DNA from: Rubritalea squalenifaciens DSM 18772
Lineage (GTDB): Bacteria; Verrucomicrobiota; Verrucomicrobiia; Verrucomicrobiales; Akkermansiaceae
Length of the DNA: 64,000 bases
Assembly: GCF_900141815.1 (NCBI RefSeq)
Contig: NZ_FQYR01000004.1
Span: forward strand, 558,001-622,000
Reading direction: 5' to 3'
Part shown: piece after piece, positions 1-64,000 of the stretch
How positions within the stretch are numbered: position 1 is the stretch's first letter
Layout: each line of letters opens with the position of its first letter
Notes under the pieces: model-generated
What the model saw: only the letters and a program-made list of their open reading frames with translations
What the model was told of the DNA's origin: nothing
Database searches by the model: none
Translations under genes and position numbers: made by a program

Positions 1-105
1 GTTGGCGTCTCTGGGGACTTGTTTCATGACGGCAGCCCATTTTGCCCCAGTAGGAAGGGCTTCGGGACGTTTGACGAAGGCTTCCAGTAAGGCGCAATAG
101 AACAT
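1..105 (-). CDS. 5' end of an unidentified CDS, cut by the window edge
   Basis: The minus strand is open from an ATG at 105 (or the adjoining ATG at 108) to the window edge, giving 35 residues that begin MFYCALLEAFVKRPEALP. The start overlaps the TGA stop of the upstream NicO-fusion gene (TGA at 107-105), the arrangement typical of translational coupling. It therefore looks like the next gene of the same minus-strand operon. The fragment shows no signal peptide and I do not recognise the family. Evidence is limited to the open frame and the overlap. Confidence 0.4.
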   Translation of the reverse strand, partial: MFYCALLEAFVKRPEALPTGAKWAAVMKQVPRDAN

Positions 106-1634
106 CATCTGAAGGTTTCGAATGTAGTACAAGTGAGAACGAAGAGTGTGCAGCCAATCATCAGGATAGCAGCGGCTCCTGCGATTCGTGCTCTTCTGGA
201 AAAGCGTTTCGTAACTCCTTCGCTTGTCTTGAGATCAAGGGCTTGCCGTCCTAGCAGGGCCAGTACGCCGATACCGCTCATCGCCACCGCCATGCCGGCG
301 GAAATGGCTGCCACCAGAAGAATCGCGGTACCCAGAAGGTTGTTAGCCATGCCGAAGAGCAAAACTAGCAGTGCTCCGGTGCAGGGAACCGAGCCGACGG
401 CTAGTGCGAGCCAGCCCGCTGCCCCTTGGTTTTTCTCAACGGCGGCGCAGGTCTTGCAGCCATCGTGATGGTGATGGTGATCGTCCTGCGAATGTTTCGA
501 CGCACGTAGCGCTTTCCACAACATCCAAGCTCCGATCACAGCGATGAAGGCGTAGCTAGCGAGTTTTACCGCACGATAGTCTGAAGGTGCGGCTCCCGTC
601 GTTTGACGTACGGCGAAGTCCATAAGCCAGACAACCATGACAGCTGAGAAAACATGAAAAATTGCAATCCTGGTGCCCATCGTTACGCCGCGTTTCAGGC
701 TTCCGCCTTCGCCGACAAAGTAGGAAATCACCACAGCCTTTCCGTGTCCGGGTCCGAGTGTGTGGACAAGTCCATAGAGAAAGGAAACTAGCAAGCCCCA
801 CCACAACGGTCCGGAGGAATCCCTGTCGCGGATCGAGGTCATGGTTTTGGTGAACATGAGCGCCACCCGAATTTGGAGGGCCTCAAACCAGCTGTGCTCG
901 TCGCCGATCTCAGGTGCTTCGACTTTGGCAAGGATATCAGAGTCATCGGGTGAATAGTCCGAGAGCCGATCGGTGGTCATGGAAAAGGAGACCTTCACCC
1001 GGGCACTGCCATCGACGAGGAAGAGGTCGTATTCCTCAGGCTTCAATTCAAGCTTCCCCTCGAGCCAGAGAGCTGCGAAACGACCACGATCTTTGGTGCC
1101 TCCTGGCACGGTCACATGGATCATCTGATTTGGCGGTGGTGGTGGTGTGTGAACGCAGGCGCCGACCCAGGGAACGAGAAGAAATTCCATGATCCCACTC
1201 TCGTCACTACGAAGCGGAAGCATGTAGCCGGGTATCCGAATCTCTTGCCCGACCAAAGACTCATCGACCTGCGTCATGCGTCGTTCCCGTCTACGGGTTA
1301 CGCGCTCGCGTTGTGATAGAATCCAATCCACGTCGATGCCGACTTCGGCGAACTCTGCGATTATCGTCTCGACCTGTTTCGCGGTCGCTCCGTCAGAGGG
1401 GATGGCATCCTTTTCTCGAAGACGCCGGAAGCGCGCGACCCGACTAAGATCTAACAACTGTTCTTCGCTGAGCTTTGCGAAAGGATCATCGAAGGGCTCC
1501 TCTGACTCGGGCAGCAGTTGCTCCCACGAGGTTTCCTTAGGTGTTGGCTCCTGAGCCGTGGCAGTGCTGGCCACCAGCACCAGCGCCAGTGTTATCCAGA
1601 TTGGACAAATCAGCGATTGGGAGAACGAAACCAT
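105..1634 (-). CDS. DUF3299-NicO fusion: putative Ni/Co (divalent metal) exporter
   Basis: Predicted inner-membrane protein of 509 aa made of two parts. A signal-peptide-like segment (about 10-28) precedes a DUF3299-type domain at about 128-220, with the hallmark GYMLPL, EFLLVPWVGACVH and PPPPPNQ motifs. From about 275 it is a NicO/RcnA-type transporter: it has GPGHGK at 294-299, several membrane helices to about 505, and a cytoplasm-sized loop at 381-396 rich in His and Cys (HHHHH, CKTC) likely to bind metal. NicO proteins export nickel or cobalt; the role of DUF3299 is not established, and it is usually a small periplasmic protein. The gene overlaps the membrane-protein gene upstream by 25 bp and the next gene downstream, so it lies inside an operon. 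The substrate metal cannot be read from sequence. Confidence 0.85.
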   Translation of the reverse strand: MVSFSQSLICPIWITLALVLVASTATAQEPTPKETSWEQLLPESEEPFDDPFAKLSEEQLLDLSRVARFRRLREKDAIPSDGATAKQVETIIAEFAEVGIDVDWILSQRERVTRRRERRMTQVDESLVGQEIRIPGYMLPLRSDESGIMEFLLVPWVGACVHTPPPPPNQMIHVTVPGGTKDRGRFAALWLEGKLELKPEEYDLFLVDGSARVKVSFSMTTDRLSDYSPDDSDILAKVEAPEIGDEHSWFEALQIRVALMFTKTMTSIRDRDSSGPLWWGLLVSFLYGLVHTLGPGHGKAVVISYFVGEGGSLKRGVTMGTRIAIFHVFSAVMVVWLMDFAVRQTTGAAPSDYRAVKLASYAFIAVIGAWMLWKALRASKHSQDDHHHHHDGCKTCAAVEKNQGAAGWLALAVGSVPCTGALLVLLFGMANNLLGTAILLVAAISAGMAVAMSGIGVLALLGRQALDLKTSEGVTKRFSRRARIAGAAAILMIGCTLFVLTCTTFETFR

Positions 1635-2047
1635 CCGAATGCGGCGATGATGTTGAGCAAAGTTCCGTAGGTGTTGATGGCTACCCCAACCCCCCAGGCC
1701 GTTAGGGAGGCGTATCGGGCGAGCCCCTCTAACGCTAAGGACAGGATATTTCCAATCACGCCGCCACCGCCAAAGATCAGTAAGGCAGGGATCATGGCGA
1801 TGCGGTAGAACTTGATGTGTCCAAAGCGGGGCAGAAACAGGCAGCAGGAATACACGGCGAAGGCAGAGAGCGAGAAGACCACCGGGGCGGCGCTGAGGCC
1901 GGTGCCAGTGGACGATTTGAGATACCCGCTAATCAGCAGATAAGTGATCGAAGCTACTGAATACAAGGCCTGCAGCAAAAGCAGCCATTTCAGCTCGAGT
2001 CGATGACCGGTTGGTTTGTCTAACTCGCTCATGGGTGCCCTATTCAT
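1610..2047 (-). CDS. small four-helix membrane protein, unknown function
   Basis: Protein of 145 aa with about four hydrophobic helices (approximate residues 22-42, 52-72, 80-105 and 115-138) and a polar N-terminus. No family recognised. The start at 2047 overlaps the stop of the amidohydrolase gene upstream (2040-2042); a second in-frame ATG at 2032 (MSELDK) is an equally good start. Its 3' end overlaps the DUF3299-NicO gene by 25 bp, so the two are probably translated together and the protein may assist the metal exporter. That link is inferred from position only. Confidence 0.6.
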   Translation of the reverse strand: MNRAPMSELDKPTGHRLELKWLLLLQALYSVASITYLLISGYLKSSTGTGLSAAPVVFSLSAFAVYSCCLFLPRFGHIKFYRIAMIPALLIFGGGGVIGNILSLALEGLARYASLTAWGVGVAINTYGTLLNIIAAFGWFRSPNR

Positions 2048-3414
2048 TCACGGTGTTCTTGTAAACCTTCCCGTCTTTCATGATCAGGGCGAGCGATTCG
2101 TCCGGCTTGGTTAAAATCGAAATATCTTCAAGCGGATTTCCGTTGATGAGCAAAAGATCGGCATATGCGCCTTCCTCGATGACGCCAAGCTTGCCCGGAT
2201 AGGGATTGCGTGGCCCAGATAACTCCAGAATTTCTGAGTTGATCGATGTTGCCTGCCTCAAAATCTCAGCGTTGGAGAACCATTTTGTGCGATTGGTAAA
2301 TTCATTGGCCTGAAGCTTTTTCAGTTCCATAGAGCCAACGAAGTCAGTGCCGAACAGCACTTTGGCTTTATGCTTCTTGGCTAGTTTCATCTGCTTGTCC
2401 AGACCGTCTGCCGCCATCTGCTGTCGCTCCTTCTGTTGCTTGTTGAAACTTTCCGGCGGCGGAGCCAAGAAAAAGCCTGTTTGAGCGGAGAGATAAGCGC
2501 CTTTCTCGACAAGCAGTTTCATCGTATCTTCGGTAAGCAGATTGGCGTGTTCAATGGACAAGACTCCAGCTTCTAGAGCGACGCGGGTTGCTCGATCAGT
2601 ATAGGCATGTGCTGCGACATAGGTATTCCACCGGTCGGCTTCATCGGCAGCCGCCTTAATCTCCTCGAACGAGTACTCCATAATATCAAGCGGGTCGCGC
2701 AAGCCGCTGACCGCACCGCCCACGAAGATCTTTAGAAAATGAGATCCACGCCGCATCTGATCGCGACTTGCTGTGAGGACTTCTGGCACCCCGTCCGCAA
2801 ATACAGTCCCACCGATCCGTTCCAAGATTGACTCTGCTGCGCCTCCCAGCTGTCGGGGCAGTTCATTCAATGTTCTGTAATCGCCGTGTCCAGATGTCAT
2901 GCCGATGGCTGCTCCGGAGGCATAAATGCGGGGTCCAATGTGGTATCCATTGGTCAATGGCTTTCTTCACGCCGAGTACGGCACCACCAGTGTCCCGCAC
3001 GGTAGTAAACCCCCTCATGAGTGTGTTCTTGGCTTCTACTAATGTGAGTGCGGCGAGGTAATCGGGTGGAGAATCAAAAAACTCACCCATGCCGGTATTC
3101 CACATGAGATGAACATGTGTATCGATGAAGCCCGGAGTCAATGTCCTGCCCTCGCCATTGATTACCGTTGCTTTATCTGGGGCGGGAATAACCTTGGCGA
3201 TCTTCGAGATCTTGTTCCCTTCGATCAGCACGCTCATCGACGGAGTGAGTTCATCGCTTTTTCCGTCGAAGATTCTGACGTTGGTGATCAGGGTGAATGA
3301 GCTTTGAGGGTCAGAGGCCTCAACGTCAGGAACGGAGGTCTGCGCAATTGCAGAGACAGCAAAACTGACCAATCCGGCGATTGGCAAAAGTATTTTAGCA
3401 AAACGTGTATTCAT
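2040..3414 (-). pseudogene. secreted amidohydrolase split by a one-base frameshift
   Basis: Two overlapping frames together encode one metal-dependent amidohydrolase like its intact neighbour at 3479-4819. The first (start 3414, signal peptide ending near AIAQ) carries the DTHVH metal motif and reaches KKAIDQ. The second resumes with NGYHIGPRIYASG and carries AAHAY, IEHAN and FGTD, ending at 2040. Comparison with the paralogue places one extra G in the GG at 2952-2953 (plus strand); removing it restores a continuous frame of about 457 aa. The break is either a real inactivating insertion or a base-call error. All recognised metal-ligand motifs are intact on either side, so the damage is recent or artefactual. 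Confidence 0.8.
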
Positions 3415-3478
3415 AAAGTCATCAATTGGCTGAGTTTGAATTCAAATGGTGGGGGAGGCTTCTCACTGACAATTTGCC

Positions 3479-4819
3479 TTATTCATTCAAGGTGTCCTTG
3501 TAGACCTTCCCGTCTTTCATGATCAGGGCGAGCGATTCGTCCGGCTTGGTCAGAATGGAGATGTTCTTGAAAGGGTCACCATTGATTAGAAGCAGGTCAG
3601 CCAAGGCGCCTTCCTCGATGACACCGAGCTTTCCATAACGGTTTCGTGGTCCAGCCATCATTAAGAGCTCGCCGGACTTTGAGGTAGCTTGCATGAGAAT
3701 CTCTGCGGGTGTGAACCACTTAGTGCGCAGCTCGAACTCCTCGGGAACTCTCTTGAGCATCTTGGGGGAAGTAATGATGTCCGACCCGAAGCTGATGTTG
3801 TTGAAACCGATCTTCTTGGCGACCTTGAACATGGTGTCGATGCCGGCGTAGGCCTCGTCGTGCTTTGCCTTTTGATCGTCGGTATAGCCGTCCGGATGAA
3901 AGGTGTATACGATGACCTGGGGTGAAAGCCAGATGTTCTTCTCCTTCATCACCCGCATGGCTTTCTCGTTCATGAGGTTTCCGTGCTCGATGCACTTTAC
4001 ACCGTTCTCGACGGCCCGAATAATTCCTTCTGCATTGTAGCAATGGGAGGTGACATAGGTGTTCCAGTGGGTTGCCGCTTGGACTGCCGCCTGGATTTCT
4101 TCATCCGTGAATTGCTCAACATCAAGAGGGTCGGCGTAAGAGCCAGTCCCCCCTCCTGTACAGATTTTTATCTGGGTGGCCCCACGGCGAAGAGCCTCGC
4201 GGACGACGGTGAGGACCTCGGGGACGCCATCGGCCACGGCCACGTGACCATATTTCATGTAAACGCTTGGTTCATTGAAGAGCGGACGCGCATCCTGGGC
4301 GTCGGTTCGGTGGTCGGAGTGGCCAGAGGTTTGAGATATCATCGGCCCGCTTGGAAAGATGCGTGGTCCTTTCAGGATCCCCTGGTCGATAGCCTTCTTC
4401 AGCGAGAACGAATCACCACCGACGTCGCGTACGGTCGTGAAGCCCATCATCAGGTAAGTCTCTGCGGTCTGAGTAGCGACGTAGGCGATGTATTCCTCGT
4501 CTGCCGTGGCTGCCTGCCCAAAGGACATCTGAAACATCATGTGAGCGTGCGTGTCGATGAAGCCTGGGGTTAAAATCCGTCCTCCGGCATCGATCACCGA
4601 GCCCCCCTCCGGGGCCGTGATGTTAGCAGCGATCTTTGCGATCTTATTATCCTCAATGAGGATGGATTTTCCGGTGATGAGCTCTTCGTCAACACCGTTG
4701 AAAATCTTGGCATTGGTGATGAGCGTGGTGACTGGCTTTTCCTCAGCTGCGGTAGATTGCAGGCCGAGGGCAAAGACGAATGAGGAGCATACACACGCGA
4801 CGATCGTTTGGAGTTTCAT
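3479..4819 (-). CDS. secreted metal-dependent amidohydrolase
   Basis: Protein of 446 aa from the ATG at 4819, chosen because it opens a clean signal peptide (MKLQTIVACV... ending near STAAEE); an upstream in-frame ATG at 4849 would add ten residues. The mature part is a TIM-barrel amidohydrolase of the imidazolonepropionase/Xaa-Pro dipeptidase-like group, with the metal motifs DTHAH, the IKICTGGG strand, TSHCY, IEHGN and FGSD in order, and a C-terminal LADLLLINGDP motif. It probably hydrolyses small cyclic amides or dipeptides in the periplasm; the substrate is unknown. The gene starts a minus-strand run with a frameshifted paralogue 64 bp downstream, and the two share an identical 47-nt stretch near their 3' ends. 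Confidence 0.85.
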   Translation of the reverse strand: MKLQTIVACVCSSFVFALGLQSTAAEEKPVTTLITNAKIFNGVDEELITGKSILIEDNKIAKIAANITAPEGGSVIDAGGRILTPGFIDTHAHMMFQMSFGQAATADEEYIAYVATQTAETYLMMGFTTVRDVGGDSFSLKKAIDQGILKGPRIFPSGPMISQTSGHSDHRTDAQDARPLFNEPSVYMKYGHVAVADGVPEVLTVVREALRRGATQIKICTGGGTGSYADPLDVEQFTDEEIQAAVQAATHWNTYVTSHCYNAEGIIRAVENGVKCIEHGNLMNEKAMRVMKEKNIWLSPQVIVYTFHPDGYTDDQKAKHDEAYAGIDTMFKVAKKIGFNNISFGSDIITSPKMLKRVPEEFELRTKWFTPAEILMQATSKSGELLMMAGPRNRYGKLGVIEEGALADLLLINGDPFKNISILTKPDESLALIMKDGKVYKDTLNE

Positions 4820-4849
4820 GGGGGTAATGAAATTAATGGGGGTTATCAA

Positions 4850-5289
4850 CGTAAGATCATAATTTCCAATCTATAAGGGTCAAGTTAATTCTAGCAGGTC
4901 TATTGTGTGAGGTGGCGGAGGGTGCCCGTATAAATTGAGTGAGATTTTGCAATGTCGTGGGTGGCTTTCGGGTAGAGTGCTGGCACGAAGTTCATTGTTC
5001 TGGATAAGAATATACTTCTAACAAAATGGTGACGCTGGTTGATTCCCTAACTCTCTCTGAAGTCAATGAGGTGGTGAGTACGTTGCGCTCTCGTGACGTG
5101 AGTTGCCATGTGGCTGGTGGGGGGGGGCATGGTTTTGCGGGTAGCAAAGGGGCGTTGCAAGGCTGGGCCTGTGTAAGGAAATCTACGTCTTCCTCAGTAT
5201 CTATCGGCTGCGGGTCATCGCCCAATGCGGATAAACTAACAAACAATGAATCACAAAATGCCCTGTCCTCAAACTTTGGTGTAGACCCT
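4850..5289. other. intergenic region with no supported gene
   Basis: Stretch between the amidohydrolase operon and the tRNA-Phe terminator. Open frames on both strands here run through the tRNA and show no protein-like pattern, so I reject them. It probably holds the promoter for the amidohydrolase operon, but no convincing -35/-10 pair stands out. A run of nine Gs (about 5120-5128) is the only oddity. Confidence 0.5.
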
Positions 5290-5328
5290 AAAAACAACTC
5301 ACCCGAGGTCTGCGTGCAGATCTCGGGT
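5290..5328 (-). terminator. hairpin terminator behind tRNA-Phe
   Basis: Inverted repeat ACCCGAG (5301-5307) / CTCGGGT (5322-5328), continued inward by TCTGC/GCAGA around a GT loop, lies just after the tRNA 3' end on the minus strand. A five-T run (A5290-5294 on the plus strand) follows about six bases beyond the stem, which is slightly far for a classic terminator. Confidence 0.6.
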
Positions 5329-5331
5329 GAA

Positions 5332-5407
5332 TGGTGGCTCATCTCGGATTCGAACCAAGGACACACGGATTTTCAATCCGTTGCTCTACCAACTGAGCTA
5401 ATGAGCC
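5332..5407 (-). tRNA. tRNA-Phe (anticodon GAA)
   Basis: 76-nt tRNA. Acceptor arms GGCTCAT and ATGAGCC pair; the D-arm GCTCAGTTGGTAGAGC, anticodon arm ACGGA-TTGAAAA-TCCGT and T-arm with GGTTCGAATCC are all present. The anticodon GAA lies at 5374-5372. The 3' CCA is encoded (5334-5332) after discriminator A5335. It is a single tRNA, with a promoter upstream and a hairpin downstream. Confidence 0.97.
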
Positions 5408-5444
5408 GTTTTGATTTGTTTGTTTACCGCGTTGCGGTGCGCGT

Positions 5445-5473
5445 TGTGTAGTGTGAGTGGGGGGATTTGACAA
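5445..5473 (-). promoter_or_regulatory. probable sigma-70 promoter of tRNA-Phe
   Basis: On the minus strand TTGTCA (5473-5468) lies 17 bp from TACACA (5450-5445), a reasonable match to -35/-10 boxes. It would start transcription about 30 bases before the tRNA 5' end. Called from consensus and position only. Confidence 0.4.
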
Positions 5474-5518
5474 CCTAAAAATGATGTTTTCGGCTGTTTT
5501 TTTCAGTGAGGGTGGGGG

Positions 5519-6505
5519 CTAGAGGTGGTCGGAGGCAATGCTGAGTGCTACTTGAATGCTGGTAGCGAGGCTGTTGCGGGAAATGATGTCCAGATTGTCT
5601 TTTTCGGTGTGCCACCAATCGCTGGAGCTGAAATCTCCGATCAGGTCTATGGTCGGGATGCCATAAAGGTTCATGGGAACGTGGTCATCCAGGATAAAGC
5701 GGTCCGCATAGGTGAAGGAATCCTGTAGCTCGAAGCGGGTGCGCGCTTTCTCGTAGGATTGTTTGAGCTTCTTTGGGGTGTCTGATGGAATGGCGATCTT
5801 GAGGTCTTTGTGGCCGATCATGTCCAGTAGGATTCCGAACTCAGGAAGTTTGGGATAAGGCGCTGTCTGTCTTGAGGCGCTCGAGGCTACACGTTTGGAG
5901 TAGTAATCACTGCCGTAGAGTCCGTCTTGTTGTCCTTGTTGTTCCAGGTATTCGATGCCGCCTTTGAGAGCTTCTTCTCCATCAAAGAAGACGAGCTCCA
6001 TCTTGGACGCTTGGTCCGGGTGATGCTTATGCAGGTACTCGGCGATCTCTAGGATGGCCCCGGCACAAGAGGCTGCATCGTCTGCACCGAGGAAGTTGGT
6101 TTGTAGCTTGCTGTCGATGTGGGCAGCGAGAACACCTTTGACTGGTTTGCTCCAAGTGCGGGATGTCCCATCCGGTGCGTAGCGGGCGATGACATTCGTG
6201 AAAGTTTTCTGACCCAGTGGGGTGGAGGTTTGGAAGGGCTGTTCAATACAAGTCCAGCCATGCTTCTTGAGCTCAGCGATGATATAAGCGCGGGTACTGG
6301 CAAGAGCCGCGGACTCTACTGGCCGCGGCCCGAAACTCAGGATTTTTTCGGTATGACCGTATGCTTTGGAGCCAAAGTCCCATTTCTGAGAACTAACCAG
6401 TAGATCTACAGAGGATGTTGGAGCAGGGGTGTCCGGCGCAGCATCCTTACAGGATGAAAAGATCACTGCACTTGCACAGAGAAGAGTGGCTAGTCGGATG
6501 GTCAC
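5519..6505 (-). CDS. M28-family lipoprotein, glutaminyl cyclase-like
   Basis: Protein of 328 aa with a lipobox (FSSC, Cys19), so probably anchored in the cell envelope. The fold is M28 zinc peptidase-like: AHIDSK (His129), LGADDAAS (Asp142/143), FDGEEA (Glu177/178), LLDMIG (Asp228) and DDHVP (His275). The DSKxxxxFLGADD spacing, the LLDMIG strand and the WWHTEKDNLD motif near 297-306 resemble glutaminyl-peptide cyclotransferases, which turn N-terminal Gln into pyroglutamate, more than aminopeptidases. The gene starts 17 bp after parB and is probably cotranscribed with it. An aminopeptidase activity cannot be excluded. Confidence 0.8.
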   Translation of the reverse strand: MTIRLATLLCASAVIFSSCKDAAPDTPAPTSSVDLLVSSQKWDFGSKAYGHTEKILSFGPRPVESAALASTRAYIIAELKKHGWTCIEQPFQTSTPLGQKTFTNVIARYAPDGTSRTWSKPVKGVLAAHIDSKLQTNFLGADDAASCAGAILEIAEYLHKHHPDQASKMELVFFDGEEALKGGIEYLEQQGQQDGLYGSDYYSKRVASSASRQTAPYPKLPEFGILLDMIGHKDLKIAIPSDTPKKLKQSYEKARTRFELQDSFTYADRFILDDHVPMNLYGIPTIDLIGDFSSSDWWHTEKDNLDIISRNSLATSIQVALSIASDHL

Positions 6506-6522
6506 CGTTCTAACAGATGTGA

Positions 6523-7455
6523 TTAGAAGTCGTTAAGGGATACGCCGAGCAGCTCAAGGATGCGGTTAAGATCCTCGTTGCCGTAGTATTCGATCTCGAT
6601 GCGACCTTTCTTCGGAGTGTGGTGAATATTGATACGCGTAGAGAAGTCCTGCTGAAGCTGAGTCTGGATCTTACCAATGAGCGCCACTTCCTCAGAGGAG
6701 GCACCACCAGCGTTGGTAGTCTTACTGGTGGTCTTCTGCTTGTTGAAATCCTGGGTGAGTTTTTCAGCCGCACGTACGGTGAGCTTCTTCTTGATGATCT
6801 GGTCTGCGGCGAGCAGCTGCTCCTTGTCCTCTTTGAGGGCAAGAATAGCTTTTGCGTGTCCTACGGTGAGGCGGCCGTGGGCGACCATGTTTTGGACGTC
6901 TGAGTGTAGGTCAAGCAGGCGCATGGCGTTTGCTACGCTGGCGCGGGATTTACCCACTCTGGTAGCAATCTCATCCTGCTTCATGTCGAACTCCTTGGCG
7001 AGGCGAACGTAACCAGCAGCTTCCTCGATCGGGTTGAGGTCTTCACGCTGGAGGTTCTCAATGAGAGCCATTTCCAGTACGTCACGGTCGGAAGCCGTGC
7101 GGATGATGACGGGAACTTCAGTCAGCTTGAGTCGGTTAGAGGCTCTCCAGCGGCGCTCACCTGCGATGAGCTCGAGCTTGCCGTTTACCTCACGGGTGAT
7201 GAGTGGCTGGATGATGCCGTGCTGACGGATGGAATCCATCAGGTCATCCAGCTGACCGTCTGTGAAATGTTTACGTGGCTGCAGGGGGGAGGGGACTACG
7301 GAGTCGATAGGTACGAGTCGTACTTCGTTGTCGCGGGTGCCGGGTGCATCATTTGCTTTCGCTACGTTGTTCGCGCTGTTAGATGCTATCGGGGTTGGAT
7401 TATCTTGTTTTTTGATGAGTGCTCCGAGCCCTTTGCCTAATGCCTTCTTCGCCAT
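6523..7455 (-). CDS. parB: chromosome-partitioning protein ParB
   Basis: DNA-binding CTPase of 310 aa that loads at parS sites and spreads to organise the origin region. The start at 7455 gives the usual MAKKALGKGLGALI N-terminus; a longer frame from 7494 adds an atypical 13 residues. The N-terminal domain has SPLQPRKHF, the CTP-binding GERRWRA box and IENLQREDLNPIEEA, followed by the HTH region IATRVGKSRASVANAMRLLDL and a C-terminal dimerisation segment. No parA lies beside it in this window, and I did not spot a TGTTTCACGTGAAACA parS site. Confidence 0.96.
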   Translation of the reverse strand: MAKKALGKGLGALIKKQDNPTPIASNSANNVAKANDAPGTRDNEVRLVPIDSVVPSPLQPRKHFTDGQLDDLMDSIRQHGIIQPLITREVNGKLELIAGERRWRASNRLKLTEVPVIIRTASDRDVLEMALIENLQREDLNPIEEAAGYVRLAKEFDMKQDEIATRVGKSRASVANAMRLLDLHSDVQNMVAHGRLTVGHAKAILALKEDKEQLLAADQIIKKKLTVRAAEKLTQDFNKQKTTSKTTNAGGASSEEVALIGKIQTQLQQDFSTRINIHHTPKKGRIEIEYYGNEDLNRILELLGVSLNDF

Positions 7456-7613
7456 AAGGTGTGAAGGATAGAATGATGCCACAGAGTTTTGCAAAGCTGT
7501 TTTTTATATTTCGTTTTGCTGAACTATTGTGTGAAAATTGTGAATAACTTCCTAGCTGCCGAAGTGCTGGTGGGTGTGAGAGTTGTGAGTAGGTGGAGGA
7601 CAGCAGTACTGTC

Positions 7614-7642
7614 ATAAAAAACGGCCAGGAGTGTCCTGGCCG
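7614..7642 (-). terminator. rho-independent terminator of the coiled-coil/TPR gene
   Basis: Perfect 9-bp stem CGGCCAGGA (7622-7630) / TCCTGGCCG (7634-7642) with a 3-nt loop, followed on the minus strand by six Ts (A7616-7621). It lies 35 bp after the stop of the minus-strand TPR gene. Confidence 0.92.
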
Positions 7643-7676
7643 ATGGGTAAAAAGAAGCTCTATCAGTTGATCCGTG

Positions 7677-9959
7677 TTAACCGGCTTTCTTGATCCCGAG
7701 TTTTGTCTCGTGCTCAGGGTCAATGGGGTGACCTGCACGAAGGGCGTCGTTGTAGTACTTGCGTGCTTGCTTGAGGTCGCCCTTCATGAGTTGGATGATG
7801 GACATGTTGTAGTGCGCTTCGTGGAACTCAGGGTTGAGGCGGATAGCGTTATCAAAGCTCTCCTCAGCCTTATTGAGTTCGCTGTTCTGCGCGGCAATGA
7901 TGCCCATGTAGAGGTAGGCCATGGGGTCTTCAGGTTTGAGGTCGATGGCTTTCTTGAGTGACTTGGAGGCTAGGGCATCCTCCTTCATGTAGTAGCGGGA
8001 CATGCCAAGCATGAAGTGAGCGTATGGGTTGTTTGGGCGGGTGGTGATACCTGTCTCAAAGATACGTGATGCGTCTTGTAGCAACTCCGCATCTCCGCTT
8101 TCGTTGGCAAGTCTCAGTCGAAGCACGCCACGGTTGATCAGGAAGTTGTAATCGTAGGTGGTATCGTAAGCCATGTCGTAGGTGTCAATGGCAGGCTCAA
8201 GCTTCCCTTTCTCGATGAATCCCTTGGCCATGCTGTGGTAGGCGTTGATCTGCTCTTCGCGGCGCTGTTCTGCAATGTCTCTCTCTGTGCCGCTGGCGTA
8301 TTTTTTACGGGGGTTGATGAAGGTGTCTGTAGACTCAGACTGGTCGATGTACTGCTGCTCCTTTTCCGTGAGGGTGACGGCATTTGAGGCCAATTCGTCC
8401 ATCAGCTTTTTGAGGTTCTCGTCTTTGTTGGCGAGTTTGTTGTATTCTGAGGAAAGAGTCTCATCGACACGGCGGCGGTGCTTGAGGGCAGCCATCAGGC
8501 GTTTTGTTGTGCCGCGCAGGACCTCGATCTCCTCTTTCTCTATATCGGTGAGCTGAGGTTGGCTGCTCTTCAGGTTGAGTTGCTCACGTGTTTCTTTGAG
8601 GGTATTCTCTAGAAGGCTGATGCGCTTGATGAAGTTGATGCGCTCGTCCTTTAGATTGAGTATTTGCTGCTTGGCGATGGCGAGATCGTTTTCGGCCTCG
8701 ATGACTCTGTCTTGAGCCACGTTCTTGTCTCGGTGAAGAATTTCCATGTCCTTCTTCAGCTTCACAATCTCATTGCCAAGGCGGAGGTTTTCCTTCATGA
8801 GCTTTTTGCCTCTCTCAACATCGCTGAGCTGGAGAAGCCCGCTGAGCTTGTCACGTTCTGCAGTCATCTTTTCCAAGTCGATGCGCAGCTGGTCAGCGAT
8901 GGCGTTGGACTTGTTGAGTTGCTCGGTAAGCTCGTTGATCTGTTTCTGTTGGTCAGCTAGCTGGGTCTGGTAATCGTTTACCTGCTTACGCAGCTTTTGG
9001 TTTTCCGCGCGCAGGGATCGAACGACAGCGCTGGCATTATCCTTGGCTGCTTCGAGCTGCTGTTCCTTGCGCTTGAGCTGGGCTTGTAACAGGTCGATTT
9101 GTACTTTGTCGGCCGCTTGCTTTTTGTAGGCCGCTTCGAGCTTTTTGGCTTGGGTACGGAAATCACGAGAAATGATTCCGAGTTCCTTTTTCTGGATTTC
9201 AGTTTCCTTGCGGAGGTTTTCGACCTCTTTGCGGATAGGTGCAGAAGCGAGGTGTTCGCGTCTGCGTCTGAGTTCATCGATAGTCTCCTGATATTTGGCC
9301 TGAGTCTTCATGTCGTTGGCCTTGAGGTTGCGGATCTCCAGTTGGAGGCGAGCAATCTCACCGTTGAGCATTCGGATTTCCGGGCTTTCTTTGCCTGGAG
9401 TTAGCTGAGCCTTGAGTGATTTGATTTCAGCTTCACGGTTCTGGATTTCCTGGGCGTGCTTGAGGCGCTCAGTCTCTAAAAGCCTCTTGTAATAGTTCTG
9501 GTCGCTGTTGATGCCAGCAAGCTCACGTTGCTCGGAAGGTGTGAATAGCTTGCCTGATGGATCCGGTGTCTTTGGGTCGCCTTGCTTAGGGGCTCCCTCC
9601 ACGAGGTGGGCAAGTCGGGCACGCTCCAGTGCGTATTCTTTCTCCGCCATGGGGCTGATTTTATCGATCGTCTCCTGGGTGCTCGCGATACGAGGGTTCA
9701 CGATATTAGGTTTCCAATCCGGGTGAACGTTGGAGAGTGTTTTGTAAAGACGCAGGGCCTGATGGTATTTCTCCCAGGCTTGTTTGTAGTCCTTGGCTTT
9801 CTCATATTTTTCGGCCTGGATGACAGCCGTAAAAGCCGAGAGGTAGATGGCGCCAGGGTCAGTGGTGTCCTCCACTTGAGCCATGGAGCTCAGTGGTAAG
9901 AAGGTAAGGACAGCGATGACGAGGATGGATGTGTAGGTGTGGATGAGTCTGCTCATCAT
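7677..9959 (-). CDS. exported coiled-coil protein with C-terminal TPR repeats
   Basis: Protein of 760 aa. A signal peptide (residues 1-27, ending SSMAQ) is followed by a short TPR-like segment (about 35-75), then a very long, charged coiled coil at about 150-560 with heptad-like Leu/Lys/Glu spacing, and finally four TPR-type units at about 590-740 (e.g. NPYAHFMLGMSRYYM, DPMAYLYMGIIAAQN, FHEAHYNMSIIQLMKG). It is likely a periplasmic or envelope scaffold; no enzyme motif is visible. It has its own strong terminator, and the pseudouridine synthase gene lies 99 bp upstream on the same strand. Confidence 0.75.
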   Translation of the reverse strand: MMSRLIHTYTSILVIAVLTFLPLSSMAQVEDTTDPGAIYLSAFTAVIQAEKYEKAKDYKQAWEKYHQALRLYKTLSNVHPDWKPNIVNPRIASTQETIDKISPMAEKEYALERARLAHLVEGAPKQGDPKTPDPSGKLFTPSEQRELAGINSDQNYYKRLLETERLKHAQEIQNREAEIKSLKAQLTPGKESPEIRMLNGEIARLQLEIRNLKANDMKTQAKYQETIDELRRRREHLASAPIRKEVENLRKETEIQKKELGIISRDFRTQAKKLEAAYKKQAADKVQIDLLQAQLKRKEQQLEAAKDNASAVVRSLRAENQKLRKQVNDYQTQLADQQKQINELTEQLNKSNAIADQLRIDLEKMTAERDKLSGLLQLSDVERGKKLMKENLRLGNEIVKLKKDMEILHRDKNVAQDRVIEAENDLAIAKQQILNLKDERINFIKRISLLENTLKETREQLNLKSSQPQLTDIEKEEIEVLRGTTKRLMAALKHRRRVDETLSSEYNKLANKDENLKKLMDELASNAVTLTEKEQQYIDQSESTDTFINPRKKYASGTERDIAEQRREEQINAYHSMAKGFIEKGKLEPAIDTYDMAYDTTYDYNFLINRGVLRLRLANESGDAELLQDASRIFETGITTRPNNPYAHFMLGMSRYYMKEDALASKSLKKAIDLKPEDPMAYLYMGIIAAQNSELNKAEESFDNAIRLNPEFHEAHYNMSIIQLMKGDLKQARKYYNDALRAGHPIDPEHETKLGIKKAG

Positions 9960-10058
9960 AGGTAGGGTCTTGTAAATGAATCGTTTAGATAGTGGAAGGG
10001 TAAATTTTGGTAAAAGGTCTCTGTTTCATGCTTATGACCTGAAACCATGGGCTCCGCC

Positions 10059-10991
10059 TTATGCTTTATGGCTTTCTGGCGAGTAAAAAGGCTCGGTCCA
10101 GGGATGAAATTCGTTCGGGATTGGGGCGAGAAACTCCATCGATTCTCCGGTGGCCGGATGATTGAGTACCAGCCTTCTGGCGTGAAGCATGAGTCTGCCG
10201 GGTTGGCTTTTCTGCCTGGAGATCTTGGAGTAAATGGGATCTCCCAAAATGGGGGTGCCAATGTGCACCATGTGAACGCGAATCTGGTGGGTGCGCCCGG
10301 TGTGAATGTCGCAGAGCATGAGTGAGGTGTCGTTTTCCTCGTGGGTGCCCAGTACTTTGTAGCTTGTGATGGCTGGTTTTCCTGAGCCAGGGTTGACCAC
10401 GGCCATTTTCATGCGGTTGACGGGGTGTCTGCCAATATTGGTAAAAATTGTGTCCTCGCTCAGCTTGGGGCGTCCTTGCACGGCGGCCAGATACTGTTTC
10501 TTGGTGTCTCTGTCCGCAAATTGCTTCAGCAGTGACTTGAGGGCGAGGTTGCTCTTGGCTACGACAATGCAGCCCGAGGTGTCTTTGTCCAGGCGGTGGA
10601 CGATGCCCGGGCGCTCGTTATCTTCGGTGACGGCGAGTTGTCCCTGGCAGTGGTGGAGCAGGGCATTCACTAATGTCCCGCTTGCATTTCCCGCGGCTGG
10701 GTGGACCACGAGTCCGTGCTCTTTATTGATGACGATGATGTGCTCATCCTCGTAAAGGACATCGAGTGGGATGTCTTCCGGAAGCAATTCCTCGGTTTCG
10801 GGCTCAGGAATATTGATAGTTACCTCGTCACCCGCGTTGACGGGATTTTTGGGTTTGGCCTTGGCGTTGTTCACCAAGATGTCTCCAGACTTTAGTAGCG
10901 CCTGGATCTTCGCTCTAGAAAGCTCAGGTAGCTTGGATGTCAGAAATACATCCAATCGTGTACCGGTGGTATCATCTACGTGAATCTTCAT
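10059..10991 (-). CDS. rluD: RluA/RluD-family 23S rRNA pseudouridine synthase
   Basis: Protein of 310 aa from the ATG at 10991 (MKIHVDD); an in-frame extension to 11135 looks unlike the family. An S4 RNA-binding domain (about 1-60, with RLDVFL and SRAKIQALLKSGDILVN) precedes the catalytic domain with the hallmark HRLDKDTSG at 132-140, in which Asp135 is the catalytic residue. RTHQIRVHM near 235-243 is also typical. The S4 plus catalytic layout fits RluC/RluD; exact target positions cannot be assigned. Confidence 0.9.
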   Translation of the reverse strand: MKIHVDDTTGTRLDVFLTSKLPELSRAKIQALLKSGDILVNNAKAKPKNPVNAGDEVTINIPEPETEELLPEDIPLDVLYEDEHIIVINKEHGLVVHPAAGNASGTLVNALLHHCQGQLAVTEDNERPGIVHRLDKDTSGCIVVAKSNLALKSLLKQFADRDTKKQYLAAVQGRPKLSEDTIFTNIGRHPVNRMKMAVVNPGSGKPAITSYKVLGTHEENDTSLMLCDIHTGRTHQIRVHMVHIGTPILGDPIYSKISRQKSQPGRLMLHARRLVLNHPATGESMEFLAPIPNEFHPWTEPFYSPESHKA

Positions 10992-11225
10992 GGTGTCGAA
11001 ATCGCTTGGCCCGGCTCTGAGGTGGCTGGATGTGATGTCGCCGAGAGCTGTTTTACCCTGAGCTTTAATCAACCAGCCTTGTAGTAGCGGTGGGCGGATC
11101 GGGATCTTCCTCAAATGTGAGTCTGATGCAAGCATTTGCTGGATCTGTCTGAGATAGGAAAAAAATTACCGAGATCTAAAGTTTTTCTGTTTCCAAGCAG
11201 AGTATTCCTCGTAGTGTTTATTGGT

Positions 11226-13643
11226 ATGGAAGTTTCGGTGGAGGAAATAGAGAGCTGCCCGTCGTGCGGATGCGCGATGGACGTGTCTGTTTTGTCTCCG
11301 TTTACCAATGTGAAATGCCCGGAATGTGGGGAGCAGACGCGTGTCAAATGTAAGCTTGGTAACTACGAGCTGAAGAAACGTCAGGGTGTAGGGGGAATGA
11401 GCTTGGTCTTTGGGGCGGCTGATTTGACGCTCGGGCGCGAGGTAGCCATTAAGATCCTGAATGAGGCCTACTCGATGGATGAGAAACGGATCGCTGAGTT
11501 CGAGAAGGAGGCGCGCATCACGGCTGGTATCAGTCATCCGCATGTGGTCAGGGTATATACCGTGGGGCAGGCGTTTGGTAGATATTACATTGCCATGGAG
11601 ATGGTGGCAGGCGGAAGCCTGGAGCAGAAGATGTCCGAGAAGGGCTCGCTTGATGAAAGTGAGATTGTCTCCATAGCAACCCAGGTGACCGAGGGCTTGC
11701 AGGCCGCGCAGCGGGCGGGCCTGATCCACCGGGATATCAAGCCTGGTAACATTCTTTTTGATAACCAAGGTCACGCAAAGATTGTGGATTTCGGTCTGGC
11801 GCTTGTGACTCAGGGGGGGAAAGCGAAGGCTGAGGAAATCTGGGCAACCCCTTATTATGTTCCTCCTGAAGCGTTGGAGGGAATCGAGGAGGACTTCCGT
11901 GGTGACATCTATGCGCTGGGCGCAAGTCTTTACCATGCTCTCTCGGGTAAGCCGCCCTTCGATCAGGAAACGAAGTCTACAACTGCATTGAGGCAGATCA
12001 AAGCAGAGCTTCCTTCTTTAAGAAAAGCAGCTCCTTGGGTGAGCGAGGGGCTTTGTGATGTTATCGACAAGTGCATGGCCTTTGATCCGATGGATCGCTA
12101 CAAGAGCTATGCTGAATTGCTCAAGGCTCTGAAGCATTATGATACGCTGGCCCAGCGCACCGGTGAGGCGACGGCGCCTGTCAGCGCCAGAGCTAAGCGA
12201 CGTACCATGAGTAAGCAGGCGTCCGCAAATTGGATGTGGGGTGCCATCGGGGCGGTAGCTGTTGGCGTAGGGATAGCTTACGTGGTGCTCAGTAATAATG
12301 GTGAGGATGAGTCCGCGGGTGGGGCGACTGTGGGGGAGGTCATTCCTACTTCGCCTGAGGTGAGTGAGGCTAAGATGAAGCTGATAGCGGCAGAGCTTAG
12401 TTCCGCGAGAAGTCTACTGAAGCAGCGCAATTATCGTGCTGCCTCAGAGAGGTTGATGCGCTTGGTGCGTGATCCTGAGGTGCCGAGTGAAACTGTATAT
12501 TGGGCGGGCGTTCAGTCAGCCATTGCTTCTTGGCTGGATGGACGCTCAGCTGATGCACGTAAGGCATTGCGCGAGGTGAGAAACAGGCAGGATGAGGCGG
12601 TGGGCGAACTCTCGGCTACGGATCTGAAACTTAAGAGTGCCACAGAGCTGCTGATGCAGTTTAGGCCTATCCAAAGAGAGCAGCTTGGGGCTATGGAGGA
12701 TGATTTGGATAAGATGGTTCTCTTTGCCGCAGCGTTGAAGAATTGGGAGCAGGGTGTCTGGGATGGGGCGACTACTTTATTCAAGGAGTTTGAGTCTACC
12801 AAGATCTCCGAGGATTCTGAAGCGCTGGTGTTCTATCGTTCCTTGGTGAGGGACTACCTGCATGATGAGGGGCTGATGCGTCCCTATGTTGCTGGCTTTC
12901 AGTTAGAGAATGTCCAGGCTGCTAAGGCGAGAAGAGAGGCTTTGCTGGCAGTGGAGAAGAAAATCAAGACGCGCGGTAGAGCTGTTTATAATCTGGATAG
13001 CCTGAATCATCAGCTGTCGCAGCAGATAAAAGGGTTGGAATCCAAGTTTGGGCAGAAGAAGTATGGCTCAGGCAGGAATGGAAAGTCGGCATCAGAACCG
13101 GCTAGGAAAGATCCTCAGGCGGAATGGCGGAGTGTCCACCGGGAGGTGGGCAACTTGGTGGAGAGGTTGGATTTTGCCAAAGCTTCCGAGAAGCTGAAAG
13201 AGTATGAGCCGGAATCTGAGGTGAAGAAATCCTGGAGAGAGCAAATGATTTATTTGACCGACTCTGGAGCTGGGTTCCTGGCGGCGGTGTATCGTGATCT
13301 GAAGGATAAAGGTGGGAGTTATACCTTGCTTGGGCGCGATGGTAAAACCGAGTTTAAGCAGATTACGGGAGCCAGTGAAGAGGGTGTGGAAGTCTTGGAC
13401 GATGGGCAGAAGCGACTGGTGCTCTGGCGTGAAATTGAACCAAGTAGTATGCTGGGCCTTCACAATCAGATCACTCGCACGGGGCTGAATGATTTTGAAA
13501 AGCGTATCCGTCTAGAGCAGGCGATTGCTTATGCTTGGTTGGTGGGTGAGAAGGAGAAGGCGAAGACGGCGGCTAGTAAGCTTGCTGACGAGAGTCCGGT
13601 CTTCAAGCGGCGCTGGGCTAGTTGTATGGATATTCTCGAGTGA
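11226..13643 (+). CDS. membrane Ser/Thr protein kinase with N-terminal zinc ribbon
   Basis: Protein of 805 aa from the ATG at 11226; the longer frame from 11136 adds 30 residues without pattern. It opens with a zinc ribbon (CPSCG at 11-15, CPECG at 31-35), then a PknB-type kinase: glycine loop GVGGMSLVFG (54-63), VAIK with Lys76, HRDIKPGN (168-175) and DFG (188-190). The usual APE is replaced by PPE in ATPYYVPPEAL. One transmembrane helix at about 337-356 puts a 450-residue C-terminal part outside the cytoplasm, mostly helical and repeat-like, with a small beta-rich end. The gene stands alone, divergent from the pseudouridine synthase. Ligand and targets are unknown. Confidence 0.88.
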   Translation: MEVSVEEIESCPSCGCAMDVSVLSPFTNVKCPECGEQTRVKCKLGNYELKKRQGVGGMSLVFGAADLTLGREVAIKILNEAYSMDEKRIAEFEKEARITAGISHPHVVRVYTVGQAFGRYYIAMEMVAGGSLEQKMSEKGSLDESEIVSIATQVTEGLQAAQRAGLIHRDIKPGNILFDNQGHAKIVDFGLALVTQGGKAKAEEIWATPYYVPPEALEGIEEDFRGDIYALGASLYHALSGKPPFDQETKSTTALRQIKAELPSLRKAAPWVSEGLCDVIDKCMAFDPMDRYKSYAELLKALKHYDTLAQRTGEATAPVSARAKRRTMSKQASANWMWGAIGAVAVGVGIAYVVLSNNGEDESAGGATVGEVIPTSPEVSEAKMKLIAAELSSARSLLKQRNYRAASERLMRLVRDPEVPSETVYWAGVQSAIASWLDGRSADARKALREVRNRQDEAVGELSATDLKLKSATELLMQFRPIQREQLGAMEDDLDKMVLFAAALKNWEQGVWDGATTLFKEFESTKISEDSEALVFYRSLVRDYLHDEGLMRPYVAGFQLENVQAAKARREALLAVEKKIKTRGRAVYNLDSLNHQLSQQIKGLESKFGQKKYGSGRNGKSASEPARKDPQAEWRSVHREVGNLVERLDFAKASEKLKEYEPESEVKKSWREQMIYLTDSGAGFLAAVYRDLKDKGGSYTLLGRDGKTEFKQITGASEEGVEVLDDGQKRLVLWREIEPSSMLGLHNQITRTGLNDFEKRIRLEQAIAYAWLVGEKEKAKTAASKLADESPVFKRRWASCMDILE

Positions 13644-13690
13644 GGTGTGATAACCGTTGACCTGAGGGGGGAATTCTTGGAGTTTGGGGC

Positions 13691-15031
13691 ATGACATGGA
13701 GCCCTGAATCCTGGAAGAATTTCCCGATTAAGCAGCAGCCTACGTATCCTGATCAGGATGTGTTAGGTGGTGTGCGTGCTAAGTTGGAATCGATGCCGCC
13801 TTTGGTGTTCGAGGATGAAATCGTGAAATTACGAAAGGGGCTCGCGGAGGTGGCTGAAGGGAGAGGCTTTCTTTTACAGGGGGGAGATTGTGCCGAGAGT
13901 TTTTCTGAGTTTTCCGAAGAGCATATCCAGCAGATGGTCCAGGTGATGCTGCAGATGGCTGTGACGCTGACTTATGCTGGCCAATGCCATGTGTTGAAGA
14001 TTGGCCGTATGGCGGGGCAGTTTGCTAAGCCGAGGTCGGCGGATATGGAGGAAATAGATGGAGTCTCCTTGCCAAGCTATCGCGGTGATTCTGTGAACGG
14101 GATTGAATTTACAGCCGAGGCACGAGTGCCGGATCCCCAGCGTCTGTTAGATTCCTATCATCAGAGTGCCGTCACGATGAATCTTCTTCGTGCACTGACG
14201 CGTGGAGGTTTTGCGAGTTTGAGGAATGTGAAAGAGTGGAATCTTGCCGCGATGGCCGGTGGGCCACTGGGGGAGAAGTATGGAGAGATGGCAGAGCGTA
14301 TTCATGAGAGCTTGGATTTTATCGAGGCGTGCGGCCTGCCGATTGAGGCCTTTGCTAGTCTGCAGGGGACGGCTCTTTACACCTCTCACGAGGCATTGCT
14401 GCTGGATTATGAAGAGGCGATGCTGCGTGAACATGAGGGTAAATGGTATGATCTTTCCGCGCACTTCCTCTGGATTGGTGAACGTACTCGTCAGTTGGAT
14501 CACGCGCATGTGGAATTTCTGCGCGGTGTTGAGAATCCAATCGGTGTTAAAGTTGGCCCTGCGGCCACGGCTGACGATGTTTCAGCGCTGATGGACAAGT
14601 TGGATCCTGACAAGGAGCCAGGTAAGCTTGTCTTCATTACGCGCGTAGGGGCAGAAGGTGCCTATGAAAAGCTGAAGAGTCTCTTCGAGCGTGTCGAGCT
14701 CAGTGGGCGTAAGGTCGTCTGGGTGTGTGACCCGATGCATGGGAATACGGTGAAGGCTTCCAGTGGATTGAAAACCAGAAAGTTCGAGTCAGTGGTTTCC
14801 GAAATCCAGGCCTTCTTCAAGGCTCACAAAGCGGTCGGTACCTGGCCTGGTGGTGTTCATCTAGAGATGACGGGGCGAAACGTGACCGAGTGCACTGGAG
14901 GGGCCTATGCGCTCAGTGATGAGGATTTGCTGGAGTGCTATGATACCCAGTGTGATCCTCGCCTGAATGCTGCCCAATCGCTTGAGGTTGCGTTTCTGGT
15001 TGCCGAAGAGCTTAAGAATCTTCGTGGTTAG
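13691..15031 (+). CDS. class II (plant-type) 3-deoxy-7-phosphoheptulonate synthase
   Basis: Protein of 446 aa. It condenses phosphoenolpyruvate and erythrose 4-phosphate into DAHP, the first step of the shikimate pathway. Family hallmarks along the length are WSPESWKNFP near the N-terminus, LLQGGDCAESF (metal/PEP region), RMAGQFAKPRS, KVGPAATADDV, VWVCDPMHGNT, GGVHLEMTGRNVTEC and a CDPRLNAAQSLEVAF C-terminus. This is the type II family of plants and Mycobacterium, not the AroFGH type. Length matches the family. Its stop overlaps that of the convergent acpH-like gene by 4 bp. Confidence 0.96.
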   Translation: MTWSPESWKNFPIKQQPTYPDQDVLGGVRAKLESMPPLVFEDEIVKLRKGLAEVAEGRGFLLQGGDCAESFSEFSEEHIQQMVQVMLQMAVTLTYAGQCHVLKIGRMAGQFAKPRSADMEEIDGVSLPSYRGDSVNGIEFTAEARVPDPQRLLDSYHQSAVTMNLLRALTRGGFASLRNVKEWNLAAMAGGPLGEKYGEMAERIHESLDFIEACGLPIEAFASLQGTALYTSHEALLLDYEEAMLREHEGKWYDLSAHFLWIGERTRQLDHAHVEFLRGVENPIGVKVGPAATADDVSALMDKLDPDKEPGKLVFITRVGAEGAYEKLKSLFERVELSGRKVVWVCDPMHGNTVKASSGLKTRKFESVVSEIQAFFKAHKAVGTWPGGVHLEMTGRNVTECTGGAYALSDEDLLECYDTQCDPRLNAAQSLEVAFLVAEELKNLRG

Positions 15032-15624
15032 AGTTGGTTGTTGGGGTGGCTACGTGTGTAGCTCTGCAGCTCCGGGTAGAAGCGGTGAAAGAGGGCTTCG
15101 AGGGAATGGTAATTTGTCTTCAAGTCGTCCATGGCATGGTAGATCGGAGCAGTATATTTACCTCGAGTTGATACGCGTTTGAAGGTGCGTTCGATACCGG
15201 ATAGGGCTTTATAGCCTACCAGCCAGTTTTCTTTCTTCATATAGGGAAGTGCGTGTTTTAAGCGTCCGGCTTGCCAATCGGGGTGTCGCTCCAGGGCGGC
15301 ATAGCATTCCTGAGCGAAGTCATCTAGCGAGCCTTCATGGTACGAGTCCCAATGTTGAGCTAGAAAGTGATCGTAGGCGATGTCGATGATGATGCCGGCG
15401 TACCGTCTTCGTTTGGGGGCTAACAGAATTTTGGCCTCGCTGAACGTCGGGTGTTCATCGGTGAAGCGGTCTATGGCCCGGTGAGTGATGATACCGTTGA
15501 TGACTTCCGGTGGGTAGGTTTCAGCCAGAGCCTCTAGTGTTCCCTTTGCGAAGTCTCCAAGTAAGTTGCCAATCCGTGAGGCGTCAGTGGGGGCGGCTAG
15601 AGCAAGGTGGGCGAGGAAGTTCAT
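15028..15624 (-). CDS. acpH: acyl carrier protein phosphodiesterase-like (AcpH) protein
   Basis: Protein of 198 aa starting MNFLAHLALA, followed by RIGNLLGDFAKG and, further in, HRAIDRFTDEHP and DIAYDHFLAQHW, the conserved blocks of the AcpH/DUF479 family. In E. coli this enzyme removes 4'-phosphopantetheine from acyl carrier protein. The helical HD-like ligand residues are present by eye. It is monocistronic and convergent with the DAHP synthase gene. Confidence 0.88.
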   Translation of the reverse strand: MNFLAHLALAAPTDASRIGNLLGDFAKGTLEALAETYPPEVINGIITHRAIDRFTDEHPTFSEAKILLAPKRRRYAGIIIDIAYDHFLAQHWDSYHEGSLDDFAQECYAALERHPDWQAGRLKHALPYMKKENWLVGYKALSGIERTFKRVSTRGKYTAPIYHAMDDLKTNYHSLEALFHRFYPELQSYTRSHPNNQL

Positions 15625-15961
15625 ATGTGGGGTGATGCTAGGTAGGCTCTGAGGGTTATTGGGGTTTCATGGTATTGATAGCTTTATTTGTGAAATTGGA
15701 GGGGGTACTTATTGCGCTGAATGTATTTTTTGGTCACTAAGGTTGTATGAAGTGGTTTTTCGATGTTTGTTTTTAACCTTTTTCATGTGCAAAGTTTTGT
15801 TTCTTATGGTGTTTATTGTTGTATGTTTTGGTGTTTTTGAACGGTTTACCAAGGTTTCATGGGGGTGTTTTTGGTTTTCTTGATGATTGGGATGATAATG
15901 AATCTTGTACAAATGCGTTATGTTGTTTTGCTTTGGGTAACTCCTAAAAAACACGCATAAC
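15625..15961 (+). other. long T-rich, C-poor intergenic region before the PEP-CTERM gene
   Basis: No supported gene lies in these 337 bp. From about 15730 to 15930 the plus strand is dominated by T and G with very few Cs, unlike any other intergenic stretch in the window. It presumably holds the promoter of the PEP-CTERM gene and may be transcribed as a long leader. No clear box could be fixed. Confidence 0.4.
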
Positions 15962-16621
15962 ATGAAAATAAAACACACATTGATGGTCTGTCTATTGGCA
16001 TTAGCTTCAAGCGCTCATGCTGCGCTTGTAACTTTGCAGAACCACTCCTTTGAGGATGGGCCGCTGCCTAATGAGCCTACAGCGAGTACCACGTATAACT
16101 CGAGTGTGCCAGATGGATGGACTGGTCTTGGTGGTCCAATTGGTGCCCAGTGGGAAGTGACTCCGCCAGATGGTATAGACGGAGACATATACATTTACCT
16201 CCAAGGGGGGAGCACTGTCGTCTCCGGGATCGCTCAGGCGTTTACCTTTAACTTTTCCGCTGGTGATGTCTTTACGTTAACGATGGCTGGTAGAACTGCT
16301 TCAGGTTCAGCCAACCAGTTTGTCTTTGATATTCGTAGTACGGATACGATTGGAGATGCTGGTGCTGGTGATAGTCTTATCGGTGGTCCTCAAACTTCTT
16401 CTGAAATGAATTCAGCTTTTGCGGACTATGATGTTTCAGGTGTTGCTACTGAAGGGGGCACCAATGCTTACTTGGTGATTTACCGTGAAGAAGGGCAATC
16501 AGGGCAAATGCGCTGGGATAATGTGCGTTTGGATGTTTCGGCAGCGTCCGTGCCTGAGCCAAGTTCCGCTGCACTAGTTGGTCTCAGTGGTTTGATGCTG
16601 GTGATGCGTCGCCGCAGATAA
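15962..16621 (+). CDS. secreted PEP-CTERM sorting-signal protein
   Basis: Protein of 219 aa. It has a signal peptide (MKIKHTLMVCLLALASSAHA), a beta-rich body beginning LVTLQNHSFEDG and resembling carbohydrate-binding or lectin-like jelly-roll domains of such proteins, and a C-terminal PEP-CTERM tail: VPEPS, a hydrophobic helix (ALVGLSGLMLVM) and RRRR. Such tails direct processing by exosortase and surface or exopolysaccharide association. No exosortase is encoded in this window. It is followed by a strong terminator. Confidence 0.88.
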   Translation: MKIKHTLMVCLLALASSAHAALVTLQNHSFEDGPLPNEPTASTTYNSSVPDGWTGLGGPIGAQWEVTPPDGIDGDIYIYLQGGSTVVSGIAQAFTFNFSAGDVFTLTMAGRTASGSANQFVFDIRSTDTIGDAGAGDSLIGGPQTSSEMNSAFADYDVSGVATEGGTNAYLVIYREEGQSGQMRWDNVRLDVSAASVPEPSSAALVGLSGLMLVMRRRR

Positions 16622-16641
16622 AAGAATCTCGCAGCATCACG

Positions 16642-16682
16642 TCCAGCCGACGCGGGGAGTTCCTGTGTCGGCTGGATTTTTT
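16642..16682 (+). terminator. rho-independent terminator after the PEP-CTERM gene
   Basis: Stem TCCAGCCGAC (16642-16651) / GTCGGCTGGA (16667-16676) followed directly by six Ts (16677-16682), 20 bp after the stop codon. Confidence 0.93.
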
Positions 16683-16751
16683 ATGGGAAGTAATGGAGGA
16701 TCCTTGCACGAGGCGGTTGACTTGGCTGGCTATGTGGTGTTCTTGGGGTGC

Positions 16752-17624
16752 ATGAGTATTGAGCGGATCGTGACGCACCCTGGAGGTGCACATAAGGATG
16801 ATTTTTTGGCCTGTAGTTTGTTGGTGCATCACTTTGGCGTCGGGATTGATAGACGTGAGCCTAGTGAGGAAGATGTGGCAAACCCGAACGTCTGCGTGGT
16901 GGATGTAGGGGAAGAGCATGATGATGAGAAAAGGAATTTCGATCACCATCAGTTTCCTCGCGACTATGAGCCCACTTGTGCTCTGAGTCTGGTTTTGCGC
17001 TATCTTGGCCTTTATGAAGATGCGCGTCTGTACTGTGATTGGCTGGAGACAGCCGAGTGGATGGATACGCGTGGTCCAGTGAAGACGGCCAAATGGCTGG
17101 GAGTGGAGCGGGATGCGATGGCAAAACTCAATTCCCCGATTGATGTGACGATGCTTCGCCGTTTTGCCAAACAGGAGAAGCATGAACCGGGCGAGCCGAT
17201 CTGGGAGTTGATGAGGATGATTGGCTCTGACTTAGTGGAGTATTTGGAGGGGATGCGTGCGCGGATGAATTATATCTCCGAACATGCACAAGTATGGGAG
17301 ATTGAAGAAGGCTTTAAGGTGCTCTTCATGCCGCGTACTGAGCCTTTGCCGACAGAGCCTTCCGCTGGCTTGGGGCGCTACATTGAGTCCGTAGAGGAAG
17401 CTCAGGGATGTGTAGGGATGGTTTATCCCGACCGCCGTGGTGAGGGCTATGGCCTGACCCGATTCAATGACGACTTGAGGCTGGAGTTTACCCGTGTTGA
17501 GGGAGAGGATGATGTTCACTTTGCTCATGTGGCGGGCTTTGTCGCCAAGACCAGCGCGACCGAGGAATCACGCCTCCGTGAGTTGCTTGCGATGAGCTGG
17601 CTGGGTGGCGCAGCCAAGGAATAG
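16752..17624 (+). CDS. MYG1-like DHH-family metal-dependent nuclease/hydrolase
   Basis: Protein of 290 aa from the ATG at 16752 (MSIERIVTHPGG); a longer frame from 16665 would begin inside the upstream terminator and is rejected. The N-terminus has HPGGAHKDDFLA (9-20), a catalytic-type Asp at 51 and FDHHQ (63-67), matching the MYG1/UPF0160 family. Eukaryotic MYG1 is a 3'-5' RNA exonuclease; bacterial relatives are little studied. The length is close to the family norm. It lies 56 bp before hisC on the same strand. Confidence 0.85.
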   Translation: MSIERIVTHPGGAHKDDFLACSLLVHHFGVGIDRREPSEEDVANPNVCVVDVGEEHDDEKRNFDHHQFPRDYEPTCALSLVLRYLGLYEDARLYCDWLETAEWMDTRGPVKTAKWLGVERDAMAKLNSPIDVTMLRRFAKQEKHEPGEPIWELMRMIGSDLVEYLEGMRARMNYISEHAQVWEIEEGFKVLFMPRTEPLPTEPSAGLGRYIESVEEAQGCVGMVYPDRRGEGYGLTRFNDDLRLEFTRVEGEDDVHFAHVAGFVAKTSATEESRLRELLAMSWLGGAAKE

Positions 17625-17680
17625 CGAGATATTCCATAATTCGGGATTGCGGCTTGTGCCCAGATAGCTAGGTTCTGGGC

Positions 17681-18775
17681 ATGAGTATTGAGCAGTACGC
17701 GAACCGCTTCGTTTGTGACCTGGTAGCCTATGAGCCAGGTAAGCCGATTGATGAAACCGCACGTGAGCTGGGGCTGAACCCTGAGCAGATTGTGAAGGTG
17801 GCGTCTAATGAGAACCCTCTCGGCCCTGCGCCGATGGCTCTGGATGCAATTCGCAGTGCTGCTGAGGACATGCACATCTATCCGGATGGCGGCGGCTACA
17901 AACTGCGTAGCGCGCTTGCTGAGAAGTACGATCTCGGCATGGAGAACGTTGTGCTGGGGAATGGTTCCAATGAGATCATCGAGCTGCTCTGCCACTGTTT
18001 CCTGAACAAAGATGCGGAGCTGATTGCAGCCGAGCACGCTTTCGTGGTCTACAAACTCATGGCCACTCTTTTCGGGGCAGGCTACGTGGAAGTGGCTGAT
18101 CCTAATTTTGTTCATGATCTCGATGCAATGGCTGAGGCGATCACTGACAAGACCCGTCTCGTATTCATCGCCAATCCGAACAATCCTACAGGCACAATCG
18201 TAGACGAAGAGACGATCGACCGTTTCATGGCCAAGGTGCCGGACCACGTGGTAGTGGTCTTCGATGAGGCATACTACGAGTTCCTTGGAGACAATGCTCC
18301 AGACACACTCAAGTATGTGAAGGAAGGTAGAAACGTTTGTGTTCTTCGTACTTTCTCCAAGGCTTATGGTCTTGCAGGTTTACGTATTGGTTATGGTCTG
18401 GCAGCTCCGCAGGTAGCTGCGATTCTCCAGAAGGCTAGACAGCCATTCAATACCAACGAGGTAGCTCAGCGCGCGGCTCTAGCGTCTCTGGAAGACGTGG
18501 CTCACGTTGAGAAGACTGTGACCAATAATGCTGAGGGCCTTGCGTTCTATGAGACTGCGTTCCAACAGCGCGGCTGGAACTATGTGCCGAGTGTGGCCAA
18601 CTTTATCCTCGTTGAGGTGGGTGACGGCGACAAGCTTTTCGCTGACATGCTGCAGGAAGGTGTGATCGTGCGTGCGATGCGCGGCTACAAACTGCCGGGC
18701 TGGGTGCGCATCTCTATCGGAACTCCTGAGGAGAACAAGCGCTGCCTTGAGGTAATGGACAAGCTTCTGAAGTAA
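17681..18775 (+). CDS. hisC: histidinol-phosphate aminotransferase
   Basis: PLP-dependent enzyme of 364 aa of histidine biosynthesis. It shows SNENPLGP (substrate/PLP region, 42-49), the YPDGGGYKLR loop, GNGSNEII, IANPNNPTGT (164-173), DEAYYEF (Asp195, Tyr198) and TFSKAYGLAGLRIGY with Lys227 as the PLP Schiff-base residue. No other his gene is in the window. Its TAA stop overlaps the mnmE ATG by one base (TAATG), suggesting coupled translation. Confidence 0.95.
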   Translation: MSIEQYANRFVCDLVAYEPGKPIDETARELGLNPEQIVKVASNENPLGPAPMALDAIRSAAEDMHIYPDGGGYKLRSALAEKYDLGMENVVLGNGSNEIIELLCHCFLNKDAELIAAEHAFVVYKLMATLFGAGYVEVADPNFVHDLDAMAEAITDKTRLVFIANPNNPTGTIVDEETIDRFMAKVPDHVVVVFDEAYYEFLGDNAPDTLKYVKEGRNVCVLRTFSKAYGLAGLRIGYGLAAPQVAAILQKARQPFNTNEVAQRAALASLEDVAHVEKTVTNNAEGLAFYETAFQQRGWNYVPSVANFILVEVGDGDKLFADMLQEGVIVRAMRGYKLPGWVRISIGTPEENKRCLEVMDKLLK

Positions 18776-20124
18776 TGATCTTAGGTGACACGGTAGTGGC
18801 TATCGCAACAGCTCCCGGAGTGGGGGCTGTTTCTCTTATTCGTGTCAGCGGCCCGGATGCGGTGAGTCTCTGTGCCAAGGCGGTACGTTGTAAGGGGGGG
18901 CTGGAGGCTCAACCGGAACGTTATGCAGCCTTGGCCAAAGTCTTGGATGCCGAGGGCAATATCATTGATGAGGTGCTGGCCACTGTGTTCCGCAACCCGC
19001 GCAGTTTTACGGGTGAGGATGTGGTGGAGCTGGCGTGTCATGGTGGCGTGCTGGTCACGCGCCGTGTGTTAGAGCGCTTGCTGGACTGCGGCTGCCGTAG
19101 TGCGGACCCTGGTGAGTTCAGCCGCCGCGCTTTTGAAAATGGCAAGCTCGACCTGACCCAGGCGGAAGCGATCATGGATCTCATTTCCGCGCAGACGGAC
19201 ATGGCGATGCGAGCCGCGCATGAACAACTTCAGGGTAAACTGGGGGACCAGAGCGAGCAGTTGCGTGAGACCCTGATTGGGGTCGTTGCCCATGTGGAAG
19301 CCTTTATTGATTTTCCGGACGAGGACATTGATCCGGATACGGGGGCGTCTCTTTTTCGCCGCATAGACTCCGTGCAGGAGGGCATCAAGAAGATGCTGGC
19401 GACTGCCGAGCAGGGGAGAATCCTGCGTGAAGGTGTACGCACCGTGATCTGCGGTGAGCCGAACGTGGGCAAGTCCAGCCTGCTGAATGCGCTGTTAGGC
19501 TACGAGCGTGCGATTGTTTCTGATATTGAGGGGACGACCCGTGATACGGTGGAGGAAGTGATCAACGTGCAGGGGATTCCTGTGAGGTTGATCGATACCG
19601 CCGGGGTGCGCGACTCTTCTGATGTGATCGAGAAGGCGGGTATAGTCCGCACCGAGAAACAGATTGAAATGGCCGACCTCATTCTTGAGGTGGTCGACGG
19701 GAGCAAGGCTGGCAAGCGTTTGCTGACGGAAGAGCAGATCGGTGGGAGACATCATCTGTTAGTCGTGAACAAGGCCGATCTTGGCGAAGACGATGTCTGG
19801 TCTGGCTCCGGAGGCGTGAGGATTTCCTGTTCGCAGGAGCACGGTCTGGATGCTCTGGGCAAGGCGATCGGTGATGAGCTGATGCTGAATGAATCCGCCT
19901 GGGGGGGGCATGCCGTGGCCATCAATGCGCGTCACCAGTCCTGCCTCAAGCGTGCGGCCGAGTCTCTCTCTATTGCCAAGACTGCTCTGGAAGTGGGTGA
20001 GGGTGCTGAGTTCGCCGCCGTGGACTTGCGCGATGCTCTGGATGCGATCGGTGAGATCGCTGGCCGAGTGGATACCGAAGAAATCCTAGGAGAGATCTTT
20101 GGGACCTTCTGCATTGGTAAGTAG
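18775..20124 (+). CDS. mnmE: tRNA uridine-5-carboxymethylaminomethyl modification GTPase MnmE
   Basis: Protein of 449 aa. With MnmG it modifies U34 of tRNAs. The N-terminal folate-binding domain (DTVVAIATAPGVGAVSLIRVSG) is followed by a helical domain into which the G domain is inserted: G1 GEPNVGKSS (227-235), G2 EGTTRD, G3 DTAGVRD (274-280) and G4 NKAD (332-335). It ends with the invariant FCIGK, whose Cys is needed for modification. It is translationally coupled to hisC; mnmG is not in the window. Confidence 0.97.
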   Translation: MILGDTVVAIATAPGVGAVSLIRVSGPDAVSLCAKAVRCKGGLEAQPERYAALAKVLDAEGNIIDEVLATVFRNPRSFTGEDVVELACHGGVLVTRRVLERLLDCGCRSADPGEFSRRAFENGKLDLTQAEAIMDLISAQTDMAMRAAHEQLQGKLGDQSEQLRETLIGVVAHVEAFIDFPDEDIDPDTGASLFRRIDSVQEGIKKMLATAEQGRILREGVRTVICGEPNVGKSSLLNALLGYERAIVSDIEGTTRDTVEEVINVQGIPVRLIDTAGVRDSSDVIEKAGIVRTEKQIEMADLILEVVDGSKAGKRLLTEEQIGGRHHLLVVNKADLGEDDVWSGSGGVRISCSQEHGLDALGKAIGDELMLNESAWGGHAVAINARHQSCLKRAAESLSIAKTALEVGEGAEFAAVDLRDALDAIGEIAGRVDTEEILGEIFGTFCIGK

Positions 20125-20130
20125 ATCAGC

Positions 20131-20529
20131 CTATTCTTCCTCTCGCGAATAGAGGGAGAGGGCGATGCCTATTTTAAGACTCGCTGCCAGAGAGATTAGC
20201 TCTGGAGGCAGAAAGTTCGTTTGCACGAAATGTCCTTTTGCTTCGTATGGGACATCGAGCGTCATTTCCACAGACTCATGGGACTTTATGATTGTCGCTA
20301 GCTCAGCTTGGTGAGTATCTAGAAACTTGATGGCGTCTTGGATTTGAGCATCTAGATCGCTCCATGCTCTCTTGCTGACATCGATCGAAAAGCCATAGTC
20401 AGTCCTTTGTTTAGCTGACTTAGCTGTAACCGGATCACCCTTCTCAAAGGTGAGATAAGGGTTAAGTTTGGAGCTTCTGAGTTGTTCGCTGAAGGACTGA
20501 TCGCTACTGGTTACCCTTAGGACGCACAT
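20131..20529 (-). CDS. small cytoplasmic protein, possibly DUF4279-like
   Basis: Protein of 132 aa without signal peptide or membrane segment. The order of an N-terminal strand (CVLRVTSSD), a central WSDLDAQIQDAIKFLDTHQ helix and the C-terminal LPPELISLAASLKIGIALSLY resembles small DUF4279-type proteins, but this is only an impression. It begins 4 bp after the Ste24-type protease stop on the same strand, so the two are very likely cotranscribed. Function unknown. Confidence 0.65.
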   Translation of the reverse strand: MCVLRVTSSDQSFSEQLRSSKLNPYLTFEKGDPVTAKSAKQRTDYGFSIDVSKRAWSDLDAQIQDAIKFLDTHQAELATIIKSHESVEMTLDVPYEAKGHFVQTNFLPPELISLAASLKIGIALSLYSREEE

Positions 20530-20533
20530 GGTT

Positions 20534-21787
20534 TTATGCTCTGAGTTTCTTTAACGCAGCTAGGCGCACCAACATCGGTGGGTGGGAGTAGTCCAGAAAG
20601 ACTGGCAGCGGGTGCGGGGTGAGATTGGAAAGGTTATCTGCGGACAGTTTCTTGAGTGCCGAGATGAGGTGCTCTGGCGTGTCTTGAGCATTTGCCGCAT
20701 AGGCGTCTGCCTCGAACTCATGTTTGCGTGAGGTGATATTAGCGAAGACACCGAGAATTCGCTGAATAGGTGAGAAGAGCAGAGCGAAGAAGATGAGGCC
20801 AGCATAGACGGAGATGTTTTCCACATAGAAAGCACTGAAAAGGTCACGGGCGAAGGCGCTGTCCTTGTTGGTGACGAGGCCAAGCAGGAAGAAGACGACT
20901 GCGGAGCGGATGATGCCAGTGATCATGCGCTGGATGATATGCTTACACTTGAAGTGGCCGATCTCGTGGGCGAGGATGCCGACTAGTCCCTCGGTGGTAT
21001 GGCCTTCGATGAGGGTGTCGTAGAGGGCAATTTTCTTATTTTTGCCGAAGCCTGTGAAGAAGGCATTGGATTTGGTGGAGCGCTTGGAGCCGTCCATCAC
21101 GTAGAGCTCGGTAAGCGGGAAGTCGCACTTCTTGGCCATGTCATTAATGGCGTCCTTGAGCTCGCCGTCAGGCATGGGCTCAAACTTGTTGAAGAGTGGC
21201 AGCAAGTAGGTTGGAGCCAGGTAGGTGAGTAGCAGGGTGAAGGCGGTAAAGGCCACCCAGGCCCAGAGCCAGGCGAGTGCCACAGTATTAAAGATCCAGA
21301 GGATGAGAGCGAGCAGTGGCGCTCCAATGATGGCCATGAGGACGAGTCCTTTGACTTGGTCTATGATGAAGGTTTTCGGTGTGGTCTTATTGAAGCCGAA
21401 CTTTTCTTCGATGACGAAGGTGGAGTAGATCTGGAAAGGGATGTTGATGATTGTATGGGCGCCAATGAGGATCCCGATGAAAGCGAGGCCGCGCAGGATA
21501 TCGTTTTCAATCCAGCTGCGAACAAGGCCATCAAGCCAGCCAAAGCCCCCACAGAGCCAGAAGCCGAGGGTGAGCGCGAGGGAGAAGATGGACTCGAAGA
21601 TACCGAATCTCTCAGTGACGCGAGTGTACTCCTGGGATTTGGCGTACTTTTCTTCGTCGAATACTTCGCTGAATTCCTCGGGGAGTTTGGGGTCGAGGGC
21701 CTTGAGATTGAAAAGGGTAGCCACGAAGTCGAGAGCCCAGAGGGCGATGAGGGAGACGAGAATAAAGATGCCAACGGCGTTTTCCAT
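20534..21787 (-). CDS. M48 (Ste24/CAAX protease-type) integral membrane zinc peptidase
   Basis: Protein of 417 aa from the ATG at 21787 (MENAVGIFIL), which starts in the first membrane helix; a frame from 21850 adds a polar extension. It has about seven hydrophobic helices, the zinc motif HEIGH (274-278) and a downstream FEADAYAA that supplies the third ligand. These, and DGSKRSTKSNAFFTGFGKNKKIALYDTLI, are hallmarks of Ste24-type CAAX prenyl proteases rather than HtpX. Bacterial members are thought to take part in membrane-protein quality control. It is followed by a small gene at 4 bp. Confidence 0.94.
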   Translation of the reverse strand: MENAVGIFILVSLIALWALDFVATLFNLKALDPKLPEEFSEVFDEEKYAKSQEYTRVTERFGIFESIFSLALTLGFWLCGGFGWLDGLVRSWIENDILRGLAFIGILIGAHTIINIPFQIYSTFVIEEKFGFNKTTPKTFIIDQVKGLVLMAIIGAPLLALILWIFNTVALAWLWAWVAFTAFTLLLTYLAPTYLLPLFNKFEPMPDGELKDAINDMAKKCDFPLTELYVMDGSKRSTKSNAFFTGFGKNKKIALYDTLIEGHTTEGLVGILAHEIGHFKCKHIIQRMITGIIRSAVVFFLLGLVTNKDSAFARDLFSAFYVENISVYAGLIFFALLFSPIQRILGVFANITSRKHEFEADAYAANAQDTPEHLISALKKLSADNLSNLTPHPLPVFLDYSHPPMLVRLAALKKLRA

Positions 21788-21908
21788 GATGCAGAGAGTA
21801 GATGGGATGGTCAGGCGGGGTTCAACCGAGAAATGCCACTTCGGTGACATTTCGCAATTCTTTCGCTTCGGGGTAGCGGGAATGCGGAAGGGATGTTATC
21901 AGGGAAGC

Positions 21909-22580
21909 ATGAAATTTCTGGGCCTTTTATCCTGTGTCTTCGCCCTCGTACTTTCGAGTTGTAGTCAGAATGCCGGTATTGAGAATGATGGTCTACGTAG
22001 GACTGACGTTGTAGATTTTGTGGGTACTTCTATCAGAAGTGCCGTGGAGCCGCAGAAGGGCAAGGGTTCCGTGGCTATTGATCGTATGATTTACTATGCT
22101 GGTACCGCTGATCTGGATGGACCATTCAAATGGCAGATTGAAGCTATTGGAGAACAGGGTAAGCAGGTCTCCATGCAGGTGCATGAGGTGCAGATCAAGG
22201 CGACTCGCACCAAGCGCCTTGAGTCTTACCCTAAGGAAATGTTGGGTGGGCCGATTGCATTTGAGCCAGTGAAGGATAAAAAGTCTAACAAGACTACAGC
22301 CGTGTTTCGCCTTCCGGGCTTACTACAGGTTTATCCTAAGGCGGATGGCTTAGTCAGTGTGATCGCGTTGATTGAGATCAAAGGTGAAGAGAAGAGTGAT
22401 AAGGAGTGGATTAAATTCTCCATGTTGCCTCATGAGGACAAGAATCAGGAGTTTAAGTTTCTCCCTACCGTGATTGAATATGGCGGAGCTCCTGTACCGG
22501 TACGGCCTCATCTGTCTCCTGAGGGCATCTATGTGCCGGAACCTCAGCCCATCCCGCAGTTCCCTCTGCCTGTGCAGTAG
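21909..22580 (+). CDS. hypothetical lipoprotein
   Basis: Protein of 223 aa from the ATG at 21909, selected because it opens a lipoprotein signal (MKFLGLLSCVFALVLSSC with lipobox LSSC); the same frame upstream is the shadow of the M48 gene. The mature part is predicted beta-rich and ends in a Pro-rich tail (APVPVRPHLSPEGIYVPEPQP). No family recognised. It is divergent from the M48 protease gene. Confidence 0.75.
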   Translation: MKFLGLLSCVFALVLSSCSQNAGIENDGLRRTDVVDFVGTSIRSAVEPQKGKGSVAIDRMIYYAGTADLDGPFKWQIEAIGEQGKQVSMQVHEVQIKATRTKRLESYPKEMLGGPIAFEPVKDKKSNKTTAVFRLPGLLQVYPKADGLVSVIALIEIKGEEKSDKEWIKFSMLPHEDKNQEFKFLPTVIEYGGAPVPVRPHLSPEGIYVPEPQPIPQFPLPVQ

Positions 22581-22689
22581 AATAGCACTGAGTGCTTATC
22601 CTGAGTCATCTGAGGTCAATTCATGACCATCGATCACTCTTTTTTCCTCAGTGAAAGCAGGAGGCTCCATTTTGCTTGCGAACTGTTCT

Positions 22690-23094
22690 ACAGCTTATAC
22701 TGAATAGCTCGGAACTTTGGATCTTATCGTAAACGGTATGTACGGAGAAACTCAGGAGGGTGACTCCATTTATGGTTTCTACATCCTCCCTTCTACTTGG
22801 TTAATCTAGGATAAGCTCGAGTTTGTCGCTCGTTATACCTACATGGCTGCGGATGAAGATATCATTCCAGTATCTCGTTATTCTTCACGCGCAGCTGCGG
22901 AAGCCATTGGTGTCTCTCGTGGTGAAATCGTAGGTGAAGAGCATCACTCTATCTACGCTGGTCTCAACTGGTATCTTTGCGGTCATAACAGCTAGTTCCA
23001 AGCTGGTATAGAGTATCAGACAATCGATAACGAAACTTATGATACCGATGGTGATGCCACCACATTCTGGTTTGGTTACCGTATGTATTTCTAA
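22690..23094 (+). pseudogene. 5'-truncated, stop-riddled copy of the neighbouring porin
   Basis: Conceptual translation gives LIVNGMYGETQ, DKLEFVARYTYM, HHSIYAGLNWYLCGHNS and TTFWFGYRMYF, colinear with the C-terminal 125 or so residues of the intact porin at 23410-24582. Three in-frame TAG codons interrupt it (22705, 22807, 22993). There is no N-terminal half, signal peptide or start. It reads as a decayed tandem duplicate. The true end codon TAA (23092-23094) and a terminator are still present. Confidence 0.9.
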
Positions 23095-23124
23095 GCTCTC
23101 AGCTTTAATGTAAGTTTATCTTTC

Positions 23125-23157
23125 ATGCGGCTCCTTGACGGGTGCCGCATTTTTTTA
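23125..23157 (+). terminator. terminator surviving behind the porin pseudogene
   Basis: Stem ATGCGGC (23125-23131) / GCCGCAT (23144-23150) followed by a run of Ts, 30 bp after the pseudogene stop. It insulates the intact porin promoter from upstream transcription. Confidence 0.88.
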
Positions 23158-23259
23158 TAATTGTTTATATTTTGTTGTGACAAAAAATGTCGAGAAGTTG
23201 GGTTTTGTATGTGGCTAACAATTAGCTTGTTGCGTTTTTGTGGGGTGCTTGAGTGGGGA

Positions 23260-23409
23260 TTGAGGTTGCCTGAGATAACTCTAATGTGACATTTTTTACA
23301 CACAAAAGCGGTTTTGCTTTTCCTTAAGAGGGTTAAACAAACACCGCGAAACAGAGAAACCGAGGCACTTCAGGTGCGATTGGATAATCTGTAACCCACA
23401 ACAAACATC
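23260..23409 (+). promoter_or_regulatory. probable promoter and leader of the porin gene
   Basis: TTGAGG (23260-23265) and TAATGT (23282-23287) are 16 bp apart, a plausible promoter giving a leader of about 115 nt. The leader has two small hairpins, AAAAGC/GCTTTT near 23304-23320 and GCAC/GTGC at 23365-23377. There is no Shine-Dalgarno sequence before the ATG, only TAACCCACAACAAAC. TGTGACA beside an A/T tract occurs twice upstream (about 23177 and 23285) and could be a regulator site. Confidence 0.3.
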
Positions 23410-24582
23410 ATGGATAAAAAAGTATTAACAACAATCGTCGGTGGTATCGCCCTTGCAGGCGTTGCAAACGCTGGCACCGTGGAAGTTCCTGCTCCAGCTC
23501 CTAGCTCACCATGCGGTGACTGGTGTGAGTGCCTCAAAGAAGTAGGCAAGCTTTACAAGAACAAGAGCAATCCTTTCATCCAGGAATTCAAGTTCTTCGG
23601 TCGTGCACAGTATCAGTGGGGTTACACTGACGGTGAAGTAGACGGTGAAGAGTTCAACGCTCAGGGTGACGAACTTCGTCGTCTTCGTCTTGGCGCTCAG
23701 GTTAAGTTCCTCAACAACTTCAAGCTCAAAGGTAACATCAACCTTGAGCAAGGTGGTTTCCGTAACCACGAGTTCGGTTACAACAACTTCGACGAACTTA
23801 AGCTTACATACAGCCTCGGCAGCGTAGGTGGTTTCGATGACCTCGCTCTTACTTATGGTCGCCAGAAGTTCACTTTCTCTCAGGAAGCACACACTTCTTC
23901 CAAGAAGATCAAGACTGTTGAGCGTTCCAACATTGCTAACTTCTTCTACAACTCAGCTCGTCCTACAGGTCTTACTCTCAGCGGTAAGAGCTCCGGTTTC
24001 GACTTCGGCTTCAGCGTATACAGCTCTGACATCGACGAAGCTATCGGTAACTGGGATGACGGTCAAATCTACCTCCTTAACCTCGGTTTCGAAGCTGCTG
24101 GTGGTGAGTTCGGTGTTGACCTTGCCTACAACGACGTAGACGCAGATGACGATGATGATCTCAACTTCGAGTGGGGTACATCTGTTTCCTACACAACTGA
24201 TCTCGGTAACTGGGAACTCATGGTAAATGGTCTCTACGGCCAGACTCAGGACAGCGACGCTGTATACGGTCTTGTTATCATGCCATCCACATACATCATC
24301 GAAGACAAGCTTGAGTTCGTAGCTCGCTACCAGTACTTCGGTGCTGACGAGCAGGATGTTAAGATCAACAGCCGTAACGTACGTAACGCTGCAAGCTTCG
24401 ACGATCTCAGCGTTGCTAAAGGTGACGAAAACCACTCCCTCTACGCAGGTCTTAACTACTACTTCTGCGGTCACAACTCCAAGCTCATGACTGGTGTTGA
24501 GTACGAAACACTTGACGGTGAAGACGCAGCAGCAGACGTAGAAGCTACTACTTTCTGGCTTGCATACCGCATGTACTTCTAA
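23410..24582 (+). CDS. outer-membrane porin of the OprO/OprP (phosphate-selective) type
   Basis: Protein of 390 aa. It has a signal peptide (MDKKVLTTIVGGIALAGVANA), then a short Pro/Cys-rich segment (CGDWCECLKEVGKLY) and a beta-barrel of alternating strands opening FKFFGRAQYQWGY and LRRLRLGAQVKF, as in OprP-type porins. It ends with an aromatic-terminal strand, FWLAYRMYF, the usual outer-membrane assembly signal. Codons are strongly biased (mostly CGT, GGT, TTC, AAC, CTC), like the ribosomal protein genes here, so it is probably a very abundant protein. A decayed partial copy lies upstream. Specificity for phosphate is a family label, not shown. Confidence 0.88.
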   Translation: MDKKVLTTIVGGIALAGVANAGTVEVPAPAPSSPCGDWCECLKEVGKLYKNKSNPFIQEFKFFGRAQYQWGYTDGEVDGEEFNAQGDELRRLRLGAQVKFLNNFKLKGNINLEQGGFRNHEFGYNNFDELKLTYSLGSVGGFDDLALTYGRQKFTFSQEAHTSSKKIKTVERSNIANFFYNSARPTGLTLSGKSSGFDFGFSVYSSDIDEAIGNWDDGQIYLLNLGFEAAGGEFGVDLAYNDVDADDDDDLNFEWGTSVSYTTDLGNWELMVNGLYGQTQDSDAVYGLVIMPSTYIIEDKLEFVARYQYFGADEQDVKINSRNVRNAASFDDLSVAKGDENHSLYAGLNYYFCGHNSKLMTGVEYETLDGEDAAADVEATTFWLAYRMYF

Positions 24583-24627
24583 GCCATTGAGGTGTTTTTC
24601 TCATAGCATAGAATGCTAACATATCTG

Positions 24628-24667
24628 AGATGGCGTGGTTCCTCGTGAATCACGCCATCTTCATTTT
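24628..24667 (+). terminator. terminator of the porin gene
   Basis: Stem AGATGGCGTG (24628-24637) / CACGCCATCT (24651-24660), perfect over ten base pairs, followed by TCATTTT. The T tract is short but the position, 45 bp after the porin stop, fits. Confidence 0.75.
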
Positions 24668-24671
24668 ACAG

Positions 24672-25532
24672 CTAAGCCTTACGTCTCAGAGAGCTGAGAG
24701 AATAGAGGGTGATAGCGAGCCAAATGAGGCCGAAGGAAGCGAGCTGCGTATTGTTCAGTGGCTCTTTGTAATAAAGCCAGCCTGTCAGGAACTGGCCCGT
24801 TGGGGCGATGAACTGTAGCATGCCTAGAGTGGATAGATTAATCCGTTTGGCAGCTGCGGCGAAGAAGAGAAGTGGGGTGACTGTGGCCAGTCCTGTAAGG
24901 GCTAGCCAGAAAATAGTTAGAGAAGACCCGTCTCCGGCCACCTCACCTCTGGCGGCTGATGGAATCATTAAGAAGGCCAATGCTACCGGAGCGATGCAGC
25001 TGAGTTCCATAGTGAGAGCGGTTAAGCCATCACTCTGTGTCTTTTTCTTGATAAAGCCATAGAGGGCAAAGGAAAAGGCGACACCCAGTGCAGACCAAGG
25101 GATACTGCCCAAGCCAATGGCTTGGATGGCGACACCGATAGCAGCGATGAGCACCGCGCCGGCTTTGAAGGCATCGAGCTTTTCCTTTAAAAGAGCACAT
25201 CCCAGGATTACATAGATCAATGGTAGGATGTAGTAGCCCAGGGCCACCTCCACCACTCGGTCATTGAGAGTGGACCAGACGTAGATAAGCCAGTTGCCCG
25301 CCAGTAGAGCCCCTGTGATCAAAGAGTTTCTGAGTACAGTAAGGTCTTTCCATTGTCTGAAGTAATGGGTGAGCCTCTGGCGAAAGGCGAGAATGGGAAC
25401 CAAGGTAAGCACACCCCAGATGATGCGGTGTGCAATAATCGTAGCTGAATTGATGTCCGCTAATTGCTTCCAGTAGATAGGAAGGCATCCCCAGACTGTA
25501 TAGGCGGCTATACCGTAGAGAATGCCTTTCAT
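24672..25532 (-). CDS. rarD: RarD-type EamA-family permease
   Basis: Protein of 286 aa with ten hydrophobic helices (two EamA halves). It opens MKGILYGIAAYTVWGCLPIYWKQL and has the AHRIIWG motif, both characteristic of RarD. Members of this drug/metabolite transporter branch are inner-membrane permeases, often annotated as chloramphenicol-sensitive proteins; the natural substrate is uncertain. It starts 16 bp after the secreted esterase gene on the same strand and is probably cotranscribed with it. Confidence 0.92.
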   Translation of the reverse strand: MKGILYGIAAYTVWGCLPIYWKQLADINSATIIAHRIIWGVLTLVPILAFRQRLTHYFRQWKDLTVLRNSLITGALLAGNWLIYVWSTLNDRVVEVALGYYILPLIYVILGCALLKEKLDAFKAGAVLIAAIGVAIQAIGLGSIPWSALGVAFSFALYGFIKKKTQSDGLTALTMELSCIAPVALAFLMIPSAARGEVAGDGSSLTIFWLALTGLATVTPLLFFAAAAKRINLSTLGMLQFIAPTGQFLTGWLYYKEPLNNTQLASFGLIWLAITLYSLSSLRRKA

Positions 25533-25548
25533 GGAAGTGTTAGAAGAA

Positions 25549-26685
25549 TCACGGGTTCAGTTTTACCTTGAGTAGGGCTGTGGCAGCGGAGGTAGGGTCA
25601 AAGCGTTCCTTGAGAGATGTTTCAATAGCTTCTTTGCTGCGTTCCACTTTGCCTTGGAAGAGGATTCCACCTTCTGCATTTTTCACAACAATTTCTTTGT
25701 CGAGATCGATCAATTGATCGTTCAGTCGAAGAGTGATTTCCTTCACTGAGTCGCTCTCTAGTGTGATGGTCTGGCCATTTGCCTTGGCTGTGATGGACTG
25801 TCCTTTCTCCGGCTTGTCATTGGATAGCCAGTAGAGGCGGTTTTTAGTAATATCGTCCTGGGTCCAGACGACTGTCTTAGGCCATGGGTTTCTGCTGTAT
25901 TTAGCCATCCAGGGAATAGCCTGCTTACAGTCCAGCTTCATCCAGTGGCCGTGTTCAGGATAGACGATCCACTTGTGTGGGTAGTGGCCAGGATGTTGCT
26001 TTTCCAGTTCATCGAGCTTTTCCCCCCATTGCTGGGCTATCTTGTTGCGGTCAAAGGCTTTGTCCTGGCCGCCGCATTGGATGAAGAAGGGAAGGTTGTA
26101 GAGATTGTCTGGTTTGGCATCATTGGGGTGACCAGCCATCATAGCTGCGGCAGCCCAGCGGTCTGCCATGCGTGGAGCAAGCTGATAGGTACCATCGCCA
26201 CCTGCTGAATAACCAGTCAGGTAGACCTTGTTTGGGTTTACTCCCTTGAGAATGATGAAGTCTTCGATCAGCCGGTCAAACATAGGGTCGATATGAGCTT
26301 CATGCCAGAGATTCCAAGTATTGGTTGCGGCACGTGGAGCCACATAGAAGCCTTCCTCTGGTTTGTAGAGCTCGATTTGGTTTCTCCATTGCTGGTCGTT
26401 AACGGCAGCAGTGGTGCCACCGCCGCCATGCATAGAAATATAGAGGCTATGACCACCCTCTGGTTCTTCGCCATAGGTTCTGATCTCAAATTTCAAGGTC
26501 TTGTCCGCGTGAACGATTTTTTTCTCATCCAGATCATTGGCTCTTTCCTTCTTCAGCTGAGTGGAGAGTTCCTTGGAGTACTGAGCAATATAGTCGTTGG
26601 CTGCTTGCTGGGAGAGTGATTCGGCGTGAAGCCCAGCTGTGAGAGCCAGGGTGGCGGAGGTCAGTGTGAGGATGAATGGTTTCAT
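25549..26685 (-). CDS. secreted alpha/beta-hydrolase (esterase/peptidase-like)
   Basis: Protein of 378 aa with a signal peptide (1-21, ending AGLHA). The alpha/beta-hydrolase core has an oxyanion HGGGG (86-90), nucleophile motif GYSAGG with Ser160, Asp208 in CGGQD and His245/247 in YPEHGHW. This pattern fits dienelactone-hydrolase or PHB-depolymerase-like secreted esterases. Residues after about 290 form a small beta domain (KGQSITAKANGQTITLESD). The substrate is unknown; in this genomic style it could be a polysaccharide ester or peptide. It is divergent from the sulfatase gene. Confidence 0.85.
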   Translation of the reverse strand: MKPFILTLTSATLALTAGLHAESLSQQAANDYIAQYSKELSTQLKKERANDLDEKKIVHADKTLKFEIRTYGEEPEGGHSLYISMHGGGGTTAAVNDQQWRNQIELYKPEEGFYVAPRAATNTWNLWHEAHIDPMFDRLIEDFIILKGVNPNKVYLTGYSAGGDGTYQLAPRMADRWAAAAMMAGHPNDAKPDNLYNLPFFIQCGGQDKAFDRNKIAQQWGEKLDELEKQHPGHYPHKWIVYPEHGHWMKLDCKQAIPWMAKYSRNPWPKTVVWTQDDITKNRLYWLSNDKPEKGQSITAKANGQTITLESDSVKEITLRLNDQLIDLDKEIVVKNAEGGILFQGKVERSKEAIETSLKERFDPTSAATALLKVKLNP

Positions 26686-26818
26686 GGTCTGAGTGTGTGA
26701 TGTGAGAAGAGACTTGGGAAAAGCTCATTGATGCTTTTCGTAGCTGTCGCAAATTAGAGCGATGTTATGGCTGAATTGTGTGTAAGAATTAGATGCCGAT
26801 ATGCTTAATTAGGAGATC

Positions 26819-28300
26819 ATGATTACTCAAAGACATTCTGGGATTTATCGATTTTCTTTGCGAGCGTGTCTGGGCGCGCTTTCCGCGTTGGCACTTCTGG
26901 CAGGACATGCAGGGGCTGAAGAGCGGCCTAATATTCTTTTTATTTTTGCGGATGACCTAGCCTATGAGTCAGTCGGATTCATGGGGAATGAGGAGGTTAA
27001 GACCCCCAATTTGGATAAGCTCGCTAAGAATGGGACCGTGTTTACTCATGCCTATAACCCTGGAGCTTGGAATGGTGCTATCTGCATGGCGAGCCGAGCG
27101 ATGATGATGACGGGCAAGCAATTATGGAAGGTACACAAAGAGGGCCCTGTGCCCGTGATCACGGAAGGGAAAAGTTTTCCGCAGTTACTCAGAAATGAAG
27201 GGTACGATACCTACTACACCGGGAAGTGGCATGTAGGAAGTAATAAGGATTGTAAGACCGCATGGGGGCAAACCGGGCATGTACTTCCAGGTATGCTAAA
27301 GATGCATAATCAGAAGAAGCGCTATAGCCGTAATTTTGAGCCAGGAAAGGACAACTGGAGTCCTACGGACAAGAGCTGGGGTGGTTTTTGGTCCAAGGAT
27401 GGGAAGCATTACAGCGAAATTGTAGCGGATGATGCCGTCGGGAAGTTGAAGGAGAAGGGGGACAAGCCTTTCATGATGATGGTGGCCTTCAATGCGCCTC
27501 ATGACCCTAGACAGGCACCTCAAAAGTATCAGGACATGTATCCTTATTCTAAGATTAAGGTTCCAGAGGATTTTGTCTCGGAGAATCCATACAACCTTGG
27601 TGTGAAGAAAATCAGGGATGAGTTGCTCGCCCCCTATCCACGTACTCCTTATTCGGTTCAGGTGAACCGTAGTGAGTATTATGCGCTGATTACTCATATG
27701 GATGACCAGATTGGTAGGATCCTGGAGGCTTTGGAGCAATCGGGTAAGGCGGACAATACGATTATCATCTTCAGTGCAGACCATGGTTTGGCCTGTGGGC
27801 ACCATGGCTTGCTTGGGAAGCAGAACCAGTATGACCACTCAGTGCGTGTGCCTTGGATTATCACTGGGGCAGGCATTCCTAAGGGTAAGAAAATTGATTC
27901 ACCAATCTATCTGCAGGATGCGGCTGCCACTTGTTTAGACCTTGGCGGTGTAGATAAGCCAGAGCACGTGGACTTTGAGAGCGTGATGCCTCTGGTGAAG
28001 GGGGATTCCAGCAAGGCGCGCAAACTTGTCTACAATGGCTACGTGAACCTACAGCGCATGGTGCGTACGGATGATTATAAGTTGATCGTGTACCCGAGGG
28101 CCAAGCAAGAGCTTCTTTTCGACCTGAAGAATGATCCCATGGAGATGAAGAATCTTGCAGGCGATAAGAAGTACGCCGAAGTCCTGAAAGACATGCATGC
28201 CAAGCTGGCTGAGCAAATGAAGGCAGTGGGAGATCCCTTGGATCTGGAGAATCCAGATGCCTCCTACAAGAAGTATCTCTCTGCGAAGTCAGCTTACTAA
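26819..28300 (+). CDS. secreted formylglycine-dependent sulfatase
   Basis: Protein of 493 aa with a signal peptide (about 1-33, ending HAGA). It has the sulfatase metal Asp pair in FADD (Asp45/46) and the FGly motif C-M-A-S-R at 89-93 (C-x-A-x-R), whose Cys89 is converted to formylglycine by a sulfatase-maturing enzyme. GKWHVG, FSADHG and GLLGKQNQYDHSVRVP are further conserved blocks. It probably removes sulfate from algal or animal glycans in the periplasm. The start has a fair Shine-Dalgarno sequence (TAGGAG). It is the only plus-strand gene here and converges on the DUF1501 gene. Confidence 0.95.
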   Translation: MITQRHSGIYRFSLRACLGALSALALLAGHAGAEERPNILFIFADDLAYESVGFMGNEEVKTPNLDKLAKNGTVFTHAYNPGAWNGAICMASRAMMMTGKQLWKVHKEGPVPVITEGKSFPQLLRNEGYDTYYTGKWHVGSNKDCKTAWGQTGHVLPGMLKMHNQKKRYSRNFEPGKDNWSPTDKSWGGFWSKDGKHYSEIVADDAVGKLKEKGDKPFMMMVAFNAPHDPRQAPQKYQDMYPYSKIKVPEDFVSENPYNLGVKKIRDELLAPYPRTPYSVQVNRSEYYALITHMDDQIGRILEALEQSGKADNTIIIFSADHGLACGHHGLLGKQNQYDHSVRVPWIITGAGIPKGKKIDSPIYLQDAAATCLDLGGVDKPEHVDFESVMPLVKGDSSKARKLVYNGYVNLQRMVRTDDYKLIVYPRAKQELLFDLKNDPMEMKNLAGDKKYAEVLKDMHAKLAEQMKAVGDPLDLENPDASYKKYLSAKSAY

Positions 28301-28312
28301 GAGATTTGAAAG

Positions 28313-28348
28313 AAAAAGCCGCGGTTCGAGCGAACCACGGCTTTTTTT
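28313..28348. terminator. bidirectional terminator between sulfatase and DUF1501 genes
   Basis: Stem AGCCG-C-GGTTCG (28317-28328) / CGAACC-A-CGGCT (28331-28342) with one mismatch, flanked by As on the left and seven Ts on the right, so it can end transcription from both converging genes. Confidence 0.9.
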
Positions 28349-28361
28349 GTTACTGGTCTGA

Positions 28362-29678
28362 CTAAGCGAAAATTCCTTGGATCGGGGATCCATGTTGTGA
28401 TCCCATCTTGAATGGACGTTTACTGCTGGAGTAAACGATCTGGTCATGCTTGAGCCCCATGGCGTGAGCGATAGTTGCATTGAAGTCTCCGGCATTGACC
28501 TTGTTCTCGGTGACCTCAGCAGCGGTTTTGTCCGTAGTGCCGTATGCCATTCCCCCCTTGATTCCTCCGCCTGCCATGAGGGTGGTGAAGGCTTTCGGGA
28601 AGTGATTGCGGCCAGCATTACCGGTGACTTTAGGGGTGCGTCCGAATTCTGTGGCGAGTACCACGAGTGTGGAGTCTAGCAGTCCTTTTGCTTTCAGGTC
28701 GATTAACAGTGCGGAGAGAGCTTGGTCCAGAATAGGAAGCTTGTTTTCGGCTTCTACGAAATTGTCTGCATGCCAGTCAAAGCCTCCGAGTTCGACCTCG
28801 ATGGAGCGTACACCACGTTCCACAAGCCTTCTTGCGAGGAGACAGCCTTTTGAGAAGGTAGTGGCTCCATAGAGGGCATGAACCTCCTTGGGCTCATTGG
28901 ATAGATCAAAGGCTTCCAGGTCTTCACTCTTCATCAGGCGCACCGCTGAGTCGTAGATCTCGTTGTAGGCGCGAGTCTCCTTGTGACCCTCGTGGTACTT
29001 GGCGTCAAATTCGGCATCAAGGATTCTACGGAGTTTAAGCTGTTTCTCGAATTCGCTATCAGTGACTTCCTTGCGCTGGTGAGAGTTTTTCAGGCCTTCC
29101 TCCGGTTTTTCCACGGGGAGTGGCTGGAACTTTGGTTCGAAGAAGCCTGCTCCCGGGTGGTCATTGTTACAGTTGATGGTGACAAATCCTGGCAGGGTGT
29201 CGTTCATCGGGCTAGTGAGCTTATTAACCCAGGCGGCGGATGATGGGTGCACGATACTGGCTCTTTGAGCGTAACCAGTACGCATGAAATAGCGGCCTGG
29301 GCCATGGGCTCCCTGGGTAGAGTTCATCGAGCGGATCAAGGCCATCTTGTCTGCCTGCTGAGCGAGCTTGGGTAGTAGTGAACCAAACTGGATACCATCG
29401 ACATTAGTTTTGATGGCTTTGGTTTCTCCCATGATGTCGCTTCCCGCCTCGGGCTTGGGGTCGAAGGTGTCGATGTGCGACATGCCTCCTGACATGAAAA
29501 GATAGATGAGATGTTTGGCCTTGCCTCCACCGGCTGCGACCACTGCAGGATCAGCTGCAAATGCGGAGGCGCTGAACAGATTGGCCATGGAGCCTCCGAT
29601 CGTCACACCGAAGCAGGTACGGGCCGTGGTGGCGAGGAAGTCTCTCCGAGAGAGCTCATTAAGTTTATTCGATTTCAT
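28362..29678 (-). CDS. DUF1501 protein with Tat signal
   Basis: Protein of 438 aa. Residues 10-16 (SRRDFLA) begin a twin-arginine export signal, followed by a hydrophobic stretch ending ASAFAADP. The body has the DUF1501 order: HLIYLFMSGGMSHIDTFDPKP, GxMSHxDxFDPK-type metal residues, GFVTINCNNDHPGAGF and LVVLATEFGRTPKV. The family is alkaline-phosphatase/sulfatase-like in fold and is encoded beside DUF1549/DUF1553 proteins in Planctomycetes and Verrucomicrobia. It lies 9 bp after its partner. Its enzymatic role is unproven. Confidence 0.93.
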   Translation of the reverse strand: MKSNKLNELSRRDFLATTARTCFGVTIGGSMANLFSASAFAADPAVVAAGGGKAKHLIYLFMSGGMSHIDTFDPKPEAGSDIMGETKAIKTNVDGIQFGSLLPKLAQQADKMALIRSMNSTQGAHGPGRYFMRTGYAQRASIVHPSSAAWVNKLTSPMNDTLPGFVTINCNNDHPGAGFFEPKFQPLPVEKPEEGLKNSHQRKEVTDSEFEKQLKLRRILDAEFDAKYHEGHKETRAYNEIYDSAVRLMKSEDLEAFDLSNEPKEVHALYGATTFSKGCLLARRLVERGVRSIEVELGGFDWHADNFVEAENKLPILDQALSALLIDLKAKGLLDSTLVVLATEFGRTPKVTGNAGRNHFPKAFTTLMAGGGIKGGMAYGTTDKTAAEVTENKVNAGDFNATIAHAMGLKHDQIVYSSSKRPFKMGSQHGSPIQGIFA

Positions 29679-29687
29679 GATGGTGGG

Positions 29688-31694
29688 TTATTGTACAAAG
29701 ATGAAGCGCTTGGAGGTGAGCATGGCTTTAGCGAGAGCTCTGGTGTCTCGTGGGTCATCCAACAGGGAGAGAAATTGTTCTTTCTCCTTCTCATTAGGTA
29801 AGGTGCTGTAGATTGAGAGGAACAGGATGTCCAAGCGCTCTTCAGCCTTGCTCGCTTTGTTGAGCAGGTCAGCAAGCTTGCCGCGCTTGTCCGTAATCAT
29901 CGCACTCTCTTTGCCATTCAGTAGGCTTAATGCCTGCGGGATCGAGGATAAGGTGTGCTGGGAATTGGTGATTTCCCGGTCGGAAGCTCCAAAGTCTCTG
30001 AGGAATGAGCCAGGGTTATAGGGGGCTGGCATTTCTGAGGCACGCAGAGGTGTTCTTGCTCGGGTGCGCAAGTTACGCGTCATGGTCATGCTCACCATCT
30101 TGTCACTGGAGGCGTCCATGCGGATCTGACGCGCTTGAAGAGCCAGCTTGGCGATGTCTCGACGAACTTTCGCAGACTTTTCGGTTTCTCCAGCGGCCTT
30201 GAATTCGGCTTCTTTGGTGCGCAACTCCGTGATTTGAGTCCTCAGCTTACGCGTTTTCTTTTCGACTTCGTTGGCAGACTCGCCGAGTTCAATGACTTCC
30301 TTGGGGGACATCTCCATGAGGTGGTGAATGCCTTTGGTGTAGGCTGTCCATTTGTAGTTGAGAGCTTTGTTTTCCTTGTCGTCAATGTTGCCCATTTCCA
30401 GGGTGAGAAGGGAGTCATGAATTTCTTCGGCACTCATTCTGCGCAGCAGTGGGCCACGGAAATCGTGAGCCGCTCCGCCTTCGAGCTCGAAGGCACATGT
30501 CTCTCTCTGAAAAAGTGCTGTGTGGTAAATGATGCGAAGTGTTTCCCGGGTGTCGAAATCTGTGAGGTGCATGATTTTCACCAAACTGTCTAAGACTTCA
30601 GGATGTGAAATGTCGCTTCTTTCCGTCCAGTTATCCTGCGGCTCTACGAGTCCGTAGCCAATCGCGTGTGCCCACAAGCGGTTAGCGATAACTTTGCTGA
30701 ACATAGGGTTATCTTTTGAAGTGACCCAGGCTGCCAGCTGTTCTGTGCCAGAGCTAGAAGCATCGAGCTTTGGCATGGAGCCAAAAAGAACGGCGGGAGA
30801 GACCACGTCACCGGGCTTACCGTCGTTGTAGGGATAATCATGAGGGAGCTGAAGCTGCTTGGTAGAGATGTAATTGACTTCGTTGCGTCTGAAATCACGA
30901 AAGACATTGCGGAGTCCTTGTGCTTCTTGGCGCATGTTGTTGCGGCGTTTCTTTCTGTCATTTCGGGCAACAGGTTCTGCGGTGCCTCTTTTAAATTCGA
31001 TGACTTCTCGCACTTTCTTCTGGGCGAGTTCACTGCGGTTATACTCGAGTGTCGCTCCAAAGGCTGCCAGCTGGTAATATTGCTTTTGCGTCCAATCCTC
31101 GAACGGGTGGTCATGGCATTGCGCGCAGCCAATCTGGGTTCCGAGGAATACCTGGGCCGTGTTGCTGATGTTGTCCAAAAGCATGTTGGTGTCACGGAGG
31201 TAGTAGCCAACAGCAGGGTTGTCTGAGGCATGACCGCTAGAGGCGAGCATGGTGTAGACGATCTCATCGTAGGGGGTATTCTGGTTTACCTGTTCACGGA
31301 GCCAGACGTGCCAACCAAGTCCGAACTGGCCTTGGTTGGTTTGTAGCCTGAGCATATTCGCATAGAAATTGAACATCTTGGAGTTAAAGCCCGGTGAGTA
31401 AACCAGCTTGTCGACTAGCTTGTGGCGCTTGTCTGGCGTGGAGTCGGCGATAAACTCTTGGGTTTCTTGATAAGTGGGAATACGGCCAATGATGTTGAGG
31501 TAGGCTCTGCGCACGAAGGTGCTGTCATCTACGATAGGGTTCGGTTTGATCCCTTGCTTGGCATTGTTCACTTGAATGCGCTCATCAATGCCACGAGCGG
31601 TATTTTTCACCACTTCCAGCGAGAGTTCGGCATTCGCTACAGTGCTGATAAGGGCGAATACTCCTATAAAAGGGCGCAGATAATGGACGATCAT
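29688..31694 (-). CDS. secreted DUF1549/DUF1553 protein
   Basis: Protein of 668 aa with a signal peptide (ending VANA, 1-22). The first half is DUF1549: FVRRAYLNIIGRIPTYQE and LGTQIGCAQCHDHPFEDWTQ, with a haem-type CAQCH at 190-194. The second half is DUF1553: KDNPMFSKVIANRLWAHAIGYGLVEPQDNW and later SFLRDFGASDREITNSQHTLSSIPQALSLLN. Unlike many relatives it has no N-terminal cytochrome (PSCyt1) domain. A charged helical insert lies at about 470-520. It is cotranscribed with the DUF1501 gene; the pair may form an envelope oxidoreductase or hydrolase system, of unknown substrate. Confidence 0.93.
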   Translation of the reverse strand: MIVHYLRPFIGVFALISTVANAELSLEVVKNTARGIDERIQVNNAKQGIKPNPIVDDSTFVRRAYLNIIGRIPTYQETQEFIADSTPDKRHKLVDKLVYSPGFNSKMFNFYANMLRLQTNQGQFGLGWHVWLREQVNQNTPYDEIVYTMLASSGHASDNPAVGYYLRDTNMLLDNISNTAQVFLGTQIGCAQCHDHPFEDWTQKQYYQLAAFGATLEYNRSELAQKKVREVIEFKRGTAEPVARNDRKKRRNNMRQEAQGLRNVFRDFRRNEVNYISTKQLQLPHDYPYNDGKPGDVVSPAVLFGSMPKLDASSSGTEQLAAWVTSKDNPMFSKVIANRLWAHAIGYGLVEPQDNWTERSDISHPEVLDSLVKIMHLTDFDTRETLRIIYHTALFQRETCAFELEGGAAHDFRGPLLRRMSAEEIHDSLLTLEMGNIDDKENKALNYKWTAYTKGIHHLMEMSPKEVIELGESANEVEKKTRKLRTQITELRTKEAEFKAAGETEKSAKVRRDIAKLALQARQIRMDASSDKMVSMTMTRNLRTRARTPLRASEMPAPYNPGSFLRDFGASDREITNSQHTLSSIPQALSLLNGKESAMITDKRGKLADLLNKASKAEERLDILFLSIYSTLPNEKEKEQFLSLLDDPRDTRALAKAMLTSKRFIFVQ

Positions 31695-31857
31695 GATCTC
31701 AACTTGTCTGGGGTTCTAGCTAGCAAGATACAGGTGGATCTGTACGAATGCCACATACTAACTAGCTATGAAACCAGCTTAAGTTACAGAAGTTTTATCA
31801 AAAACGCAAAATAGCCTGCTTTTTTCTGCTTTCCGGGCGGGAATGGCACTTTTGCAC

Positions 31858-32448
31858 TCAGTCGTCAGTGTCTGCCACAGGGACCGGTTCTACTGCTTTG
31901 CCGCGGTTGGGTAGAAAGAGGCTGACTCCGTACACTAGGGGATAGGCTAACATGGCGAGGATGAAGCCTGAGAAGAGGAAGCCGAGGACGAAGTTGCCGA
32001 TGTTCGCTGTCGTTAGGCCTCCTTCCAGAAGCAGGGTGCCGAAGATATCGATTCTGGGAGCTTCAAAGCTCATTTCCAAATGGGAAAAATACGGCGGGCG
32101 GGGAATGCCCAGAGTATGGTGCAACCAGTATCCGAAGCGCTCTTGCAGAGCCATGATAGGGATTTGTGTGATCGGATTCGTAATCCAGCAAGCTGCAATA
32201 GCAGCCGGTACGTTGCCCCTGGCTCTTAGGCATCCCAGTGCCGCCAAGACCATCTGAAATGGTATAGGAAGCATGGAGCAGAAGAAACCAACAGAGAGTC
32301 CATTGGCTACCGTAGCTCGGCAGGGTAGCCAGTAGCGGCGGTTAAAGACTGACTTAATGACAGGATCCAGCCACTTGATCCTACGGATGCGGGGGTGGCG
32401 CAGGTAACGATAGGCGCGACGAACGAGTCTGAGATACCTGCGTTTCAA
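31858..32448 (-). CDS. DUF2062 membrane protein
   Basis: Protein of 196 aa with a very basic N-terminus (MKRRYLRLVRRAYRYLRHPRIRR) and then helices at about 48-75, 80-100 and 150-180. NGLSVGFFCSMLPIPFQMVLA and ACWITNPITQIPIMALQERFG are the conserved DUF2062 blocks. Function unknown; relatives are sometimes attached to glycosyltransferases. It lies 36 bp downstream of the IscU-like gene on the same strand. Confidence 0.88.
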   Translation of the reverse strand: MKRRYLRLVRRAYRYLRHPRIRRIKWLDPVIKSVFNRRYWLPCRATVANGLSVGFFCSMLPIPFQMVLAALGCLRARGNVPAAIAACWITNPITQIPIMALQERFGYWLHHTLGIPRPPYFSHLEMSFEAPRIDIFGTLLLEGGLTTANIGNFVLGFLFSGFILAMLAYPLVYGVSLFLPNRGKAVEPVPVADTDD

Positions 32449-32484
32449 TGGTGAAGTGGTTTATTGGGTTGACTAAGAAAAGGG

Positions 32485-32952
32485 TTATTCCTCCAACTTG
32501 ACGATGCGGATCTTGCCTGAGGCTTGTTGCATGGAATTTGAGAGGGTGTTGCTATCCTCCGCTTTAGCGGGTTCTTCTGCTGGGCTCTGATCCAGCGCAC
32601 TTTTTAGGGCGCCTTCAACCAGCTGGCCGCAGTGGATTTTCATGGGAGGCAGGGCCCCTAGGTCACCGGAGAGTTCTTGTGCACTCAGATGACGAGCTTC
32701 TTCCTCGGTCTTGCCCTTGAGCATTTCCGTAGCCATCGAGGCAACAGCAATGGCTGTCTGGCAGCCGAAGGACTGGAATGAAGCACGGTCAATGACCTTT
32801 TTGCCGTTTTCCTCCTTGAACTTGAGCCACATGCGCAGCATGTCCCCGCAATCGGGAGAGCCAACAGTGCCGACGCTATCTGCATCTTGCATTTCTCCCT
32901 GATTCTTGGGGTTAGCGAGGGTCTCTCTTACTTTGTCCTCAAAGTCGCTCAT
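32485..32952 (-). CDS. IscU/NifU-type Fe-S cluster assembly scaffold
   Basis: Protein of 155 aa. It carries the three scaffold cysteines in their usual contexts: GSPDCGD (Cys35, Asp37), FGCQTAIA (Cys64) and KIHCGQLVEGALKSAL (Cys108), so it can build and transfer a [2Fe-2S] cluster in the cytoplasm. A Glu/Ala/Ser-rich C-terminal tail (about 120-155) is not part of the core. No iscS, hscAB or suf gene is adjacent. A 12-bp palindrome lies just upstream of the start. Confidence 0.93.
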   Translation of the reverse strand: MSDFEDKVRETLANPKNQGEMQDADSVGTVGSPDCGDMLRMWLKFKEENGKKVIDRASFQSFGCQTAIAVASMATEMLKGKTEEEARHLSAQELSGDLGALPPMKIHCGQLVEGALKSALDQSPAEEPAKAEDSNTLSNSMQQASGKIRIVKLEE

Positions 32953-32977
32953 GCCGGAAGATTGGTTTGGAAAGTGG

Positions 32978-32989
32978 AACTTGCAAGTT
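32978..32989 (-). promoter_or_regulatory. 12-bp palindrome upstream of the IscU-like gene
   Basis: Perfect palindrome AACTTGCAAGTT, 26 bp before the start codon at 32952, placed where a repressor would act. No family consensus was recognised. Confidence 0.3.
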
Positions 32990-33031
32990 TCAAGTTGTTC
33001 TACAATTGGGACAAAATGGTGATCTAGTCCA

Positions 33032-33805
33032 TTATTTGGCTGGAGAAAAGATGGTGCCAGCCGCTTTGACGCTTATTTTCTGGTTTCTTGCGTAAGCATT
33101 GACCGCTCTCATCCTGATTTCTTTTTCATTATTGCTTTTGAATAGTCCCTCCAAGGCGTCATGTAAAATGAAGGCTCCAGGATACATCAGTGATTTGGTT
33201 TGCAGTAGTGGGTAGACATTTCCCTGTCTGAAGTATTTTGAAAAATAGGATTCAGAATGACAGCAGAGGGTGATGGTCAGGATGACGGGTGGTTTTTCTG
33301 CGCTTGTGATATTCAGCTGAAAATCCATCAAACCGTTGTGACCGATATAGGCGACCAGATTGGATTTGGAACCAATAGCCAGCTTCTTGTCCAGGGAGCT
33401 ATGTTCTACGCTAGCTTCAAATCCCCCGAGACAGGCATTCAGGTAGTCTTTTATGCAGGTCTTGATCGCGCTGCCTCGGTAGGCGTCTGCTACCAGTAGG
33501 CTCTGGCTTTCCTTGTGTTGGAAAATGATTCTCTCCAGAATAGGGGACTCTTTATCCGTTGGTTTGATCACCGCCAATCGCTTCCACTTAGAGGAATTGG
33601 AAAAGTAGGATTTGGCCCCATCTGAGCATCCCCAGTAGAGGTTGCTGTCTGGGTCGTTACCATTGCCGATTTTGGCCGGAACTGGTGCGATGCCTTGGCT
33701 CTGATTGTCACAGAGTGCGACGAAAAGGTGGATCGTTCTTGGGGCGGCTGAGGCGTAAAACAAGCATGTGAGTAGTAAAAAAAGTGCAAGGACGGAAGTT
33801 CTCAT
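33032..33805 (-). CDS. secreted protein of unknown family with caspase-like His/Cys motifs
   Basis: Protein of 257 aa with a signal peptide (cleavage near ASA-A, 20/21). Conserved-looking blocks are TIHLFVALCDN, IAPVPAKIGNGNDPDSNLYWG, LVAYIGHNGLMDFQL and ILTITLCCHSESYF, then TKSLMYPGAFILHDALEGLF. A hydrophobic strand ending in GHNG (His156) followed by another strand ending in Cys-Cys-His-Ser (Cys181/182) is the layout of clan CD peptidases (caspases, gingipains, CHAT). I infer a possible periplasmic cysteine peptidase; no family name is known to me. It lies 79 bp upstream of the IscU-like gene on the same strand. Confidence 0.7.
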   Translation of the reverse strand: MRTSVLALFLLLTCLFYASAAPRTIHLFVALCDNQSQGIAPVPAKIGNGNDPDSNLYWGCSDGAKSYFSNSSKWKRLAVIKPTDKESPILERIIFQHKESQSLLVADAYRGSAIKTCIKDYLNACLGGFEASVEHSSLDKKLAIGSKSNLVAYIGHNGLMDFQLNITSAEKPPVILTITLCCHSESYFSKYFRQGNVYPLLQTKSLMYPGAFILHDALEGLFKSNNEKEIRMRAVNAYARNQKISVKAAGTIFSPAK

Positions 33806-33890
33806 GGTTTCTTTAGATATCGCGTAGAATGGCCTTAATCATGCTACAGGTCGAGCAGCTGTGCGAGAAAATCACTTGATTTTGGCTACT

Positions 33891-33917
33891 TATGAGGGTA
33901 GACGCCTTTCCCTCATA
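33891..33917 (+). promoter_or_regulatory. inverted repeat upstream of the PTS EIIA gene
   Basis: Perfect 8-bp arms TATGAGGG (33891-33898) and CCCTCATA (33910-33917), 33 bp before the start at 33951. It could be an operator or a leader hairpin; there is no T tract, so it is not a terminator. Confidence 0.35.
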
Positions 33918-33950
33918 GTTGTGTACGCACAGCGATGAGCCAATCTTCCT

Positions 33951-34430
33951 ATGAAATTAGCAAGTTTACTGACTGTAGAACAAGTGATGCTGGACATGAA
34001 GTCCGAGGAGCACTGGCCTGCCATTGTGGAGCTAGTAGAGCATCTTGACAAAGAAGGTTTGCTTGCGCCTGAAAATAAGGAGGATGTGCTTGCCGCACTT
34101 CAGGTGCGCGAGGATCAGATTTCTACTGGTATTGGTTCCGGTGTAGCCATTCCGCATGCGTTTTCCGATAAGCTGGAGCATGTTGTGGCGATGTTCGGGC
34201 GCTCCAAGGATGGTATAGACTTCGAGGCCCTGGATAATGCACCGGTAAACTTCGTACTACTTTTCGTAGTGCCTAAGAAGGACTACCACATGCACCTCCA
34301 GACCTTGGCGGCCATCGCTAAGATGTTCAACAATTGTGAGGTGCGCCAGCAACTCGCGGAGGCTGAGACTCGCCGTGATATTCTGGAGATTCTTGGATCT
34401 CGTCCTTCACGGATTCACAGCGAGCGCTAG
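33951..34430 (+). CDS. PTS EIIA (fructose/nitrogen-type) domain protein
   Basis: Protein of 159 aa that is a single PTS EIIA type-2 domain. REDQISTGIGSGVAIPHAF contains the phospho-accepting His69, and LLFVVPKKDYHMHLQTLAAIAKMF the second conserved His. No EIIB or EIIC is nearby, so it is probably regulatory, as PtsN (EIIA-Ntr) is, or senses sugar-phosphate state. It is cytoplasmic. It lies 69 bp before argS. Confidence 0.9.
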   Translation: MKLASLLTVEQVMLDMKSEEHWPAIVELVEHLDKEGLLAPENKEDVLAALQVREDQISTGIGSGVAIPHAFSDKLEHVVAMFGRSKDGIDFEALDNAPVNFVLLFVVPKKDYHMHLQTLAAIAKMFNNCEVRQQLAEAETRRDILEILGSRPSRIHSER

Positions 34431-34499
34431 TCCAGGCGTTGCTGGCTGAGATGTTTTTTGATCCGCACGGGGGTTGCGGGTTTGGCGATTTTCTGATTT

Positions 34500-36263
34500 A
34501 TGGAGGCCATGACATTCCAGCAGGTTATTGAAAGTCGCTTGTTAGAAGCATTTGCGGCGGCAGGCATCGAACTGCCAGAAGGCTTCAAGGCTCAGGTCGT
34601 ACAGAGTGCGGACCTGCGCTTTGGCGATTACCAGGCCAATTCTGCCATGGCGCTCGCCAAACGCCTGCGAATGAACCCACGCGAACTCGCCACTCAGGTC
34701 GTGGAGGCGCTTCAGGTGGAAGATTTGGCCACAACGGAGATCGCAGGTCCAGGATTCATCAACTTCCGCATCAAGCCTGAGGCATGGGCTGGCAAGGTGG
34801 CTGAGCTGCTTGGCGATGAACGTCTCGGTGTTGAGAAGGTGGAGAACCCAGAGAATATCGTAGTCGATTTCTCCGCGCCAAACGTGGCCAAGCCAATGCA
34901 TGTGGGCCACATCCGCTCCACCATCATTGGTGATTCCCTTTCCCGTATCTCTCGCTTCTTGGGGCACAATGTGATCACGGACAACCACATCGGCGACTGG
35001 GGCACCCAGTTCGGGATGGTGATTTATGGCTGGAAGAATCTGCTCGATGAAGCGGCTCTGAAAGCTGATCCGCTGCAGGAATTGCTGCGCCTCTACCGAG
35101 GTGTGAATGCTCTCTGCAAGGAAGACGAGGCCGTGAAAGACCAGTGCCGTGAAGAGCTGGTGAAGCTGCAAAGCGGAGATCAGGAAAACTACGCGATCTG
35201 GGAAAAGTGCGTAGAGGTCTCCAAGCTGGGCCTCGATAAGATTTACGACCGCCTGGAGGTGACTTTTGATCATTGGCTGGGTGAGAGCTATTACAATGAT
35301 GCCTTGGCTCCACTGGTGGAGACCATGGAAAAGGAAGGTATGGCGCGTGAGAGTGACGGCGCTCTCTGTGTTTTCTCCAGCGGTGAAGGTGATCCCGGTA
35401 ACGACCCTTTCAAAGAGAAGCGTGACGGAGAGTGGAGTGATCTACCCATGATCATCCGCAAGCGCGACGGAGGTTTCAACTACGCTACCACGGATATCGC
35501 GACTGTAGACTACCGTCTGCATGAGTGGAATGCGGACAAGATCTGGTACGTGGTGGATGCTCGTCAGGGGCTTCACTTCAAGCAGCTCTTCGATGTTTCC
35601 AAGCGTCGCGGCTGCAAGGCCGAACTGAAGCACGTGTCCTTCGGAACCATTCTCGGCAAAGATGGGAAACCACTCAAGACCCGTGATGGTGACCTTCCTC
35701 AGCTAGAGGATGTGCTCAGTGATGCTATCAAGCAGTCACGCATTGTTCTCGAAGAGAAGAGTGGTCACCTCGAAGAAGAGGAGAAAGAAAAGCTCGCGGA
35801 GGTAATTGGACTCGGTGCGGTGAAATTCACCGAACTCAGCCACCACCGTGCGAGTGACTATATTTTCGATCTGGAGAAAATGGTAGCTCTTGTGGGAGAC
35901 ACAGCTCCATATCTGCAAAATGCATACGTCCGTACTCGTTCCATTTTCCGTAAGCTGGAGGAAGAGGTGGTTCTGGATAGCGAGGGTCTTACCATCACGG
36001 AGGACGGAGAAATCCACCTAAGCCGTATCCTCTCCCGTTTCGGTGAGGTGCTTCCAAGTGTGCTGGATGATTTGCGCCCGAATATCTTGGCGAACTACTT
36101 GCTGGATCTGGCAAAGGCCTTCCACAGCTTCTTCGAGGCTTGCCCAGTATTGAAGAGTGAGGGAGAAGTGCGTAAATCACGTCTCGTGCTCTGTGAGCTC
36201 ACTGCTCGCGTGCTGGAGAAAGGCTTAGGCCTGCTCGGGATCAACGTGCCTGAGCGCATGTAG
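34500..36263 (+). CDS. argS: arginyl-tRNA synthetase
   Basis: Class I aminoacyl-tRNA synthetase of 587 aa. It has the N-terminal Add1-type domain (LRFGDYQANSAMALAK), the HIGH-type motif PMHVGHIRSTIIGDS (HVGH at 134-137), DNHIGDWGTQFG, and FGTILGKDGKPLKTRDG in the KMSK position, which ArgS often lacks. The C-terminal anticodon-binding DALR domain includes QNAYVRTRSIFRKL. The length is normal. A second ATG four codons on is an alternative start. Confidence 0.97.
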   Translation: MEAMTFQQVIESRLLEAFAAAGIELPEGFKAQVVQSADLRFGDYQANSAMALAKRLRMNPRELATQVVEALQVEDLATTEIAGPGFINFRIKPEAWAGKVAELLGDERLGVEKVENPENIVVDFSAPNVAKPMHVGHIRSTIIGDSLSRISRFLGHNVITDNHIGDWGTQFGMVIYGWKNLLDEAALKADPLQELLRLYRGVNALCKEDEAVKDQCREELVKLQSGDQENYAIWEKCVEVSKLGLDKIYDRLEVTFDHWLGESYYNDALAPLVETMEKEGMARESDGALCVFSSGEGDPGNDPFKEKRDGEWSDLPMIIRKRDGGFNYATTDIATVDYRLHEWNADKIWYVVDARQGLHFKQLFDVSKRRGCKAELKHVSFGTILGKDGKPLKTRDGDLPQLEDVLSDAIKQSRIVLEEKSGHLEEEEKEKLAEVIGLGAVKFTELSHHRASDYIFDLEKMVALVGDTAPYLQNAYVRTRSIFRKLEEEVVLDSEGLTITEDGEIHLSRILSRFGEVLPSVLDDLRPNILANYLLDLAKAFHSFFEACPVLKSEGEVRKSRLVLCELTARVLEKGLGLLGINVPERM

Positions 36264-36292
36264 TAGCTCTGGCAGTAATCATTCATATAAAG

Positions 36293-36324
36293 AACGGCCT
36301 TGGTTGTAGAACCAAGGCCGTTTT
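36293..36324 (+). terminator. argS terminator
   Basis: Perfect 13-bp stem AACGGCCTTGGTT (36293-36305) / AACCAAGGCCGTT (36310-36322) with a GTAG loop, ending in four Ts, 30 bp after argS. It sits between convergent genes. Confidence 0.9.
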
Positions 36325-36347
36325 GCATTTGGGGTGTTTGAGGGAGA

Positions 36348-38330
36348 TTATTCTACTATCTCAGCATTGACTGCACCGTCTTGTGTCGCCTCTTTGCTGA
36401 CGTCTGCTGCGCCTTCGCCAAACTCTAGGTCCAGGAGTCTCTGGATGCCTTCATTGGCGAACTTGCTGTTCGGGTAGATTCGCTTGGCCTCGAGATACCA
36501 GGAGAGGGCTGAGCCTGTCTGAGCAATATTCTTTTCCTCGAGGTTCTTGGCGCGGGTGAGTGCATTGGTGAAGGTGGCTACTTCTCCTGCAAGGCGGGCC
36601 TTGGTATTGGCGATCTTGGGATCATCGAAGTACTTGACCTGAGCTTTGTAGACGGCCTCCCACGCGGCATGTGGCTGGCCAGCGGCTTCGAGCTGCTTTG
36701 CTGTTTCCAGAGCTTTTTCGATTTCCTCGATGGAGGTGCCGATTTCTTCAAGTTGCTTCATGCGAGCCTCATCATTCATCTTGCCGAGTACAACTACGAA
36801 TGTGGACTTGCGAGGTTCCTCGAGCATGGCGCGGTAGGATTTTGCTGCCAGAAGGTTATCAAAGTCTTTTATGGCGTTTGCGGCAAGGTCCTGATCCTCG
36901 GTCATTCCTGCAATCTGTTTATCCAGAGCTGAATTAAGGTCACCGATGGCCGGGTTGCCTGGCCACATCTTGATCGCGTTTTCCATGGCCACTTTGAATT
37001 TGTCCGTTTCTTTATTGAGCAGGGCAAATTTGGCGTCACGTACATAGCTGTCTGACCCGCGCTTGTGGGCTGATATGTAGGAATTGGCTTTGGAGCTGTT
37101 GTAGTCTGTGGCCTGAGATTTGAGTGACTCATTGAGTTCGGTGGCTCTGGCGAGTTCCTTGGCGGACAGAGCTTCGATGAGATCATTGCCGTCTTGGACG
37201 TACTGCTGGATTCTTGCTTTGGAGTCGATCGGGACGGTCTGAACGACAGGAAGGAATTCACCGATGGCATAGGCTTCAACCAAGCGTTCTGAGGCTGCAT
37301 GTAAGCGGTCCTGAGCGAGGTTGTTGCGGAATGCGTCGATCAAGGTGCGTGTCTTACGAATCGCTTCGTTGGCGGCTGCATCTAATCCGGAAACAGTAGG
37401 GTTCACACCTATTCCTTCAGAGAAAAACTTCTCGGTATCAGAGCCTTTCTTGAGGCGCATTTTCTGATCACCGTCTTTGAAGATAAGGTTATAGAAGCGG
37501 GAGGAGATCACGACGTGCTCGAAGCGGCGCTGCATGAAGAGCTGCACCATCATCGCCTGATACTGGATCTTGGACTGGGTCAGGCTGATAGCTCCTTCTC
37601 CTTCGTACTTCTTCTTGATGGCTTCGATTTCTACGAGCCTCTTCTGCATCATGAGGTACTCGGTAGAGGTGACACGTGAATTATTCTGCTGACGGCCATT
37701 CTTGCCGTTTTTGCCGCCGTTGCCTCCTGTAGGCTGTGGCGTTTGGAACTCCAGTTTGGACTCCATGATGCCCATGTTGTAGATGATGCGATCACGTTCC
37801 TTGTTGAGGCGCTCAATAGCCTCCTTTTTACTGCCGATGCCTTGCTTGGTGAGAAGGGCGGAGTAGATGGAGTTGCCCAGGGACTCACAGATGTTTCCGT
37901 CACCAGGATAATCGGAGGCTTTTTCGAGCAGCTCGTAGGCAGCTTTGAGGTTCTGTCCTTCTTCGTTTGTAGGGGAAAGATGCTCAAGAATTTGCTGAAT
38001 GGTCTCACGGTATTCGATGGCTGCCTGAGTGGCAAATTCAGTGGATGCCAGATAAGCCTCGAACTGACCACCGAGATTGTTGTCCATCAGGGAATAGGTG
38101 CGCCCTTGGAAGGTCACTGTCTTCTGAGTGGGATCAATCAGCGGGAGCTCTTCTCCATGAGGGGAGGCTGAATTTTGCTGTGTGCGGGTGATCGTGGTGT
38201 CGTTGCTGCCTGAGGCTGTATTCTTTGAGGATGGCACAATGCTGCCTGATCCTGTAGGCGAGAGGACTTGGCCAGATGCCGATAAGGACAGGACGCTGAG
38301 AGCAAGGACTGAAATGTGAGTTTTCTTCAT
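36348..38330 (-). CDS. exported helical-repeat protein, unknown function
   Basis: Protein of 660 aa with a signal peptide (1-20, ending SASGQ), a Ser/Thr-rich disordered stretch (21-65) and a mainly helical body of TPR-like pairs. A Gly/Asn-rich linker (GGNGGKNGKNGRQQNN, about 203-218) splits an N-terminal part from a C-terminal part ending in an ALSWYLEAKRIYPNSKFANEGIQRLL TPR-type unit. No catalytic motif was found. It is the last gene of a minus-strand run after an ABC transporter and a small membrane protein, and may be a periplasmic partner of that transporter (inference from position). Confidence 0.7.
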   Translation of the reverse strand: MKKTHISVLALSVLSLSASGQVLSPTGSGSIVPSSKNTASGSNDTTITRTQQNSASPHGEELPLIDPTQKTVTFQGRTYSLMDNNLGGQFEAYLASTEFATQAAIEYRETIQQILEHLSPTNEEGQNLKAAYELLEKASDYPGDGNICESLGNSIYSALLTKQGIGSKKEAIERLNKERDRIIYNMGIMESKLEFQTPQPTGGNGGKNGKNGRQQNNSRVTSTEYLMMQKRLVEIEAIKKKYEGEGAISLTQSKIQYQAMMVQLFMQRRFEHVVISSRFYNLIFKDGDQKMRLKKGSDTEKFFSEGIGVNPTVSGLDAAANEAIRKTRTLIDAFRNNLAQDRLHAASERLVEAYAIGEFLPVVQTVPIDSKARIQQYVQDGNDLIEALSAKELARATELNESLKSQATDYNSSKANSYISAHKRGSDSYVRDAKFALLNKETDKFKVAMENAIKMWPGNPAIGDLNSALDKQIAGMTEDQDLAANAIKDFDNLLAAKSYRAMLEEPRKSTFVVVLGKMNDEARMKQLEEIGTSIEEIEKALETAKQLEAAGQPHAAWEAVYKAQVKYFDDPKIANTKARLAGEVATFTNALTRAKNLEEKNIAQTGSALSWYLEAKRIYPNSKFANEGIQRLLDLEFGEGAADVSKEATQDGAVNAEIVE

Positions 38331-38371
38331 TTTAGGAAAATTAGTCTAGTTATGAGGCGGTGGCAAATGGG

Positions 38372-38797
38372 CTATTGGGAAGCATATTGGAGGGCTTCCA
38401 GATTGCCTCCATTGATGACTTTGACGACGAATGTGTAATTTTGCTTTGTTTCAAGGTTCGGGCCTTGGACTGTGCTTGGTACGAAAATACCAATATCCCG
38501 AGGTAAACCCGCTGGATATTTAGCTTCGCCGACATCCACGCGAACGTAGATTTTTTGACCTCTTGCTGGATCGTGGAAGGGTTTGGAAAAGACCTCGCCA
38601 GTGACCTGGTATTTGTTACCACGCAGGCTGTTGCCGTCATTGACGTAGCTCTGAAGTGGGAACTCTTTGGCGTCGACCTTGTCGCTTGAGCCGATGACTT
38701 TAAAGCCAAGGTAGCCAGCTAGGGCGATGACGGCGATGCCGATGATGACGGTGGTCTGTGAATTACTTTGTTTCTTTTTTCTGGATCTACGAGCCAT
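38372..38797 (-). CDS. small single-helix membrane protein with a periplasmic beta domain
   Basis: Protein of 141 aa. It has a basic N-terminus (MARRSRKKKQ), one membrane helix (16-36) and a periplasmic domain of about 100 residues that looks beta-rich and OB-like (NKYQVTGEVFSKPF, GQKIYVRVDVGE, YTFVVKVINGG). The outline resembles CcmE-type or NfeD/OB proteins but lacks their signature residues. It is flanked at 42 bp and 64 bp by the helical-repeat and ABC genes on the same strand. Confidence 0.65.
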   Translation of the reverse strand: MARRSRKKKQSNSQTTVIIGIAVIALAGYLGFKVIGSSDKVDAKEFPLQSYVNDGNSLRGNKYQVTGEVFSKPFHDPARGQKIYVRVDVGEAKYPAGLPRDIGIFVPSTVQGPNLETKQNYTFVVKVINGGNLEALQYASQ

Positions 38798-38860
38798 GGT
38801 GAAAGTGTGATTGATGTCTGATAATAAGAGGGATTGCTGAAATGGTTACGACGTCGGGAA

Positions 38861-40852
38861 TTAATGTTCCCATTGATGACGGCGGATTCCGATGTAGGAG
38901 GCGATGAGGCCGATGAGGATCTGGAAGCCTAAGACATAGAGGCAAATCATTCTAGTGTTATCAAGTGGAGTCGTGGTGACGGTAGTGATGGCTGCTTGAT
39001 AACGGTCTTCTAGGGATTCAATGCTGCCAGACCAGGCCCAGTAAGCGGAGATGAAAGGGCGGGTGATTTGGCCCACGAATTCGGGAAGCGCCAAGACTGC
39101 ACCTGAGAGTGGTAGCTGGAAGCCAACCAGGTAAATGGACAGGAGTGATGCCTGTTCAGAGGTTTTCATCAGCGAGGAAATGCCCAGACAGATGGATGTC
39201 ATGGCCGCATTGACGAGGATGAGGAACAAGACGTGATCGAAGAATCCATTGGTGGCGTGGTTTTCCGGGAAATGCCAGAATTGCTCTACGAAAATAGCCA
39301 TCCACACGGACTGGATGATGACCATGCCGGATAGGAAGACAATCTTACTCAGGAGGTAGGCAAAGGGACTGACTCCGCCAAACTTTTCTTTCTCCATGAT
39401 CTTACGTTCACCAGCGATCTCGCGGGCTGCGTTATTGGAGCCCATCAGTGCGAGCAAGACGACTTGGAACATGATGATGCCCGAGACGGCTCCACCGACT
39501 TTGGCTCTGTTTTCGCCGATGGTTTCCAAGTTTTTCATCGACTGCATGGATACTTCTACATCTGGGACATCCGGATACTGAAGAAGAGGGGCACTGGCTT
39601 GCTCCCCGAAAAGAGCAACTAGGCAGGGGAAACAGATCAGGATGGCCAGTTGGAGGATGACCTGGCCTTTGTCCCGGAAAAAGATCTTCCAGCGACGAGC
39701 CAGCAAGGTGCTGAATTGACTGGCGAAATTAGGGGTGCTGATTGGTTCCGCTCCTTCGGAAACAATTTCGCTGGAGTCGAGGAACTTCTCTGTTTCGACT
39801 TCCAGTGGGGCAGAGTCCTCTATTTTCTGAGGCTTTCTTGCGCGCACTTTGCCAGTCTTCTTGATCGGAATGTCACCGAACTCATCAAATTCTGTGTCAG
39901 AGGAGATTTCGCTTTTGGTGCGGTCATCTTCAAGAGGACCAGTCTCATCAAGTACGATATCTTGGGTGGATTTTTTGGATTCCTTGGACGGGGTGTCCAG
40001 CTCCTTGGTCTCAGGGATGATGAGCTGGCCTTCGTCAATGAGCCTCTGGCGGGTACTATCGATCTTTTTGTAGTAGACGTCTTTGTGCTTGAGCCAGGAT
40101 TTCTGCCATTTGCTGGCATCTTGCTTAGCCAGACGAGGGTAGATTTCCTCGGTGTCTTCGACGGAGAAATAATGGGTGAGTCCATTTGGTGGTCCGTGGT
40201 AGGCGACTCTGCCTTCGTGCAAGACCAGGATGGAATCGTAGAGTTCTAGATGGGCCAGAGAGTGGGTGACTGAGATGACGATGCGGCCATCGCGTCGGGA
40301 AAGGGAGTGCAGTCGGCGTACGATATCTCGCTCGGATCTTGGGTCCAGGCCTGAAGTCACCTCATCGCAAAGCAGTAGCTTGGGGTCAGTAACGAGCTCC
40401 ATGGCCAAACCGAGACGGCGCTTTTGACCGCCTGAAAGGACTTTAACGTAGCGGTCTGCAATACTCGTCAGGCCAGTCTCTTCAAGTACTCGATCAATAC
40501 GGAGATCCAAGTCGTCCAGATTGCGGGTACGCACTCGGAGTTTGGTGACTGCCTCGATGGATTCGTCTACGGTCAATTCATCATAGGCGATAGAAAATTG
40601 GGGGACGTAGCCAAGTTCAGCTGGGTCAAAGTCGCCATCTTCTTCAAGGTCTCTGCCGTTCCAGTAGATAGCGCCTTCAGAAAGCTCGTTCAGGCCGGCA
40701 AGTGTATTGAGCAAGGTGGTTTTACCGCAACCAGACGGTCCCACGATGGCCATGAAGTGACCAGATGGGATATTAATGCTTACACGATCAACCAGGTTGA
40801 GGGGTTCATCGTCTTTCTCAATGGTAAAACAAAGGTCTTTTATCTCTAGCAC
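38861..40852 (-). CDS. ABCG-type ABC transporter (ATPase fused to membrane domain)
   Basis: Half-transporter of 663 aa. The N-terminal ATPase has Walker A GPSGCGKT (38-45), signature LSGGQKRR (139-146), Walker B LLLCDEVTSGLDP and the switch His in VTHS (about 196). An acidic, disordered linker spans about 255-365. Six helices with an ABC2-type membrane domain follow (about 390-660). The nucleotide-binding domain first, membrane domain second order is that of ABCG/White exporters, so it likely dimerises and exports lipids or hydrophobic compounds. It is divergent from the AsmA-like gene. The substrate is unknown. Confidence 0.92.
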   Translation of the reverse strand: MLEIKDLCFTIEKDDEPLNLVDRVSINIPSGHFMAIVGPSGCGKTTLLNTLAGLNELSEGAIYWNGRDLEEDGDFDPAELGYVPQFSIAYDELTVDESIEAVTKLRVRTRNLDDLDLRIDRVLEETGLTSIADRYVKVLSGGQKRRLGLAMELVTDPKLLLCDEVTSGLDPRSERDIVRRLHSLSRRDGRIVISVTHSLAHLELYDSILVLHEGRVAYHGPPNGLTHYFSVEDTEEIYPRLAKQDASKWQKSWLKHKDVYYKKIDSTRQRLIDEGQLIIPETKELDTPSKESKKSTQDIVLDETGPLEDDRTKSEISSDTEFDEFGDIPIKKTGKVRARKPQKIEDSAPLEVETEKFLDSSEIVSEGAEPISTPNFASQFSTLLARRWKIFFRDKGQVILQLAILICFPCLVALFGEQASAPLLQYPDVPDVEVSMQSMKNLETIGENRAKVGGAVSGIIMFQVVLLALMGSNNAAREIAGERKIMEKEKFGGVSPFAYLLSKIVFLSGMVIIQSVWMAIFVEQFWHFPENHATNGFFDHVLFLILVNAAMTSICLGISSLMKTSEQASLLSIYLVGFQLPLSGAVLALPEFVGQITRPFISAYWAWSGSIESLEDRYQAAITTVTTTPLDNTRMICLYVLGFQILIGLIASYIGIRRHQWEH

Positions 40853-40957
40853 GGTTGATAATAAGTTTTTACAGAACGATGGTTACACAAAAGCAAATTT
40901 CCCGTAGAAGCGAGAAGAAACCTTGAGACTTGAAGGTATTAACTTAGCTTGTAGCCC

Positions 40958-42496
40958 ATGTCCAGAAGACGAAAAAGTAGTAGAAGAAGAGGAAAGAACC
41001 GCATGATGAAGGGGCTTGGGTGGAAGTTGTCTGCGCTCTTTTGTGTGCTGTTAGTGTCTGCATTAGCAGTGGGTTATAACCGTGTTCTGGCTTATATTCA
41101 TAGCTCTGAGTTCAGTGAAGCAATGAGTCTGAAAGTCGGAGACTTGATGGGGGCTGAGGGGGAATTTGAAAAATTCACCTGGAATGGAATGCATGGAGAG
41201 AATGACGGATTTACTGCCGTGAGTGATGGAGGTTTGGCCAAACTGGAGGCGGAAAATCTGTCATTAGATGTGAAATGTGACTTCTTGCAACGGGAAGAGT
41301 GGGAGCTGAGAAATGTCGAAGTGGGGGCGCTTCAGGTGGATTTAGATTTGACCAAAGAGTTCAATAAACCACGTGTCAGGGATGCGGCTGAGGGGTTGTT
41401 GGAACAATTTCTGCCAAAGAGGGCAGCACTTTATGATGCCACGATACTGCGGGCTGGAGCGAAAATTCTGACTGAAGGTGGTGATTATGAGATGAAGGAT
41501 GTGCAGGTTGAGTTGGTGAAACAGGATGGTAGTGCCGCTTACGATGCCAGTCTCTCTGGCGGCTATTTCAAGATGCCGCTGGAAATGCTGGGTAAGGCCT
41601 ATCTCAAAGATGGTCAGGTAAGATTTCTCAATAACCGTCTACACATCGATAAAGCAGATTTTGAGGTGTTTGATACAGGAAAGCTCGGGCTGGAAGGTGA
41701 AGTGGATTTTAATGAGGAAGGAAGTGGCTACGCACTGATGGGGGCGCTTGAGAATTTACAATGTGCCGATGTGATTCCGGAGGACTGGAAGCAGCAACTA
41801 TTTGGGGAGTTTGCTGCAACCTTTAGCATCGAGCCACGCAGTGACAATGAGCCCGTTATCAAGGGAGAGATCATGATCAAAGATGGCAAGCTCACCGCTC
41901 TGCCGATTCTCGATAGTATCGCGGCATTCACTATGGTACGTGATTTCAAGACCCTGCGGTTTTCAAATTTCCGCTGCCATTTTGAGAAAGTGGGCCAGGA
42001 ACTGAAGCTGAATGATATTTACATGCATTGTGATGGCTTGATCCGGGTTGAGGGGGCGTTAACCATTGATGGTGATAAGCTGGACGGCAAATTTTATGTC
42101 GGTCTTACGCCGGGGACCTTAAGCCACATTCCTGGGGCTGAGGATAAAGTTTTCCTCCCAGGGAAAGAAGGGATGAGCTGGACCACCGTAGTCATTGGAG
42201 GAACGACTGCCGATGTGAAGGAGGACCTCAGCGGGCGCTTGTTGGCCGCGGCTGGCGATAGAATGTTGGAAATGGTGGGTGGGAAGCAGATGCTTAAGTA
42301 TGGTGGAGAAGTTGTTGGCAAGGTGCCTGGTGGTAATAAAGTCATGGAGAGCGGTAAGAATGTCTTGGAGGCAGGGAAGGATGTGCTAACGGGGGACAAG
42401 GATCCCGTCCAGGCTGGTTCCGATGTGCTGCAGCAGGGATTGAATTCCATTTTTGGCGGAGGGGATGAACCGGAAGAGGAAAAGAAGAAAAAGTAG
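40958..42496 (+). CDS. AsmA-like inner-membrane-anchored periplasmic protein
   Basis: Protein of 512 aa. A highly basic N-terminus (MSRRRKSSRRRGKNR) and one membrane helix (about 23-45) anchor a long periplasmic part. FTWNGMHGENDGFTAVS and the C-terminal NDIYMHCDGLIRVEGALTIDGDKLDGKFYVGLTPGTL are AsmA/TamB-type repeats, found in proteins of outer-membrane and lipid homeostasis. It ends in a Lys/Glu-rich tail. It is divergent from the ABC transporter gene, so the two may work on the same envelope process. Confidence 0.75.
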   Translation: MSRRRKSSRRRGKNRMMKGLGWKLSALFCVLLVSALAVGYNRVLAYIHSSEFSEAMSLKVGDLMGAEGEFEKFTWNGMHGENDGFTAVSDGGLAKLEAENLSLDVKCDFLQREEWELRNVEVGALQVDLDLTKEFNKPRVRDAAEGLLEQFLPKRAALYDATILRAGAKILTEGGDYEMKDVQVELVKQDGSAAYDASLSGGYFKMPLEMLGKAYLKDGQVRFLNNRLHIDKADFEVFDTGKLGLEGEVDFNEEGSGYALMGALENLQCADVIPEDWKQQLFGEFAATFSIEPRSDNEPVIKGEIMIKDGKLTALPILDSIAAFTMVRDFKTLRFSNFRCHFEKVGQELKLNDIYMHCDGLIRVEGALTIDGDKLDGKFYVGLTPGTLSHIPGAEDKVFLPGKEGMSWTTVVIGGTTADVKEDLSGRLLAAAGDRMLEMVGGKQMLKYGGEVVGKVPGGNKVMESGKNVLEAGKDVLTGDKDPVQAGSDVLQQGLNSIFGGGDEPEEEKKKK

Positions 42497-42572
42497 ATCT
42501 TAATCTGCTCTTAATATGCAGGGCTAATTTGAGTGGAAAGGTGCTCTGGAGTTGTGCTAAAGCAGCGTCCGC

Positions 42573-43607
42573 ATGAAGCACCTTAAGTACCTCGCCCCAT
42601 CAATATTCATCCTCGGAACCGCCAGTTCTTCCGCCCTTGATATTGTCTTCAGCCCCGCTGCGGGTATGGATCAAAGAGCACTAGATGGCTTCGAGTCCGC
42701 AGCACTCTACTGGGAGAGTGTGCTCATGGATGATGTTACTGTGAATATTGAGATCGATTTTACCGCGCTGGATCCGGGTGTGCTGGGGCAGGCGGGGAGT
42801 ACTACTCAGAGTGTCACTGTTGTTGATTATTTTAATGCCTTGAACGCTGATGTGACGACGGCCGACGACGCCGTCGCTGTGGCTAACTTGCCGAATGCTG
42901 GCGGAGGAAGTCTGACCTTCCTCACTCAGACTGACACCGAGTCAAATTCTCTCGTGGTCGGGACTGATCGTGACCGCAGTGGAAACAATAGGGTTCTTGA
43001 TCTAAATACATCGAATGCAAAAGCTCTTGGGCTCTTCGTTGGTGGAGCGGCCGATGCGGATGCTTTTATCACCTTCAGTAGTTCATTTAACTGGGACTTT
43101 GACCAGTCAGATGGAGTGGGGTCAGGACTTCAAGATTTTGTTGGTGTGGCGATCCATGAGATTGGCCACAGCTTGGGCTTCACCAGTGGAGTAGATACCG
43201 TGGACTATGCTATCGGTGCAGGAATTGATCTGGAAAACTTCAGGGTGTTTTCAGGTCTGGATATGTTTCGCTATAGTGCCGAGGGTGAGTTGAATCTTGC
43301 GGCTGGTGAGGAGGCTTACTTCTCTATTGATGGTGGTGCGACCAATCTGGGGCACTTCTCCACAGGGGTAGACTATGGTGACGGCAATCAAGCCAGCCAT
43401 TGGAGGGATGGAGTAGGCCTTGGAATTATGGACCCTACTGCAAATCCTGCGGGACAGATCAATGAGGTTTCAGGTCTCGATCTGATGGCATTTGATGTCA
43501 TCGGTTGGGATGTTGATGTCGCAGCGCAAGCTGTCCCGGAGCCATCAGTGCTTGGCTTGCTCGGCATTGGGGGTGGCCTGCTCCTTGGCAGAAGGAGAAG
43601 AAACTAG
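42573..43607 (+). CDS. secreted PEP-CTERM metalloprotease (HExxHxxGF type)
   Basis: Protein of 344 aa with a signal peptide (ending ASSSA). The body carries a zinc motif HEIGHSLGFTSG (195-206; His195, Glu196, His199), with a downstream SGLDMFRYS region and LGIMDPTANP supplying the Met turn expected of metzincins. The C-terminus is a PEP-CTERM tail: VPEPS, hydrophobic helix and RRRR. It is probably a surface or exported zinc protease of the NF038122-like kind. Confidence 0.88.
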   Translation: MKHLKYLAPSIFILGTASSSALDIVFSPAAGMDQRALDGFESAALYWESVLMDDVTVNIEIDFTALDPGVLGQAGSTTQSVTVVDYFNALNADVTTADDAVAVANLPNAGGGSLTFLTQTDTESNSLVVGTDRDRSGNNRVLDLNTSNAKALGLFVGGAADADAFITFSSSFNWDFDQSDGVGSGLQDFVGVAIHEIGHSLGFTSGVDTVDYAIGAGIDLENFRVFSGLDMFRYSAEGELNLAAGEEAYFSIDGGATNLGHFSTGVDYGDGNQASHWRDGVGLGIMDPTANPAGQINEVSGLDLMAFDVIGWDVDVAAQAVPEPSVLGLLGIGGGLLLGRRRRN

Positions 43608-43627
43608 AGGGGCAATGCCCAGGCAAT

Positions 43628-44359
43628 CTAGTCTTGCTCAAGCTCAATGAGTTTTTGCCTGAGTGCGCGGACTCTCGGGGTATCAATGACTTCCTCCGGG
43701 AGATCCATGAGCAACTCAAAGGCTTGTTTGTGATCTCGCATGTCCAATGCACCTTCGATGGTGGAGAGCTGAAGCTCTAGGTCGTCATCAAAGGCTTGGG
43801 GTTCCTCCTTATAGATAGTGCGCTGTTTTTCGGCAGGGAGGGATTCCTTTGCCTGCGGGGCATCTACGATTTCCAGATACACATACTCATCGCCCTCACG
43901 GATACGTCGGATGATGTTAAAGCTGAACAGCAGGATGAGGCCGAAGAAAAAGAAAGAGAGCTCCATGAGTACGGGAGAGGTGACCATGCCGGCGACTTTT
44001 TCTGCAAATTCCTTAGGAAGTCCTTCTAAATAGATGGCGGCAACTGCAATGAAGCCAAGGATGACAAAGAAGACCATCATGAAGGCGCAGCCAATGATCA
44101 GAGTTTTGACCCACTTGCGTTCCCATTCTGGAGCTTGTCTGGACAAAATGACCAAACTGGTGATCCACAGGCCGAGGAAAGTAGCAAGCCCTCCAGTGGT
44201 CAAGGCCATGTATTTGGGCTCTGAAAGCTTGGAGTCTAGGCCTGCCGCGAAATCTCCCAGTCCACCAGCGCCCACCACGGCAATGGTTTTGATCGCGATG
44301 AAAGCGATTACCAAGAGGATCATAATGGCGTAGCCGCCGATAAAGCAGATGCGAAGCAT
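43628..44359 (-). CDS. membrane protein with cytoplasmic helical tail, unknown function
   Basis: Protein of 243 aa with four hydrophobic helices (about 5-30, 50-72, 85-112 and 128-152) followed by a charged cytoplasmic tail of about 90 residues that includes an acidic stretch (EEPQAFDDDLELQL). No family recognised. The gene is convergent with the metalloprotease gene and divergent from rpsM. Confidence 0.6.
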   Translation of the reverse strand: MLRICFIGGYAIMILLVIAFIAIKTIAVVGAGGLGDFAAGLDSKLSEPKYMALTTGGLATFLGLWITSLVILSRQAPEWERKWVKTLIIGCAFMMVFFVILGFIAVAAIYLEGLPKEFAEKVAGMVTSPVLMELSFFFFGLILLFSFNIIRRIREGDEYVYLEIVDAPQAKESLPAEKQRTIYKEEPQAFDDDLELQLSTIEGALDMRDHKQAFELLMDLPEEVIDTPRVRALRQKLIELEQD

Positions 44360-44450
44360 GAGCTTGATGTGACCTCGCTAGAGCAAATATTCAACCCCGA
44401 AGTGTGGACTTAACCGTTGGAATTGAGGAAAAAGCACCATTTCTCGCTTG

Positions 44451-44552
44451 CCAGAACGGAAATCTCTGGTAAACGAGCCGTCCCGCTTGGTGTCCCTGAC
44501 ACCTAAATTCCTGCGGAGCACAGTTATTAACCATTAAGAAAACCGTATCACC
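44451..44552 (+). promoter_or_regulatory. rpsM leader with two hairpins
   Basis: The intergenic region before rpsM holds CCAGA/TCTGG (44451-44469) and GGTGTC-CCT-GACACC (44489-44503), small hairpins with no T tract, and TAACC 21 nt before the start. In many bacteria S4 represses this operon through a leader structure; whether these hairpins do so is open. Confidence 0.3.
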
Positions 44553-44927
44553 ATGGCACGAATTTTCGGAATCGAAATTCCAAATGAGAAGCGCATCGAA
44601 GCGTCTCTCCCATATATCTACGGCATCGGACCAACAACTGCTAAGAGAATTCTCGAGCACGCTGGTGTAGATGCTGATATTCGCACAGGTCAACTCACAG
44701 AAGAGCAACTCGTTAAGATCGCCACGGTGATCACTTCCGAGGGGATCATCATCGAAGGTGACCTTCGTCGTGAGCGTCAAGCTGCCCTTAAGCGCCTGAC
44801 CTCCATTAACTGCCACCGCGGTCAGCGCCACAAGCGCGGCCTTCCAGTTCGTGGTCAGCGTACCAAGACTAATGCCCGTACACGTAAGGGTAAGAAGCGC
44901 ACTGTAGGTGTGGTAGGTAAGAAGTAA
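44553..44927 (+). CDS. rpsM: 30S ribosomal protein S13
   Basis: Protein of 124 aa. It has the full S13 pattern: [26 protein letters not shown] at the N-terminus, [45 protein letters not shown] in the middle and C-terminus. The small-subunit head protein contacts S19 and tRNA. It is the first gene of an rpsM-rpsK-rpsD operon (19 bp and 38 bp gaps). There is no Shine-Dalgarno sequence. Codon use is highly biased. Confidence 0.98.
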
Positions 44928-44946
44928 CCTTTGACCTGTTAATAAA

Positions 44947-45492
44947 ATGTCTGAAGAAACAAAGAACACAGAAGCAGTTGAGGAAGAAGTAAAAGCTCCT
45001 GCTGCACAGGAAGCTACTGAAGCTCCTAAAGCTGAAGAAACAGCTGAAGCTCCTAAAAAAGAGGAGAAGAAGCGCGATATTTTTGCTGAGCTCGCTGGCG
45101 CTGAGGAAGCTGACACCAAGATTCACAAAGCCAAGAAGAGCAAGAACGTTCACTCCGGTATCGTTCACATCACAGCCACTTTCAACAACACACTTGTCAG
45201 TGTAACAGACTCAAACGGTAATGCTATCGGTTGGTCTTCTGCTGGTAAGATGGGCTTCAAGGGTTCCCGTAAGTCCACCGCATATGCTGCACAGGTTGTC
45301 TCCCAGGACGCATGCCGTCAGGCAATGTCTCACGGTCTTAAGTCCGTTGAGGTTCGCGTAAAGGGTCCAGGTGCTGGTCGTGAGTCCGCAGTTCGTGCTG
45401 CACAGGCTCTCGGTCTTGAAATCACTTCAATCAAGGATGTAACTTCCGTACCACACAACGGTTGCCGTCCTAAGAAAGCACGTCGCGTATAA
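44947..45492 (+). CDS. rpsK: 30S ribosomal protein S11 with acidic N-terminal extension
   Basis: Protein of 181 aa, about 50 longer than typical. Residues 1-55 are an extension rich in Glu, Ala, Lys and Pro ([16 protein letters not shown]...). The conserved domain starts at about 68: [50 protein letters not shown] and the [19 protein letters not shown]-terminus. S11 sits on the platform and contacts the mRNA exit channel. There is no Shine-Dalgarno sequence. The extension starts at the first ATG, with no alternative start close to the core domain visible. Confidence 0.97.
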
Positions 45493-45530
45493 TTTTAACG
45501 AAGGAACCAAACTACTAACCACAATTTATT

Positions 45531-46142
45531 ATGGCACGATACATTGGCCCTAAAGATAAAATCAGCCGCCGTTTCGGTGTAGCCCTCTTCGGTCCTTCCA
45601 AGGCTCTTGAGCGTCGTAACTTCCCTCCAGGTCAGCACGGTCTCCGTGCAGGTCGTCGTAAGAAGTCTGACTACTCAGTAGCTCTCGGTGAGAAGCAGAA
45701 GCTTCGTTTCCAGTACGGTGTACTTGAGAAGCAGTTCCGCGCATACTACGCAGAGGCAGCTCGCCAGCGTGGCATTACCGGTGACACTCTCGTTCGCCTT
45801 CTTGAGACTCGTCTCGACAACGTTTGCTACCGTCTCGGTTTTGGTAACACCCGTTCCGCTGCTCGTCAGTTTGTGAACCACGGTCACGTTACTGTAAACG
45901 GTACCAAGGTAGACATCGCTTCCTACCAGTGCAAGCCAGGTGACGTAATCGAAGTTGCTAAGAAGCCATCTTCACAGCAGCTCGGTCTTCGCGCACTCGA
46001 TCTCACACAAGCAGTACCTCTCAAGGACTGGTTGACTATCGATCGCGAGAAAATGTCCGGTACTGTTGCTCGCCTTCCAGAGCCAGAGGACATGGATCAC
46101 GGTGTTAACGTTCAGCTCGTGGTTGAACTTTACTCCCGATAA
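45531..46142 (+). CDS. rpsD: 30S ribosomal protein S4
   Basis: Protein of 203 aa of the zinc-free type (no Cys cluster at the N-terminus). It has the S4 RNA-binding fold region TRLDNVCYRLGFGNTRSAARQFVNHGHVTVNG and the usual LPEPEDMDHGVNVQLVVELYSR end. Primary 16S-binding protein and candidate repressor of its own operon. rpoA and rplQ, which normally follow, are absent: a strong terminator comes after 31 bp. Confidence 0.98.
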   Translation: MARYIGPKDKISRRFGVALFGPSKALERRNFPPGQHGLRAGRRKKSDYSVALGEKQKLRFQYGVLEKQFRAYYAEAARQRGITGDTLVRLLETRLDNVCYRLGFGNTRSAARQFVNHGHVTVNGTKVDIASYQCKPGDVIEVAKKPSSQQLGLRALDLTQAVPLKDWLTIDREKMSGTVARLPEPEDMDHGVNVQLVVELYSR

Positions 46143-46173
46143 TTTCAGGAATTGCCTCCGGGCAGTATCTTTC

Positions 46174-46210
46174 GAAAAAGGCGTATCGCAATCTGCGGTA
46201 CGCCTTTTTC
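46174..46210. terminator. bidirectional terminator of the rpsM-rpsK-rpsD operon
   Basis: Stem GAAAAAGGCGTA (46174-46185) / TACGCCTTTTTC (46199-46210), with CGCA/TGCG inside and a 3-nt ATC loop. The A/T ends serve as T tracts in both directions. Confidence 0.95.
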
Positions 46211-46258
46211 ATTGGTGGTAATCTTAGATGAGGAAGAAGGGGGGGAATGGCGGAGAGA

Positions 46259-46867
46259 TTAAATAAAGGGGTTATTCTGCTTCTCGTGATCGATTGAGGA
46301 GACAGGCCCATGGCCTGAACACAGGGCTGTTTCGTCCGGCAGGGAGTAGAGGTGCTTTTTGATGCCTTCGACAAGCAGTTCGTGAGAGCCTCCTGGTAGG
46401 TCAGTCCGGCCCATGGATTCAGCCATGAGAGTATCTCCGGCGAAGACAACATCGAGCTCAGGAATGTAGAATGCGACGCTGTCCGGCGAGTGACCGGGGA
46501 TGTGGAAGATCTTGATCTCCAGGTCTCCAATTTTGATCTCGTTTTCACCATCAAGCAGGGTGTCAGCCTCGAATGGGGTGATGTTTACCGGGAGGCCCCA
46601 GTTTTCTCGTGCTTCCTTCTGGCGAATCAGAGTTTCAGAGTAAGGTGAATGCATGAGCACCTTCACTCCCATGTTTTGCAGGGCCTCAACGTCCTCTGTG
46701 TGGTCGAAGTGTTGATGGGTGAGGAGAAGGTGGGTCGGTTTTAGGCCGTGATCCTGAATGACTTCGTGAATAAGAGCTGGAGCGTCGATGACGATGCATG
46801 TTCCGTTGTGATCAACAATGAATCCATTGGTGAAAACGTGTCCGCCAGTATAGCTGTGAATAGGCAT
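46259..46867 (-). CDS. metallo-beta-lactamase-fold hydrolase (glyoxalase II-like)
   Basis: Protein of 202 aa from the ATG at 46867 (MPIHSYTGG); the frame to 46927 adds residues unlike the family. The zinc motif THQHFDHTED (His51, His53, Asp55, His56) is followed by the GHSPDSVAFY, FAGDTLM and CSGHGPVSSIDHEKQ blocks. It is a short glyoxalase-II-type MBL without the C-terminal helical domain; a thioester or lactone hydrolase role is the usual guess. It converges on the ribosomal protein operon. Confidence 0.92.
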   Translation of the reverse strand: MPIHSYTGGHVFTNGFIVDHNGTCIVIDAPALIHEVIQDHGLKPTHLLLTHQHFDHTEDVEALQNMGVKVLMHSPYSETLIRQKEARENWGLPVNITPFEADTLLDGENEIKIGDLEIKIFHIPGHSPDSVAFYIPELDVVFAGDTLMAESMGRTDLPGGSHELLVEGIKKHLYSLPDETALCSGHGPVSSIDHEKQNNPFI

Positions 46868-47050
46868 AACAATGAAAGGTGATTGAAAAATCTGACGTGA
46901 GTGTAGCGTGGGGTAATTGAGCCGCAATGCCTTTCTGTGATTTGCTGGCTGTGTGTCATGCTATGGATGATCTTTTCCTTTACGGGACGTATGTGAAGGT
47001 TAGAGTTCCAAGGCTTCTTAGTTGATATAGCTGGTGAAGCGTCGTTAACC

Positions 47051-47806
47051 ATGGCTTCCAAGGAGAAAGATAAAATTGATACACTCCAAAGTGTCGAGCT
47101 TGGTGAGGGGGTAGAGATCCTTCTCCGGATGGCTGGGCCCTTTCCCCGTGCCATGGCTTTACTGTTAGATTATTTGATTATCATCGGAGTCATTGTGGTG
47201 CTGTGGATCATCATGTCGATTCTTTCCAGCTGGTTCCCTCGGAACGTAATCATAGGTATTTTGCTGTTATGCTTTTTCATGCTGGGCTGGGGCTATTTTG
47301 CCTTTTTTGAATCCGGTAAGCGTGGAGCTACTCCGGGTAAGCGAGCCTTGGGTTTACGTGTGGTTGATAGGTCTGGAAATGAGGCATCGCGGGGGCAGGT
47401 TCTCGTGCGCAATCTCTTGAGATTTGTTGATATGCTGCCAGGTGTGCCATCTGCCTCAGTCGGAATTATGATCGGAGGTTATGGCTGTGGACTAACATCC
47501 AGCCTGTTATCGAAAAAATTCCAGCGTCTGGGCGATATGGTGGCGAACACCGTGGTCATCTACAGTACTCCTGTCAGGCACCTAAGCTCTGCGATACCGC
47601 CAGTTTTAAAGAGTGTAGCTCCTCCGGTTGTTCTTACTAAAGAAGAACAGGCGGCTATTGCTGCATTCAGGGAGAGAGCTGGGCTGTGGTCTGAAGCGAG
47701 AAGGATTGAGCTGGCTGATCATGCTTCGGCGGTCTCAGGCTCAAAGGGAAGAGAGGGGATGACTAAATTGTTAGGGGTGGCTCACTGGCTGACAGAAAGG
47801 GATTAA
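47051..47806 (+). CDS. RDD-family membrane protein
   Basis: Protein of 251 aa. The RDD domain (about 24-175) starts GPFPRAMALLLDYL and includes GKRGATPGKRALGLRVVDRSGN, RGQVLVRNLLRFVDMLPG and the RLGDMVANTVVIY end, over three to four helices. It opens a tight six-gene operon (RDD, SpoIIM, DUF4129, DUF4350, MoxR, DUF58). Function is unknown; the membrane proteins of such operons are thought to be served by the MoxR ATPase. Confidence 0.9.
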   Translation: MASKEKDKIDTLQSVELGEGVEILLRMAGPFPRAMALLLDYLIIIGVIVVLWIIMSILSSWFPRNVIIGILLLCFFMLGWGYFAFFESGKRGATPGKRALGLRVVDRSGNEASRGQVLVRNLLRFVDMLPGVPSASVGIMIGGYGCGLTSSLLSKKFQRLGDMVANTVVIYSTPVRHLSSAIPPVLKSVAPPVVLTKEEQAAIAAFRERAGLWSEARRIELADHASAVSGSKGREGMTKLLGVAHWLTERD

Positions 47807-47807
47807 T

Positions 47808-48779
47808 ATGAAGGTCAAGGATTTCGAGCAAAAGCATATCCAGAAATGGAACCACTACGAGGCTACGGTTGCAGCTCTGGAGAAAGGGCAGAAGAATGTG
47901 GCTGACGTAGAGGAGGTTCCTAAGATGCTTCGTGAGCGTTGTAACGAACTCGCTCTGGCTCGTCACCGCATGTACAGCGTGCCCATGTGCGAGTATCTGA
48001 ATCAACAAGTGATCCGCGGGCATAAATTGACGGTTAGAAACAGTGGTGGGTTTACTGAAAAAATACTGCGCTTTTTCGCCGTTGGATTTCCACAGTCCAT
48101 CCGGAATGAATGGAAATTGTTTGTACTGTGCTGGTTGGTTTTCCTGATCCCTTTGTTTGGGATGTGGGCCTCCATCCATTATGATATCGATTGGGTTCGT
48201 AGCATTCTGGGTAGCTCAGGAATGGAAAGCATGGACGAAATGTACGGCAAAGACGCTCGCCCTTTGTCTGAGGGACGAGGTGAAACCGGGGCCGATTTCT
48301 TGATGTTTTCTCACTACGTGAATAATAACATCGGTATTGATTTTCAAATTGTAGCTGGCGGGGTCTTGGCCGGGGTAGGGAGTTTGTTTATTCTCTTGAT
48401 GAATGGTCTCGGGATCGGTGGGGCAATGGCTTATGTGATGGAGTATGGAGATCCAGTGCGCTTTTTTAGTTTTGTTTCAGGGCATGCTCCTTATGAGCTG
48501 ACAGGTATGGTTGTCGCAGGGATGGCTGGCATGCGCATTGGCTTAGGGATTCTCAATCCAGGGAGAATGACTCGTGGACGTGCTTTGTTAGAGAGTGGTA
48601 AGAAGGGCCTTCCTTTGGTTTATGGAGCCTTTGCTCTGACCTTTCTTGCCGCCTGTGTGGAGGGATTTTGGTCTGCCGGTCCAGCGTCCAGCACGATCAA
48701 GTACTGGGTTGGTTTTGCGGGGTGGGCCGCCCTAGCGTACTACTTTATTTTTGCGGGAAGGGGGAAACGTGCGGCTTGA
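47808..48779 (+). CDS. SpoIIM-like (stage II sporulation protein M) membrane protein
   Basis: Protein of 323 aa with a cytoplasmic helical N-terminus (about 1-70; HYEATVAALEKGQKN) and about six helices after residue 100. The conserved hydrophobic blocks NNIGIDFQIVAGGVLAGVGSLF and GHAPYELTGMVVAGMAGMRIG identify the SpoIIM family. It starts one base after the RDD stop (TAATATG). In non-sporulating bacteria the role is unknown. Confidence 0.9.
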   Translation: MKVKDFEQKHIQKWNHYEATVAALEKGQKNVADVEEVPKMLRERCNELALARHRMYSVPMCEYLNQQVIRGHKLTVRNSGGFTEKILRFFAVGFPQSIRNEWKLFVLCWLVFLIPLFGMWASIHYDIDWVRSILGSSGMESMDEMYGKDARPLSEGRGETGADFLMFSHYVNNNIGIDFQIVAGGVLAGVGSLFILLMNGLGIGGAMAYVMEYGDPVRFFSFVSGHAPYELTGMVVAGMAGMRIGLGILNPGRMTRGRALLESGKKGLPLVYGAFALTFLAACVEGFWSAGPASSTIKYWVGFAGWAALAYYFIFAGRGKRAA

Positions 48780-50271
48780 GGATGTAACGGCTGAGATTCG
48801 TCCACGCGGACGCTGGGAGTCGATCGACTTAGGCTGTGCTCTGGTCCGTGAGAATTTCGGTAAGGTGCTCATGTCATGGATTGTGACGGTGGTGCCCTTG
48901 TGGTTTTTGGTGATTAGCGTCTATCAGCTCTGGCCATGGCCGGAAGGTAGGCCATGGATGGCTCTACTTACCTGCTGGTGGTTATTACCGGTATGTGATC
49001 GCGTACCTTTGTTCGTGATCAGCCGTGCCCTGTTTGGCGAGGATGTGAAGTTGCGTGAGGTCTTCAAGGCCTGGCCTCGCATGTTTTTTAAAAGATCGAT
49101 CAAGCTTCTGACTCTGGAGCGTTTCTCACCCGGGCGCGGGTTGGCCCAGCCAGTGCTCGAGCTTGAAGGGCTCAAGGGATCTGCCTATAGGAGCCGAGTC
49201 AATCTGCTAGCCAGAAATGGCGGTGAGGGTGCCACTCAGGCAATTCTGATTAGTTGGGTACTTGTCTTATGTTCGATGTTTTCGGCCTGGTTTATCTATC
49301 TGAGCTTCATGGGCTTGTTTGGAGACAATGTAGAGATTGAAGAATTCTGGGTGAAACATGTCTTGGCTACCGAGGCCTCATTTGTACCAGCCTACTATAT
49401 ATGGGTTTTACTAGGTTTGTATCTGATGTCGGTGACTTTGATTCAGCCATTCTTTGTAGGAGCAGGCTTTGCCATGTACATCAATAGCCGGACGATCACT
49501 GAAGGGTGGGATATCGAGCTGGCTTTCAAGCGAATGAGCGAGAGGGTTTCCTCAAGCGGGTTGGGAATTGGTAGCAAGATTGCTTCTTTGCTGATTGCTG
49601 GTGCCAGTTTCTTGATGCTCGGTGGAAATGCTCTCAGCCAGGAGAAGAATGAGCGCCTCGAGAAGGTGGTGGCTGATGAGAGGTTTACGATTCATACTGA
49701 GGAGTATGAAGATTACGTGAGCGATGATCATGTAGACTTACCGGATGGTGACATTCCAGATATGAGTGGGTTTGCTGTCATTGGGAATCTATTATTTTGG
49801 GTGATTCTTGGAGTAGCGATAGCTGGCATCGTCTGGCTGATTTACCAAAATAGGCACGTGTTCTCAGGTGGGAAGTCCATAGCAAGTCAGGTAAATGCCC
49901 CAAGCATCAAGACAGTAATGGGAATGGAAGTCACTTTGGAGAGTCTTCCGGATGACGTGGTCAAAGCCGCCCACGAAGCCTGGAGGCTGGGTGAGCATCA
50001 GAAGGCATTGAGCCTGCTATATCGCGGTTCCATTGCTTGGTTGGTGAACTATGGGCAAGTCCAGATCGGAGAAGGGGATACTGAGCGCGATTGTGAGTTG
50101 GCCGTGGAGAAAGCACAGGCTGGCGATAAGGCGAGGTATTTTAGTCGCCTGACGATTGCTTGGGTGAGGTTGGCCTACGGCAAGATCAAGCCCAGTGAGG
50201 ATGAATTTCATAGCTTGTGCCGCGATTGGATGTTCAGCAGTAAACCAGTAGAAAGGCTGGGTGCTGCGTGA
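48769..50271 (+). CDS. membrane protein with C-terminal DUF4129
   Basis: Protein of 500 aa from the GTG at 48769, preferred over the upstream TTG (48751) because a good GGAAGGGGG ribosome-binding site precedes it. It overlaps the SpoIIM stop by 11 bp. Helices lie at about 25-60, 150-180, 210-245 and 335-360. The DUF4129 domain is at about 385-490 (AAHEAWRLGEHQKALSLLYRGSIAWLV, EGDTERDCELAV). In the same operon as MoxR. Confidence 0.9.
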   Translation: MRLEDVTAEIRPRGRWESIDLGCALVRENFGKVLMSWIVTVVPLWFLVISVYQLWPWPEGRPWMALLTCWWLLPVCDRVPLFVISRALFGEDVKLREVFKAWPRMFFKRSIKLLTLERFSPGRGLAQPVLELEGLKGSAYRSRVNLLARNGGEGATQAILISWVLVLCSMFSAWFIYLSFMGLFGDNVEIEEFWVKHVLATEASFVPAYYIWVLLGLYLMSVTLIQPFFVGAGFAMYINSRTITEGWDIELAFKRMSERVSSSGLGIGSKIASLLIAGASFLMLGGNALSQEKNERLEKVVADERFTIHTEEYEDYVSDDHVDLPDGDIPDMSGFAVIGNLLFWVILGVAIAGIVWLIYQNRHVFSGGKSIASQVNAPSIKTVMGMEVTLESLPDDVVKAAHEAWRLGEHQKALSLLYRGSIAWLVNYGQVQIGEGDTERDCELAVEKAQAGDKARYFSRLTIAWVRLAYGKIKPSEDEFHSLCRDWMFSSKPVERLGAA

Positions 50272-51506
50272 TGAGGTGTCTTACATATCTTGCCGTAGTG
50301 ATCGCTGCATTAATGGTCTCTGGCTGTGATAAAGGCGACTATGTCATTAAAGAGCGAGTGCTGGGCTACCAGGGCTTGGCTCGTAAAAACCCATACCTAG
50401 CGGCTGAGCTGTATCTACAAGCGTCTGGTATAGACGCCAGCTCGATGACGGGAGTTGTCAAAATGGATGTAGAGGAGGGGCTTGTCTTTGCTCCTGCATC
50501 CACGCTCAGATCCACTGGGGACGCCGAACGAGCCATTGAATGGGTGGTACAAGGTGGACATTTTGTGATTTTCCTGCAGAGAGCTGAGGACTATTGGAAG
50601 GATGTAGGGGTAGGTGCCGATCATGACCCTGAGTGGTGGAATGATGAGTATGATGAGCAGTTAGGCTTGAAGCACCTGTTGGAAAAGCTCGATCTGGAGC
50701 TGGTGACGGTAACAAATCCCCCCTATTTGGACATCGATTTGGAGGAGGCTACCGAGGAGGGAATGAGCGCCCGGGAAAAGACACAACGTGGTCTCATCTT
50801 GCCGAACGCCGAGGTCTCTCGAGTTGACACAGGGTATGATGAATTTGAGCTACTGTTGGGAGGTACCCAGCGTGTGAAGTCTGCGAATGGTCTCAGTTAC
50901 ATGGATGATTGGAGTGACCAAGGCGAGGAACACAGCTTTTACAGCCGGCCTTATGGAGGTGGCCGCGTGACGGTGATTTCGGATGGTAGAGTCTTTCGTA
51001 ACCCCTATCTTGGGATGAAAGATCACGCCGCGATGCTCGACTATTTGAGTGATACATCTCCACCGGGGAAGGTTGTATTCTCACTGGGGAAAGTACGCAG
51101 CTTCATGTCCATGTTGATGGAGTATGGCTGGATGGCGGTGTTTGCTCTCTTGGTGCTGTTGGCACTCTGGCTCTGGAAAAATCTACCTAACTTTGGTCCC
51201 AAGATGGATGTGGTGACCGGTCATTTCCGGAGCTATGAGAAGCAGCTCTTGGCGACAGGTGATTTCCTCTGGACTCACAAGAAAGACGATTCTCTGCTCA
51301 ATCCACTCCGGAATGAAGTGAGACGCCGTTGCGGGGCATTCGGCCATGACGCTATCGCGGAAGAGACCCTTTTTGAAAACTTGCACAGCAGCTCAGGCCT
51401 GAGCCTGGAACTGATCCAGGAAGCCATGACCAAAACCCAAGTTCACGACGCCACCACGATGGTGCGCATTACCCAAAACCTTCAAACTATTCTCAAATCA
51501 CTATGA
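50271..51506 (+). CDS. DUF4350 lipoprotein-like membrane protein
   Basis: Protein of about 411 aa. The ATG at 50271 lies within the TGATG overlap of the preceding stop; a GTG three bases earlier is possible. A lipobox (VSGC) follows the leader, then DUF4350 hallmarks LARKNPYLAAELYL and the ATPase-like GGHFVIFLQR region. One transmembrane helix at about 285-305 is followed by a cytoplasmic tail. Having both a lipobox and a later helix is unusual. It overlaps moxR by ATGA. Confidence 0.9.
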   Translation: MRCLTYLAVVIAALMVSGCDKGDYVIKERVLGYQGLARKNPYLAAELYLQASGIDASSMTGVVKMDVEEGLVFAPASTLRSTGDAERAIEWVVQGGHFVIFLQRAEDYWKDVGVGADHDPEWWNDEYDEQLGLKHLLEKLDLELVTVTNPPYLDIDLEEATEEGMSAREKTQRGLILPNAEVSRVDTGYDEFELLLGGTQRVKSANGLSYMDDWSDQGEEHSFYSRPYGGGRVTVISDGRVFRNPYLGMKDHAAMLDYLSDTSPPGKVVFSLGKVRSFMSMLMEYGWMAVFALLVLLALWLWKNLPNFGPKMDVVTGHFRSYEKQLLATGDFLWTHKKDDSLLNPLRNEVRRRCGAFGHDAIAEETLFENLHSSSGLSLELIQEAMTKTQVHDATTMVRITQNLQTILKSL

Positions 51507-52525
51507 ACGAAGAACAGGAACTTAACACCACCACTGAAACTGCCTATACTCCTCAGAGTAGCTACAATCCGCCAGTAACGGAAACTCGCTCTGTGGAAAT
51601 CGTGAACAAGATTCGCGAGCAGCTATTGAAAGTCGTGTTCGGTCAGAAGCACGTGGTGGATCAGGTGATTGCCACCTTCCTTGCTGGCGGGCATGTTCTG
51701 TTGGAGGGTAAGCCTGGTCTCGGCAAAACCCACATGGTGGTGGCTTTGGCTCACACCTTTGGTGGGGCGTTTCGCAGAATCCAGTTCACACCGGACTTGA
51801 TGCCTTCAGATGTCACCGGCTTCACTTTGTTCGACATGAAGAGTCAGACCTTCCAGGTTCGCCGTGGACCAGTATTTACGAGTCTCTTGCTTGCCGATGA
51901 GATTAACCGTGCACCAGCCAAGACTCAGGCCGCGCTGCTAGAAGTAATGCAGGAGCGTCAGGTAACCATCGATGGTGAGACCATGAAGCTGGATCCTCCA
52001 TTCATGACCCTCGCGACACAGAACCCGATCGAGCAGGAGGGTACCTATCCTCTGCCAGAGGCTCAGTTGGACCGTTTCTTGATGAAGGTGATCATTGATT
52101 ACCCGAATCACGCCGATGAAGCCGAGGTAGTGCGCCAAGTGACCGGAAGTCAGGGGCTCAAGGCTGAAGCTGTGGAGCAGATTTGTTCACCTCAGGAGAT
52201 CATTGATGCGCAAAAAGAGGCGGCTGCGATCCGCTGCGTTGATGAAGTCGTGGCTTATGCCGTTAATATTACCAGAGCAACACGTTCCGCTCAGGGCATC
52301 AGCCTGGGTGCGGGGACTCGTGGTGCTATTAGCTTGGTTCGAGTCGCCAAGTCCTATGCTCTGATGCAGGGCCGTGATTTTGTGATTCCAGATGATATCA
52401 AGGCGGCATCTTTGCCGGTACTGCGTCACCGGGTTCAGCTAGCGCCAGAATTGGCGATCAGCGGGCAAAATGTGGATGATGCGATTACTGCGATTGTGGC
52501 TAGTGTAGAAGCGCCTCGCCAATAA
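51503..52525 (+). CDS. MoxR-family AAA+ ATPase
   Basis: Protein of 340 aa with a 30-residue polar N-terminus. Walker A GKPGLGKTH (69-77), Walker B LLADEINRAPAKTQAALLEVMQE, sensor region ATQNPIEQEGTYPLPEAQLDRF and a lid with HRVQLAP. MoxR chaperones help assemble or activate membrane or metal-containing complexes. ATGA overlap with DUF4350; 18 bp before the DUF58 gene. Confidence 0.96.
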   Translation: MNEEQELNTTTETAYTPQSSYNPPVTETRSVEIVNKIREQLLKVVFGQKHVVDQVIATFLAGGHVLLEGKPGLGKTHMVVALAHTFGGAFRRIQFTPDLMPSDVTGFTLFDMKSQTFQVRRGPVFTSLLLADEINRAPAKTQAALLEVMQERQVTIDGETMKLDPPFMTLATQNPIEQEGTYPLPEAQLDRFLMKVIIDYPNHADEAEVVRQVTGSQGLKAEAVEQICSPQEIIDAQKEAAAIRCVDEVVAYAVNITRATRSAQGISLGAGTRGAISLVRVAKSYALMQGRDFVIPDDIKAASLPVLRHRVQLAPELAISGQNVDDAITAIVASVEAPRQ

Positions 52526-52543
52526 ATTGAGAAGTCCGCATAA

Positions 52544-53956
52544 ATGCCATTCTTGACTGATAGTCTAGCCGTGGGGGGCTTTGCTGGATTTCTGCTAGGT
52601 GTGTCTACCTATGTGGGGCCAGTCATCGCGATGATCCTAATCTGGCGGTACCTCAAGCTAAAGCCAAGTGGCTTGATGTTATGGTGTGCCACTATCTGGT
52701 TGATGGTGGGTGTGCTGGCTTCCGTTTTCGGTGAGGTGGAGAAGGCCTGGTGGATACTGGCAGGGCTCTGGGCCTTGGTAGCTCTGATCGACGCCATCTG
52801 GATCAAGCTCATCCCCTCAGTCAAAGTGCAGAGAACATTGCCAGGACGTTTTGCTATTGGGGTTGCGGGTGATGTGACTTTGAAGGTCAGTAATTCTTCC
52901 AGGTGGCCACTGTCGGCTCATCTTTACGACGGCTTGCCTGAAGAAGGGGCATGCGAACTCCTGCCTTGGTCTGGAACGCTACCAGGTAAGGGGTACCAAG
53001 AGGTTACTTACCCAGCTACTCTGCATGAAAGGGGAATGGCGACCTTTGATGAAGCTCACGTTCAGGTTAGTTCACCATTCAGATTCTGGGTCAAGCAGCA
53101 ACGGATTGGTGAGAAAGAGCAAAGTCGAGTCTATCCTAACTATGAGCCAGTGATCCGCTTTGCATTACTGACCATGGAGAGTAGTCCCGAGCAGATGGGG
53201 ATTGTGATGAAAAACCGTGTAGGGCTGAGTAAGGATTTTCATCAGCTTCGTGACTACCATTTGGGCGATATGCTCTCTCAGATTGACTGGAAGGCTACAT
53301 CTAAAAGGCTCTCTTTGATTAGCCGCGATTATCAGGAACAACGTGACCAGAACGTGATTCTGGCCATTGATTGTGGTCGTAGGATGAGGGCCATGGATGG
53401 TGAGATGCCACAGTTTGATCATTGCTTGAATGCGATGCTCCTACTGGCATACGTTGCTCTGAGGCAGGGGGACAATGTGGGGATATTAAGTTTTGGAGGT
53501 GAGGAACGCTGGTTGCCGCCGGTGAAGGGTGTCAACTCCATGACCACGATCCTGAACCACCTCTATGACTATCAGACCTCGACTAATCCTAGTGATTACG
53601 CTGAGGCTGTCGAAAAGCTCATGGTGCGTCAAAGAAGGCGTGCACTGGTTGTGGTTCTCTCCAATGTGCGTGGGGAGGATGGTGCTGATTTGATCCAGCC
53701 ACTTCAAATGCTACGTAAACGTCACGTGGTGATGTTGGCGAACTTGAGAGAGAAAGAGGTGGTGGATGCCATGGAGGCTCCAATTGCCACACTCGATGAT
53801 GCGCTCAAATTTGGTGCTACTCAGCGATATCTGGATGACCGAAGACTCGTTCTCAATGAGCTGAATGCGCATGGGATTCAAACTGTGGATACGACTGCTA
53901 AGCAGCTTCCGGTTGCCTTGGCCAACCGCTATCTGGCGACTCGCCAAGAGGTCTAG
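52544..53956 (+). CDS. DUF58 protein with vWA-like fold
   Basis: Protein of 470 aa. Two membrane helices (about 15-35 and 50-80) precede DUF58 with SRVYPNYEP, KDFHQLRDYHLGDMLSQIDWKATSKR and QNVILAIDCGRRM, whose DxGxxM-like sequence starts a vWA-type domain. It is the usual partner of MoxR. Together the operon is a widely conserved, poorly understood envelope system. Confidence 0.94.
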   Translation: MPFLTDSLAVGGFAGFLLGVSTYVGPVIAMILIWRYLKLKPSGLMLWCATIWLMVGVLASVFGEVEKAWWILAGLWALVALIDAIWIKLIPSVKVQRTLPGRFAIGVAGDVTLKVSNSSRWPLSAHLYDGLPEEGACELLPWSGTLPGKGYQEVTYPATLHERGMATFDEAHVQVSSPFRFWVKQQRIGEKEQSRVYPNYEPVIRFALLTMESSPEQMGIVMKNRVGLSKDFHQLRDYHLGDMLSQIDWKATSKRLSLISRDYQEQRDQNVILAIDCGRRMRAMDGEMPQFDHCLNAMLLLAYVALRQGDNVGILSFGGEERWLPPVKGVNSMTTILNHLYDYQTSTNPSDYAEAVEKLMVRQRRRALVVVLSNVRGEDGADLIQPLQMLRKRHVVMLANLREKEVVDAMEAPIATLDDALKFGATQRYLDDRRLVLNELNAHGIQTVDTTAKQLPVALANRYLATRQEV

Positions 53957-54022
53957 AATGGGTGGTGTTGATAATGCCATTTGTCTGAGCTTTTATGCCA
54001 TTCCTATTCGATTGAGGGCTGC

Positions 54023-54039
54023 AAGGTATGCTATACCTT
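54023..54039 (+). promoter_or_regulatory. operator-like inverted repeat before phnW
   Basis: AAGGTAT-GCT-ATACCTT: perfect 7-bp arms with a 3-nt centre, ending 7 bp before the phnW ATG at 54047. The position would block transcription or translation initiation. No similar site was spotted elsewhere in the window. The regulator is unknown. Confidence 0.45.
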
Positions 54040-54046
54040 ACTAGCC

Positions 54047-55195
54047 ATGAGTAATTCGATTGATTCTACTTCCCTAGAGAATCCTTACATTTTGCTGACT
54101 CCGGGGCCACTATCTACTAGTCCAACAGTCAGAGCCACCTTGGTACGTGATTGGTGTACTTGGGACGATGATTACAATCTGGGAGTGGTGACTCCCATTC
54201 GTGAGGGGCTCGTGAACTTGGCATCCTCAATAGCGCCGGAGAAATTCACTTCTATTTTGATGCAGGGAAGTGGAACTTTTTCGGTGGAGAGTATGATTGG
54301 TTCTGTGGTGCCGGAAACAGGTAAACTCCTAGTACTTGCCAATGGGGCTTATGGTGACCGTCTTGCGAAGATTGCCCAGTACCTGAAGATCAATCACATC
54401 GTGCATGACAGTGGGGAACTTGAGAGGCCGGATCTGGAGAAGCTGGAAAAGGCTCTTGATGCGGATGCTGAGATCTCTCACGTAGTGGTCGTGCATAATG
54501 AGACAACCACGGGCATGATGAATCCATTGGAAGATATTGCGCGGCTTGTCAAAAATGCAGGTAGAATTTTTATGGTGGATAGCATGAGCGCTTTCGGCGG
54601 TGTGCCTCTGGACATGGAAGAGCTGCAGATCGACTTTCTCGTCTCCAGTGCGAATAAATGCATACAAGGTGTGCCAGGGTTTGGCTTTATTCTCTGCCGC
54701 ATTTCAGAGCTTGAGAAAACGCAAGGCATAGCGCGTTCACTCAGTCTCGACCTTTATGCTCAGTGGCGAGGGATGGAGGATGGACATGGAAAGTGGAGAT
54801 TTACCAGTCCGACTCATGTGACCCGAGCCTTCTATCAGGCGATGATGGAACTTGAGGAAGAGGGCGGAGTTGCTGCCCGGTATAAGCGCTATTGTGAGAA
54901 CCAACGCAGGCTGGTGACTGGCATGGAGAGGCTTGGCTTCCGCTGTGTACTGCCGGAGGCCTATCAAGGTCCGATCATCACTGGATTCCATGAGCCTGAT
55001 GATGAAACGTATACCTTCCAGAAGTTTTACGATCTTCTCAAAGAGAAGGGCTTTGTGATCTATCCTGGTAAGGTGACGGGTATCGATTCCTTCCGTATAG
55101 GCACGATCGGTCACGTCTTCCCAGAGGATATTGACCGCTTGATCGAGGCAGTTTCTGAATCCATGTACTGGACGAAGTCTGGCGCAGCGCTCTAA
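54047..55195 (+). CDS. phnW: 2-aminoethylphosphonate--pyruvate transaminase
   Basis: PLP enzyme of 382 aa from the ATG at 54047; an earlier in-frame ATG (53981) would read through the operator. It carries PhnW hallmarks in order: LLTPGPLS, VRDWCTWDDDYN, LMQGSGTFSVESM, HNETTTG, DSMSAFGGVPLD, SSANKCIQGVPGFGF (Lys204, PLP) and SLSLDLYAQWRGMEDGHGKWRFTSPTHV. It converts 2-aminoethylphosphonate and pyruvate to phosphonoacetaldehyde and alanine in the cytoplasm. Neither phnX nor phnY/phnA lies in the window. Followed after 25 bp by a flavo-folate enzyme on the same strand. Confidence 0.93.
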   Translation: MSNSIDSTSLENPYILLTPGPLSTSPTVRATLVRDWCTWDDDYNLGVVTPIREGLVNLASSIAPEKFTSILMQGSGTFSVESMIGSVVPETGKLLVLANGAYGDRLAKIAQYLKINHIVHDSGELERPDLEKLEKALDADAEISHVVVVHNETTTGMMNPLEDIARLVKNAGRIFMVDSMSAFGGVPLDMEELQIDFLVSSANKCIQGVPGFGFILCRISELEKTQGIARSLSLDLYAQWRGMEDGHGKWRFTSPTHVTRAFYQAMMELEEEGGVAARYKRYCENQRRLVTGMERLGFRCVLPEAYQGPIITGFHEPDDETYTFQKFYDLLKEKGFVIYPGKVTGIDSFRIGTIGHVFPEDIDRLIEAVSESMYWTKSGAAL

Positions 55196-55220
55196 CTGAA
55201 CATTTATATCTCAGGGTCAA

Positions 55221-57740
55221 ATGGTTCAGACATTGTTTGATAACACGCCGGTCAAAGCCAATTTTGAAGTTCCCGAGAGTGACCTTCCGAAGTCCGCTCG
55301 AGTGGTTATTGTGGGGGGAGGGATCGCGGGAGCTTCAATGGCTTATTTATTGGCGAAGCAAGGCTGGTCGGATATTGTCTTGCTAGAGCAAAGCAAATTG
55401 GCTTCGGGTACTACTTGGCATTCAGCCGGGCAGGTGGGGCAGCTACGGGCGAGTTCTGCCCAGACTAAGGTGAACAAAGCCTCGGTGGAGATTTTTTCAT
55501 CGTTGAAAGAGGATACAGGTCATGACCCCGGCTGGTTGCAGTGCGGCGGTTTACAGCTCGCGTCATGTGATGAACGCATGAATCAGCTGCAGCGTAATGC
55601 CGCGATGGCAGATGTCTTCGGGGTGGAAGCCCAGATGATTTCGGCTGAAGAGTGTCAGCAATACTGGTCCATGCTCAATACAGGTGACTTAAAGGGGGGG
55701 ATCTATCTGCCGGGAGACGGTAGAGTGCTTCCAGGAGAATGTGTTATATCATTGGCTAAAGGAGCCCTTCAGCGAGGTGTTAAGATCATTGAAGGCGTGG
55801 AAGTTTCGTCTTTGCTTTATGAGGATAAAGGTTCCGGGGTTAAACGCATCACAGGCGTATGTACGAACAAAGGTGAGGTGAAAGCTGAGTGGGTGGTGCT
55901 CGCTGGCAATATGTGGATGAGGCAGTTGGCGATGACTATCGGTGTCGATGTGCCGCTTTATCCCTGCGAGCACCACTATGTGATCACCAAGCCTATCGAG
56001 GGAGTGACAAGGAACAGTCCTTGTACGCGCGACCCCAATGCTGGTCTGTACTTCCGTGCTCTTGATGATGGCGGATTGAAATTAGGCGCCTTCAAGAAAA
56101 GGTCAAAGCCCTGGCAGGTGGGAGACAAGGTGCCGAGCCAGTTTGCTTTTGATTTGTTAGAGCCAGATTGGCCTGATTTTGAGGAGCCGTTTGCTGACCA
56201 CATGCATCGCCTCAAGGGGATTTCCAGAGAGGATGTCGTGAAGTTTGTGAATGGCCCCGAGGCGTTTACAGCGGATAATAATTTTATCATGGGTGAGCCA
56301 TTCGGTACTGAGGGACTTTTTGTCTTGGGTGGCTGGAACTCTGCGGGGATTGCCTGTTCTGCCGGTGCCGCCAAGTATGCAGTCGAGTGGATCGAGAATG
56401 GCGGAATGACCATGGATCTGGGGAGTGTGGATATCAGGCGCTTCATGCCGTTCCAGAACGGGAGAAAATATCTTCAGGAACGTGTGAGCGAAGTCCTGGG
56501 CCTCCACTATCAGATGGCATGGCCTGGTCGTCAGATGGAAACGGCGAGAAACGTACGCCATAGTGCCTTTTATGAGAAGCATAAGTCCCTGAATGCCTGC
56601 TTTGGTGAGACTGCAGGCTGGGAGAGGCCATTATTCTATGCTCCAGTGGATGAGAAAGCGGAGATTGAGTATTCTTTCTTACGCCAGAACTGGCAGAAGT
56701 GGACCGCGGAAGAGGTTAAATCCTGTCGTGAGAGTGTAGCATTGTTAGACCAATCGACCTTTGCCAAGTATCTATTCCAAGGCAGGGATGTGGTTGGGAT
56801 TCTTCAGTGGCTTTGTGGTGCCAATGTTGATGTCGAAGTCTGTAAGACGGTGTATACGGGGATGTTCAATGAGCGGGGGACCTTTGAGAGTGACCTGACA
56901 TTGGTTCGTCTTGCTGAAGATTCATATTACATCGTCACCGCTACGGGACAGCAGCGCAAAGACTTCGATTGGATCACACGGCATATTCCTGAGGGTTCTC
57001 AGGCTCAGCTGACGGATGTCACCGAGCAATGGAGTGTGGTGTCAGTGATGGGGCCGAACAGCCGAAAGGTCTTGGAAAGGCTGAGTACAGCGGATTTTAG
57101 CAATGAGGCATTTCCATTTGGTGTCTCCCGAGAGATTCATGTTGGTATTCATCAGGTGAGGGCGATTCGTCTCACTTACGTTGGTGAGCTAGGTTGGGAA
57201 TTACACGTGCCAGTGGCCCAGGCATCGTATGTCTGGGACGAGCTCATGCAAGCTGGCCGGGAATTCGGCATAAAGCCTGCCGGGAATAATGCGATCAGTA
57301 CCATGCGCATAGAAAAAGCGTACCGTGCATATGGCCATGAACTCTCACCAGATGAGACCCCACTGATGGCAGGACTGAGCTTTGCGATCGACTGGGATAC
57401 GGATTTCTTGGGGAAAGAGGCTTTGCTGCAAGCGAAGGAAAAGGAGCTCAGCAAGCGCTTGGTGAACTTTGTCCTGGATGATGATAGTGCAGTGCTTTGG
57501 GGGAATGAGCCGATTTATTGGGGTGAGCACTTGGTGGGCTACACTACGAGTGCTGCCTATAGCCCCACCCTAGGACGTTCTATCGCCATGGGCTACGTGA
57601 GTCATCCTCAGGGCTCTGCGATCAAGGCGTCTGATCTGAAGGGTGCTGATTTTAGTATTCTCAATTTAGGGGTGAAATACCCAGCAAAGGCATCACTTTC
57701 ACCCGCATACGACCCCAAGAGACTTAAGGTGCTTGGTTAG
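55221..57740 (+). CDS. dimethylglycine/sarcosine dehydrogenase-like FAD and folate enzyme
   Basis: Protein of 839 aa. The N-terminal DAO domain has the FAD motif VGGGIAGA (31-38) and TTWHSAGQ with His67 in the position where DMGDH and related enzymes bind FAD covalently. A linking FAO-type domain (about 370-425) is followed by a GcvT (aminomethyltransferase) fold (about 430-835) that in this family takes the methyl carbon onto tetrahydrofolate (LGWELHVP, GNNAISTMRIEKAYRAYGHEL). It likely oxidises an N-methylated amine. The 25-bp gap after phnW suggests an N-methylated aminoethylphosphonate; dimethylglycine or sarcosine remains possible. Its 3' end overlaps convergent modC by 17 bp. Confidence 0.88.
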   Translation: MVQTLFDNTPVKANFEVPESDLPKSARVVIVGGGIAGASMAYLLAKQGWSDIVLLEQSKLASGTTWHSAGQVGQLRASSAQTKVNKASVEIFSSLKEDTGHDPGWLQCGGLQLASCDERMNQLQRNAAMADVFGVEAQMISAEECQQYWSMLNTGDLKGGIYLPGDGRVLPGECVISLAKGALQRGVKIIEGVEVSSLLYEDKGSGVKRITGVCTNKGEVKAEWVVLAGNMWMRQLAMTIGVDVPLYPCEHHYVITKPIEGVTRNSPCTRDPNAGLYFRALDDGGLKLGAFKKRSKPWQVGDKVPSQFAFDLLEPDWPDFEEPFADHMHRLKGISREDVVKFVNGPEAFTADNNFIMGEPFGTEGLFVLGGWNSAGIACSAGAAKYAVEWIENGGMTMDLGSVDIRRFMPFQNGRKYLQERVSEVLGLHYQMAWPGRQMETARNVRHSAFYEKHKSLNACFGETAGWERPLFYAPVDEKAEIEYSFLRQNWQKWTAEEVKSCRESVALLDQSTFAKYLFQGRDVVGILQWLCGANVDVEVCKTVYTGMFNERGTFESDLTLVRLAEDSYYIVTATGQQRKDFDWITRHIPEGSQAQLTDVTEQWSVVSVMGPNSRKVLERLSTADFSNEAFPFGVSREIHVGIHQVRAIRLTYVGELGWELHVPVAQASYVWDELMQAGREFGIKPAGNNAISTMRIEKAYRAYGHELSPDETPLMAGLSFAIDWDTDFLGKEALLQAKEKELSKRLVNFVLDDDSAVLWGNEPIYWGEHLVGYTTSAAYSPTLGRSIAMGYVSHPQGSAIKASDLKGADFSILNLGVKYPAKASLSPAYDPKRLKVLG

Positions 57741-58365
57741 GTTGTAGGTCGCCCAGCTTGATGACTTTGTCTGAGAGCTGGGTGGCCTCTTTCATGCTGT
57801 GAGTGATGTGGAGAGCTGTGATGCCTTCGTTCTGAATAGAGTCTTTGAGTAGGCTTAGTATTTCGTCGTGGGTGTCATCATCTAGTCCAGTCAGGGCTTC
57901 GTCCAGGCAAAGCAGTGCGGGGCGTGTAGCCAAGGCCCTGCCAAGAGCGACGCGTTTTGCTTCTCCTCCAGATAAGTTGGAGGGATAGCGGTCTAGCAGA
58001 TGACTGATGGACATGCCTTCGGCCAGATGGTTTATTCTCTGGTCAATTTCAGATTGGTTCCACTTCTGGATGCTAGGGCCAAATGCCAGATGCTCTCTCA
58101 CTGTGAGATGCGGAAACAAGGCATTGTCTTGAGGGACAATGGAGAGCTTCCTTTCTGATGGTCTCAGGTGAGTGATGTCCTGGTTATTCAGGAGAATGGT
58201 GCCTGAAGTGATTTTTCGCAGACCGCAAATGGCCTCCATGATGGTAGTCTTACCTGAACCGCTGGGACCCATCAGTGAGGTGCAGGTGCCGGATTCTACG
58301 GTGAAGGAGATATCCTTCAATTTGAACTGACCGGATTCGATGCTGATGCTTTCGATGCTTAACAT
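57724..58365 (-). CDS. modC: ABC transporter ATPase, molybdate-type
   Basis: Protein of 213 aa with Walker A GPSGSGKT (33-40), signature LSGGEAKRVALGRALA, Walker B LLCLDEALTGLDDD and switch His in ITHS. It is shorter than ModC proteins with the C-terminal molybdate-binding TOBE domain, which is missing here. Assignment to molybdate comes mainly from its partners. Third gene of modABC; 9 bp after modB. Overlaps the 3' end of the convergent flavo-folate gene. Confidence 0.85.
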   Translation of the reverse strand: MLSIESISIESGQFKLKDISFTVESGTCTSLMGPSGSGKTTIMEAICGLRKITSGTILLNNQDITHLRPSERKLSIVPQDNALFPHLTVREHLAFGPSIQKWNQSEIDQRINHLAEGMSISHLLDRYPSNLSGGEAKRVALGRALATRPALLCLDEALTGLDDDTHDEILSLLKDSIQNEGITALHITHSMKEATQLSDKVIKLGDLQPNQAP

Positions 58366-58374
58366 AGTCTGAGG

Positions 58375-59199
58375 TCAGTTGTTAGAGGTTCGGCTGCCAA
58401 GGAAGCGAAGCAAGGAAATAGTGCTGAGAGACAAAAGGATGAGAACTAAGGATATGGCTGCGGCGCCAGGGAGGTTACCCGTATTGATCTCTAGGAAAAT
58501 GGAGGTAGAGAGGACTTCGGTTTTGCCGCGCGTGGCTCCTGCAAAAATCAGGATGGGGCCGAACTCGCCCAGCGCTCGTGCCCAGGCTAGGAGACCAGCT
58601 GCCAGGATGCCGGGTTGCGCTTGGGGTAGACAGATTTTCCAGAATGCCTGAAAGCGATTGCAGCCAAGGGTGAGTGCTATGTGTTCAGTTCGCTCGGGTA
58701 GTTGGTCAAAAGTGACTTTCAAGCTTCGGGTGGCGAAGGCGGTAATGATGGTGAACTGAGCGAGTATGATGGCAGGGACGTGGAAGGTGACCGCTGTTCC
58801 TTGGCCGTTCAGCAGCCTCTCGAGCGAGTTCTCCGAGGATGGAAGGCTGTTAAACAAAATCAGCAGCGAGAGTCCTACGACGATCGGTGGAAGTACGATC
58901 GGTATATCAAGCAGCGTGTCGATCACGCTGCGGCCCCGGAATCTGAAGCGTGACAGTGAGTACGACAAGGGCACCGATACAAAGAGAGCAAGGATGCTGG
59001 ACGCCGTGCAGGTCAGGAAGGTGAGTTTTAGGGACTGAAGAATCGCTGGGCTTTGCAATGTCTCGGTGAACGTTTCCCAAGTCAGAAAGCTAGCGCAGGC
59101 TAGCACCAGCAAGGTGAGGAGCGCTACATAGGCGCCACCAATCAGCGAGATGCTGCCGTAGAAAGGAAGGTCGGATCGAGTTGGCTTGAGGTGCTTCAT
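58375..59199 (-). CDS. modB: ABC transporter permease, molybdate-type
   Basis: Protein of 274 aa with about six helices. The EAA motif region ALGCNRFQAFWKICLPQAQPGILAAGLLAWARALGEFGPILIFAG matches ModB/CysT-type permeases, including the ARALGEFG block. Starts 3 bp after modA and 9 bp before modC. Sulfate, tungstate or molybdate permeases look alike. Confidence 0.9.
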   Translation of the reverse strand: MKHLKPTRSDLPFYGSISLIGGAYVALLTLLVLACASFLTWETFTETLQSPAILQSLKLTFLTCTASSILALFVSVPLSYSLSRFRFRGRSVIDTLLDIPIVLPPIVVGLSLLILFNSLPSSENSLERLLNGQGTAVTFHVPAIILAQFTIITAFATRSLKVTFDQLPERTEHIALTLGCNRFQAFWKICLPQAQPGILAAGLLAWARALGEFGPILIFAGATRGKTEVLSTSIFLEINTGNLPGAAAISLVLILLSLSTISLLRFLGSRTSNN

Positions 59200-59202
59200 G
59201 AG

Positions 59203-59973
59203 TTAGTCGGCTGCTACGGAGCCGAAGCCGTATTTCCTGAAGGTTTGTTTACTGCTCTCCTCTTCTGTGAGGTAGCTGACAAACTGTCTGGCGAGCTTCA
59301 CTTGTGTGGAGGATTTGAGGATAGCAATCGAAGTGGTCTGTGGTTTGTTCGCAAAAAGCGGGAGAGGGATGATCTTGAGTTCCTTGTTCTGAAGGGCTAC
59401 TGCATCCCAGGCGATGGTGGCATCTACGGCTCCGAGAGAGACATCCTCTACGGTGTTATTCACGGTGGGTTTGATGACGGTGATGTTTTTCTCAATGGCT
59501 GCCCAGTCTTCCGAGTCATGCAGAACCTGTCGCGTGAATTTTCCGATGGCGGCATTCTCCACCGCAAAGGATAGTCGGATGTCCTCACGTTTTAGATCGT
59601 CCAGTGCGAGGATGTTGTGTTCTTCACCACGTAAGACGAGAACTGCGGTCATGCTGCTGGTGGGGTGTGTCGCGGTAATCAAGTGTGAGGCTTGGTCCAG
59701 ATAATCAGCGGTCGCAGGGAGATAGAGGTCACCGCCACTCAGCTGAAGTTGGCTGAGCAAGGCTCCAGAGCCATTAAACACGAGCCTGATCGTGATGTCA
59801 TGCTCGGCTTCGAATCGTTCAGCGATCTCAGTCATCGGGGATCGAAGGCTAGCCGCGCAGTAGACTGTGAGACTCGGCTTGTTCTGGCTGGATTCCAGCG
59901 ATGGCCAAAGGGCCCAGAGACAGGCTGCGAGTACCGTCAGAAGAACAGCAACGATTGGGAAAGGTGATTTCAT
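59203..59973 (-). CDS. modA: molybdate-binding periplasmic protein
   Basis: Protein of 256 aa. The leader ends in a possible lipobox (LAAC, Cys18), though hydrophobic residues continue after it, so either a lipoprotein or signal peptidase I site is possible. The mature part has the ModA layout: YCAASLRSPMTEIAERFE, FNGSGALLSQLQLSGGDLYLPA and later SLGAVDATIAWD. The usual DVF(I/A)SAD block is altered to LYLPATADY. First gene of modABC; divergent from the GntR regulator. Confidence 0.9.
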   Translation of the reverse strand: MKSPFPIVAVLLTVLAACLWALWPSLESSQNKPSLTVYCAASLRSPMTEIAERFEAEHDITIRLVFNGSGALLSQLQLSGGDLYLPATADYLDQASHLITATHPTSSMTAVLVLRGEEHNILALDDLKREDIRLSFAVENAAIGKFTRQVLHDSEDWAAIEKNITVIKPTVNNTVEDVSLGAVDATIAWDAVALQNKELKIIPLPLFANKPQTTSIAILKSSTQVKLARQFVSYLTEEESSKQTFRKYGFGSVAAD

Positions 59974-60010
59974 TTCTTGGGGCGTATCGTCTCTGCTTAG
60001 CTAAGACTTG

Positions 60011-60071
60011 TCGAGACGCGGCTGAGCCTTACAGTCTCGATTTACACACGCAAGCATGTGATAATGATCAC
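60011..60071. promoter_or_regulatory. inverted repeats in the modA/GntR divergent region
   Basis: Two repeats: TCGAGAC (60011-60017) / GTCTCGA (60034-60040) and GTGAT-AATG-ATCAC (60058-60071). The second lies 15 bp before the regulator start at 60087 and may be an autoregulatory site. No promoter boxes fixed. Confidence 0.3.
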
Positions 60072-60086
60072 TCGGAAAGAGTATTT

Positions 60087-61169
60087 ATGGCTAAACTGAA
60101 CAAAAAGTCCCTACCGCAGCAAGTGGCCGATGCCTTGGAGCAAGACATCATCAAAGGTGTCTGGAAGGGGACTTTGCCCGGTTATCGTGTATTGCTGGCC
60201 AGATATGAGGTGAGTAAGGTGACCTGTGTGCGCGCTATTTCTCTGCTTGAGCGCAAAGGGGTGGTGGGTAAGGCTGAACCGAGAAAAAAAAGAGCTATTC
60301 TGGTGACTCCAGAAGTCAGTCAGTCAAAGACTGACCTGGGTACCTTACTGATCATTGTCGACATTTCTGAGGCCTACATTGTCGAGAGCCAGGACAATAT
60401 ACGGATTGCTTCCCACGTTTGGAGGGAAAGAGGTGGGCATGTGGTTGTGAAGGAGGTGGATCTGACTCGGAATCGTGCTCCGAACGATTTGATGAAACGG
60501 TGGGCTTCAGAGAACCCGGTTTCAGCTGTTTTCATGATCATGCCGCCCAGAGAGTGGGTGCTAGCTGCCTATGAGACAGGAATCCCCATATTCCGGATAG
60601 GCGGTTGGCTGGGGGAAGGGGATGTCAAAGGTACGATACTTGCTTATCTTGCGACTGACGTATGGGGGGATACACTAGCCTATCTCAGGTCTATGGGGCA
60701 CGAGAGAATACTTGTACCTTGGAAGTTTTCTAACAAATTCGTCTGGCAGGGAGTGCTTGATGCATACCGTGCGAGCCACTCAGACTGTTTGAGTCCGCAG
60801 GAAATAGAGGCACTGGTACCCTTAGTGGATCATAGAAATGCGGAAGATTGGCACCAGTGCTGGTCAGGCTTGCTGACACGTACTCAGCCGACAGCTGTGG
60901 CGATCACCAAGCCATTGGAGGCGATCTCACTCATGATGTTTTGTGCCAAAGCGGGTATCAAGGTGCCAGATCACTTATCGATCCTGCTGGTCAACCCATC
61001 AGACCTGTCCTTATGGATTTCACCACGTCTGACTTCTATGGAAGAGGAGCGTAACTTTTCCAGTGGAGCATTCGCGAAGTGGGTGGACGGAGGTCTCTTG
61101 GAAAAAGGGTTGATTTCGGTTCCCAAGATTTTGGTGGAGGGTGAATCGGTTAAAAATTTGAGTTCTTAA
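60087..61169 (+). CDS. GntR-type regulator with LacI-like sensor domain
   Basis: Protein of 360 aa from the ATG at 60087 (MAKLNKKSLPQQ); the frame to 59901 has no pattern. A GntR winged helix (about 1-75; LPQQVADALEQDIIKGVW, LLARYEVSKVTCVRAISLLERKGVV) precedes a periplasmic-binding-like sensor (about 85-355) as in AraR-type sugar regulators: LGTLLIIVDIS, AYLATDVWGDTLAYLRSMGHERI. Position beside a sulfatase and a LacI regulator suggests a sugar-responsive role. Divergent from modABC. Ligand unknown. Confidence 0.87.
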   Translation: MAKLNKKSLPQQVADALEQDIIKGVWKGTLPGYRVLLARYEVSKVTCVRAISLLERKGVVGKAEPRKKRAILVTPEVSQSKTDLGTLLIIVDISEAYIVESQDNIRIASHVWRERGGHVVVKEVDLTRNRAPNDLMKRWASENPVSAVFMIMPPREWVLAAYETGIPIFRIGGWLGEGDVKGTILAYLATDVWGDTLAYLRSMGHERILVPWKFSNKFVWQGVLDAYRASHSDCLSPQEIEALVPLVDHRNAEDWHQCWSGLLTRTQPTAVAITKPLEAISLMMFCAKAGIKVPDHLSILLVNPSDLSLWISPRLTSMEEERNFSSGAFAKWVDGGLLEKGLISVPKILVEGESVKNLSS

Positions 61170-61173
61170 CGAT

Positions 61174-61204
61174 CAAAAAAAGCCGCCCCCCTGAGGGTGC
61201 GGCT
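61174..61204 (-). terminator. terminator of the minus-strand sulfatase gene
   Basis: Stem AGCCGC (61181-61186) / GCGGCT (61199-61204), with CCC/GGG inside, followed on the minus strand by seven Ts (A61174-61180), 50 bp after the sulfatase stop. The plus strand has no T run, so it serves only the minus strand. Confidence 0.88.
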
Positions 61205-61252
61205 AAGTCATGCAATTTGGATTTCGAACTGTTTGTGTCAGTTCCTCTGGGG

Positions 61253-62989
61253 CTATTCTTCGGTTGATTTACGAATGACTGCTTTGGCATCTCTGTCTCC
61301 GTGAACGAAGTGACCGAGTTTGTTGCCTTTGGTAGTTGTGATGGCCCAGGATGTACCAGGGGCTGATTTGAGTTCTATGACCTTGCCTGACTTCAGTTTA
61401 GCCTTTTCTACCAGTGTGCCGTCTTTACTTACGCGATGGATTTTTACTGGCTGCTTGAGGCGGTTCACGAAGGCGAGGCGCATGTTGCCTCCGTCTACTT
61501 TGGAGGCGGGTGTTTTAGAGCCCTGCTTGTAGGGGTGCCACTTGAGCGCTGGTAGGTCGACGACCTTGACTTTCGGCTTGGGTGCAAAGTGTTTTGGGAT
61601 GTGTTTGCGGAATTCTTCTAGCTTCACAGTGAAGTCGGGATTGCTGGCGAGGTTGTCCCACTCATAGGGGTCCTTGGAAATGTCATAGAGTTCCTCTGAG
61701 TCATCTTGATAGCGGATGTAGCGCCAATCCTTGCCCGAGATGCCGATACTGCCAACACGGTGAAGGTAGGTGATGGCGACGGGGTCGACCTCTTGGCTCG
61801 GATCTTTAAGCATGGGTGCGATGGATTTGCCATCCACCAGCGGCTTGGCTGGTAATCCACAAAGCTCAGTCAGTGTCGGGAAAAGAGAAATCAGAGAAAC
61901 TGGCTGATCACTAATGGAGCCGGGCTTGATTCCTTGTGGCAGAGCTGGTGAACAATGCTCAGGAACTTTGATCATGAGGGGGATGCGCGTGCAGGCCCTC
62001 CAGGCGGTGTACTTCTGCCAGTGCTCTTTAGAGCCTAGGTGCCAGCCGTGATCTGACCAGAGAACGACGATCGTATTGTCTTTGTTAGGTCCGTTCTCCA
62101 ATGCATCGAGTACCCGCCCTAACATGGTGTCAGCGTAGTTGATTGAGGCTAAATAGCCCTGAACGCCTTGTTTCCATTGGTCTTGTTTCTGAATGTGAGC
62201 AAAGTAGCGGTTACGTCCGGTGATTTTGCCTGCCTCAGGGAGGTCATCTAGATCAGCTTCCTTGTAAGCTGGAGGGAGTTTGATGTCCTCCAGTGGAAAC
62301 TTATCGAAGTACTTTTGAGGGACGAACCATGGCTCATGAGGGCGGTAGATGCCACAAGCTAGGAAGAATGGCTTGTCATGCTGCTTGCTGAGTTGATTGC
62401 CAACCCATTCGCTCACCGTGTAGTCGCCACCAAATTCTTTGCCTTCGACTGGCATTGGACCCCAGTCGGTTTCTACGTATTGCCATGGTCCTGCACGTTC
62501 TAGTGAGACGGGGCGTTTGCTGGGGTAGTAGGTATCAGGAATAGGCATTTCCTTTGATTTTTCCGGGAAATACTCATCCCAGGAACGTGCATCGGTGAAG
62601 TAGTGGAGCATTTTGCCGGAGCCTCCAGACCAGTAGCCGTGCTTGGCAAAGTATTCGGGTAGAATTTGCTCGTCAGGCAGAACATCACGCATGTTCTGTC
62701 CGTTGTCGTAGACACCAGTCTTGTGTGTGGATCGCCCTGTCATCACAGCGGTGCGCGATGGATTGCAGGCTGGAGCGACACAGTGGGCATTGGTGAACAA
62801 CATGCCGCTGGCAGCGAGGCGATCAAAGTTTGGTGTGATACTTTGCTCGTTGCCGCCCATGCACCCGATCCAGTCATTGAGGTCGTCTACAGCGATGAAG
62901 AGGACGTTTGGTCTATCGGCTGCCGTGCAGACACTGGTAGCTAGTAGCGATGTTGCTAGGATGGCTTGTGTTAGTTTTTTTAGAGTCAT
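61253..62989 (-). CDS. secreted sulfatase (iduronate-2-sulfatase-like)
   Basis: Protein of 578 aa with a signal peptide (ending SVCTAAD). The metal Asp pair in AVDDLND (35-36) and the FGly motif C-N-P-S-R (75-79, Cys75) are intact; AGDTR-type elements include WSDHGWHLGSKEHWQKYTAWR. The N-terminal NVLFIAVDDLNDWIG and the HCVAPACNPSRT blocks are typical of iduronate-2-sulfatase-like members acting on sulfated polysaccharides. A C-terminal extension (about 480-578) is Lys-rich. It is 14 bp downstream of a LacI-type regulator gene, so both are likely cotranscribed. Confidence 0.95.
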   Translation of the reverse strand: MTLKKLTQAILATSLLATSVCTAADRPNVLFIAVDDLNDWIGCMGGNEQSITPNFDRLAASGMLFTNAHCVAPACNPSRTAVMTGRSTHKTGVYDNGQNMRDVLPDEQILPEYFAKHGYWSGGSGKMLHYFTDARSWDEYFPEKSKEMPIPDTYYPSKRPVSLERAGPWQYVETDWGPMPVEGKEFGGDYTVSEWVGNQLSKQHDKPFFLACGIYRPHEPWFVPQKYFDKFPLEDIKLPPAYKEADLDDLPEAGKITGRNRYFAHIQKQDQWKQGVQGYLASINYADTMLGRVLDALENGPNKDNTIVVLWSDHGWHLGSKEHWQKYTAWRACTRIPLMIKVPEHCSPALPQGIKPGSISDQPVSLISLFPTLTELCGLPAKPLVDGKSIAPMLKDPSQEVDPVAITYLHRVGSIGISGKDWRYIRYQDDSEELYDISKDPYEWDNLASNPDFTVKLEEFRKHIPKHFAPKPKVKVVDLPALKWHPYKQGSKTPASKVDGGNMRLAFVNRLKQPVKIHRVSKDGTLVEKAKLKSGKVIELKSAPGTSWAITTTKGNKLGHFVHGDRDAKAVIRKSTEE

Positions 62990-63003
62990 TGGTATTGATG
63001 CGT

Positions 63004-63963
63004 TTAGTTAGATTGTTTCAGGCTGCTCTCTCGCGCTAAGAGGAGAGGGGTGATTGGAGCCACATTGACTTTTTCTTGAGACACGATGTTTTGTACGGCG
63101 GTAGACATGACCTCCCAGAGGTTGAGGCCGATGGAGCTCAGTTTGGGGTTCATGTACTCGCAGCCGGACGCGTTACCCCAGCCAATGATGTTGTAGTCTG
63201 TGCCGGGAGTTAGATCTGGAGTGTGGCGTATCAGGTTGGCGGCAAGCCAATCGCTGCCTGCTAGGATGCCTGTGTCTGGCTGAATCGAGGGAAACTGATC
63301 AGCATCTAGCTTTTGCGCGATGATGTGATCACTTTCAAATTCCGGTAGAATGGCTTCCCAGTGGTCCTGAAAGTTCGTGTAGTAGATGATGATTCGTTTG
63401 GTGCCAGCTACGCGCAAGTGCTCTAGAGCCATTCTTATACCTGCTTTGGTATCGATCTGGATGCCTCCCTCACATTCAGAGATTTCACAGCCATCCAGAC
63501 GAATAGGAATGAAGGGGACTCCTTCCTGTTTACAGAGTTTGTCTCCAATTCTGACCTTCTCAGATTCATAGCAGAAGGCCACCAAGGCGTTTACTCCATG
63601 GCTGAGTATCGCTCTGATTGAATCTGCCCAGTCGTCATGGTTGGACTGGGAGAAAGTAGACATCACATGATAGCCTGCTTCGGCGGCTGCCTCCTGCAGT
63701 CCAACGAGTGCACGCTGTTCTACAGGGTGCATGGCGCCCGTGTTAATGGTGCCAATCACTCGAATGGATGACCCTCGGAGTGCTCTCGCTGCATGGTTGG
63801 GCAGATAATGCATTTCATCCGCGATCTGGCGGATATGAGAAGCTAGTTCCTTGCTGACGGAGACGCGCCCCTGGCCAGAACCGTTGAGAACATGAGATAC
63901 TGCCATCACCGAGACATCGGCTGCCTCGGCTATGTCTTTAAGACGTATGCGTTTAGGGTTCAC
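63004..63963 (-). CDS. LacI-family transcriptional regulator
   Basis: Protein of 319 aa. The N-terminal HTH (RIRLKDIAEAADVSVMAVSHVLNGSGQGRVS) and hinge (LPNHAARALRG) are typical LacI, followed by a sugar-binding-like core (VIGTINTGAMHPVEQRALVGLQEAA). It is probably autoregulated: two 14-bp palindromic sites lie just upstream of the start. It is the first gene of an operon with the sulfatase. Confidence 0.95.
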   Translation of the reverse strand: MNPKRIRLKDIAEAADVSVMAVSHVLNGSGQGRVSVSKELASHIRQIADEMHYLPNHAARALRGSSIRVIGTINTGAMHPVEQRALVGLQEAAAEAGYHVMSTFSQSNHDDWADSIRAILSHGVNALVAFCYESEKVRIGDKLCKQEGVPFIPIRLDGCEISECEGGIQIDTKAGIRMALEHLRVAGTKRIIIYYTNFQDHWEAILPEFESDHIIAQKLDADQFPSIQPDTGILAGSDWLAANLIRHTPDLTPGTDYNIIGWGNASGCEYMNPKLSSIGLNLWEVMSTAVQNIVSQEKVNVAPITPLLLARESSLKQSN

Positions 63964-63965
63964 AC

Positions 63966-63993
63966 ATATAACGTGATATATATAACGTTATAT
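63966..63993. promoter_or_regulatory. two tandem LacI-type operators
   Basis: ATATAACGTTATAT (63980-63993) is a perfect palindrome, and ATATAACGTGATAT (63966-63979) is the same with one changed base, head to tail without spacer and 2-3 bp before the LacI start at 63963. LacI operators are typically palindromes with a central CG like these. They could block the LacI-sulfatase operon promoter and any divergent gene beyond the window. Confidence 0.7.
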
Positions 63994-64000
63994 GAAAGTG

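Follow-up and report, generated by a model that had tools for sequence, protein, structure and literature searches.

The window, by which is meant the whole 64,000-nucleotide stretch of Rubritalea squalenifaciens DSM 18772 DNA that was analysed (contig NZ_FQYR01000004.1), carries on its reverse strand a gene for a protein of 257 amino acids, of which there is one copy in its own genome (Table 1). The N-terminus, MRTSVLALFLLLTCLFYASA|APR, reads as a clear signal peptide, as noted in the sequence-only reading. Strand 1 of the domain that follows begins only a few residues into the mature protein and there is therefore no propeptide. A NifU-like scaffold gene (window positions 32485-32952, reverse strand) follows 79 bp downstream in the same orientation and is possibly co-transcribed here; it was not kept beside the other family members in the 36 neighbourhoods compared. 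The same genome encodes a separate Peptidase_C14 (metacaspase-type) domain within an open frame of 1700 amino acids (L124; G000:C2:1006235-1006921).

Table 1. Features of the exported protein gene, with positions counted from the first nucleotide of the window.
Feature	Position	Strand	Basis
Exported clan CD-like protein gene, 257 aa, ATG start	33032..33805	(-)	Open reading frame and translation; family alignment
Signal peptide, residues 1-20	33746..33805	(-)	Sequence; probable signal peptidase I site ASA|A
L1-position loop after strand 1, residues 31-63; proposed substrate-binding loop	33617..33715	(-)	Conservation; model; L1/alpha1 role (PMC4357240)
Motif H156-N157-G158-L159-M160-D161-F162 after strand beta3; His156 the proposed catalytic base	33320..33340	(-)	His in 43/43 rows; C25 and CHAT columns
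Cys182, proposed nucleophile, end of strand beta4	33260..33262	(-)	Conserved in 42/43 rows; C25 and CHAT columns
L5-position residues 203-212, T-x-x-x-M-Y/A-P-G/E-A/S-F/Y, after strand 5; proposed substrate-binding loop with aromatic	33170..33199	(-)	Conservation; model strand 198-201; L5 aromatic (PMC4357240)

Family membership and distribution

No match to the window protein was found in Pfam, NCBIfam, PHROG, PADLOC or the sequences of the PDB. The Pfam-A scan returned no clan CD family, whether for the window protein (E values up to 10) or for 21 family members (E values up to 1), and PF01364 (family C25) matched neither the protein nor these members. When the PDB sequences were searched with a profile, the only match was to monalysin, at chance level (E = 0.05), and the motif string turned up nothing in the literature searched. 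Relatives were sought by scanning genome contigs, which yielded 21 sequences of 35-49% identity from six phyla; three plasmid relatives added two Cytophagales and one gammaproteobacterium. Two annotated plasmid records with the family gene label it only as a hypothetical protein. The family alignment has 43 rows, in which the window gene is counted twice (42 distinct sequences), and the family occurs in Verrucomicrobiota, Bacteroidota, Planctomycetota, Acidobacteriota, Spirochaetota, Thermodesulfobacteriota and, on one plasmid, Pseudomonadota. The suggestion that the family is possibly undescribed is in keeping with the missing match in the libraries searched, among which no profile was identified for two families of the clan list (PMC12445089), MEROPS C84 (PrtH) and C123 (RARP2).

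The distribution is patchy: carriers are 19 of the 58 relatives that belong to the order of the window organism or are closer still, nine of 289 genomes drawn from its phylum and four of 296 drawn from the Chitinophaga phylum, and every genome with a whole copy has just one. In four related genomes (L038, L039/L042, L040 and L041) the gene is split or contains in-frame stops, through either decay or assembly error. Most rows of the family tree group by phylum and the window sequence is placed among those of Verrucomicrobiota; the exceptions (Treponema within Bacteroidota and a split Acidobacteriota) are compatible with what might be occasional transfer. A search for phage or viral-contig relatives found none, and no phage-borne or defence role is therefore suggested. 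A hydrophobic export signal was present in all 39 family N-termini examined, about 12 of them with a lipobox, as judged by a simple hydrophobicity and pattern test that makes these calls approximate.

Conserved residues around the His and Cys motifs

The sequence-only reading had singled out YIGHNG and TLCCHSESYF as a His-Gly and a Cys motif of caspase/gingipain type. Full-length numbering confirms their positions: His156 is encoded at 33338-33340 and Cys181 and Cys182 at 33263-33265 and 33260-33262, all on the reverse strand, and the second motif is followed by TKSLMYPGAFILHDALEGL. From His156 to Cys182 there are 26 residues. Throughout the family alignment the His is retained in 43 of 43 rows and Cys182 in 42 of 43, always at a spacing of 26-30 residues, and the His/Cys motif of the window protein is not a product of chance. 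The position of Cys181 is occupied by Cys, Ala, Gly, Thr or Ser, the last four accounting for 20 of the 43 rows; Cys181 is thereby ruled out as the nucleophile and Cys182 becomes the candidate, so that one of the two cysteines originally put forward is retained. In the proposed His-Gly motif the His is invariant and the canonical H-G is absent, the residue after the His being Asn (41/43) or Asp (2/43). The residue before it, Gly155, is present in every row, and a Gly beside the catalytic His is structurally conserved in clan CD (PMC4357240).

Besides Gly155, every row has L31, N34, N55, L56, Y57, W58, G59, G63, W74, G111, P209 and Y238, and 42 of the 43 have D33 and Q37. The strongly conserved positions form blocks, of which one follows strand 1 (D33, N34, Q37 and NLYWG), another the His (LMDF) and another strand 5 (T203, P209 and F/Y212). 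The block at the L5 position exists in two subfamily versions, YPGAF and APEAY. The two subfamilies thus differ at residue 210, Gly against Glu, and, as a guess, this may mean different P1 preferences; residue 212 is invariably Phe or Tyr.

The only row without the Cys is the plasmid homologue from Agarilytica rhodophyticola (L139:7845-8726), in which C182 is replaced by Arg; D33, Q37, G47 and G49 are gone as well, and with them the conserved DNxxQGI...GxG loop. Judged by these replacements, it is probably an inactive relative. Their joint loss is expected if all of these residues form one active site and is only suggestive because it concerns a single long-branch sequence. The existence of this member, and the Asn in place of the usual Gly beside His156, which could disturb the oxyanion hole, would fit a binding or scaffold protein of clan CD-like fold in which the His and Cys are kept for structure. 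Such a role is very improbable, however, given the retention of both residues across seven phyla and the fact that the Cys-less member has also lost other residues of the proposed active site.

Predicted fold and profile comparison

Structures were predicted with AlphaFold2 for the window protein (pLDDT 91.6, pTM 0.89) and for a Chitinophaga homologue (pLDDT 93.4, pTM 0.92). In the model of the window protein (strand positions at the His and Cys shifted by +1 from model to full-length numbering) strand 150-154 stops directly before G155-H156 and strand 176-180 before C181-C182, which bears out the strands that had been read as ending at these motifs. The His and Cys are thus found where clan CD has them, at the C-terminal ends of the successive central strands beta3 and beta4. 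Strand 24-30 is followed by the L1-position loop and then by helix 64-70, and strand 198-201 precedes the L5-position block. By definition the clan CD core has a helix, alpha3, that connects the strand of the His to that of the Cys (PMC4357240). Neither model has a helix there, which explains the short spacing between His and Cys and confines the claim to a clan CD-like fold with a deviating core rather than plain membership.

Foldseek alone gave no significant match for either model (none at E <= 0.001), with only GTPase-like noise against the PDB and BFVD. The Foldseek candidates were realigned to solved structures with VIA-align. The top match of the window model was SAVED-CHAT (Z 9.8, 167 residues, rmsd 3.5), followed by the TPR-CHAT caspase regulator 7zoq (7.1), RgpB (7.0) and Kgp (6.9), the best unrelated chain reaching 6.1. 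The Chitinophaga model matched separase (Z 9.3), three C11 entries (7.8, 7.5 and 7.5), DdvA (7.4) and RgpB (7.3), with GTPases at 6.3 or below; DdvA aside, the top rows of both models are clan CD or CHAT. Models without a match typically reach a Z of 7-8, which 9-10 exceeds only modestly, and a Z below 8 would be weak by itself. The fold comparison nevertheless counts as support because the two models, which are not fully independent since most alignment rows are common to both, each put several different families of clan CD at the top, with matches that extend across most of the domain. The fold suggested by the two motifs is accordingly the one that heads the VIA-align results of both models.

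For comparison at the level of profiles, C25, CHAT, C14 and C11 domains were gathered from bacterial genomes, aligned and compared by hhalign. The family scored 30.3 against C25 (E = 0.002, probability only 14%), a value reached by none of 500 column or block shuffles. The unguided alignment placed H156 on a column with His in 21 of 21 sequences and C182 on one with Cys in 21 of 21. By the same method the known clan pairs C25-C11, C14-C11 and C25-C14 scored 24.8, 28.0 and 34.7 (CHAT-C25 and CHAT-C14 much higher), and the same profiles scored 11.7-16.5 against a GTPase family; the match to C25 therefore equals in strength those seen between some accepted families of the clan. With the CHAT profile the score was 18.1, no better than that of a reversed control (20.2), and this non-significant alignment, in which H156 and C182 fall on His (18/18) and Cys (18/18) columns, serves for column register only and not for its score. 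The C11 profile scored no better than its shuffles, and the alignment with C14 fails to pair the His; both were dropped as support, the two motifs not being in register.

An unrelated alpha/beta fold, with motifs that resemble those of clan CD by convergence, would agree with the lack of a significant Foldseek match, with the missing helix between the motif strands and with the low hhalign probability. It would hardly be expected to lead two models to rank several different clan CD families first, or to give an alignment with C25 that outscores all 500 shuffles and keeps both catalytic columns in register, and is considered highly unlikely.

Proposed function and relation to known clan CD systems

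The window protein is likely to be an exported single-domain cysteine peptidase of caspase/gingipain (clan CD) fold that represents an undescribed family. The two models, the fold comparison and the C25 profile alignment all support the clan CD-like dyad of the original proposal; the peptidase activity we infer from sequence and models. The export signal leads directly into the alpha/beta domain, which has His156 and Cys182 at the ends of neighbouring central strands. His156 would activate Cys182, which would attack the peptide bond to form a thioester acyl-enzyme that is resolved by water. In clan CD the S1 pocket is made up of L1/alpha1, L4 and L5, with an aromatic residue on L5 (PMC4357240); the most conserved blocks of the family, after strands 1 and 5, and the invariant F/Y212 fit a substrate pocket, and the conserved L1, L3 and L5 loops may form a P1-selective one, as in other clan CD enzymes. 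The place of action would be the periplasm, the outer membrane, where the enzyme of many Bacteroidota would be a lipoprotein, or the extracellular space. With no propeptide visible, the enzyme is probably not a classical zymogen. Its likely task would be to process specific proteins or peptides of the cell envelope or to turn them over.

No partner gene common across phyla was found among the 36 neighbourhoods compared and no operon-based function is therefore assigned. One Verrucomicrobiota member (L135:1-2223) is the C-terminal part of an open frame of 741 amino acids with an N-terminal CHAP domain (PF05257, E = 3e-12) and an uncharacterised middle region. At another locus (L012:3282-6375) the family gene is flanked on one side by a gene for a secreted, retropepsin-like aspartyl protease and on the other by one for a YkuD L,D-transpeptidase, an arrangement that is repeated in L013. 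The CHAP fusion and the YkuD neighbour faintly suggest a role at the cell envelope. They would also fit a protein that has the clan CD-like fold and dyad and acts as a transpeptidase/ligase or amidase on cell-wall peptides instead of as an ordinary endopeptidase, and transamidating or sorting members do exist within the clan, namely GPI transamidase (C13) and PorU (C25). This alternative is unlikely, as it draws on just one fusion and one local neighbour from a related pair of loci, no neighbour gene is common across phyla in the 36 neighbourhoods, and gingipains, clostripains and caspases are endopeptidases. It is rather doubtful that the reworked active site (His-Asn, no helix between the dyad strands and an almost invariant 30-residue loop) marks a family with an envelope-specific reaction new to the clan, such as the cutting or rejoining of cell-wall peptides or of lipoprotein-linked substrates.

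Clan CD enzymes, among them caspases, separase, legumain, gingipains and Craspase, are some of the best studied regulatory proteases. Only eight families of the clan were listed in MEROPS in March 2025 (PMC12445089). If the preferred reading is true, the clan gains a compact exported family, present in at least seven phyla of bacteria, in which the core is trimmed and the residue beside the catalytic His is altered. Such a family would help to define the minimum for the clan CD fold, and its small, single-domain enzyme could be used in structural studies and in work on inhibitors.

Family C25 (RgpB/Kgp) gives the best profile match with both His and Cys in register, is likewise exported, has a similarly short His-Cys spacing and matches in fold with a Z of ~7 over ~165 residues; the window protein differs in being without an N-terminal subdomain, a propeptide and an Ig-like domain, and its family in having H-N for H-G and a long invariant loop after strand 1. 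The CHAT proteases (SAVED-CHAT and TPR-CHAT) provide the top structural Z, and the His and Cys fall on their invariant columns. Such CHAT enzymes are found in the cytoplasm and carry fused sensor domains, whereas the window protein is exported and single-domain, scores weakly against the CHAT profile and has no match to PF12770. Separase (C50) and clostripain (C11) are the best structural matches of the Chitinophaga model (Z 9.3 and 7.5-7.8), but they have no match at the sequence level and are much larger proteins; C11 enzymes are, moreover, made as zymogens. YabG, which has no sequence similarity to the other families, was recently argued into clan CD on the basis of its His-Cys dyad and Arg specificity (PMC12445089). 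It differs from the window family in that it has a His-Asp pair and is a protease specific to sporulation in spore formers, and no Pfam match connects the two. Compared with clan CD at large, the family has H-N(G) for H-G (with a Gly before the His), lacks a propeptide and has a near-invariant loop of 30 residues after strand 1. With these differences and that of the missing helix, it is surer that the protein works in the manner of clan CD than that it possesses every feature by which the clan is defined.

Follow-up and report, generated by a model that had tools for sequence, protein, structure and literature searches.

A phnW-linked flavo-folate enzyme of Rubritalea squalenifaciens as a probable N-demethylase for methylated aminoethylphosphonates

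Introduction

What role would an enzyme of the DMGDH type have beside phnW, the gene for 2-aminoethylphosphonate (AEP)-pyruvate transaminase? The window analysed here, a stretch of 64,000 nt from Rubritalea squalenifaciens DSM 18772 (NZ_FQYR01000004.1, 558,001-622,000, forward strand), contains such a pair, with phnW and the gene for an 839-aa DMGDH-type flavo-folate enzyme lying on the same strand and separated by 25 bp (Table 1). Both genes had been recognised in a preliminary description of this DNA, and the coordinates re-derived here agree with it. As far as the text of Zangelmi et al. 2023 (PMC10590968) goes, N-methyl-AEP is common in nature and not usable by PhnW, one known route is named for trimethyl-AEP, and none of the FAD enzymes of that paper act on trimethyl-AEP. 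Searches of open-licence PMC papers, supplements excluded, gave no account of phosphonate catabolism that involves a Rieske demethylase or an enzyme of the GcvT type.

Table 1. Features of the phnW locus, in window positions
Feature	Position	Strand	Remarks
Inverted repeat AAGGTAT-GCT-ATACCTT	54023..54039		directly 5' of phnW start; possible operator, not supported
phnW (2-aminoethylphosphonate--pyruvate transaminase)	54047..55195	+	382 aa, ATG 54047, stop included
DMGDH-type flavo-folate enzyme gene	55221..57740	+	839 aa, ATG 55221, stop included
DAO (FAD amine-oxidising) domain	55299..56390	+	residues 27-390; PF01266, 228.5 bits
His67	55419..55421	+	within TTWHSAG, aligned to STWHAAG of rat DMGDH
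Lys292	56094..56096	+	clade-specific residue, from alignment
FAO_M central domain	56397..56564	+	residues 393-448; PF16350, 65.2 bits
GCV_T folate-binding domain	56568..57383	+	residues 450-721; PF01571, 263.7 bits; contains Asp558
GCV_T_C barrel	57453..57713	+	residues 745-831; PF08669, 66.6 bits

Results

The phnW product exceeded the curated cut-off of TIGR02326 in a profile search (546.7 bits; cut-off 400.8), and its best PDB match is an AEP-pyruvate transaminase (9kk8, E 5e-142). The stretch SSANKCIQG is identical in 9kk8 and 1m32, and 9kka carries Met at the position of the Lys. The open reading frame listing opens the phnW frame at a TTG upstream of the ATG in Table 1. The inverted repeat before phnW, to which the preliminary description had drawn attention, is present but proved uninformative and adds nothing to the interpretation. 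Simple arithmetic predicts ~4 sites with perfect 7-bp arms and a 3-nt spacer in the window, and seven are present. The exact repeat occurs at 2 of 186 loci searched, both being copies of the phnW place itself, and the genome's own phnA-phnY locus lacks it, also with 3 mismatches allowed. A shared operator is therefore not supported, such repeats being not rare in the window and missing at the other places searched. For the neighbouring ABC transporter (57724-59973) a role in phosphonate import was rejected: the binding protein exceeds the ModA cut-off (66.9 bits; cut-off 62.5), and the transporter is thus taken as molybdate-type.

The 839-aa enzyme unites DAO, FAO_M, GCV_T and GCV_T_C domains in a single chain, each scoring above its own Pfam cut-off. 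This bears out the earlier account of a DMGDH-like protein with an FAD domain, His67 and a GcvT domain, as Pfam DAO and GCV_T were found and His67 aligns with DMGDH, at what we take to be the position of the FAD-linking histidine. Rat DMGDH is a match (4pab, E 2.2e-122), and comparison of an AlphaFold2 model (mean pLDDT 85.3) with human DMGDH (5l46) gave Z 51.7 and rmsd 2.1 over 794 aligned residues at 31% identity, Z being 47.6-48.1 for DMGO structures. The enzyme is not a member of TIGR03329 (28.3 bits; cut-off 632.8) or of TIGR03364 (56.3 bits; cut-off 285.1), the annotation that the text of PMC10590968 gives for PbfD1.

Residue conservation was followed in a 23-row clade containing the enzyme, defined in a quick tree with SH-aLRT support only and long outgroup branches. 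His67 is His in all 21 clade rows covering it (2 partial rows do not reach this position) and in 21/21 outside rows. Also kept are His251 and Tyr277, equivalent to His225 and Tyr259 of DMGO, which presumably form the active-site pair of DMGDH and DMGO. Asp558, Tyr653 and Glu660 align with DMGO Asp552, Tyr651 and Glu658, to which we assume folate-domain roles belong, and are conserved in the 22 clade rows that cover them (22/22). The title of one DMGO structure names D552A with THF, supporting a folate role for Asp552. Position 292 separates the two groups, being Lys in 17 and Gln in 6 of the 23 clade rows versus Glu in 20 and Ala in 1 of the 21 outside rows.

A phnW neighbourhood conserved in relatives, suggested earlier as a check, was indeed observed. 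The enzyme occurs at 53-100% identity in 17 genomes of Verrucomicrobiota, Planctomycetota and Bacteroidota, R. squalenifaciens included; phnW, phnY or phnA lies within 10 kb of its gene in 13 of the 17, and PhnA scores above its cut-off in 15. Gene orders differ (phnA-phnY-phnW-DUF5690-DMGDHlike(-purU), one operon being phnA-phnY-phnW-DUF5690-DMGDHlike-purU; phnA-phnY-phnW-DMGDHlike; phnW-DMGDHlike; and others), the varied orders occurring in Verrucomicrobiota and also in a single Pirellulaceae genome, the PhnW of which is just 47% like that of R. squalenifaciens. Among 195 genomes of the host's family, PhnA is above cut-off in 10/12 carriers vs 24/183 non-carriers (Fisher 3.9e-7) and PhnW is detected at E <= 1e-80 in 11/12 vs 17/183 (Fisher 8e-10), with a divergent PhnW and pepM in two of these 11 carriers; neither test is corrected for kinship and the counts take in related genomes. 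PhnA is also above cut-off in all five further carriers outside this set. Linkage to phn genes tracks the clade, being observed in 16/21 clade rows (two of the 23 were dropped at contig ends) vs 1/19 outside rows, and less than 10 kb of total sequence was available for 2 of the 5 unlinked clade rows and 3 of the 18 unlinked outside rows. In G049 and G086 the enzyme gene lies at contig ends, pepM is present and PhnA is not above cut-off, and in two Bacteroidota the gene is more than 10 kb from phn genes, phnA being ~17 kb away on one contig in Snuella and on a separate contig in Arenibacter. phnA-phnY-phnW was found without the DMGDH-like enzyme in five family genomes inspected, indicating that the enzyme is accessory.

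The tree took in 19 of one set of 36 loci; 10 others came from the same genomes as loci already included, and 7 (L130, L134, L135 and L137-L140; Acidimicrobiales, Acidimicrobiaceae and one gammaproteobacterium, 28-40% identity) were left off as partial or redundant and gave no PhnW, PhnA or PhnY matches. Outsiders, at less than ~49% identity, were left out as carriers of the same role because phnW lies within 10 kb in only 1/19 tree rows, that of G037 (38-39% identity, phnW 5.7 kb off).

purU adjoins the enzyme gene in four genomes, recognised by NCBIfam PurU in two and by BLAST (40-43%) in two Bacteroidota, one of these also by Pfam. The purU product serves formyl-THF, and the earlier suggestion that the GcvT domain captures the removed methyl on folate fits both these neighbours and the kept folate residues, although the folate product is inferred. 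purU neighbours are usual in betaine catabolism too, and could accompany an ordinary dimethylglycine or sarcosine demethylase lying by chance beside phnW, the two genes providing nitrogen and one-carbon supply rather than one pathway. DMGDH and DMGO are the best full-length structural relatives, and three Bacteroidota outsiders (37-40% identity) look like the classical role, with purU and a ~700-aa gene nearby, an Fe-S electron-transfer protein in the one profiled. We nevertheless consider a chance neighbour unlikely, if still to be reckoned with, as linkage and co-occurrence with phnA, phnY and phnW recur in shuffled gene orders, residue 292 is altered throughout the clade, and the genome has no second long GcvT-fused amine dehydrogenase, its other two GCV_T matches lying in 398- and 280-aa frames.

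The fate of phosphonoacetaldehyde had been left open in the preliminary description, which saw no phnX, phnY or phnA in the window. Absence of the latter two was confirmed, tblastn with relatives' proteins (E <= 1e-3) detecting no PhnY, PhnA, PurU, DUF5690 or Rieske protein in the window. The search elsewhere in the genome proposed at that time supplied a supported answer, as judged from gene content: phnA-phnY-DUF5690 lies on a different contig (C5), PhnA meeting its cut-off (487.3 bits; cut-off 407.55) and the adjoining phnY encoding a product 81% identical to PhnY of G080, which itself falls slightly below the TIGR03250 cut-off (625.3 bits; cut-off 635.65). PhnX was rejected as the step after PhnW, the best score in this genome being 38.8 bits against a cut-off of 220, and PhnX exceeded this value in 0/13 genomes searched. 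A role for PhnW in AEP synthesis (PepM-Ppd-PhnW) was likewise rejected because no PepM match was found in this genome at E <= 0.001.

A sister clade of five Planctomycete genomes (G230, G213, G246, G289, G382) encodes enzymes 49-52% identical to that of R. squalenifaciens, and each of the five also has a second FAD amine oxidase, along with a protein that resembles Rieske demethylases. phnA and phnY lie in the Rieske block or on its contig in four, and phnW adjoins the enzyme gene in the fifth. The second oxidase is single-domain and separate from the enzyme in each; the G382 protein belongs to a different kind and is 29% like its G289 counterpart. The Rieske protein scores 390.8 against the GbcA model (cut-off 670) and is present in 16 of 346 genomes, comprising 5/5 with the 49-52% enzyme vs 11/341 others (Fisher 1.1e-7, kinship uncorrected); G197, whose enzyme is 66% identical, lacks it and is counted among the 341. 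The Rieske protein alone was rejected as a phosphonate marker, since phnA and phnY are near its gene in just 4 (G289, G246, G230, G213) of 15 surroundings inspected (G219 excluded), those without them including G382, G468 and G221, with contigs of only 3-8 kb.

These genomes bear on whether the enzyme might instead oxidise the C2-N bond of methylated AEP, as PbfC and PbfD do, giving phosphonoacetaldehyde and methylamine or dimethylamine, with PhnW serving plain AEP only and GcvT unused for this purpose. This is how the known amine oxidases from phn clusters work, without formation of formaldehyde, as far as the text of PMC10590968 describes them. G039 has DMGDHlike-phnA-phnY and lacks PhnW (best 132 bits), and no phnW lies within the Rieske-oxidase-phnA-phnY stretch inspected in G230 and G213, whole genomes not being covered. 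Conservation of the three folate-domain residues would be needless for a C2-N oxidase, however, and the five Planctomycetes own the separate single-domain oxidase for such a step, so that we give this mechanism little credence. Least probable is another N-methylated substrate yielding a substrate of PhnW, PhnY or PhnA, such as an N-methylated hydroxy-aminophosphonate: specificity is not readable from sequence and N-methylated hydroxy-AEP forms have been synthesised as test compounds (text of PMC10590968), but it is phnA, phnY and phnW that recur among the phn genes, and no hydroxy-AEP lyase match was seen among the neighbours profiled, which were only part of the whole and for which no PbfA model was used.

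Discussion

From the observed genes, families, recurrent linkage and conserved catalytic and folate residues we infer that the 839-aa enzyme is probably a DMGDH-type flavo-folate N-demethylase in phosphonate catabolism, acting on N,N-dimethyl- and/or N-methyl-AEP. The activity itself, the substrate, how many methyls are removed, in which order the steps run and what folate product is formed are all inferred. The FAD domain would oxidise an N-methyl group of the substrate and hand the iminium to the GcvT domain, where tetrahydrofolate would take up the carbon to give methylene-THF, with N-methyl-AEP or AEP as the remaining product. PhnW would then convert AEP to phosphonoacetaldehyde, PhnY, encoded on C5 in this genome, may form phosphonoacetate, and PhnA is predicted to release acetate and phosphate. 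Demethylation before PhnW, as envisaged in the preliminary description, is not shown for every host, as G039 does not fit this order unless another enzyme makes the aldehyde.

More tentatively, a stepwise demethylation route for methyl-AEP can be envisaged in Planctomycetota, Verrucomicrobiota and Bacteroidota, plausible although not one on which we would yet rely. In Planctomycetes the Rieske protein would convert trimethyl- to dimethyl-AEP, the flavo-folate enzyme would continue to monomethyl-AEP, or to AEP where no second oxidase is present, and the single-domain oxidase or PhnW would deliver phosphonoacetaldehyde to PhnY-PhnA. If true, the glycine-betaine pathway has been remade for phosphonates, in a phosphonate route that keeps the methyl carbon on folate, and conservation of such a demethylation set would account for the use of methylated head groups as a supply of phosphate, nitrogen and one-carbon units. 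The carriers supply a list of enzymes ready for assay.

DMGDH of mitochondria and DMGO of Arthrobacter share with the enzyme the full-length fold, the presumed FAD-linking His position and the equivalent of folate Asp552. They are only ~30% identical to it, fall outside its clade in the quick tree with its long branches, and have Glu (rat DMGDH) or Ala (DMGO) at position 292 in place of Lys or Gln; unlike theirs, the genes of the clade sit with phnW, phnY or phnA. PbfB, PbfC and PbfD are likewise accessory PF01266 amine oxidoreductases, recurrent beside phnWX or phnWYA and acting on N-methylated AEP, but PbfC and PbfD differ in yielding phosphonoacetaldehyde and methylamine without formaldehyde and in a flavin that is probably not covalently bound (text of PMC10590968). 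The 260 PF01266 proteins that Zangelmi et al. 2023 gathered from AEP clusters were cut down to the PF01266 domain, and the main text of that paper, supplement excluded, mentions neither GcvT nor folate. TmpA/TmpB (Rajakovich et al. 2019, as cited in PMC10574752 and PMC10590968) convert trimethyl-AEP to phosphate and glycine betaine by oxidative C-P cleavage, thus also handling N-methylated AEP but keeping the methyls, whereas the route proposed here would demethylate first and use PhnY-PhnA. The closest parallel in classes is the glycine betaine route of GbcAB, DMG demethylase and sarcosine oxidase, matched in Planctomycetes by a Rieske protein resembling GbcA, the DMGDH-like enzyme and the single-domain oxidase; unlike that route, the Planctomycete set lies among phnA-phnY(-phnW).

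phnW and the flavo-folate enzyme

The structures nearest to the DMGDH-like enzyme encoded 3' of phnW, in which an FAD half is joined to a GcvT folate half, are those of rat and human DMGDH, and an AlphaFold2 model built from 27 sequences (mean pLDDT 85.3) aligns with human DMGDH over 794 residues (Z 51.7, rmsd 2.1, 31% identity). The palindromic repeat reported in the preliminary description ahead of phnW is present and was not found elsewhere, but the window holds seven repeats of this type, this one included.

Coordinates of features in the window and in loci of relatives (L-numbers; G-numbers denote genomes)
Feature	Location	Remarks
phnW	window 54047-55195	TIGR02326 546.7 bits, cut-off 400.8
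DMGDH-like gene	window 55221-57740	839 aa; starts 25 bp after phnW; domains DAO, FAO_M, GCV_T, GCV_T_C
ModC-ModB-ModA (molybdate-type ABC transporter genes)	window 57724-59973	convergent with DMGDH-like gene, 17-nt overlap at gene end
665-aa frame with divergent PhnW inside	L093:1980-3974	G049; pepM in genome
665-aa frame with divergent PhnW inside	L094:7265-9259	G086; pepM adjoins
DUF5690 (PF18943)	L087:11458-12777	
DUF5690 (PF18943)	L021:6968-8272	
DUF5690 (PF18943)	L018:12787-14094	
DUF5690 (PF18943)	L176:14659-16191	
Single-domain FAD amine oxidase	L184:7988-9208	Snuella; beside phnA-phnY-phnW; Pbf-like by position
Single-domain FAD amine oxidase	L185:11443-12660	Arenibacter; beside phnA-phnY-phnW; Pbf-like by position
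37% DMGDH-like gene directly adjoining Rieske gene	L030:9378-13213	G037; Rieske protein shares 58% identity with its G289 counterpart; no phn genes on contig

Recurrence of the phn neighbourhood

At E <= 1e-100, 13 of 195 family genomes matched the enzyme, 12 of them (own genome included) with a 53-100% identical protein and the last, G037, with two copies at 38-39% identity. The neighbourhoods of all 13 were read, genes being named by profiles for G080 and G058 and in most other loci by BLAST to those proteins. The 665-aa PhnW frames and pepM of G049 and G086, in which no PhnA over the cut-off was found, fit phosphonate biosynthesis.

Gene order around the DMGDH-like gene in relatives
Genome	Arrangement
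G080	phnA-phnY-phnW-DUF5690-DMGDHlike-purU
G156	phnA-phnY-phnW-DUF5690-DMGDHlike, no purU
G082, G130	phnA-phnY-phnW-DMGDHlike
G181	phnA-phnY-phnW-DMGDHlike, interrupted by contig end
G117	phnA-phnY-phosphoesterase-phnW-DMGDHlike-DUF5690
G091	phnW-DMGDHlike; phnA-phnY elsewhere, as for the window
G058	phnA-phnY-DUF5690, then a gene in the opposite orientation, then DMGDHlike-purU; phnW on a separate contig
G039	DMGDHlike-phnA-phnY; no PhnW in genome
G049, G086	DMGDH-like gene at contig end
G289	one strand: phnA-phnY-phnW-MFS-Rieske-AAA-oxidase-DMGDHlike
G246	one contig, two blocks: phnA-phnY-phnW; DUF5690-Rieske with oxidase-DMGDHlike
G382	phnW-DMGDHlike-oxidase (of another kind); Rieske gene on another contig
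G230, G213	DMGDH-like gene without phn genes in stretches read; Rieske-oxidase-phnA-phnY block elsewhere

Five more carriers came from scanning named genomes: two Bacteroidota, Arenibacter algicola and Snuella sedimenti (68-69%), one Pirellulaceae genome (66%) and two Verrucomicrobiaceae MAGs. PhnA exceeds its cut-off in all five and PhnW exceeds that of TIGR02326 in three, the two Bacteroidota scoring 347-351 bits and the Snuella PhnW passing TIGR03301. phnW lies immediately 5' of the DMGDH-like gene in both MAGs, and phnA-phnY-phnW is divergent beside it in the Pirellulaceae genome (G197). Because the PhnW of that genome is only 47% like the own protein, the linkage is not merely a recent shared block. 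In Arenibacter and Snuella purU adjoins the DMGDH-like gene, and phnA-phnY-phnW is more than 10 kb off or on another contig. Three further Bacteroidota loci (L181, L182, L183) hold a distant DMGDH-like group (37-40% identity) with purU and genes of ~253, 317 and 704 aa, of which the 704-aa product in L181 is an Fe-S electron-transfer protein; phn genes are absent from these stretches, which look like a classical demethylase set.

Whether the phnW neighbourhood recurs had been posed as a check on a joint role of the two enzymes, and it does: among the 17 genomes with a 53-100% identical enzyme, 13 have phnW, phnY or phnA within 10 kb, and PhnA is over the cut-off in 15. Within the family, PhnA over the cut-off occurs in 34 of 195 genomes and in 10/12 carriers (Fisher 3.9e-7), and PhnW at E <= 1e-80 in 28 of 195 and in 11/12 carriers (8e-10), kinship being ignored in both tests; two of the 11 have the divergent form from pepM genomes. 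In a tree of 44 rows, the linked rows fall inside a 23-row clade (SH-aLRT 96), a phn gene lying within 10 kb in 16/21 clade rows versus 1/19 outside (two contig-end clade rows, rat DMGDH and DMGO excluded). The five unlinked clade rows, two of them copies in G230 and the others from Arenibacter, Snuella and G213, come from four genomes that each have phnA elsewhere.

Fate of phosphonoacetaldehyde

The preliminary description left the fate of the PhnW product to a search for phnX or phnA elsewhere, which gene content, not assay, now answers. Contig C5 of the own genome encodes PhnA (487.3 bits, cut-off 407.55) followed by phnY and a DUF5690 gene, and neither PhnX over the cut-off nor any match to PepM was found in this genome; thus phosphonoacetaldehyde is most likely converted to phosphonoacetate and then to acetate and phosphate.

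Conserved residues and proposed reaction

Every clade row that covers these positions retains the FAD-linking His, the equivalents of DMGO His225 and Tyr259 and, in the folate domain, Asp, Tyr and Glu. Position 292, one of 24 FAD-half positions separating the clade from other rows without overlap, is Glu in 20/21 outside rows (Ala in DMGO) and Lys (17) or Gln (6) in the clade. It sits, in the AlphaFold2 model, two residues past the strand following that of Tyr277, and is only a hint of a site adapted to a more negative substrate, no distance to substrate having been measured.

The analysis establishes the genes, the families they belong to, their linkage and the retained residues. In the absence of a substrate assay, we infer that the FAD half would oxidise an N-methyl group of dimethyl- or monomethyl-2-aminoethylphosphonate (AEP), the carbon being captured as methylene-THF, and that PhnW would act next. 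In four genomes purU adjoins the DMGDH-like gene, as would suit removal of the one-carbon unit. Against the PhnW step stands G039, whose genome lacks PhnW; G230 and G213 may bypass PhnW through a single-domain oxidase. Where the host has a second oxidase, the flavo-folate enzyme may end at monomethyl-AEP.

Planctomycete relatives and the Rieske protein

Six of 346 genomes of the planctomycete order match at E <= 1e-150, G197 and five of a sister clade at 49-52% (G289, G246, G382, G230 and G213). Rieske oxygenases of the kind found here take one methyl off a quaternary amine. The G289 protein scores 390.8 bits with the GbcA model (cut-off 670) and is by that rule not GbcA; its best structure matches are 3vca, 3n0q and 4qup, the last named a demethylase, all of which we take to act on stachydrine-type betaines. 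Read from gene content, Rieske protein, DMGDH-like enzyme and amine oxidase would amount to a three-step betaine-breakdown logic set among phosphonate genes. Against a phosphonate role of the Rieske-oxidase pair, it occurs without phn genes in most other genomes read.

DUF5690 proteins occur in 12 of the phn loci examined, whether or not the DMGDH-like gene is there; those outside the four tabulated loci were assigned by BLAST (37-65% like the L021 protein). They also adjoin Rieske genes in three loci that have no phn genes (L210, L212, L217). They are candidates for the import of aminophosphonates or quaternary amines.

Comparison with published phosphonate enzymes

No flavo-folate enzyme or Rieske demethylase acting on phosphonates was described in the open-licence papers searched; a 2023 review, in the portion available, lists PbfB/C/D and TmpA/TmpB (PMC10574752), and the available portions of PMC12366243 and PMC12478193 add nothing further on the DMGDH-like enzyme. 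According to the accessible part of Zangelmi et al. 2023 (PMC10590968), PbfB/C/D are FAD enzymes beside phnWX/phnWYA or phnX, and PbfC and PbfD convert N-methyl-AEP to phosphonoacetaldehyde and methylamine without formaldehyde. GcvT and folate are absent from its main text; because only the FAD domain was kept in its alignments and its sequences are tabulated only in supplements, a GcvT-bearing member is not excluded. As five genomes read (G171, G013, G052, G059, G046) have phnA-phnY-phnW without it, the DMGDH-like enzyme is optional, like the Pbf enzymes.
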